24,669 nucleotides of DNA. Origin: a virus. The translations under genes and the position numbers were made by a program. The stretch lies in the IMG/VR virus record IMGVR_UViG_3300042563_000350, positions 1 to 24,669 of that record, one strand, 5' to 3'. Each line of letters opens with the position of its first letter. Within the stretch, counting starts at the first letter, position 1. Below, piece by piece: positions 1 through 24,669 of this stretch. The notes beneath the pieces are model-generated. The model was not told the DNA's origin, searched no databases, and saw only the letters and a program-made list of their open reading frames with translations.

Positions 1-1
1 C

Positions 2-391
2 ACAATCAACGGCAAGGTAGGGCAAGAGCCTGAACTGCGCTACACCCAAGGAGGCATGGCAGTCTTAACATTCTCCGTTGCCGACACATACGGCAAAGAT
101 GACAAGAAGAAAACAACATGGCACAATGTCACCGTGTTCTCTAAACTTGCAGAGAATGTAGCCAACACCATTGCCAAAGGTTCAACTGTCATAGTCGTAG
201 GTCGCTACGAACAAGACGAGTTCACCAAGAAAGATGGAACCAAAGGCAAGAGCCTGAAGTTAATCGCTGATGAAGTCGGTGCGTCATGTCGTTGGAACTC
301 TTGGGTTCAAGACAACACCGAAGCAACGATGCAGCAAATCGGACAGGTATTTCCTACCGCCTCACAGGTATCAGAAGACGAGTTCTTCTAA
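2..391 (+). CDS. ssb: Single-stranded DNA-binding protein (SSB), 5' end cut by window edge
   Basis: SSB coats single-stranded DNA during phage replication and recombination. The reading frame is open from base 2, and the residues before the first internal ATG (base 56) already match the SSB OB-fold start: a GxxxxxPELRYT segment followed by VLTFSVAD. The true start therefore lies upstream of the window and the ATG at 56 is internal. The rest fits the fold: WHNVTVF, then a KGSTVIVVGRYEQDEF strand and KGKSLKLIADEVG. The protein ends in an acidic tip with terminal Phe-Phe (SEDEFF), which resembles the DDIPF tip that docks partner proteins on bacterial SSBs. The visible part is 129 residues, so the whole protein is close to the usual 150-170. 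Its stop codon shares one base with the next start (TAATG), which suggests translational coupling. Confidence 0.93.
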   Translation, partial: TINGKVGQEPELRYTQGGMAVLTFSVADTYGKDDKKKTTWHNVTVFSKLAENVANTIAKGSTVIVVGRYEQDEFTKKDGTKGKSLKLIADEVGASCRWNSWVQDNTEATMQQIGQVFPTASQVSEDEFF

Positions 392-651
392 TGTCTGACC
401 CACTGTCAATGTCATTTGATATGTGGATGGAAGTTGGCTTAAGACAGGGGTGGGTAACACCACCTCTGTGCCACACCCACGATGGGCTACCCACCACACC
501 TGATGAAGACCAATCCTTTGAGGACGGTGACGACATCTGTATCCACATCTTGCGTCTCTATGCAAACCCACAAGAGAAAGCAGACTGTGAAGAAAACCAC
601 TCGCCAACGGTATGGCGCAATCCATTCCCCGAACTTAGACCCATACCCTGA
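391..651 (+). CDS. C-x-THDG-type small actinophage protein, 86 aa
   Basis: Function unknown. The start ATG at 391 overlaps the SSB stop codon by one base, which fixes the start. The protein has a C-H-T-H-D-G motif (residues 27-32), followed by an acidic stretch and a DGDDICIHILRLY segment (about 45-57). This pattern, a Cys-x-THDG box followed by a D-D-x-C-x-H-x-x-R-x-Y box, is one I associate with small proteins common in actinobacteria and their phages; the conserved Cys/His/Asp suggest metal or nucleotide contact, but no activity is established. Its last third overlaps the likely start of the next gene in another frame. The position between SSB and WhiB fits an early regulatory or replication operon. 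The family resemblance is from memory and not searched. Confidence 0.85.
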   Translation: MSDPLSMSFDMWMEVGLRQGWVTPPLCHTHDGLPTTPDEDQSFEDGDDICIHILRLYANPQEKADCEENHSPTVWRNPFPELRPIP

Positions 652-784
652 CCAGAAATCCTGCGACCATTGCGGGACAGTAGCCCGTGCCCTTGTGGTG
701 TGGACGCATGAACAGATAGCCGACTGCGGTTGCGCTTGCCATTGGGCAAGACGACATGACTCAACGAAGAAGAAGAACAAGTGA
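587..784 (+). CDS. Small zinc-ribbon protein, about 65 aa
   Basis: Function unknown. A C-D-H-C knuckle lies near residues 25-28 and a second C-x-C pair follows about 25 residues later (DCGCACHWARR), so a single small zinc-binding fold is likely. The C-terminus is strongly basic (RRHDSTKKKNK), compatible with nucleic acid contact. The start is uncertain. I prefer GTG at 587 because a purine-rich stretch (aagagaaag) sits about 8 nt upstream and because it reduces the overlap with the previous gene; ATG at 560, 503 or 482 would add 9, 28 or 35 residues that look less protein-like. The stop overlaps the GTG start of the WhiB gene (GTGA), which supports this being a translated member of the same operon. 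Confidence 0.68.
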   Translation: MKKTTRQRYGAIHSPNLDPYPDQKSCDHCGTVARALVVWTHEQIADCGCACHWARRHDSTKKKNK

Positions 785-1050
785 AACGCTGGCAAGATGA
801 TGCGCATTGTAAAGGGTTAGATACCAATATCTTTTTCCCCGAAGTGTTCGGTGACCAGCAGAACGGAATGATATGGGAGCAGGCTAAAAGAATCTGTCGT
901 GCCTGCCCTGTCACCGATGAATGTCTTAAGTCCGAACTTTCCTTTGAGCAGGTGAGTGGCAGGCGTAACGGTATGTGGGGTGGGCTTACACCCAAGGAAC
1001 GGGAGCAGTTTGTCCGTAACCCTATGAACATACGCATGACAAAGCCCTAG
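781..1050 (+). CDS. WhiB-like [4Fe-4S] transcription regulator, 89 aa
   Basis: WhiB-like (Wbl) proteins carry a nitric-oxide- and oxygen-sensitive [4Fe-4S] cluster and act with the principal sigma factor at actinobacterial promoters. All hallmarks are present: W-x-x-x-A-x-C near the N-terminus (C10), the C-x-x-C-x5-C set (C39, C42, C48), and the turn G-M-W-G-G (residues 64-68) followed by LTPKER. The start is GTG at 781, overlapping the previous stop. The basic C-terminus (RNPMNIRMTKP) is short. Known phage examples include WhiB of mycobacteriophage TM4, which interferes with a host Wbl and causes septation defects. This gene is the best single evidence that the host is an actinobacterium. 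Targets cannot be read from the sequence; the host sigma factor or this phage's own promoters are candidates. Confidence 0.96.
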   Translation: MKRWQDDAHCKGLDTNIFFPEVFGDQQNGMIWEQAKRICRACPVTDECLKSELSFEQVSGRRNGMWGGLTPKEREQFVRNPMNIRMTKP

Positions 1051-1080
1051 CCATCGGGAAGGGGAACCGACGACTAGGGC
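1044..1080. terminator. Hairpin between convergent operons, likely bidirectional terminator
   Basis: A perfect 7-bp inverted repeat, GCCCTAG (1044-1050) and CTAGGGC (1074-1080), encloses an inner TCGG/CCGA pair (1054-1057, 1067-1070). The left arm contains the WhiB stop codon. The nearest minus-strand stop codon lies 18 bases to the right. The minus-strand product would be followed by TTTGTC, a weak U-tract; the plus side has none. Confidence 0.55.
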
Positions 1081-1097
1081 AAATCAAGTGTATCAAA

Positions 1098-1391
1098 TCA
1101 GATAAGTATTTTTCTTACCTCATACTGATACCGCCATGCTACCTCACAACTTTCCATTTGCATACGGGCTATGTCCTCTGAAGGAAACAACGAAGCCATG
1201 TTCAGGGTCTTAGTCCACTTCCACACCTCGTCCATGTCCCAACGGAAATACTTGACAGTCCTACCGCCCACCTCATAGGTGACAACCCAACGGTACGGGT
1301 CATGCACATAGTCGTCCGTTGTTTTGGGTTCACGGAACACTATCTTTTCTCCGAGGATTAACTGTCTTAAGACACGATGTAATGTCCGCAC
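1098..1391 (-). CDS. Unknown protein, 97 aa, last gene of the 3186-1098 operon
   Basis: I do not recognise this protein. It starts with GTG at 1391, which overlaps the stop codon of the upstream gene (TAGTG), so the start is well supported by coupling. It is rich in aromatic residues (YRWVVTYEV, YFRWDMDEVWKWTKT) and looks like one small globular alpha/beta domain without signal peptide or membrane segment. It is the promoter-distal gene of a six-gene operon and is followed by the hairpin at 1044-1080. Confidence 0.75.
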   Translation of the reverse strand: MRTLHRVLRQLILGEKIVFREPKTTDDYVHDPYRWVVTYEVGGRTVKYFRWDMDEVWKWTKTLNMASLFPSEDIARMQMESCEVAWRYQYEVRKILI

Positions 1392-1588
1392 TAGAACGGT
1401 TCGGCTGTCCAGTAGTTCTCGTCACGCCCGCTACACACAGGACATAAGTCAGCAGGTGACCCATGCAGGGTGTCGTAGAACCAGCCGTACTTAAACTCGC
1501 TCACTCGTGCGTCCGTTAGTGTGCCGTAGTGGTCTAGTGATGAGATGCCGTTGCACTTGTCGCATTGCAACTTGATGATTGCGCTCAT
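1391..1588 (-). CDS. Zinc-ribbon protein, 65 aa
   Basis: Two CxxC knuckles, C-D-K-C at residues 9-12 and C-P-V-C about 40 residues later (DLCPVCSGR), predict a small zinc ribbon over the whole protein. ATG at 1588 overlaps the TGA stop of the upstream gene (ATGA), so start and translation are well supported. Such ribbons in phages usually bind nucleic acids or another protein, but nothing here shows the partner. It is one of several unrelated-looking ribbon proteins in this minus-strand block. Confidence 0.82.
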   Translation of the reverse strand: MSAIIKLQCDKCNGISSLDHYGTLTDARVSEFKYGWFYDTLHGSPADLCPVCSGRDENYWTAEPF

Positions 1589-1842
1589 CGGTTGTACTCA
1601 TTGACTGAACTAATCCAGCACCAACCAGCCACACCCATGAGGATAAGGCTAAGAAGGAACGAGGACTCCAGCGTGAAGAACGAACCGAGACAGAACACGA
1701 AGCCAGAGAATGTGCGTGCCTTGTAGTTCATCTGGCGTGGTGCCTGCCCTAGCCTGTCTCTCACCGCTTGGGTACGGGTGCGTATGTCTAGTGGTTTGTC
1801 CCATGATTTTACTGCGGGGTGGTTAGGTGAATAGCGTTTCAT
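1585..1842 (-). CDS. Small protein with two membrane segments, 85 aa
   Basis: Residues from about 45 onward contain two hydrophobic stretches (FSGFVFCLGSFF and FLLSLILMGVAGWCWI) separated by TLES, which predicts a membrane hairpin with a basic cytoplasmic N-terminal half (MKRYSPNH, then RTRTQAVRDRLGQAPRQ). I chose ATG at 1842 because it overlaps the upstream stop (ATGA) and follows a strong purine-rich Shine-Dalgarno (ggagaaggaag). The protein could be an envelope-targeted early protein, for example in superinfection exclusion, or a holin-like protein. A holin role is less likely because no endolysin is adjacent. Confidence 0.8.
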   Translation of the reverse strand: MKRYSPNHPAVKSWDKPLDIRTRTQAVRDRLGQAPRQMNYKARTFSGFVFCLGSFFTLESSFLLSLILMGVAGWCWISSVNEYNR

Positions 1843-2054
1843 TCTACTTCTTCCTTCTCCCACATCTGTGGGTGTGTAATAAAGTTGCCTTCGTCTGTCA
1901 TCTCGGTAGCGAATAGTTGTTTAGTTCCGATGTACTGAACGCCTTCCATGTGGCGTACTGCCTTGACGCAAGACTGAAAGATACTTACTGCCTCATCAAA
2001 GTTTTCCACATCGGTTAGTTCATATGTCACTTGTGCTGTCACGATAATGTTCAT
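1839..2054 (-). CDS. Unknown small alpha/beta protein, 71 aa
   Basis: No family recognised. The start ATG at 2054 overlaps the stop of the previous gene (ATGA), so an upstream in-frame ATG at 2081 is not needed. The protein begins with a beta strand (NIIVTAQVTYEL), has an amphipathic helix (FDEAVSIFQSCVKAVRHM) and ends in a very acidic tail (EKEEVE). The strand-helix-strand layout resembles small ferredoxin-like folds, but this is a shape argument only. Confidence 0.8.
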   Translation of the reverse strand: MNIIVTAQVTYELTDVENFDEAVSIFQSCVKAVRHMEGVQYIGTKQLFATEMTDEGNFITHPQMWEKEEVE

Positions 2055-2341
2055 GCGCTGTACCTGTGTGTGTCGTAGCAACCCTCACAACGAGGGTCGC
2101 TGAACTCTTTGTTACCGCACACTTCATCGGGGTCTACCTCTGTCTCGCAATCCACACAGATGTGGTTGCCGTCCTCATTGGTATCCCAAACATCTTCTAT
2201 CGCTTCAACGGTGCAGGCAAAGTTGTCACCGCTACTTGGGTTCGCTTCACCGAACTCTGACCACGCCTTGTCTTGCGCATCATCTTCATTGTCTGCCTCT
2301 ACTCTTACCGAGTAGTGGAAGACCACATTGTATTCTTTCAT
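2051..2341 (-). CDS. Acidic zinc-finger protein, 96 aa
   Basis: The N-terminal half is a short beta-alpha-beta unit (YNVVFHYSVRVEADNEDDAQDKAWSEF). The C-terminal half holds four metal-type cysteines: C-V-D-C, a lone Cys in DEVCGNKEF and C-E-G-C. The N-terminal pattern, a strand followed by an acidic helix, resembles small phage and plasmid proteins of unknown role. The ATG at 2341 is preceded by a good Shine-Dalgarno (agaaggggaa, about 7 nt). A 122-base gap with several hairpins separates it from the upstream metallopeptidase gene. Confidence 0.82.
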   Translation of the reverse strand: MKEYNVVFHYSVRVEADNEDDAQDKAWSEFGEANPSSGDNFACTVEAIEDVWDTNEDGNHICVDCETEVDPDEVCGNKEFSDPRCEGCYDTHRYSA

Positions 2342-2463
2342 TTCGTATTCCCCTTCTAGGATTACCTACTGCTACACCCCTTCGGTGTTGCATGGTGGGT
2401 GGGGGAGGCTCGCACTCCCCTGCGTGGAATTGTTTTCACAACTCCCTAGTCACCCGACTCTAA
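2342..2463 (-). other. Structured intergenic leader with three hairpins
   Basis: Between the metallopeptidase stop and the next start lie three inverted repeats in 122 bases: GGA-A-TTGT/ACAA-C-TCC (2426-2445, one mismatch), GGGGAG/CTCCCC with a 7-base loop (2402-2420) and ACACC/GGTGT with a 5-base loop (2374-2388). No convincing small gene or tRNA fits here. An attenuator, a processing site or an mRNA stabiliser that uncouples the two operon halves are possible roles. Confidence 0.5.
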
Positions 2464-3186
2464 CTAAGCAACCTTCTGCTTGTCAAGTATTTCTTTTGTT
2501 GGTAGTAGCCAGTCAATCAGATGTTCCGCTTGACCTTGAATAATATAATCAACCGAGTAACCCCAAGTGCTTACCTTCGCAAACGAGATTGAACACTTCC
2601 ATCGTTTCTGCCACGCACTACGAAGGCAATGATAGAACTCTCGTGAATGGACATCACGCCTGTCACCATTGGTTTGTTTAGGTGGCACCGCACAGTGCGC
2701 CAACTCATGCGCTAATACTTCCCATACCCTGCGACTGCGTTTGATACTTTGGTCAAGGTCTACATTGACTTGAATGTGATTACCAAAACTGTATGCGTGA
2801 CCATACTGCCTGCCACGATTCTGCCCACGCACAATCTTGATGGTGGGTAGCGGTCTGCCATTGTGGTATTCCGACATCATCGCCCATATCTTTTCCGCTT
2901 CTTTGTGTATCATCTTCTTTCGTTCAGCGTCTATGCGTTGCTGTTCTTTTGCTGGTTCTAATTTCTTAGACGCTGTTATGCGTTTGGTTTTTATTTTGAT
3001 TGCCGTCTTTTGTTTTGCTTCTTGCCTTTTCTTTTCTAATGCTGGTGCCACTCGTTGAACCAACTTGCCTGTGTCTGCTGAACATGGCAAGCAGTAACGC
3101 CTTACATCATTCATTCGTGGTCTTGATGGTGCCAGTAGTCCGCTATTGCAGACCTCGCATTTCCATCTGACATTTTGTGTAGCCAT
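2464..3186 (-). CDS. Zinc-ribbon plus SprT-like HExxH metallopeptidase, 240 aa
   Basis: Domain order: N-terminal zinc ribbon (C10, C13, C32, C35), a long basic and probably coiled-coil linker (about 45-100, Lys/Glu/Gln-rich), then a zinc metallopeptidase domain with H160-E-L-A-H164 and a likely third ligand H180 in HSREF. The HExxH with a downstream H-x-x-x-F resembles SprT/SPRTN-type proteases; Spartan enzymes degrade proteins crosslinked to DNA. SprT proteins often carry the zinc ribbon at the C-terminus; here it is at the N-terminus. The start is ATG at 3186, preceded by aaaggggaaat; an in-frame ATG at 3240 lies upstream of the predicted transcription start and is rejected. It is the first gene of the operon driven by the promoter at 3231-3259. 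The substrate is unknown; a host DNA-bound protein or a defence protein is an inference. Confidence 0.88.
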   Translation of the reverse strand: MATQNVRWKCEVCNSGLLAPSRPRMNDVRRYCLPCSADTGKLVQRVAPALEKKRQEAKQKTAIKIKTKRITASKKLEPAKEQQRIDAERKKMIHKEAEKIWAMMSEYHNGRPLPTIKIVRGQNRGRQYGHAYSFGNHIQVNVDLDQSIKRSRRVWEVLAHELAHCAVPPKQTNGDRRDVHSREFYHCLRSAWQKRWKCSISFAKVSTWGYSVDYIIQGQAEHLIDWLLPTKEILDKQKVA

Positions 3187-3203
3187 TATTTCCCCTTTCT
3201 TTT

Positions 3204-3225
3204 TATCAAGCCCTTCAACTTGATA
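3204..3225 (-). promoter_or_regulatory. 5'-end hairpin of the metallopeptidase mRNA
   Basis: A perfect 7-bp stem, TATCAAG (3204-3210) and CTTGATA (3219-3225), with an 8-base loop sits at the predicted transcription start and ends 17 bases before the start codon, just upstream of the Shine-Dalgarno. It could protect the 5' end from decay. Confidence 0.5.
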
Positions 3226-3229
3226 TCCC

Positions 3230-3244
3230 AACTGTAACACAGTT
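3230..3244. promoter_or_regulatory. Operator-like palindrome over the -10 of P5
   Basis: AACTGT-AAC-ACAGTT (plus strand) is a perfect 6+3+6 inverted repeat that covers the whole -10 hexamer. Related 13-bp palindromes occur in the other four minus-strand promoters (4409-4421, 5578-5590, 6642-6654, degenerate at 6732-6744), with the plus-strand form ASYGT-N3-ACRST in most copies. The position over or beside the RNA polymerase hexamers suggests a repressor site. Confidence 0.6.
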
Positions 3245-3259
3245 CATGTTACTTGTCAA
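3231..3259 (-). promoter_or_regulatory. Promoter P5, TTGACA-17-TACAGT
   Basis: On the minus strand a perfect -35 TTGACA (3259-3254) is followed by a 17-bp spacer and -10 TACAGT (3236-3231). The predicted start near 3224 gives a leader of about 38 nt to the metallopeptidase ATG. Unlike the other four promoters it has no TGTGA-N6-TCACA site upstream. Confidence 0.8.
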
Positions 3260-3296
3260 GTCTTTTATTTTCCTTGCCCCGTAAGGCTTAGATTGT

Positions 3297-3322
3297 TTGC
3301 ACACTACAACTATAATTTATAG
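3297..3322. repeat. Paired-palindrome element, copy 1 (operon 3' end)
   Basis: Two adjacent palindromes, TTGCA-CAC-TACAA (3297-3309) and CTATAA-T-TTATAG (3310-3322), lie right after the stop codon at 3327 that ends the 4355-3327 operon. Copy 2 at 4484-4509 matches 22 of 26 bases, and the differences keep both palindromes almost intact (one G-U type change). A transcription end, RNA processing site or protein-binding pair is possible. Confidence 0.6.
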
Positions 3323-3326
3323 GTAG

Positions 3327-3491
3327 TCACACCATCATGCTCAAGTCAGGACGGATAACCCGTTCCACCCTGATGTCCTTACACCCAGCAACAACCCAGT
3401 CAGTAGCAACTACCACCGCCTCGTTCCATGAGAGGTAGAAGTCGTGGACTTGTGTGTCCCCTACCCATACCGTGTACTTCTGTGTACTCAT
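3327..3491 (-). CDS. Unknown small protein, 54 aa
   Basis: No family recognised. The ATG at 3491 overlaps the upstream stop (ATGA) and follows a consensus Shine-Dalgarno AGGAGG about 9 nt upstream, so an in-frame ATG at 3518 is rejected. The protein begins YTVWVGDTQVHDFYLSWNEA and looks like a small beta-alpha-beta domain of the type that follows the pattern strand, acidic turn, helix, strand. It ends the 4355-3327 operon; its 3' end abuts the paired-palindrome element. Confidence 0.78.
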   Translation of the reverse strand: MSTQKYTVWVGDTQVHDFYLSWNEAVVVATDWVVAGCKDIRVERVIRPDLSMMV

Positions 3492-3619
3492 GACTTGACC
3501 TCCTCTTGTTCTTCGCAAGTGGCGAGCATCGCCCCGACAATTTCTTCCTTCGTTGCGGACATAGGTAGCGTCACCGTTGGTGAGTCAAACCCAATCCCCA
3601 TAATTACTATCTCGCCCAT
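3488..3619 (-). CDS. Unknown very small protein, 43 aa
   Basis: This gene fills what would otherwise be a 130-base gap. ATG at 3619 lies two bases after the upstream stop codon and its TGA overlaps the next ATG (ATGA), so both ends are set by operon packing. The product begins MGEIVIMGIGFDSPTVTLPM and ends in a helix rich in Glu (KEEIVGAMLATCEEQEEVKS). No motif is recognised. The internal Shine-Dalgarno of the downstream gene (AGGAGG) lies within its last codons. Confidence 0.7.
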   Translation of the reverse strand: MGEIVIMGIGFDSPTVTLPMSATKEEIVGAMLATCEEQEEVKS

Positions 3620-3621
3620 GT

Positions 3622-4137
3622 CTATGCCACCACTTCTTCAACGATGCTGTCGTAATACTGTTTGGCATCTCGCAAGGTACCAAGCAGACTGATAAATGCT
3701 TCCATGTCTCCGACCACCATCGTCTGATAATAACCATGACGGTTCACATCTTCTATCCTTAGCCCAAGAGATAAAGATTTGCACACCTCGGCAAAATCTT
3801 CCGTAAGTTGTTTCTTTTTTTGTACGGTATCTAACCGTTCAAGTTCCCACTTATCTTTCTGTTCGTGATATTCAACGATGGACTTGTACGCTGTTGTCGT
3901 TAGGTACCTAGCCAACACCCGTTCTGCTCTACCCTTCCTGTCGTTGTAGGAATAGTTGATGATGTCCACCCACATACGGTCAGGCTTCTTGTCCCACTTG
4001 CTGTACCCTGTGCGTCCTGTCTCGGTATGAAACCCGACAACCACACACTCGGCTTGTGATGTGCCCTCGTACCTTCGGTACATGAACACTTGTTCTTTGT
4101 TCTTAGACCATTCGGTCAAGACTTCTTTTGTTTGCAT
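3622..4137 (-). CDS. Unknown protein, 171 aa
   Basis: I do not recognise a family. The product is charged and largely helical: an N-terminal beta-rich part (VFMYRRYEGTSQAECVVVGF, then RMWVDIINYSY), a central helix with coiled-coil-like charge pattern (SIVEYHEQKDKWELERLDTVQKKKQ) and a C-terminal helical part (GDMEAFISLLGTLRDAKQYYDSIVEEVVA). No signal peptide or membrane segment is seen. The ATG at 4137 follows the upstream stop by five bases. It is the second gene of the operon driven by promoter P1. Coiled-coil content suggests a protein partner. Confidence 0.85.
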   Translation of the reverse strand: MQTKEVLTEWSKNKEQVFMYRRYEGTSQAECVVVGFHTETGRTGYSKWDKKPDRMWVDIINYSYNDRKGRAERVLARYLTTTAYKSIVEYHEQKDKWELERLDTVQKKKQLTEDFAEVCKSLSLGLRIEDVNRHGYYQTMVVGDMEAFISLLGTLRDAKQYYDSIVEEVVA

Positions 4138-4142
4138 TTTGT

Positions 4143-4355
4143 TTACCCTTCTACTTCTTCAATGGTCACAAAGTTTTCGTCATGTTCAGTAGCACGAGCA
4201 GTTATTGCTTGGGGCAAGTCATCAAAATCTCGCTCAAGTCTTTCCTGATTATGTTGATACTTGTCAATGAAACTTTGCGCTTCTTCTTTACTGGTGAAAT
4301 CCCAGCCTGTGTATTTGATGCCATATGTAATGGTCACCTTGTATTGTGTTGTCAT
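4143..4355 (-). CDS. Unknown small protein, 70 aa, first gene of P1 operon
   Basis: Function unknown. It is a small strand-helix-strand protein: YKVTITYGIKYTGWDFTSKE, a helix (EEAQSFIDKYQHNQERLERDF) and an acidic end (NFVTIEEVEG). The start ATG at 4355 is preceded by the leader ctgaagggggatacaaa, which closely matches the leaders of the genes at 5533 and 6413 (ctgaagggg box followed by an A/C-rich stretch). As the promoter-proximal gene behind a consensus promoter with a near-ideal Shine-Dalgarno it should be made in large amount early. Confidence 0.83.
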   Translation of the reverse strand: MTTQYKVTITYGIKYTGWDFTSKEEAQSFIDKYQHNQERLERDFDDLPQAITARATEHDENFVTIEEVEG

Positions 4356-4398
4356 TTTGTATCCCCCTTCAGAGATTGTTTTTGTTTTGTTATGTATA

Positions 4399-4427
4399 AC
4401 TCTATCATACTGTTAGACGGTTGTCAA
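4399..4427 (-). promoter_or_regulatory. Promoter P1, TTGACA-17-TAGAGT
   Basis: Minus-strand -35 TTGACA (4427-4422), 17-bp spacer and -10 TAGAGT (4404-4399). Within the spacer lies the imperfect palindrome ACTGT-TAG-ACGGT (4409-4421, plus strand). Predicted start near 4392 gives a short A/C-rich, unstructured leader to the gene at 4355. A CRP-type site lies exactly 11 bp upstream of the -35. Confidence 0.85.
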
Positions 4428-4437
4428 GAGTATTCTT

Positions 4438-4453
4438 TGTGACTTTCGTCACA
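4438..4453. promoter_or_regulatory. CRP/GlxR-type operator upstream of P1
   Basis: TGTGACTTTCGTCACA is a perfect match to the TGTGA-N6-TCACA consensus bound by CRP-family regulators, including actinobacterial CRP and GlxR. Its centre is about 53 bp upstream of the predicted start of P1. As minus-strand RNA it would also form a 5-bp stem with a GAAA tetraloop, so an RNA role is a weaker alternative. Confidence 0.7.
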
Positions 4454-4462
4454 CTCACTCAA

Positions 4463-4478
4463 TGTTTCCCGTGAAACA
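4463..4478. promoter_or_regulatory. parS-like ParB-binding site
   Basis: TGTTTCCCGTGAAACA differs at one central base from the bacterial chromosomal parS consensus TGTTTCACGTGAAACA (15 of 16). The palindrome extends by one more base pair outward on the left (A4462/T4479). No ParA or ParB gene is in the window, so host ParB or a phage ParB encoded elsewhere would be the ligand. A simple hairpin role is the alternative, but no U-tract follows it. Confidence 0.55.
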
Positions 4479-4483
4479 TCTAC

Positions 4484-4509
4484 TTGTATAGTACAACTAT
4501 AAATTATAG
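4484..4509. repeat. Paired-palindrome element, copy 2 (operon 3' end)
   Basis: TTGTA-TAG-TACAA (4484-4496) abuts CTATAA-A-TTATAG (4497-4509). The second palindrome contains the stop codon of the gene ending at 4504, the last of the P2 operon. It matches copy 1 (3297-3322) at 22 of 26 bases, including a 19-base block with one difference. Confidence 0.6.
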
Positions 4510-4761
4510 GCTATCCTTCGTATGTCTCGGCGTGGTCACCTTCTCGCTGTATAGTTCTCCGATAATCCCACTGAGTCGCCCTATCTCGCTGTTCATGGTG
4601 TTCACAAGTGCCACAAGATTAGTCGCCCCTGATACTGATAGGCGCATTACTTCGGGTGTCCGATACCCCAAGTGATTATCTATGCCCCATAAAAGCAGGC
4701 TCTCATCTAGTCGCAGTAGTGCGCTGTCTAGGTACTGTTGTTCTGTTGGTTGTGTTGTCAT
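4504..4761 (-). CDS. Unknown helical protein, 85 aa
   Basis: No family recognised. The product is predicted mostly helical, with a leucine-rich N-terminal half (YLDSALLRLDESLLLWG) and a second helix in the C-terminal half (TNLVALVNTMNSEIGRLSGI). ATG at 4761 lies three bases after the upstream stop and is preceded by gagggatag, a good Shine-Dalgarno. Its TAA stop lies inside the paired-palindrome element, which suggests that this marks the end of the transcript. Confidence 0.8.
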   Translation of the reverse strand: MTTQPTEQQYLDSALLRLDESLLLWGIDNHLGYRTPEVMRLSVSGATNLVALVNTMNSEIGRLSGIIGELYSEKVTTPRHTKDSL

Positions 4762-4764
4762 GAC

Positions 4765-5067
4765 CTATCCCTCACAACTCATAAGTTCTGTAATCCAGTC
4801 CTCAACTTGCTGTGGATGGTCTGCCCATTCCTTCAACGCATCACCTAAGTAGTCTGCCTCTAGATAACCGAGCCGTACATCGTGGCTCATTGTCTCCCCG
4901 TAGTTGTCCTCTGACCACCCGATAATGTCTAGCATTAGATTGAATGGGCGTTGTGCGTGGTCGTAGTTCAGTGACCACTCAAATAGAGCCTTTACTTCTG
5001 TTGGGTGCCACTTGGTTTCGTCCTCTAAGAACTCCCAGATATCTTGTGCTTGTGTCTCTGCACTCAT
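4765..5067 (-). CDS. Unknown acidic protein, 100 aa
   Basis: No family recognised. It is acidic and aromatic (IWEFLEDETKWHPTEVKALFEWSLNY) with a second helical part rich in Asp/Glu (YLEADYLGDALKEWADHPQQVEDWITEL). Such strongly acidic early phage proteins can be DNA mimics or inhibitors of host DNA-binding proteins, but there is no direct evidence for that here. ATG at 5067 overlaps the upstream stop codon (ATGA). Confidence 0.82.
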   Translation of the reverse strand: MSAETQAQDIWEFLEDETKWHPTEVKALFEWSLNYDHAQRPFNLMLDIIGWSEDNYGETMSHDVRLGYLEADYLGDALKEWADHPQQVEDWITELMSCEG

Positions 5068-5264
5068 GCGCCCATCTCCTCACAGAATGAATCTTCTAGG
5101 TATTTTAGGTTCGTGTGAATGGTTACTTGCCCGTCCTCGTCAATGCTTACGGTGGCATTAGGTGCCCCCACATTGGCAAGTGCTGTTAGCAGTTCTGATA
5201 GTTGTATCATGTTGCCAATGATGTTTTCTCGTGACGCTCTTGCGTGCTCTGTTTCTGTTGTCAT
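5064..5264 (-). CDS. Unknown small protein, 66 aa
   Basis: Function unknown. The start ATG at 5264 lies two bases after the upstream stop and a Shine-Dalgarno (gaagaggc) overlaps the end of that gene; an in-frame ATG at 5300 would overlap far into the upstream gene and is rejected. The N-terminal two thirds are a helix (ENIIGNMIQLSELLTALANV), followed by a beta hairpin (ATVSIDEDGQVTIHTN). The C-terminus overlaps the next start by four bases. Confidence 0.78.
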   Translation of the reverse strand: MTTETEHARASRENIIGNMIQLSELLTALANVGAPNATVSIDEDGQVTIHTNLKYLEDSFCEEMGA

Positions 5265-5266
5265 TT

Positions 5267-5533
5267 CTATGCCTCTTCCCATTGTGCAATTCTTGCCCAT
5301 AGTTCCATCTTGGTGCCTGCCTTGACTGTCTGCTCATAGTTGAGACAATGCTGACTTAGGTAGTAGCCCGTGTTCCCCAGTTGAGGCGTTAGCCCTTCTA
5401 GGTCGTCCTCGTCCTTTGCTTTCTTGAGCCTGTCATAGTCCTTCTGTAGTTGGAATATGAGAGTACCTAATTCACTGATGGTGTCTCGTCGTGCGCTTCT
5501 TGCGCACTCTATTGGATTTATTTTGTTTTTCAT
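5267..5533 (-). CDS. Unknown coiled-coil protein, 88 aa, first gene of P2 operon
   Basis: No family recognised. The middle of the protein is a probable coiled coil (TISELGTLIFQLQKDYDRLKKAKDEDDLEGL) and the rest is helical. I chose ATG at 5533: it follows the leader ctgaagggggcaaacaaa, which matches the leaders at 4355 and 6413, and it lies about 29 nt downstream of the start predicted for promoter P2. An in-frame ATG at 5578 lies upstream of that transcription start and is rejected. Confidence 0.83.
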   Translation of the reverse strand: MKNKINPIECARSARRDTISELGTLIFQLQKDYDRLKKAKDEDDLEGLTPQLGNTGYYLSQHCLNYEQTVKAGTKMELWARIAQWEEA

Positions 5534-5568
5534 TTTGTTTGCCCCCTTCAGGACTTGTTGTTGTTGTA

Positions 5569-5597
5569 ACTCTATCAACCGTGTAACGGTATGTCAA
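5569..5597 (-). promoter_or_regulatory. Promoter P2, TTGACA-17-TAGAGT
   Basis: Minus-strand -35 TTGACA (5597-5592), 17-bp spacer, -10 TAGAGT (5574-5569). The spacer contains the perfect palindrome ACCGT-GTA-ACGGT (5578-5590, plus strand). It is nearly the same promoter as P1 and P3. A CRP-type site starts 11 bp upstream of the -35. Confidence 0.86.
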
Positions 5598-5607
5598 GAC
5601 TTTATAG

Positions 5608-5623
5608 TGTGACTTTCGTCACT
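5608..5623. promoter_or_regulatory. CRP/GlxR-type operator upstream of P2
   Basis: TGTGACTTTCGTCACT matches TGTGA-N6-TCACA with one outer mismatch; the inner 14-mer is identical to those at P1 and P3. It overlaps the stop codon of the upstream gene (5619-5621), so the site has been kept despite a coding constraint. Confidence 0.68.
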
Positions 5624-5822
5624 TGGCTATTCCATTGCACAGAGAACACTTGTGGTCTCCCCCGTAGCGTGTATCCCATGCCCATCTGATGCCCGTCTGT
5701 TGTGCCTCCTCTAGTCGTGCATCAACATTAGAGCCGTACTTAGGGTGAACTTCCCAACGGGTCTCCCCACAGTCATCACAGATAAGTTCCTCTGAATCGG
5801 TGTTCGCTTGAAAATATGTCAT
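5619..5822 (-). CDS. Zinc-ribbon protein, 67 aa
   Basis: Two CxxC knuckles, C-D-D-C (residues about 15-18) and C-S-L-C near the C-terminus, predict a zinc ribbon that spans the protein, with an intervening helical insert (DARLEEAQQTGIRWAW). ATG at 5822 lies two bases after the upstream stop; the upstream end (gaggactagag) provides the ribosome binding site, so the in-frame ATG codons at 5846 and 5852 are not needed. It is the last gene of the P3/P4 operon. Nucleic acid binding is plausible but unproven. Confidence 0.82.
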   Translation of the reverse strand: MTYFQANTDSEELICDDCGETRWEVHPKYGSNVDARLEEAQQTGIRWAWDTRYGGDHKCSLCNGIAK

Positions 5823-5824
5823 CT

Positions 5825-6085
5825 CTAGTCCTCTACTTCTGTCCATGTCCAACGGCTCGCCATGCTCTTAGCCCATTTAGAGCCGTACACAGTGTGCACC
5901 CCGTCAGTGTTGCGAATGTGCCCCTCTATGTGTTCGGGCGTTATCTCACTGACCCACACACACATTGCCCGTAACGGCTCGCTATCTGAAAAGCCCGTGA
6001 CCCTGTACCGCCTGCCTATCTGTATCGGAAAGTCGGGGTCTATCCCTAACTTTGTTAGATTGTTTTCGTATTCTGCCCGTGTCAT
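5825..6085 (-). CDS. Unknown protein, 86 aa
   Basis: No family recognised. The sequence begins with a short helix (TRAEYENNLTKLGI) and continues as a beta-rich domain (IGRRYRVTGFSDSEPLRAMCVWVSEITPEHIEGHIRN), which resembles a small SH3-like or beta-barrel fold. The start ATG at 6085 lies two bases after the upstream stop. No membrane or signal sequence is visible. Confidence 0.78.
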   Translation of the reverse strand: MTRAEYENNLTKLGIDPDFPIQIGRRYRVTGFSDSEPLRAMCVWVSEITPEHIEGHIRNTDGVHTVYGSKWAKSMASRWTWTEVED

Positions 6086-6087
6086 GT

Positions 6088-6213
6088 CTAGCCCTCACAT
6101 TCCCGACATAGTTGCTCGGTGTCGTGGAAGAACAGCGCCACTCGCTCGTCACACTTGTCACACCAGTGGCGTGTTTCGGTGGTTCCGTCTGTGTAGTGAA
6201 TGTAGTAGTCCAT
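6088..6213 (-). CDS. Very small zinc-ribbon protein, 41 aa
   Basis: This gene is set by its neighbours: ATG at 6213 overlaps the upstream TAA (TAATG) and TAG at 6090-6088 leaves two bases before the next ATG. The 41-residue product starts MDYYIHYTDGTTETRHW and has two CxxC knuckles, C-D-K-C (about residues 18-21) and C-R-E-C near the C-terminus, so nearly the whole protein is one minimal zinc ribbon. Function unknown. Confidence 0.76.
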   Translation of the reverse strand: MDYYIHYTDGTTETRHWCDKCDERVALFFHDTEQLCRECEG

Positions 6214-6413
6214 TAGTTCACCCCACAAGCCGCAGCGAAACGGTCCCTATCAAAATTAGAGTTATCTGCCTTGAAAATATCGGCAAGGATAAGTACAATA
6301 TCCTGTACTGTGTTGGTGATAGGTTCCGCTTCTTCTTCGGTGAATGTGTTCACCATTGCTATTTGGTAATCTTGTAACGCTTTGGCTATGGCGTTGTAGT
6401 GTTTGCGTGTCAT
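6213..6413 (-). CDS. Small helical phage protein (MTRKHY...FDRDRFAAACG type), 66 aa
   Basis: The layout, an N-terminal M-T-R-K-H-Y-x-x-I-A helix and a C-terminal F-D-x-x-R-F-x-x-A-C-G box, is a pattern I know from many hypothetical proteins of phages and plasmids; no activity is established. The protein appears entirely helical and acidic in the middle (TFTEEEAEPITNTVQD). ATG at 6413 is preceded by tgaaggggc, the same leader box found before the genes at 4355 and 5533. An 85-base gap with two hairpins separates it from the first gene of the operon. Confidence 0.85.
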   Translation of the reverse strand: MTRKHYNAIAKALQDYQIAMVNTFTEEEAEPITNTVQDIVLILADIFKADNSNFDRDRFAAACGVN

Positions 6414-6456
6414 TGTTGTAGCCCCTTCAGACTTGTTGGATATCTGCCATCATCAG

Positions 6457-6493
6457 GCACAGTAGATAATCTCTGTGCGACTCCTCACGGAGT
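6457..6493 (-). terminator. Double hairpin, attenuator or partial terminator
   Basis: Two perfect inverted repeats follow the 35-aa gene: ACTCC-TCAC-GGAGT (6480-6493) and GCACAG/CTGTGC with a 10-base loop (6457-6478). There is no U-tract, so partial termination or mRNA processing between the first and second gene is more likely than a full stop. Confidence 0.5.
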
Positions 6494-6498
6494 TTCGG

Positions 6499-6606
6499 CT
6501 AGTCTTCTTCCCCTTCTTCCCAATCGTGGCAATCTCCCGACCCCTCGCAAGGTTCCTCGCATAGTTCCCACACTGTGTATTTCATTCCACATTCGTAGCA
6601 CTTCAT
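6499..6606 (-). CDS. Cys-rich acidic micro-protein, 35 aa, first gene of P3/P4 operon
   Basis: ATG at 6606 lies about 20 nt downstream of the start predicted for promoter P3 and is preceded by gaaaggga, a good Shine-Dalgarno, so translation is likely despite the small size. The product contains five cysteines: MKCYECGMKYTVWELC, then EPCEGSGDC, and ends in DWEEGEED, a very acidic tail. A single metal-binding knot is plausible (C3, C6, C16, C20, C26). No family recognised. It is the most strongly promoted gene of the block, since two promoters in tandem point to it. Confidence 0.68.
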   Translation of the reverse strand: MKCYECGMKYTVWELCEEPCEGSGDCHDWEEGEED

Positions 6607-6632
6607 ATTTTCCCTTTCGTTATGTTGTTATC

Positions 6633-6661
6633 ACTCTATCAAGTGTGTAACACTTTGTCAA
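6633..6661 (-). promoter_or_regulatory. Promoter P3, TTGACA-17-TAGAGT
   Basis: Minus-strand -35 TTGACA (6661-6656), 17-bp spacer, -10 TAGAGT (6638-6633). The spacer contains the perfect palindrome AAGTGT-GTA-ACACTT (6641-6655). It drives the operon that begins with the gene at 6606. A second promoter (P4) lies 99 bp upstream. Confidence 0.86.
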
Positions 6662-6671
6662 GTAATATCTC

Positions 6672-6687
6672 TGTGACTTTCGTCACA
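6672..6687. promoter_or_regulatory. CRP/GlxR-type operator upstream of P3
   Basis: TGTGACTTTCGTCACA, perfect consensus and identical to the P1 site, ends 11 bp upstream of the -35 (inner 14-mer to hexamer). Confidence 0.7.
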
Positions 6688-6731
6688 CTCTCAGTGTTGC
6701 TCTATTTCTAGGGCTTCACCTTGATAAATCA

Positions 6732-6760
6732 AGCGTAACACAGTATGAAAGGAATGTCAA
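6732..6760 (-). promoter_or_regulatory. Promoter P4, TTGACA-17-TACGCT (tandem with P3)
   Basis: Minus-strand -35 TTGACA (6760-6755), 17-bp spacer, -10 TACGCT (6737-6732). The sequence around the -10 (ACTGTGTTAC) is shared with P5. Only a degenerate form of the spacer palindrome is present (AGCGT-AAC-ACAGT at 6732-6744). Just downstream lies the palindrome CTTGAT-TT-ATCAAG on the minus strand. No gene intervenes before P3, so P4 probably acts as a second start for the same operon. Confidence 0.7.
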
Positions 6761-6770
6761 GTCAATTCCA

Positions 6771-6786
6771 TGTGACATCCGTCACA
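6771..6786. promoter_or_regulatory. CRP/GlxR-type operator upstream of P4
   Basis: TGTGACATCCGTCACA has perfect TGTGA/TCACA arms but a different central hexamer from the other three copies. Spacing to the -35 is again exactly 11 bp. Conserved arms with a changed centre favour recognition of the arms as DNA. Confidence 0.7.
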
Positions 6787-6880
6787 CCACTATTGCAAGC
6801 AAGGTGCTAACTACTGCAAGCACTAGGCGGTACTGTTGCTAGCAGACGATGCACCCCTTAGTTTTGTTAGGAGACTCTGT

Positions 6881-6998
6881 GGGGGGTGGCGTGACGAGAC
6901 TTGCCTACCTACCAGTTGGTAGTTGCAGATGCAACTAACTAAACTAGTTGCTGTGTGCAGTTTTGTAGCGCAACTGGGGCTATGCCGAGCCGCCCCCC
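6881..6998 (+). other. Candidate multi-branched RNA or cluster of alternating AGTTGC/GCAACT sites
   Basis: GGGGGGTGGC (6881-6890) can pair with GCCGCCCCCC (6989-6998) over 10 bp with one G-U. Inside lie CTACC-AGTT-GGTAG (6909-6922), TAGTTGCA-GA-TGCAACTA (6920-6937), GCAACTA/TAGTTGC (6931-6951) and CAGTT/AACTG (6958-6976). The second hairpin excludes the first and third, so two alternative folds exist. Read as DNA, AGTTGC occurs four times in alternating orientation (6921, 6931, 6946, 6970). Confidence 0.45.
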
Positions 6999-7040
6999 CT
7001 GGTATACATTGAGTATTGGGACAAATACAGAACCACTCTT

Positions 7041-7100
7041 TTGCTGGGTGTGTGGTTGGGTGTCACTGTGTGTGGTGGGTCGTCACTCTGCGTGGTGTTG
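7041..7100 (+). repeat. GT-rich imperfect tandem repeat, 20-bp period
   Basis: Units 7061-7080 and 7081-7100 share GTCACT, then TG, then GTGGTG at the same offsets (about 15 of 20 bases); 7041-7060 is a more degraded third unit. One strand is strongly G/T-biased, followed by a GGGAGGGAGGAGGAG run. Confidence 0.5.
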
Positions 7101-7558
7101 TACGGTTGGCGAGGGAGGGAGGAGGAGTCTCCAAACTGGAAGGTCACCTGCTTAAGTTGGCAAGGAAAGAAAAAAAGAAATTCACCGACTTGGAAGTTGG
7201 ACCTAGACTTTGATGTTGCTTCTTTGCAAACAACCGCTGGCGTAGCCAAGGGCGTTAGCCGCTTTAGCGGAACCTGATGACTAGCAGACTGGTCTTAGCC
7301 TCCCCCACGGTTTAGATACCAAACTGATACCAAGGTCGCCGTAGCCAAATTCTTTTAGCCGACACCTGAAAGGTTGAACATATGTCGTTGTTCACGCTGC
7401 TTGAATCTCTTACACAATAGGGGAACAACCATCTGTTTCAGATGTTCTTGATTGCAGGATTCATCTACCCCAGTTACCTGGTGTGAAATGCCCCGTACCA
7501 TGCAAACGGTATACAGCCATGCGAGAAATGAACTTGTGCGACGAAGCATAGCAGGTGG

Positions 7559-7567
7559 TGTTATTGT
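7559..7567 (+). promoter_or_regulatory. Extended -10 (TGT-TATTGT) for a leaderless transcript
   Basis: TATTGT (7562-7567) with the TGN extension ends 7 nt before ATG at 7575, and no Shine-Dalgarno precedes that ATG. The predicted transcript starts at or within a base or two of the start codon. It is one of four such arrangements in the late region. Confidence 0.55.
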
Positions 7568-7574
7568 TTCCAAC

Positions 7575-7739
7575 ATGAAATCAAAACCTGTTTGGGAAAA
7601 ACCAAACCCTAAAAAGAAATCTACTCCTCTCTCTCCTGCTCAAAAGACAGCAGCGAAAGCACGGGCTAAGAAGGCGGGTCGTCCGTACCCGAATCTTGTT
7701 GATAACATGGCTGCATCCCGAAACAAAAAAGGAAAGTAA
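7575..7739 (+). CDS. Small basic protein (GRPYPNLVDN type), 54 aa
   Basis: The product is very basic and ends with a box K-K-A-G-R-P-Y-P-N-L-V-D-N-M-A-A, a pattern I associate with small hypothetical proteins near the terminase genes of actinophages and other environmental phages. Function is not known; nucleic acid or capsid-interior binding is plausible from charge (KPNPKKK, KARAKKAGR). I chose ATG at 7575: the extension to 7452 has no protein-like composition and its region is full of hairpins. There is no Shine-Dalgarno, but an extended -10 lies 7 nt upstream, so leaderless initiation is proposed. Confidence 0.8.
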   Translation: MKSKPVWEKPNPKKKSTPLSPAQKTAAKARAKKAGRPYPNLVDNMAASRNKKGK

Positions 7740-7740
7740 C

Positions 7741-7857
7741 ATGCCACAGGTAGGAAAAAAGAAGTTCCCATACACAGACGCTGGAATGAAAGACGCTAAA
7801 GCAGCGGCTAAAAAGTCTGGCAAAAAAATGGTGATGGCTCCTAAAAAGAAAAAGTAA
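7741..7857 (+). CDS. Very small Lys/Ala-rich protein (VGKKKFPYT type), 38 aa
   Basis: The product begins M-P-x-V-G-K-K-K-F-P-Y-T and continues with Lys/Ala/Gly-rich sequence ending MAPKKKK. The opening box is one I know from very small proteins of many environmental tailed phages; no activity is established. The start follows ggaaag (Shine-Dalgarno) and lies one base after the previous stop codon, and its TAA shares a base with the next ATG, so both ends are firmly set. The charge suggests DNA or RNA binding. Confidence 0.82.
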   Translation: MPQVGKKKFPYTDAGMKDAKAAAKKSGKKMVMAPKKKK

Positions 7858-8123
7858 TGGCAGCAAAGAAGGACCCACGACTGGAACGGGCTGGGGTGTC
7901 TGGGTTTAATAAACCTAAAGCAACTCCTAAGCATCCAACTAAATCTCATGTTGTTGTAGCCAAAGTCGGTAGCGAAGTGAAACTAATCCGCTTCGGACAA
8001 CAAGGTGTGTCAGGTTCCCCTGACGGGTCTGCACGCAACAAAGCGTTCAAAGACCGTCATGCTTCTAACATTGCTAAAGGAAAAATGTCTGCTGCGTATT
8101 GGGCTGACAAAGTTAAGTGGTAG
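7857..8123 (+). CDS. Conserved phage protein, DUF6321-like, 88 aa
   Basis: The order of motifs K-D-P-R-L-x-R-A-G-V-S-G-x-N-K-P-K, then P-T-K-S-H-V-V-V-A-K, I-R-F-G-Q-Q-G, R-H-x-x-N-I-A-K-G-K-M-S-A-A-Y-W-A-D-K-V-K-W is a conserved layout that I recall as DUF6321, found in many cyanophages, pelagiphages and actinophages. The name is from memory and was not searched. Role unknown; it usually sits near terminase or replication genes. ATG overlaps the previous stop by one base. The protein is basic and soluble. Confidence 0.86.
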   Translation: MAAKKDPRLERAGVSGFNKPKATPKHPTKSHVVVAKVGSEVKLIRFGQQGVSGSPDGSARNKAFKDRHASNIAKGKMSAAYWADKVKW

Positions 8124-8126
8124 AAT
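8118..8126 (+). promoter_or_regulatory. Extended -10 (TGG-TAGAAT) before terminase
   Basis: TAGAAT (8121-8126) with TGN extension overlaps the stop codon of the upstream gene and ends 9 nt before the terminase ATG. The 9 nt (aaaacctac) contain no Shine-Dalgarno, so the transcript would be leaderless or have a leader of about 3 nt. Confidence 0.5.
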
Positions 8127-8135
8127 AAAACCTAC

Positions 8136-10109
8136 ATGGGAACAAAACGAATTGTTCCAGTACAAGACAAAGTTAAGTTCTTTGCTCTCATTTCCGCTGG
8201 ACGAAACATTAAAGACGCTTGCGCTGAGGCGGGTATCCACTACAACACAGGTAGTAGATGGGTTAAGAAGGCTAAAGAACTAGAAGCAGGGCATAAGTCT
8301 GCTGTTCATAAAGCCGCTACTGGTGCTGGGTCTGGTGGTCGCCAAGAACTGCAACACATGAACTTCATGGATGCCATTGATATGCCATCCGCTATCCCTC
8401 ATGACATGCTTTCCGAGGAAGCCTTACGAGGGTTGGAAGATTTTGATTACTTCCGTCGCCGTTATCTAGGGCGAGTGCCAAGTCCGTGGCAGGTTGAAGC
8501 CGCTGTGACTCTTGTAAAACTGTTGGAGTCCGAAGAAAAAGAATTTGTAGTAATTAATGTCCCACCAGGAGCAGGTAAGTCCACCTTGTTTCATGATGTG
8601 GCTGTGTGGGCGATAGTACGCAACCGACGGGTACGAGTCATGATTGGGTCTGTGTCTCAGAACATGGCGAAGATGTATTCCCGTCGTATCCGTGAAACTC
8701 TAGAACGAGTATCACCAATTCTCCCAGACCCAGGCATGGTTCAAAAGGGATTAGCAATAGATGCAGAAGGATGTTTAACAATTGACTACGGAAGATTCAA
8801 ACCAGTGGACAAAGGTGCGCTTTGGCGTGCCGATGAGTTCGTCGTGGAGCAACTTGACGGAAATGGTTTGGACAACAAAGAGCCAACTGTCCGTGCATAC
8901 GGAATTGAAGCAGAGTTCATTGGGCACCGAGCCGACCTATGCCTCTTTGACGATGTTGCCTCACCTGACAATGCGAGAGAAAGCGTGGCTAGGGACAAAC
9001 TTTTGGAAAGATGGGACGGAGTGGCAGAAGCCCGTTGCGACCCAGGCGGGTTGTTGGCTGTTGTCGGGCAGAGACTCGGTTCGGGGGACCTTTACGCTCA
9101 TTGTCTCGCCAAAGAAACATACGACATTGAAGAAGATATCAATTACGATGGGTCAGATGTCCATACCCCTGAAGATGTATCTGAAGGTGTACCAGTACGG
9201 CAAAAAAAGTACAGGCATATTGTCTATCAAGCGTATTATGAAGAACTTGACACGGGTAAAGAATCTCGTTCTTTCAAATCTTTACCGTATCCAGACGGAC
9301 CGCTACTAGACCCCAAGCGTCTACCGTGGAAAGACCTATCTTTCATTAAATACAACAAACCAGATGTATTCAAAGTTGTATATCAACAAGAAGACTTGGA
9401 CTTGGATTCTAAACTGGTACAACGCACATGGATTACTGGTGGCATGGGGCTAGATGGGGTGGACTACCCAGGATGTGTAGATGGTGACCGCCAACCAGGG
9501 TATATCCCTGAAGGTTTAGCCCACCCGTGGGTATCTATCGTCGCTGTAGACCCCTCACCTACAATGTTTTGGGCGTTTGTGTGGATTATTTACCAGCCGA
9601 ACACGAACCTTTACCATGTTGTAGACATTGAACGAGTCAAACTATCCGCTGAAGAAGTGCTTGGTTATGACACCATGACTGGTGAATACTCAGGGCTGAT
9701 GGACAGGATGCAGGAACGCTCATACCAAATGGGCTACCCAATCTCGCATTGGGTTGTAGAGATTAACGCAGCCCAGCGTTTCCTTCTGGCTCACGACTTT
9801 GTACGCAAATGGCAAGCCCTACACCGAGTCAATGTGATACCACACACCACAAGCCGAAACAAACTAGACGAATCCCTAGGTGTGGAAGCACTACTGCCAG
9901 CAGTTATCAGGTCAGGCGCACTACGCCTACCGTCTATGAAGGGCAACTGGAAGACCCTTGCAGCCACAGACGAGTTAACTAAATGGTCACGAGACAAGAA
10001 ACACGGCACCGACATTGTTATGGCACTATGGATGGCACTACTCAACTTGCCGAACCTCACAGAATCCAAACCACCACCCCGCCAATGGCGACCATCCTGG
10101 CTTAAGTAA
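8136..10109 (+). CDS. terL: Terminase large subunit with N-terminal helix-turn-helix, 657 aa
   Basis: TerL is the ATP-driven motor and nuclease that packages DNA through the portal. Domains: a helix-turn-helix-like N-terminus (about 10-50; SAGRNIKDACAEAGIHYNTG), the ATPase with Walker A P-P-G-A-G-K-S-T (143-150) and Walker B-like D-L-C-L-F-D-D (267-273), and a C-terminal RNase H-fold nuclease with candidate metal ligands D472 (AVDPS), E542 (VVEINA) and D626 (GTDIVMA). The length is at the upper end for TerL, because of the N-terminal extension. No separate small terminase gene is visible, so the N-terminal HTH may do part of the DNA recognition; alternatively the small subunit lies outside the window or is one of the small basic upstream proteins. 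The portal gene follows after 48 bases. Confidence 0.96.
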   Translation: MGTKRIVPVQDKVKFFALISAGRNIKDACAEAGIHYNTGSRWVKKAKELEAGHKSAVHKAATGAGSGGRQELQHMNFMDAIDMPSAIPHDMLSEEALRGLEDFDYFRRRYLGRVPSPWQVEAAVTLVKLLESEEKEFVVINVPPGAGKSTLFHDVAVWAIVRNRRVRVMIGSVSQNMAKMYSRRIRETLERVSPILPDPGMVQKGLAIDAEGCLTIDYGRFKPVDKGALWRADEFVVEQLDGNGLDNKEPTVRAYGIEAEFIGHRADLCLFDDVASPDNARESVARDKLLERWDGVAEARCDPGGLLAVVGQRLGSGDLYAHCLAKETYDIEEDINYDGSDVHTPEDVSEGVPVRQKKYRHIVYQAYYEELDTGKESRSFKSLPYPDGPLLDPKRLPWKDLSFIKYNKPDVFKVVYQQEDLDLDSKLVQRTWITGGMGLDGVDYPGCVDGDRQPGYIPEGLAHPWVSIVAVDPSPTMFWAFVWIIYQPNTNLYHVVDIERVKLSAEEVLGYDTMTGEYSGLMDRMQERSYQMGYPISHWVVEINAAQRFLLAHDFVRKWQALHRVNVIPHTTSRNKLDESLGVEALLPAVIRSGALRLPSMKGNWKTLAATDELTKWSRDKKHGTDIVMALWMALLNLPNLTESKPPPRQWRPSWLK

Positions 10110-10157
10110 GGCTAATATGTTATCGTTGCATTGTTTGAGTCACACTAAAGGTCACGC

Positions 10158-11984
10158 ATGAAATCAGTTGAAGAAATAGTTGACCTCTACCGCCAGCGTG
10201 TTACTGCCCAAGGTCCTGTTCTCAGCCAAATGCGTCAGGTACGCCAACTCGCTAACGGTGATGTGGTTGTTCCACTAAACGAATTAGACCGCAACACTAA
10301 ATCTTCCGTTGCAAACCTACTGGTACAGGGTCTTGACCAGATGTCTATGCGTGTATCAAGCACCATGCCAGTGCCTTATTTCCCTGCTTTGCGTGAAGGT
10401 TCAGACCGTTCAATGCAGTTAGCCCGTGACCGTAAGCGTGCAATGCTTTCTATCTGGGACCAGAACCGCATGAACATGAAGATGCGTCGCCGTGCCCGCC
10501 ACTTACTTGCATACAGCAACTCACCTATCTACATCAAACCTAACTTTGATAAGCGAATCCCAGAGTGGCAGTTACGCAACCCGCTTGATACCTTCCCTGC
10601 GCCCGTTGCAGACATTGACAACCCAGTCCCAATGGATTGTATTTTTTCTTATAGCCGCACATACGCATGGTTAACCCAAAACTTTGGTCCAATGATTAAC
10701 GGCACACTGCGTGTAGGACAACCACAACCAGATGACATGTTCACCGTATTGGAATATGTATGTGAAACTGAAGTAGTTACCCTTGTTATGGGCTATGAAA
10801 AAGAGCGTGACCCTATCAGCGGTAGTGCCTACTTTGGTTCCCCGTCGGTAGAACTATCCCGTGTCAGCAACCGTACAGGTATGCCACTTGTTATTGTTCC
10901 TCAACGAATTACTCTTGACAAACCACACGGACAATTTGATGGTCTACTTGGTATGTACTACACCCGTGCCCGTTTGCAAGCCCTCACTGAAATCGCTATT
11001 GAGCGTGGCATCTTCCCAGATGAATACCTTGTTGCACGACCAGGAGAAAACCCAGAGATTATTCAAATCGCTGACGGTAAAACAGGGCAACTTGGTGTTG
11101 TCAAGGGTGGAGATATTCAAATACAACAGTCCAATCCTGGGTACAAAACAGACTCAGCACTAGACCGTTTAGAGCGTCAAGAGCGCCTTGAAGGTGCAAT
11201 CCCCGCAGAGTTCGGTGGAGAATCAGGAACCAACATCCGCACAGGTCGCCGTGGTGACAGCGTATTGGCAGCAACCGTGGACTTCCGTGTTCAAGAAGCC
11301 CAAGAAATCTTTGCATCATCCATGATTGAAGAAGATAAAATTGCTATCGCTATTGAAAAAGCCTATTGGGGTGCCAACGCTAAATCATTCTTTATGCCAG
11401 GTATGGGCGGTGGAATCAAAGATTACACACCAAACAAACTATGGGAAACAGACTTCCACTATGTTGCGTACTCTGCCGCTGGTTCAGATGTCAACAACCT
11501 TATTGTTGGTCTTGGTCAGCGTCTCGGTACAGGACTTATGTCTAAAGAATCAGCCCGTGAAGCAGACCCTCTCATCTCAGACCCAGAACTAGAGAAGGAC
11601 CGTCTCGTTGCTGAAGGTATTGAAGCCGCTTTGTTGTCTTCTATTCAGACACAAGCAGCAGACCCGAACGGTCCATACCAACCAGATGACCTTGCATACA
11701 TTGCTACACAGGTACAATCAAACAAGATGAGCCTTTCGCAAGCAATCATGGCTGCACAAAAACGAGCACAAGAACGACAGGCTGCACAAGCACCAGTTGG
11801 TGCACCAGAAACAATGCCAGGTTTATCAGCACCAGGCATGGGTATGGAACAACAGCCAATGGGTCCACCACCAGAAGGCATGGACGCAATGCTTGCACAA
11901 CTTGGAGGTGGCGGTGCAGCAGCATCAGCACAACCATCAAGCCCTGGCGGTGTATTAAGTCTCGCAAATAGTTTAGGAGGGTAA
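10158..11984 (+). CDS. Portal protein, 608 aa
   Basis: The portal forms the dodecameric ring through which DNA enters and leaves the capsid. Identification rests on position (directly after TerL), length and the layout: an N-terminal segment EIVDLYRQRVTAQG, a DVVVPLNELDRNTKSSVANL region, a long central alpha/beta wing region and a C-terminal region with Met/Pro/Gly/Ala-rich low complexity (about 540-608), typical of portals in environmental phages. A weak Shine-Dalgarno (aaagg) precedes ATG at 10158. The frame antisense to the C-terminal part also stays open, which is a composition effect. No protease or MuF domain is seen at its end. Confidence 0.9.
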   Translation: MKSVEEIVDLYRQRVTAQGPVLSQMRQVRQLANGDVVVPLNELDRNTKSSVANLLVQGLDQMSMRVSSTMPVPYFPALREGSDRSMQLARDRKRAMLSIWDQNRMNMKMRRRARHLLAYSNSPIYIKPNFDKRIPEWQLRNPLDTFPAPVADIDNPVPMDCIFSYSRTYAWLTQNFGPMINGTLRVGQPQPDDMFTVLEYVCETEVVTLVMGYEKERDPISGSAYFGSPSVELSRVSNRTGMPLVIVPQRITLDKPHGQFDGLLGMYYTRARLQALTEIAIERGIFPDEYLVARPGENPEIIQIADGKTGQLGVVKGGDIQIQQSNPGYKTDSALDRLERQERLEGAIPAEFGGESGTNIRTGRRGDSVLAATVDFRVQEAQEIFASSMIEEDKIAIAIEKAYWGANAKSFFMPGMGGGIKDYTPNKLWETDFHYVAYSAAGSDVNNLIVGLGQRLGTGLMSKESAREADPLISDPELEKDRLVAEGIEAALLSSIQTQAADPNGPYQPDDLAYIATQVQSNKMSLSQAIMAAQKRAQERQAAQAPVGAPETMPGLSAPGMGMEQQPMGPPPEGMDAMLAQLGGGGAAASAQPSSPGGVLSLANSLGG

Positions 11985-11990
11985 CCAACT

Positions 11991-12389
11991 ATGGCAAATG
12001 AATATCCGAACAGGTCAGACCTGCGTAATCCAGCAAAGAAAATTGCTAAGACCGCAGCAAAAGGACAACCATACGGGCAAGCAGGTGCACAAATGGCATC
12101 ACAATCAGCAGTCCCTATGGCTCCATCCCCGTCAGCAGTAGTGCCATCGGCACCGTCAGCGCCACCTATACAACCAGGTGGCTTAGGTGCGTTTAGCCGC
12201 CCAACAGAACGACCTGACGAACCTGTAACTGCGGGTGCATCTTTCGGTCCAGGTCCTACACCTGGCAGAGAGTTTGTTGTTCCTGTTGCTGGCGACGCTG
12301 TGTTGAATGAACTGCGTGGTTTGTACCAGGCTTTTCCTATACCTGAACTCGCAGACATGCTTGACTCGTATGTGCGAGAGGGATATTAA
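11991..12389 (+). CDS. Pro/Ala-rich small virion-region protein, 132 aa
   Basis: I do not recognise a family with certainty. The first 100 residues are low complexity and disordered (rich in Ala, Pro, Ser, Gln, Gly); the last 30 (AVLNELRGLYQAFPIPELADMLDSYVREGY) form a probable helix pair. Small genes of this shape often follow the portal in environmental phages. A strong Shine-Dalgarno (aggaggg) precedes ATG at 11991. A disordered chain with a C-terminal helical anchor suggests a virion or assembly factor that docks on a larger partner. Confidence 0.82.
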   Translation: MANEYPNRSDLRNPAKKIAKTAAKGQPYGQAGAQMASQSAVPMAPSPSAVVPSAPSAPPIQPGGLGAFSRPTERPDEPVTAGASFGPGPTPGREFVVPVAGDAVLNELRGLYQAFPIPELADMLDSYVREGY

Positions 12390-12391
12390 AT

Positions 12392-15300
12392 ATGGCTTTG
12401 TCGCCTTTTGACCCAGTTAACGAAAACCAATCAATAGCAAACGCAGTATATAACAGGGACCAAGTATCAAGCACCGCTAAATCTGCTGACCCTGTAGTTG
12501 CTAAACGCATTGCAGAGATATATAAAAAGTCTCCGTATATACCAGCAAACATTATTCTTGCTATGGCTAAACAAGGCATATCAGACGACGCTGTTAATGC
12601 CATATCTCCCGCTGCTGCAAAACAATCTCTTGAATCAAATGACCCTAATAAAAAGAAAAACAAATCTTGGTTTCAATCCAATGTGACAGACAACTTTAAA
12701 ACAGTTTCACGATGGTCATTTGCTGCGTTGCAGGCTGTACCAGACATGGCACAGAACCTTGCTGCAGAAGCGTTCTCACCTAACGACCCTGCTGGTATGG
12801 ATGGGTTCTTCAGGTCCACACAATTAGGGACAATGCTTGCTGCACAACAAGGTGCAACAATGGATGTAAAGAACGCCGACGGAACCATTACTAAAAAACC
12901 AATTGATGTGGGTGAAGGTTTCCTTATTGGTCAAGAAGCATTAAAAAACCAGGCTCAAAAAGCCCGTGAATTTCGTGGAGAAATAAATGGTCACGCATGG
13001 ACAGTAGGTCGTGGTGCTGCACAGATGGCATTTAAACCAGGTTCTAAACCATACAGTTTACTATCAGGGTTTGTTGACGCAGCATTTAACATCGCTACAG
13101 ACCCAACAACATATTTAGGTCCAGCCCTTAAAACAGCAAAAGCAAAAGGCGCTATCATCCCCGCACTTGTGGGCGAAGAAGCAATGTCTGCTGCAACAAA
13201 GATGGCTTACAAAGGTGCGGCTGGTTTGACAGCAGCAGAAACCGCAGCGTTTGATGCTTCTAAATTTGGTCAGTTCATTACTCAAGACCCACGAGCAGTA
13301 CGCCTCACAGAAAGACTTGCTGCTGTAGGTGCAGACACAACTAAAAGTATTGAACAAAAAACTTTAGACATCCTTGAAGAATTCAAAGACACTATTAGTC
13401 CTGAGATAGCAAAGAACTTTGCCGAAGCAGACGACATAGATAAAGTTAAAGGATTACTTGGTGAAGCCTCGGCACGCCTAGGTAAAGACCCTAACGAGGT
13501 CAGACTAACCACTGATATCCGTGACTTCAGCATGGCTAAAGGAAAATTTGGCACGGCTTTAGATGACACAACAGAACGCATCCCTTTGTTCCGCAACATT
13601 CGCAACAGTAAATGGTTTACAGAAATGCCAGCAGGCAGTGTAATCATTGGCGGTTCAGGGATGGACCGAACCAAAGCAGTCCGTACATATTCCAACTATC
13701 TAATTGGTGCTGGAATTAAAAAAGGTAGCGAAAAATACACGACAGTTATGGACGAAATCGTTAGGGCTTACAGTCTGACCGACCCTGCTGTAGCCCGTGA
13801 CGCAGTACAAGAAGCGTTCAATGGTGCTTTCACTACCGTCTTTAAAGAGTTCGGTAGAACAGAAGATGCTAACACTGTCCTTGCAAGAGTCATTGAAGCA
13901 TCACGAGAAGAACTAACAAGAGTTCGCACATACACTATTGATGAAGCAGGCATTGTTACTGACGGTGGTGCATTCCAAGCAATGCGGGCAGATATCCCCG
14001 ATGAAATTCTTGGGCAGTTCCGTCCTGACCAATGGGACAATTTGGTATTCCAAGGTCCAGGTTCTTTAGGTGAACTAGCAGATGAAATGTTTATTTTACC
14101 CGACTACCGTCAAGTTCGCCGTCTTGCTGGTTCAATGAAGTTTGCTACAACCAATAAGGCTGGTGACCAGCGTGGTCTTTTGACCCTTGCAGAGTTTGTT
14201 CAGAACGAAGTTTGGAAACCACTAACGCTTGCAACTGGTGGGTACCTCATGCGTAACTTGGCTGACTCGCAAGTGCGTATTGCCATGACTGGTCTTGATG
14301 GTATATTCAACCACCCTATTGATTACATTCGTTGGTCAATCAAGCGTGGTAAAGGATTTGCCGATGTGATGGGTGATGATTTTACCGCATCCGCCGACGA
14401 ACTTGCTGGTGCATGGGCTAAGGAACAACCAGAATATGTAGATGCCATGACATACGGCATCAATCAACACTATAAAGACACTGTTGCTGCCCAAGAAAGA
14501 AACCTTCTTACTGGCAACTGGAGTCCTGTTAACCGCACTACCGATGCTAAAGCGCACACAACTGGTTATGTAGATAACTTGCGCCTACTTAACTTTGACC
14601 CTATCAATGGGCAAATTGCTAAGTTCATGGCTGCTGGTGACACAGAAGCAGAAGCACTAACTAAAGTTGCGGATTGGCTTAAGTCCCCTGCTGCCACTCC
14701 ACAACGAAAAAAACTTATTGAGTATTTAAAGCAAGGGGTAAAAGTAGTAGACCCTAGTAGCCCCAACGATTATGGCTACATAAGATTCCCAGGTGAAATA
14801 TCAGACGAAACATTATCTGAATGGGTACATAAACTTTCCTCCACAAAAGTAAACACAATTGCTCGTGGAGATAATGAACTAACAATCATCGCTGCACACA
14901 ACAGAGTGCCAGTAACCATCGCAGATATGGACGGAACCTTTACTGCTGTACGCCCAGAGATTCTAGACACCCGTGACCTACGCCCAAGAGATTTTGTTTC
15001 AGGCGAAGGCGACATTGGTTCCATTATTAAACTTGATAACGGCAACGAAGGTGTTGTCTTAAGCAAGACAGGGACAGAACTTAAAGTACAAGAAGTACAT
15101 CCTGGTTCGGCATTTGCTGAAAGCGGTTTAGGTTCGTCATACTTGCGTACATTGATTGACCAAAAAGGTCTTGAAGGAAAACTTGCTGAAACAGTTAAGC
15201 GAGCAGAGCGTGGCATATCTGAAGGTCCATCATCTGCTGGTCAAAAAGCAATGGATGTTAAAAACCATTTCACAGATAAAATCTTTAAAGACCTGTTCGG

Positions 15301-17068
15301 TACTATCACACAGAAACTTGAACGCTCCCCAGTGTTCCGCCAGTTTTACTATCGTGAAGTAGCCAACAGCGCTGAACTTCTTGCCCCTGAAGAAGCACAA
15401 AAACTTCTTAATCGTATTGATGACATGGTTGAAGAACTTGGCATCAAGGCTGAAAACTATGTTGGCGATAAAAAGACTTTAAAGAAACTTAAAGAAATAG
15501 CAGCATCGTCTTCTGACGCAACTGGCACACTTGAAGAACTAGACAACTACGCCAAGGCTGTAGCATTGCGGTCTTCTAAAGAGGCTTTGTTTGACGCAAC
15601 AACGAGAAACAACCTTCAAGATGTTCTGCGCATTGTTGTCCCATTCGGTACAGCATGGACAGAAGTTCTTGGTTCATACGCCCGCATCGCTGTTGAAGAC
15701 CCTACCCGTATCCGTCGTGCCCAACTCATATTTGAAGGCGGACGCAAAGCAGACATGGGAATTGTTGGCGGTCAAGAAGGACAAGGTTTTTTCTATCAAG
15801 ACGCAACCACAGGCAAATACAGTTTTAACTTCCCAGGTTCAGGTTCTTTAATGAAACTTGCTACTGGTATTGATGCGCCACTACAGGCAAAGGTGACAGG
15901 TTTATCACTTGGATTCAACTTCAACCCAGGCGTAGGTCCAGTATTCCAAGACCTAGCCTCACGAATAATCCCAGACACACCAAAGACCGACTGGATAGTA
16001 AGCATACTCCTGCCTTACGGCAGAACAAAAGGCGTTCAGTTGATGCCTAGAATTTTGACCCAACTAGACCAAATTGTTCGTAGCGACACAATGAATCTTG
16101 AAACTGTATACGGTAATACATATATGGAAACGCTTCGTGTGTTGTCTTCATCTGGTGAATATGATTTAAACGACGAATCAGAAAAAAACAAATTAATGGC
16201 TGATGCTAAAAGTAAGGCTCGCATCATTACGGCTTTAAGAGCCTTGGGACAATTCATTGGACCGACAAGCCCGTCAGCAGAGTTTGGTGTTGAAACTAAG
16301 GCTGGCGACTTTTACGCCACCCAACTAATTAAAGAGTTTCAAAAACTACAATCAGAGAACTACGACACAGCCGTTAAAAGATTCCTTGAAATCCACGGCA
16401 ACGACGCACTGCTTTACCTGTCCAACAAAACCGAGTCAGTATCTGGTGGTTTAGAAGCCAGCGAACAGTTCGGTGACTGGGAACGAACCGACGGCAAAGA
16501 CATCATGGAAGCCTTCCCCGATGTCGCTGGATTCATGGCTGAAGGCGGAGATGATTTCTCCTTTGAAGTATGGTCACGCCAGTTACGCCAAGGCAAAAGA
16601 AAACGACTTACAGACCGTGAGATGATTGACGCTGCCCAATACAAGGCTGGTTCTGCCCAGTACCGTGAACTACGCAAACAACTTCCAGCCAACCCTTCAT
16701 CCCAGCAGTCTGCTTGGTTGCGGTCATGGCGTATTGAACTCAACAAGGAATATCCTGGTTTCCCTGTTGTGGCACAGTTCAACCCTGGAGAGTTCCCAGA
16801 CAAAATTGACAAACTTAACAAGATGCTTGAATCACCATCCTTGAAAGATAACGACATTGCTGATTCAACCAGGACATACCTTGAACGCCGTAAAGACGCA
16901 GTAGACCAGTATGTTCTGGCTGGTGGTGCCGAAGGTGGCTTTGCTACAGCCAACGCTGCTGCTCCTCTTCGTGAATGGTTGGCACAATGGGGTAGAAGTC
17001 TTGTTAATGAAACCCCAGAGTTCGCTAGAATCTATGACAGACTTCTTTCTTACGAGGTAGAGCAATAA
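12392..17068 (+). CDS. Giant virion-associated protein, 1558 aa
   Basis: At 4.7 kb this is the largest gene. It lies between portal and capsid genes, where large internal or ejected virion proteins occur in some podovirus-like phages; a tape measure would be expected after the capsid. I see no lysozyme, polymerase or protease motif. The chain is mostly helical. Regions that stand out: an N-terminal Pro/Ala-rich part, a hydrophobic-aromatic stretch LTLATGGYLMRNLADSQVRIA (about 610-630), a beta-rich insertion around 873-895 (GDIGSIIKLDNGNEGVVLSK) and an aromatic stretch VLRIVVPFGTAWTEVLGSYA (about 1077-1097). I recall similar aromatic boxes in giant proteins of Streptomyces and marine phages, without being able to name the family. 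Start: ATG at 12392, two bases after the previous stop, with gaggg upstream. A role in DNA ejection is inferred. Confidence 0.9.
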   Translation: MALSPFDPVNENQSIANAVYNRDQVSSTAKSADPVVAKRIAEIYKKSPYIPANIILAMAKQGISDDAVNAISPAAAKQSLESNDPNKKKNKSWFQSNVTDNFKTVSRWSFAALQAVPDMAQNLAAEAFSPNDPAGMDGFFRSTQLGTMLAAQQGATMDVKNADGTITKKPIDVGEGFLIGQEALKNQAQKAREFRGEINGHAWTVGRGAAQMAFKPGSKPYSLLSGFVDAAFNIATDPTTYLGPALKTAKAKGAIIPALVGEEAMSAATKMAYKGAAGLTAAETAAFDASKFGQFITQDPRAVRLTERLAAVGADTTKSIEQKTLDILEEFKDTISPEIAKNFAEADDIDKVKGLLGEASARLGKDPNEVRLTTDIRDFSMAKGKFGTALDDTTERIPLFRNIRNSKWFTEMPAGSVIIGGSGMDRTKAVRTYSNYLIGAGIKKGSEKYTTVMDEIVRAYSLTDPAVARDAVQEAFNGAFTTVFKEFGRTEDANTVLARVIEASREELTRVRTYTIDEAGIVTDGGAFQAMRADIPDEILGQFRPDQWDNLVFQGPGSLGELADEMFILPDYRQVRRLAGSMKFATTNKAGDQRGLLTLAEFVQNEVWKPLTLATGGYLMRNLADSQVRIAMTGLDGIFNHPIDYIRWSIKRGKGFADVMGDDFTASADELAGAWAKEQPEYVDAMTYGINQHYKDTVAAQERNLLTGNWSPVNRTTDAKAHTTGYVDNLRLLNFDPINGQIAKFMAAGDTEAEALTKVADWLKSPAATPQRKKLIEYLKQGVKVVDPSSPNDYGYIRFPGEISDETLSEWVHKLSSTKVNTIARGDNELTIIAAHNRVPVTIADMDGTFTAVRPEILDTRDLRPRDFVSGEGDIGSIIKLDNGNEGVVLSKTGTELKVQEVHPGSAFAESGLGSSYLRTLIDQKGLEGKLAETVKRAERGISEGPSSAGQKAMDVKNHFTDKIFKDLFGTITQKLERSPVFRQFYYREVANSAELLAPEEAQKLLNRIDDMVEELGIKAENYVGDKKTLKKLKEIAASSSDATGTLEELDNYAKAVALRSSKEALFDATTRNNLQDVLRIVVPFGTAWTEVLGSYARIAVEDPTRIRRAQLIFEGGRKADMGIVGGQEGQGFFYQDATTGKYSFNFPGSGSLMKLATGIDAPLQAKVTGLSLGFNFNPGVGPVFQDLASRIIPDTPKTDWIVSILLPYGRTKGVQLMPRILTQLDQIVRSDTMNLETVYGNTYMETLRVLSSSGEYDLNDESEKNKLMADAKSKARIITALRALGQFIGPTSPSAEFGVETKAGDFYATQLIKEFQKLQSENYDTAVKRFLEIHGNDALLYLSNKTESVSGGLEASEQFGDWERTDGKDIMEAFPDVAGFMAEGGDDFSFEVWSRQLRQGKRKRLTDREMIDAAQYKAGSAQYRELRKQLPANPSSQQSAWLRSWRIELNKEYPGFPVVAQFNPGEFPDKIDKLNKMLESPSLKDNDIADSTRTYLERRKDAVDQYVLAGGAEGGFATANAAAPLREWLAQWGRSLVNETPEFARIYDRLLSYEVEQ

Positions 17069-17069
17069 T

Positions 17070-17819
17070 ATGGCAGAGAACACAACAGACCCAAACGCAC
17101 AAAAACCATCCTTGACTGCACCGATGGCAGTCATGAGTAGTGGCGGGGGCAACAGTTTACTGCCAACCCAAAAACTTAACCCACGCCAAGCCACCAATGT
17201 TGCTGAAGGAATCGTTGTAGCAAAAGAGGACTATACCCCACAAGGGTATGTAGGTCAAAACCTTGTAGATAAAACTGGCACCATTTCCCGTGCACAGTAC
17301 GGCAACGAAGCCTATGCCCAACTTGCAGAATTTAAATCAGTTAAGGAACGACAAAACTTTCTTGAGCGTTTACGCCAAGTAGGTCTATACGGCAACAGTA
17401 AACCATCTCAAACTGGGTTTGAAAGCCGAGACCTTGGAGCCATGCAGGATGCTTTGAATTGGGCTAACTGGCGTGGCTACACAATTGATGTTGCTGCAAC
17501 CCTAATGGCTACAGAACTACCAAAGGTAGCAAACGGTGGCAACCGTATCCGCACTACACCCAAAGAAGATTTACGGGCTGTGTTTAAAAACGCTGCTGGT
17601 TCTATTCTAGGTCGTCAGTTGTCTGATAAAGAGATTGAAAAGTTTGTTAAGTCTTACAACCAAAAAGAAACCAACGAAGCAGGCGGTGGAGCATTTGCAC
17701 CTACTGCTTCTGTTGCTGCTGAACAGGCTGTCATGGGTGCTGCCCCCGCCGAAGCGCAAGCAATGGGTGCTTTGAGCCTGACAAACATTTTTGACAGCGT
17801 AATTAAAGGACTTGGCTAA
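17070..17819 (+). CDS. Putative virion protein, 249 aa
   Basis: No family recognised. The N-terminal third is low complexity, followed by a compact helical domain (GTISRAQYGNEAYAQLAEFKSVKERQNFLERLRQ) and a segment TPKEDLRAVFKNAAGSILGRQLSDKEIEKFVKSYNQKE (about 165-205), then an Ala/Gly-rich tail. The middle segment, a helix-rich unit with a G-R-x-L-S-D-x-E turn, is a kind of box I have seen in virion proteins between portal and capsid in marine phages. Its start lies one base after the previous stop with gaggtag upstream. Its stop shares one base with the next ATG (TAATG). Confidence 0.85.
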   Translation: MAENTTDPNAQKPSLTAPMAVMSSGGGNSLLPTQKLNPRQATNVAEGIVVAKEDYTPQGYVGQNLVDKTGTISRAQYGNEAYAQLAEFKSVKERQNFLERLRQVGLYGNSKPSQTGFESRDLGAMQDALNWANWRGYTIDVAATLMATELPKVANGGNRIRTTPKEDLRAVFKNAAGSILGRQLSDKEIEKFVKSYNQKETNEAGGGAFAPTASVAAEQAVMGAAPAEAQAMGALSLTNIFDSVIKGLG

Positions 17820-19591
17820 TGGCTGATTATATTCCAAACCCCAACTTTTACAAGAACCAAGTAAAAGAACAAGAGAAGTTTAAGAAGAAACTTGAAGGTG
17901 CTTCTTACGATACAAGCAAGCGTGGCTACACGGTTGATGGGAAGTTCTATACACAAGCACAACTTGATGCAGCGGTGAGTGCTGTAGCCCCAAAGATTGC
18001 TGCCATTAAAGAAGAAGAAAAAAGAGAAGGCAAGTACGGTCCTACTTACAGTAAGAACGCTAAACCAAACGCACAAGGTGTTGCATACCAAAAACTTTTA
18101 GATGTTGCAGAAAATATAGAAGTTAAAGATTACCAATCTTCTGTTGACAGTCTTGAAGCATGGAAAAAGGTAGAAGATTTTCTTTCTAAAAACAATGATG
18201 TTCGTGTCGTCCAAAATGTTGATGCGATTGTAAACAACGAACGAGGTAGAAGTGTCCGCCGTGCAATCCCAGCACTTATCAAAATTGGTGCAGATGCTCA
18301 TGGTCAAGCCGTTTCTGAAGCGGTATCTCTTGCTGAAAGTTACATAGAAAAAGGCGTTGTTGAAACAACCCGTGTCCAAACATACGGTGAGCCTGGTGCT
18401 GCTAATGCTGCTTACACAAACAAAACAGATATTCTTGATGAACCTGTTTTAACTGCACGACAAGCAGAAGTTGATGCTATTAAAAATCGTCAGGCTGTTC
18501 CAACTTCTGTTAAAAACATTGCTCGTAAACAACCAAGTAAAACAAAAACCATTGGTGTCACGCCAGCGGTAACTACCCCTGTTGGTTCTGCTGGTCAAAC
18601 GGTTTCTGAACCTAGCACTATGGGTGTTCGCCAGTTTGAAGAACAGTCAATGGCTGCTTACAATAAAGCCAACCCTAAAAAAGTTACTAGACCTAGTGGT
18701 GGTACTGGTGGTACTGGTGGTACTGCAGGCGGTGGCGGTGCAACTCCTAAAGTTAAAGTTGACTGGGAAGCCAAGTTCCGTGAAATGTTCCCAAGCGAAT
18801 CATGGATGCTTGACCTTGACCGCACTAAATACGCCGATGTATTTACATTGTTTCAAAAATCTATAGACGGTGAAGTTTACAAAACCCCAGAAGGTCTAGC
18901 CCGTTTCAAAGCGCAACTTGAAGGCACCTCGTTTGTTAAAGAACTTGCGTCCACCGATATGGTGCGTCAAGTTAAATCATTGGTTGGCGATATTTTTGAC
19001 TCAACACCAATGAACAGTTTTCTTACTAAAGCCATGAACATGGGTTGGAAAGACACAACGCTCAAGCAAGAGGTTTATAAAGAAGCGTTCCGTAAAGATG
19101 ACACTGGTGCTTATGTAAACCCTACGGCTATTAACCGTGCCAAGGTTTCAAACGATTACCTTACTGTCGCTAAAATTGGAACATCATATTTTAGTACGGT
19201 TGCAGACGAGACAATTCAGAGCGTCCTTACTGGTGGTCTGGCTCAACAAGACATTGAGCGTCAACAGCGTGAACTAGCCAAAACAAAATACAGCCACCTA
19301 TCTAACCTGTTAGAACAAGGTTTTACGATGCAACAACTGTCGTCTTCCTTTAGGGACCAGACAGCACGAATCCTAGAGAAAGACCCGAACTCTATTGACA
19401 TGAGTCAGGCTGACTATGAGCAGGCGTTTAACTTTGGTGAAGAGGGAAAGAAGCGCATGATGTCTACAGGTGAGTGGGAAATTAAACTACGCTCTGACCC
19501 ACGCTACAACTGGGGTTCTACAGAGAATGCCAAGGATGAGGCTCGTCGTCTTTCGGCTAGTATTTCTCAAGCATTTGGAAAGGTCATCTAA
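17819..19591 (+). CDS. Putative virion protein with Gly-Thr linker, 590 aa
   Basis: Two parts are joined by a flexible linker SGGTGGTGGTAGGGG (about residues 289-304). The N-terminal part has a Y-T-V-D-G-K-F-Y-T-Q-A-Q-L-D box near residues 40-53 and repeated helices. The C-terminal part starts KVKVDWEAKFREMFPSESW and ends WEIKLRSDPRYNWGSTENAK followed by a helix. A W-x-x-x-x-R-x-D-P-R-Y-x-W-x-x-T box is something I know from virion proteins of other environmental phages. The function is unknown; the tandem position with the 249- and 290-aa genes suggests that all three belong to one complex, for example an ejectosome or a connector. Start and stop overlap the neighbours by one base. Confidence 0.87.
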   Translation: MADYIPNPNFYKNQVKEQEKFKKKLEGASYDTSKRGYTVDGKFYTQAQLDAAVSAVAPKIAAIKEEEKREGKYGPTYSKNAKPNAQGVAYQKLLDVAENIEVKDYQSSVDSLEAWKKVEDFLSKNNDVRVVQNVDAIVNNERGRSVRRAIPALIKIGADAHGQAVSEAVSLAESYIEKGVVETTRVQTYGEPGAANAAYTNKTDILDEPVLTARQAEVDAIKNRQAVPTSVKNIARKQPSKTKTIGVTPAVTTPVGSAGQTVSEPSTMGVRQFEEQSMAAYNKANPKKVTRPSGGTGGTGGTAGGGGATPKVKVDWEAKFREMFPSESWMLDLDRTKYADVFTLFQKSIDGEVYKTPEGLARFKAQLEGTSFVKELASTDMVRQVKSLVGDIFDSTPMNSFLTKAMNMGWKDTTLKQEVYKEAFRKDDTGAYVNPTAINRAKVSNDYLTVAKIGTSYFSTVADETIQSVLTGGLAQQDIERQQRELAKTKYSHLSNLLEQGFTMQQLSSSFRDQTARILEKDPNSIDMSQADYEQAFNFGEEGKKRMMSTGEWEIKLRSDPRYNWGSTENAKDEARRLSASISQAFGKVI

Positions 19592-20463
19592 TGGCTGACA
19601 CAGCATTTGACATTATTAAAAAAACTTTACAGTATTACGGTTTAAGTGATGCAAAGTTTCTTGGAGAAGTAGAAACACTTTTTACAGGAAAAGTAATTTC
19701 CGACAAATCCACCATTGATGATATTGGTGTTGCCATGCAGAACAGCCCTGCATTTGCCGAACGCTTCCCTGCTAACAAAATTCTAAAAGATTCAGGCAAA
19801 GGACAAAAGTCCGTATCAGAGTATTTACGCCTAGAAGCAGATTTTAAAAACATACTTTCTTCTTCTGGTATGCCCCCAGGTTTCTATGATGACCCGAAAG
19901 ATTTTCAAAACTGGATAGCGAACAACACCTCCCCACTTGAAATTCAAGGTCGCATTGAACAAGGTTACCAAGCAGTAAATAACGCCAGCCCTGAAGTCGT
20001 ATCCCAATTTGAGCGTTTGTATGGAGTTGGGAAAGGCGACCTCGCAGCCTACTTCATTGACCCAGAGCGAGCAAAGCCAACTTTTGATAGGTACGAAGCC
20101 CAGCGTCAAGCCCGTGCAGCCGTCGTAGCAAGCCAAGCACAACAGCAAGCCAACATCGCACTGACGGCAGCACAGTCTGAAGAACTAGTACGAGCAGGCG
20201 TGACAAGCCAAGAACAAGCGCAGGCTGGATTCATGGACATCCAAAACCAGCAACAACTATTTGGTACAACCACAGCAGAAGCAGCATCAGGCGAACAAGC
20301 CATCACCCAGCAAGAACAAATTGCTGGTGTCTTTGGAACCAACGCTGAAGCCCGCCAAAAAATTGAAGCCCGTAAACGGAAACGCACAGCAGAGTTCCAA
20401 GCAGGTGGAAGCCTTCTCGCTAGTCAAGCAGGCAACATCGGTTTAGGCGCAGTAGGGCAGTAG
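19591..20463 (+). CDS. Putative virion protein with Gln/Ala coiled coil, 290 aa
   Basis: The N-terminal half has a Y-G-L-x-x-A-K-F-x-G-E-V-E-T-L-F box and PAFAERFPANK, then GMPPGFYDDPKDFQNWI, then GVGKGDLAAYFIDPERA; I recall the same sequence of boxes from virion proteins of marine actino-, cyano- and pelagiphages without a firm function name. The C-terminal half is Gln/Ala-rich and helical (about 170-260) with AQAGFMDIQNQQQLFGT in the middle, and ends in basic residues (EARKRKRTAEF). Shine-Dalgarno ggaaagg precedes the ATG, which shares a base with the previous stop. It ends the portal-side block; its stop codon is part of the first hairpin of the gap that follows. Confidence 0.88.
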   Translation: MADTAFDIIKKTLQYYGLSDAKFLGEVETLFTGKVISDKSTIDDIGVAMQNSPAFAERFPANKILKDSGKGQKSVSEYLRLEADFKNILSSSGMPPGFYDDPKDFQNWIANNTSPLEIQGRIEQGYQAVNNASPEVVSQFERLYGVGKGDLAAYFIDPERAKPTFDRYEAQRQARAAVVASQAQQQANIALTAAQSEELVRAGVTSQEQAQAGFMDIQNQQQLFGTTTAEAASGEQAITQQEQIAGVFGTNAEARQKIEARKRKRTAEFQAGGSLLASQAGNIGLGAVGQ

Positions 20464-20590
20464 CACAGTACAAAACATTGTGCTAACTTAAGTCTTGACC
20501 CCGATGGGGAGACATTGCTAACAGCCCCCCTAGTTAGCGATTGTAAAACGGGGTGTAAATATGTAGCCATCACAGCCCTCCGTTGTGATG
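20461..20590 (+). other. Structured gap with four hairpins before scaffold and capsid
   Basis: Four inverted repeats occur in order: TAGCACA/TGTGCTA (20461-20485, left arm begins with the stop codon), CCCC-gat-GGGG (20499-20509), GCTAAC/GTTAGC (20517-20538) and CATCACA/TGTGATG (20568-20590). None has a U-tract. A good Shine-Dalgarno (aaggag) follows about 11 nt before the scaffold ATG. Processing or stabilisation of the capsid mRNA is the likeliest role. Confidence 0.55.
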
Positions 20591-20611
20591 TGGACTTAAG
20601 GAGAGTGCCAT

Positions 20612-21070
20612 ATGTCAAATTTTGAAGAAGATTTCAACGAAGACGACTACGACCAGCCAGCATCTGAAACGAACCCAGTTCGTGCAAGGATGAAGCAACT
20701 GGAAAAGGAAGCCAAAGAACTACGCAAACAAGTTGCAGAGTTCGCAGTAACCCAACGAGAGTTGGCTTTTGCAAAAGCAGGGATAGACCCCGCTTCACCA
20801 CAAGCCAAGTATTTCGTTAAAGGATACGACGGTGACTTAACCCCAGAAGCAATCAGGGCAGCCGCAGAAGAAGCACAACTGATTACACCCCAACCTGTCC
20901 AGGTAGACCCAGACAAGGCAGCATGGCAGCAGTCCAACAGGATTGCCGCTGGAGCCGAGACTGCATCTGAAGGACCATCTTGGGTTAAACGAATCAGGGA
21001 CGCTGAGTCAGCAGAAGAAATTTCTAACATTTTTGCAGAGGCACAAGCCCAAGGTATCAACCTTGGTTAA
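20612..21070 (+). CDS. Capsid scaffold protein, 152 aa
   Basis: Scaffold proteins guide procapsid assembly and leave before DNA packaging. Evidence: position directly upstream of the major capsid gene, an acidic disordered N-terminus (NFEEDFNEDDYDQP), a long charged coiled coil (MKQLEKEAKELRKQVAEFAVTQ, about 27-48), a middle box RELAFAKAGIDPASPQAKYF that recurs before capsid genes in many environmental phages, and a short basic C-terminal part (WVKRIRDAESAEEISNIFAEAQ). It is short for a scaffold but in the range for this capsid type. A coiled coil plus a capsid-binding C-terminal helix is the usual arrangement. Alternative names would be head-assembly or capsid-stabilising protein. Confidence 0.85.
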   Translation: MSNFEEDFNEDDYDQPASETNPVRARMKQLEKEAKELRKQVAEFAVTQRELAFAKAGIDPASPQAKYFVKGYDGDLTPEAIRAAAEEAQLITPQPVQVDPDKAAWQQSNRIAAGAETASEGPSWVKRIRDAESAEEISNIFAEAQAQGINLG

Positions 21071-21105
21071 CCAAACCCCCCTCTAAAATTTAAGGAAAAA
21101 CCCAA

Positions 21106-22086
21106 ATGGCTGATTATTACGCAGCAGAAACAGGCACCTCCAACCTCAATGTTGACCAGGTTGCCTTTGAGAAGTTGGCATACTTTGCCCTTCGTCCAGA
21201 AATGTACTTTGACCAGTTCGCAGATGTTCAAGCAACAAACGCAACTAACCCAGGTGCATCCGTTAAGTTCACAGTCTTCGCAGACCTTGCAGCAGCAACC
21301 ACTGCTCTTGGTGAAGCAGAAGATGTAACTCCAGTCGCCATGAGCGATGCTCAAGTTACTGTGACATTGGAAGAATACGGTAACGCAACTGTTACCACGG
21401 CGAAACTTCGTGCTTCGTCTTTCCTTCCTGTGGACCCAGTAGCCGCTAACGCTGTTGGTTACAACGCTGGTTTGTCAATTGACACCATCGCTCGTAACGC
21501 TGTCCAGGCTGGAACAAATGTTATTTACGCAACAGGTGGTGCAGTAGCCCCATCTAGCCGTACAACAATCAACACCGATGACACCCTTACCGCTAAAGAC
21601 ATCCGTCGTGCAGTGGCTCAATTGCGTGGAGCGAATGTTCCAACAATTGGTGGCAACTATGTCGGTTTCATCCACCCAGATGTTTCGTATGACCTTCGTG
21701 GTATTACAGACGCATCAGGTTGGCGTGACTCATACAAGTACACCAACGCAATGCCTCTTTACAACGGTGAAATTGGTATGTTTGAAGGCGTACGCTTCAT
21801 GGAGTCGGCTCGTGCCCCTCTGTTCGCAGACGCATCAAACAACTCTGGTGCATCAGGAACCATTGACGCATACGGAACTCTCATCATGGGACAGCAGGCT
21901 CTTGCCAAGGCTGTATCTATGGGTGGCGAGTATGGCGCACAGCCAACCATCGTTTACGGAACAGTCACAGACTTGCTCCAGCGTTTCCGCCCAGTCGGTT
22001 GGAAGCACTTCGTTGGTTACGCAGTATTCCGTCAGGAAGCCCTTCGTCGTATTGAGTCTTCGTCCAGCATTGGTACGAACGCCTAA
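21106..22086 (+). CDS. Major capsid protein, N4-gp56-like HK97 fold, 326 aa
   Basis: This is the main shell protein. The N-terminal FEKLAYFALRPEMYFDQFAD, the long E-loop-like stretch and the E-E-Y-G-N-A-T-V-T-T-A-K-L box (about 92-104) followed by a helix with GYNAGLSIDTIARNAV fit the N4-gp56 family of major capsid proteins. The last third (GEIGMFEGVRFMESARAP, then DLLQRFRPVGWKHFVGYAVF) matches the family's typical insertion loop and C-terminal strand. The length is normal. A Shine-Dalgarno (taagga) lies upstream, the scaffold gene precedes by 35 bases and a strong terminator follows within 26 bases, which agrees with high, separately controlled expression. The family name is from recall of the layout, not from a search. 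Confidence 0.92.
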   Translation: MADYYAAETGTSNLNVDQVAFEKLAYFALRPEMYFDQFADVQATNATNPGASVKFTVFADLAAATTALGEAEDVTPVAMSDAQVTVTLEEYGNATVTTAKLRASSFLPVDPVAANAVGYNAGLSIDTIARNAVQAGTNVIYATGGAVAPSSRTTINTDDTLTAKDIRRAVAQLRGANVPTIGGNYVGFIHPDVSYDLRGITDASGWRDSYKYTNAMPLYNGEIGMFEGVRFMESARAPLFADASNNSGASGTIDAYGTLIMGQQALAKAVSMGGEYGAQPTIVYGTVTDLLQRFRPVGWKHFVGYAVFRQEALRRIESSSSIGTNA

Positions 22087-22111
22087 TAATTTCCGACAAG
22101 GAATTAAGCGG

Positions 22112-22139
22112 AAGCCCCTGCCGAAAGGTGGGGGCTTTT
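22112..22139 (+). terminator. Strong intrinsic terminator after capsid gene
   Basis: AAGCCCCTGCC (22112-22122), a GAAA tetraloop (22123-22126) and GGTGGGGGCTT (22127-22137) form an 11-bp stem with two G-U pairs, followed by more T residues. This is the only textbook rho-independent terminator in the window and should end the capsid transcript. Confidence 0.93.
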
Positions 22140-22147
22140 GCTATTCT
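22139..22147 (+). promoter_or_regulatory. Extended -10 (TGC-TATTCT) after the capsid terminator
   Basis: TATTCT (22142-22147) with TGN extension begins inside the terminator's T-tract and ends 6 nt before ATG at 22154. No Shine-Dalgarno precedes the ATG. A new, leaderless transcript is predicted to restart here for the downstream genes. Confidence 0.58.
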
Positions 22148-22153
22148 TAAGAC

Positions 22154-22411
22154 ATGACTACCTTCAAACCGCCCACAGATAACTATGTGAACTGGGCATT
22201 ACCAGGAGAGCGTGGCATCCTTGCTGTCTTAAGACCTGGACGGCGTGGACGCAATGTGTTCAAAATGAACGACGGTTCCTTCACTGAGTTCCAGCCATCA
22301 GAACAAGAAGATGTTGCTATTACCTACCACGGTGGTCACATCCACCCAATCACAGCACAAGAAGAAGCAGACCTGCGGGCTGCGGGATACGGAGACTACA
22401 TTGAAGCATAG
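22154..22411 (+). CDS. Small protein between capsid and fibre genes, 85 aa
   Basis: No family recognised. It starts TTFKPPTDNYVNWALPGERG and continues with a basic, beta-rich part (LAVLRPGRRGRNVFKMNDGSFTEFQP) and a C-terminal unit (ITYHGGHIHPITAQEEADLRAAGYGDY). The end, a helix E-E-A-D-L-R-A-A-G-Y-G followed by a Tyr, resembles C-termini of small head-decoration and head-completion proteins. It follows the capsid gene after a terminator and an extended -10; the ATG is not preceded by a ribosome site. A structural role is inferred from position only. Confidence 0.82.
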   Translation: MTTFKPPTDNYVNWALPGERGILAVLRPGRRGRNVFKMNDGSFTEFQPSEQEDVAITYHGGHIHPITAQEEADLRAAGYGDYIEA

Positions 22412-22673
22412 GGAAACACATCCAGGTTTGGATGTTGAGGGTTGTTTCGGATGCCGAGTAGCGGGGGTTCAGATGGGGTCTAACTCCACCACCACCAAAG
22501 GCGAAGCGGTGTCTCATATTAACCAGCGTGAAAAGAACTGGTCTAAAGATATGCCTGCTTATAAGCGTCTCCGCAAAGAAGGGCTGCAACCTAAAACAAT
22601 TGACGGCTGTCATGCTGTTGAGCAGTTGGCTACTTCTCGCCACCAAATTGAAGGCACTCCCGCCCCGTTGTGA
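22401..22673 (+). CDS. Conserved phage protein (CFGCR...REIDG type), TTG start, 90 aa
   Basis: The layout C-F-G-C-R, then a basic stretch, I-N-x-R-E-K-N-W-x-x-D-M-P-A-Y-K-R-L-R-K-E-G-L-Q-P-K-x-I-D-G, and a C-terminal ATSRHQIEG box is one I know from many uncultured actinophage and marine phage proteins, with no established function. The two-Cys knuckle suggests one metal-binding turn. I chose TTG at 22401: it begins the conserved LKHRETHPGLD segment, lies 6 nt after ggag and overlaps the end of the previous gene by 11 bases; the upstream part of the open frame runs antiparallel in phase over that gene and is not protein-like. Its stop overlaps the next GTG. Confidence 0.8.
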   Translation: MKHRETHPGLDVEGCFGCRVAGVQMGSNSTTTKGEAVSHINQREKNWSKDMPAYKRLRKEGLQPKTIDGCHAVEQLATSRHQIEGTPAPL

Positions 22674-23752
22674 ACTATCAATCATGGGTGGGGTTTAATG
22701 ACCCTAAGTTGGGGTATGGTTCCATGCTTCAAGGTTTTAAGGATTCGCTTCCTAAGTCTGTAACATTGGATGACCATGCTTCTGTAAGTGTTCACATGCA
22801 GGTCCCGTATGCGTGTAAGGGTTGGTTCACGGGTCAGCATCGGGTGTTGTTTTCTATGTGGGAAACCGATGAGTTGCCTGATAATTTTTGTAATTGGTTA
22901 AGCCAGTTTGACCAGGTGGTTGTTCCCTGCGAACATAATGTAGAACTGTTCAGTCAGTTTCATAACGATGTTTCCTACTGCCCATTGGGGGTGGACCATA
23001 AATTTTGGAAACCAATGCCTAAACCTGATGGGGTGTTTCGTTTCCAAGGTGGCGGGTCGTTATGGAAACGCAAAGGAATGGACATCCTTGTCAAAGCCTT
23101 CAACGCTTTGAACCTTCCCGACGCTGAACTACACATCAAAGCAGCCCCCCATGCACAAGATGTCCCCAGCCACAACCTTGGCGACAAAGTGTTTCTCAAC
23201 AGAACATGGATGACCCCCGAAGAACAACGGTCTTGGTATAACAAAGCAGATTGTTTTGTGGCTCCCGCTCGTGGCGAAGGTTTCGGACTTATGCCGTTGC
23301 AGGCTATTGCCAGCGGTATCCCTACAATCGTGTCAGACAGCACAGGACAAGCCCAGTTCGCTCATCTTGCCTTCGGGGTAGTTCCATGCGGTAAATCCAA
23401 AGCGGAGACAACAGGGCAGTGGGATGAACCCAACCAGAAGATACTGGAAGAACTGATGATGGAGGCATACACCAACCGTGGCTCCATTAAGCAGGTTGCT
23501 ATTTCTCGCATCCCCGAAACCAAAACATTCTCATGGTCTAACGCCACCCGCAAACTATTGTCACTCATCCCTGAAGGCACCCTGCTAGACAACCCAGAGT
23601 GGGAACCCCCCAAAGTTACTGTTGAAATCCAAGTGAACCGCAAAGTCAAAGCAGACATCGGCACCGAGTCCTACAGTCTACAACCAGGGCAAATCTATGT
23701 TGTTTCTGAGAATGTCCATGATGTATTGAAGGATGCGGGATATGTTGTTTAA
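22670..23752 (+). CDS. GT-B glycosyltransferase with C-terminal structural domain, 360 aa
   Basis: Glycosyltransferases of the GT4-like GT-B fold transfer sugars from nucleotide donors. The donor half shows PLGVD (105-109), FRFQGGGSLWKRKGMDIL (123-140, the usual G-x-x-x-x-R-K-G-x-D box) and ARGEGFGLMPLQAIASG (200-216). The usual E-x7-E pair reads E203 and Q211, so the second acid is replaced by Gln. Residues about 313-360 form an extra beta-rich part (VTVEIQVNRKVKADIGTESY, then LQPGQIYVVSENVHDVLKDAGYVV) that is not part of the enzyme fold. GTG at 22670 overlaps the previous stop (GTGA). Placement next to fibre genes suggests glycosylation of virion proteins, for example the Thr/Ser-rich collagen-like fibre, rather than of DNA. 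The donor sugar is unknown. Confidence 0.9.
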   Translation: MNYQSWVGFNDPKLGYGSMLQGFKDSLPKSVTLDDHASVSVHMQVPYACKGWFTGQHRVLFSMWETDELPDNFCNWLSQFDQVVVPCEHNVELFSQFHNDVSYCPLGVDHKFWKPMPKPDGVFRFQGGGSLWKRKGMDILVKAFNALNLPDAELHIKAAPHAQDVPSHNLGDKVFLNRTWMTPEEQRSWYNKADCFVAPARGEGFGLMPLQAIASGIPTIVSDSTGQAQFAHLAFGVVPCGKSKAETTGQWDEPNQKILEELMMEAYTNRGSIKQVAISRIPETKTFSWSNATRKLLSLIPEGTLLDNPEWEPPKVTVEIQVNRKVKADIGTESYSLQPGQIYVVSENVHDVLKDAGYVV

Positions 23753-23761
23753 TGCTACAAT
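23753..23761 (+). promoter_or_regulatory. Extended -10 (TGC-TACAAT) before fibre genes
   Basis: TACAAT (23756-23761), the best -10 hexamer in the late region, with TGN extension begins right at the glycosyltransferase stop codon. It ends 9 nt before ATG at 23771 and no Shine-Dalgarno lies between, so a near-leaderless transcript is predicted. Confidence 0.6.
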
Positions 23762-23770
23762 CTTTGCTGT

Positions 23771-24109
23771 ATGGCTCAACCCGCTGACCAAGACCTAATT
23801 ATCACTCGTGGTGATACAGAGACCCTCGTCGTGACTATCACGGAAGATGGGTCTACGCCTGTTCCCATTACAGGACGCACCTACACATCTCAGATTCGTA
23901 CCCAGCAGGACTCCACCACCATCAAGGCATCATTCACTTGCACTGTAACCGATGGTGAAAACGGTAAAGTTACCTGTGTATTGTCTTCCACTTCTTCGGC
24001 TGCTTTGTCGGCTGGGCTTTACTTCTGGGATTTACAGGAAAATGCTTCAAGTGTTATCTCCACTATCTTAGCGGGCACAGTCACGGTTCTTGCTGATGTG
24101 ACGAGGTAG
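23771..24109 (+). CDS. Beta-sandwich baseplate/fibre-type protein, 112 aa
   Basis: The sequence is nearly all beta-strand: [40 protein letters not shown] and [15 protein letters not shown], in the manner of small N-terminal domains of tail-fibre and baseplate proteins (BppU-like Ig/jelly-roll shape). The R-G-D-T box near residue 13 followed by an alternating hydrophobic strand is typical. No signal peptide. It lies just before the collagen-like fibre and probably acts as its adaptor to the virion. ATG at 23771 lacks a ribosome site; an extended -10 lies 9 nt upstream. Confidence 0.82.
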
Positions 24110-24111
24110 CA

Positions 24112-24669
24112 ATGGCTACAACTAACATCATTGTTACAAGGGCAACTGAAACCGTAGGGTTGATTACTTCGGGAACTGTCACGGTTGTTTCTACTTCACA
24201 GTCTGGTCCTCAGGGTGCGACTGGACCGACAGGACCTACTGGTCCCACAGGAGCCGCATCAACGGTTACAGGACCTACTGGAGCCACTGGTGCTAACTCC
24301 ACAGTAACTGGACCGACTGGACCGACTGGTCCTACTGGTGCTGATTCGTTGGTAACTGGACCTACGGGTGCGCAAGGAGTCACTGGTCCCACTGGTGCAA
24401 CAGGGGCTGCTTCTACCGTTACAGGTCCTACGGGACCGACTGGAGCCACAGGTGCTGCAAGTACTGTCACTGGACCTACAGGACCGACAGGTGCCGACTC
24501 GTTCGTTACAGGACCTACAGGTCCTACTGGACCTACAGGGGCTACAGGCGCAGCCAGCACGGTGACAGGACCGACAGGTCCGACAGGTCCCGCTGGAACA
24601 AACGGCATCATCGGGGTTGATGGAGCCACAGGTCCTACAGGACCTGTCGGACCTGTCGGTCCTGTCACC
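24112..24669 (+). CDS. Collagen-like tail fibre, 3' end cut by window edge
   Basis: The visible 186 residues start with a short beta-rich lead ([20 protein letters not shown]) and then run as Gly-x-y triplets, mainly Gly-Pro-Thr and Gly-Ala-Thr, which form a trimeric collagen-like rod in phage fibres. The rod is broken at regular intervals by short non-collagen pieces of the type AASTVT, ANSTVT, ADSLVT and ADSFVT, so the unit is a run of triplets plus a 4-6 residue hinge, repeated about seven times. A VTGxTG junction follows each hinge. Start: ATG at 24112, two bases after the previous stop, with gaggtagc as ribosome site. The receptor-binding end lies beyond the window. Many Thr and Ser could be glycosylated by the nearby transferase. 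The antisense frame stays open because of the codon bias. Confidence 0.93.

Follow-up and report, generated by a model that had tools for sequence, protein, structure and literature searches.

What does the gene-free interval between the two oppositely oriented gene blocks of this virus contain, and does the palindrome-rich stretch at 6881-6998 form a functional unit of its own? The analyzed DNA, in the following called the window, comprises a virus record of 24.7 kb (IMGVR_UViG_3300042563_000350; 24,669 nt). Its genes run mainly leftward left of 6413 and rightward from about 7576 on, and the interval 6414-7575 comprises no credible gene. The genes from about 7576 on encode small basic proteins, the terminase large subunit (TerL, PHROG 38), portal and capsid. 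A WhiB gene at 781-1050 and a weak similarity of TerL to those of Streptomyces and Mycobacterium phages, among others, suggest an actinobacterial host. A search of the window for tRNA and tmRNA genes gave none. At its right end (24112-24669) lies a collagen-like GPTGPT repeat protein, whose frame is still open at the end of the record.

A first-pass annotation had read 6881-6998 as a multi-branched switch RNA or, alternatively, as a cluster of alternating DNA sites. Both readings were compared with the sequences of related phages. The coordinates of all features are given in Table 1.

Elements of the stretch 6881-6998

The proposed switch was closed by an outer stem of 10 bp. The two complementary 10-mers are indeed present, but they are not conserved as a stem. 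Only 57.5% of the cells were paired in 8 close relatives, and among 75 relatives the arms of the same phage reached -25.5 kcal/mol compared to -27.3 kcal/mol for arms swapped between phages, so that a phage's own arms fit no better than foreign ones. The cross-pairing test and the pair counts rule out a conserved outer stem.

Inside this stem, overlapping palindromes at 6909-6922, 6920-6937 and 6931-6951 had been taken as the basis of two mutually exclusive folds. These palindromes (H1, H2 and H3 in Table 1) exist and are kept in the 8 close relatives, where 91-95% of the cells are paired through sequence identity. The covariation test for H1-H3 showed no excess and had no power, as the arms hardly vary; for the same reason, an RNA hairpin and a DNA site cannot be distinguished here. 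Most of the family has no H3, and more distant relatives carry other palindromes in place of H1 and H2. Both exclusive folds could form; evidence that both are selected is absent, and neither covariation nor phylogeny lends support to a two-state switch. The single-sequence fold of 6870-7010 is mildly better than chance (z of -2.1; 4 of 200 shuffles). The riboswitch or attenuator reading found no support: the alternative hairpins do not covary, and they are linked neither to a terminator nor to a sequestered start site. No terminator-like site was found in 6881-6998, and the first downstream gene is about 580 bp away.

Other parts of the annotation were confirmed. AGTTGC or its complement GCAACT occurs four times in alternating orientation within 55-56 bp (starts at 6921, 6931, 6946 and 6970). 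This clustering is beyond chance: no hexamer was found four times in 56 bp in any of 300 dinucleotide shuffles. It is also correct that no protein gene overlaps the stretch, the short ORFs in it not being conserved as frames.

A large structured RNA at 6974-7525

In a blastn comparison of the intergenic region with 80 TerL-bearing relatives, conservation extended from about 6970 to about 7522, past most of the flagged stretch, while upstream of this core the sequences of the relatives differ strongly. A structured RNA is present as the annotation had supposed, but it is the downstream region and not the fold drawn at 6881-6998. The main feature was missed by those coordinates; it starts at about 6974, runs to about 7525 and gives an RNA length of about 550 nt or more. 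A covariance model matched 7300-7535 with 235.8 bits, and this is the sole copy in the window. The best reading of 6881-6998 is a variable leader of this larger RNA, presumably close to its promoter.

The helices were derived by mutual-information analysis of 73, then 126 copies. For the pair counts, 71 representatives with a median identity of 67% were aligned by MAFFT, independently of the structure. Across 40 base pairs, 94.0% of the cells comprise standard pairs, a percentage that is somewhat flattered by deriving the structure from the same family; this does not explain the gap to both controls. Both-side changes occurred in 29 of the 40 pairs, and 606 cells were changed on both sides compared to 184 in shuffles. 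The covariation score was 0.510, whereas shuffling gave 0.145 (sd 0.006) and sliding at most 0.101. Compensatory base changes thus exceed both the shuffled and the slid controls, as is characteristic of a structured RNA. Since G-U/U-G cells (222) outnumber A-C/C-A cells (64), the RNA is assigned to the plus strand. Two phage lineages (see below) share this conserved plus-strand fold with its covarying pairs.

The conserved sequence is concentrated in a few places. GGT.GCCGT and TTTAGCCGACACC are, like the CCCCCAC block, invariant across the 71 representatives, and the 5' half (6974-7212) shows sequence conservation at its start. The RNA has a strongly conserved centre (CCCCCAC, GGTCGCCGT and TTTAGCCGACACC) held by covarying stems, and variable peripheral hairpins. 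In about one third of the representatives the inner hairpin 7415-7454 is missing, while the stem 7402-7408/7457-7463 around it is kept and is formed by different base pairs; a peripheral domain of an RNA would behave in this way. Most relatives carry an additional 3' hairpin, CCTTGACGCT..AGCGTGGAGG, after the core (equivalent to 7526-7550); the window (7523-7575) and its close relatives are devoid of it. A long-range stem AACTGGGG/CCCCAGTT (6974-6981 with 7468-7475) from the first consensus fold was dropped, as its 3' arm takes part in the local covariation of the hairpin 7470-7481.

A protein-coding origin of the conserved block was ruled out, since no reading frame is conserved and the indels in the core are not multiples of three. 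Only 6 of 756 frames in 126 copies are open through 310 nt. An ORF of the contig L218 (5257-5493) with tblastn matches in other loci overlaps the RNA in part, and the matches fall in this overlap, so that it represents the RNA read as protein.

Table 1. Features of the window and second copies of the RNA in other contigs (positions in the window unless a contig is named).
Feature	Position	Strand	Basis or remark
CRP/GlxR-type palindrome TGTGA-N6-TCACA	4438-4453		binder predicted
CRP-type palindrome TGTGACTTTCGTCACA	6672-6687	.	adjoins leftward promoter-like site 6661-6633 (-)
CRP-type palindrome TGTGACATCCGTCACA	6771-6786	.	leader
Three 13-bp direct repeats ACTATTGCAAGCA	6789-6844	.	spaced 21 and 22 bp; iteron-like
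Left arm of proposed outer stem	6881-6890	+	rejected as conserved stem
Palindrome H1 CTACCTACCAGTTGGTAG	6905-6922	.	leader; also upstream of the core in many relatives
Palindrome H2 TAGTTGCA-GA-TGCAACTA	6920-6937	.	palindrome kept in relatives, no excess covariation
Palindrome H3 GCAACTA..TAGTTGC	6931-6951	.	close relatives only; 91.1% paired in 8 relatives
Right arm of proposed outer stem	6989-6998	+	rejected; overlaps 5' part of RNA core
Core of large structured noncoding RNA	6974-7525	+	blastn conservation, covariation, covariance-model match; 5' and 3' ends approximate
Conserved 5' motif AACTGGGGNTNTGCCGAGSC	6974-6994	+	alignments of relatives
Conserved CACTCTTTTGCTGGGTG block in 5' part of RNA, hairpin-like (putative pairing)	7034-7050	+	alignment
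CCCCCAC block	7302-7308	+	invariant in 71 representatives
Covarying helix 7315-7318/7328-7331	7315-7331	+	both-side changes in 4/4 pairs
Helix 7333-7336/7364-7367 around GGTCGCCGT and TTTAGCCGACACC	7333-7367	+	most conserved sequence of the RNA
Covarying helix 7376-7380/7389-7393	7376-7393	+	both-side changes in 4/5 pairs
Helix 7402-7408/7457-7463 around helix 7415-7426/7444-7454	7402-7463	+	both-side changes in 7/7 and 6/10 pairs
Covarying hairpin 7470-7473/7478-7481	7470-7481	+	99.6% paired; both-side changes in 63 cells
Covarying hairpin 7495-7499/7508-7512 with pair 7491/7516	7491-7516	+	
Terminase large subunit	8136-10109	+	first large gene downstream of RNA; PHROG 38
Second RNA copy, contig L148	12232-12368	-	covariance model
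Second RNA copy, contig L149	799-935	+	covariance model
Second RNA copy, contig L192	2838-2974	+	covariance model
Second RNA copy, contig L165	12985-13123	-	covariance model

Distribution in two phage lineages

Two pattern scans and a TerL protein scan of IMG/VR yielded at least 127 unique copies of the RNA on over 100 distinct contigs. Among the matches listed, 173 loci (a redundant set) have a TerL match, and in every one of them the RNA precedes TerL in the same orientation, at distances from 0.2 to 3.4 kb. The exceptions L150 and L191 carry a different TerL (phrog_979), and L150 also has another portal (phrog_156) and another major capsid protein (phrog_14242). A search with the phrog_979 TerL led to 80 further loci, 23 of which contain the RNA according to a profile HMM. 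The covariance model built from the alignment added diverged copies of this second lineage with E-values of about 1e-13, which are rough due to the short calibration. Seven contigs of the second lineage with a TerL about 71% identical gave no meaningful model match, the RNA being absent or too diverged there. The two RNA-bearing lineages are unrelated and apparently infect Actinobacteria.

In the second lineage, the genes immediately downstream of the RNA are not those of the window, but encode a 119-aa protein (no assignment), SSB and WhiB. In four contigs, moreover, the main copy is accompanied by a diverged second one on the same strand, at a distance of about 11 kb (Table 1).

Cultured phages showed no DNA match, near or distant, and the covariance model found nothing in the four that were also checked with it. 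Arthrobacter phage Vibaki and Pelagibacter phage HTVC115P, whose TerL is similar to that of the second lineage, do not carry the RNA according to the model. GTDB genomes gave no match to exact string patterns of about 21-22 fixed bases, which diverged copies would escape.

Operator-like sites in the leader

The leaders of the relatives contain 157 short palindromes compared to about 30 in shuffles, a five-fold excess. Besides CRP-type, ParB-like and LexA-like sites, their lexicon comprises GTTGCA..TGCAAC and CTACCT..AGGTAG, the palindromes of the flagged stretch. TGTGA-N6-TCACA, which we take to be a CRP/GlxR-type site, occurs in 54 contexts in related loci, whereas permuted half-sites gave a mean of 2.8. 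In 37 of the 54 contexts a TTGACA-like (-35-like) hexamer starts exactly 10 nt beyond the box, and this constant distance indicates a fixed promoter geometry. Together with the sites of this type in the window (Table 1), this makes the early leftward promoters look wired to a CRP-type regulator of the host. The exact 16-bp sequence TGTTTCACGTGAAACA, presumably the parS site of chromosomal ParB, was found in nine unique intergenic contexts from eight related loci (e.g. in the leaders of L092 and L110), with an expectation far below one. Palindromes of the form CGAAC-N4-GTTCG, which we assume to be LexA/SOS-box-like, were present in 15 contexts in the leaders of relatives, e.g. L064, L065 and L076. 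For all three types the binding protein is a prediction from the site.

About half of the relatives (e.g. L012, L053 and L073) share a further conserved element before the RNA core, CCCATAATGTTAGTTATGTAAT, which is absent from the window's own clade and is possibly a promoter containing an operator.

Proposed role of the RNA and alternative explanations

Altogether, we consider it probable that 6974-7525 on the plus strand is the gene of a large structured noncoding RNA whose class is absent from Rfam and which most likely acts in trans, and that 6881-6998 is its promoter-proximal leader with protein-binding sites or short hairpins. The RNA would be transcribed rightward from the palindrome-rich leader and, by analogy to the large phage RNAs GOLLD and ROOL, could act as a folded RNA or RNP. 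The exchange between unrelated genomes, the changing neighbors and the second copies are easier to reconcile with an independent RNA than with a cis element belonging to a single operon. An action in trans is further argued for by the variable distance to TerL and by a promoter-like sequence, TTGACA-N17-TACTAT, read between the RNA and the following genes in L218 of the second lineage. Against this explanation stand the window's lack of one 3' hairpin present in most relatives and the fact that the RNA always heads the late rightward genes in the window's lineage.

This last observation would also fit the main rival, in which the RNA is a 5' leader of great length that precedes the late operon and acts on it in cis, through antitermination or control of translation. 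The constant position of the RNA upstream of TerL on the same strand is in line with it, and so is the interval from the RNA to the first late gene of the window, which is devoid of a convincing intrinsic terminator. However, a leader of this operon would not be expected ahead of other genes, at such different distances from TerL, twice within one phage about 11 kb apart, or separated from the downstream genes by a promoter-like sequence, and we therefore regard it as rather unlikely. Still far less probable is an RNA-based replication origin, in which the RNA would be a preprimer or replication-control RNA and the direct repeats and palindromes upstream of it the origin elements. Gene direction and GC skew both turn at the location of the RNA, the repeats at 6789-6844 resemble iterons, and some cluster A mycobacteriophages provide a precedent of a noncoding RNA needed for replication (PMC7157519). 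Yet the covariance model found nothing in the origin regions of the phages RedRock and Alma, homologues of their ParA, ParB or Pol I were not found in the fetched loci, and in the second lineage the genes on either side of the RNA point in one direction.

For the flagged stretch itself, a switch RNA with two exclusive folds is hardly credible: the preservation of H1, H2 and H3 in the close relatives is outweighed by the unconserved outer stem, the lack of covariation and the loss or replacement of these palindromes in the rest of the family. A DNA operator array for host or phage regulators ahead of the RNA gene appears more likely than the switch. The alternating-site reading of the first-pass annotation fits a leader better, the leaders of relatives being rich in short palindromes. 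The excess of palindromes, the CRP-type boxes with their fixed spacing to a -35-like hexamer and the parS and LexA-like sites speak for it; on the other hand, no binder is known for GTTGCA..TGCAAC or CTACCT..AGGTAG, and such sites would fold as RNA hairpins, too. For a purely DNA-based function of 6881-6998, which would be compatible with the trans-acting RNA, the chances are about even. As for the AGTTGC palindromes, their most probable role is the binding of proteins to the DNA (or the formation of short hairpins in the leader), and not that of a switch.

With more reserve, the trans-acting RNA can be placed in a wider picture. It might represent a new class of large RNAs in phages and could work as a ribozyme, an RNP scaffold or an RNA-only assembly; it would be exchanged between unrelated phages of uncultivated Actinobacteria, with its synthesis wired to host regulators via CRP-, ParB- and LexA-type sites in the leaders.

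Comparison with known RNAs

Very large structured RNAs known from bacteria and phages are few in number, and what GOLLD and ROOL do has yet to be established. As a further class, the present RNA offers a new object for structure determination: it measures about 550 nt or more, comes in over 100 natural variants and combines clear covariation with a compact centre that does not vary. Its occurrence in two unrelated phage lineages, and twice in some phages, makes the role of such RNAs testable once a host is cultured. As far as can be judged from sequence, this points to a further large RNA machine encoded by phages whose hosts are uncultivated.

At the gathering threshold, Rfam 15 gave no family for the window, and the relaxed search (E up to 10) only two chance-level matches far below their gathering scores. 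For 16 relatives (E up to 5) no Rfam match was obtained. A targeted search for GOLLD (RF02032) in the window and three relatives (E up to 10) was negative. The same holds true for ROOL (RF03087) in the Rfam searches and in a targeted search, which had no positive control among the control genomes. No description of this RNA was found in open-licence papers.

Like this RNA, late-operon leader RNAs and attenuators of phages precede late genes in the same orientation, whereas this RNA is followed by other genes in the second lineage and occurs in two copies in some phages. With the parABS cluster A mycobacteriophages Alma, LadyBird and RedRock, the present case shares an intergenic noncoding RNA in actinobacteriophages; replication of some cluster A phages depends on a noncoding RNA that lies in a region of about 600 bp ahead of parA (PMC7157519).

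The closest likeness is to the ornate RNAs. A homo-oligomeric cage is a criterion for GOLLD, and a homo-octameric one for ROOL. GOLLD is a large structured RNA of phages and prophages with a conserved 3' part, a variable 5' part and unknown function, and ROOL has been described near tRNA islands (PMC12286853). Like GOLLD, the present RNA is large, phage-borne and structured, with a conserved 3' part and a variable 5' part, and like ROOL, it is a large ornate phage RNA of similar length (574 positions in the ROOL model). In contrast, its conserved sequence and position differ from those of GOLLD, and the tRNA neighborhood of both RNAs is missing, with two tRNA-Asn predictions among all fetched loci. 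The RNA is filed as a new class of large structured phage noncoding RNA and not under GOLLD or, as far as the Rfam searches and a targeted search with no positive control allow, under ROOL.
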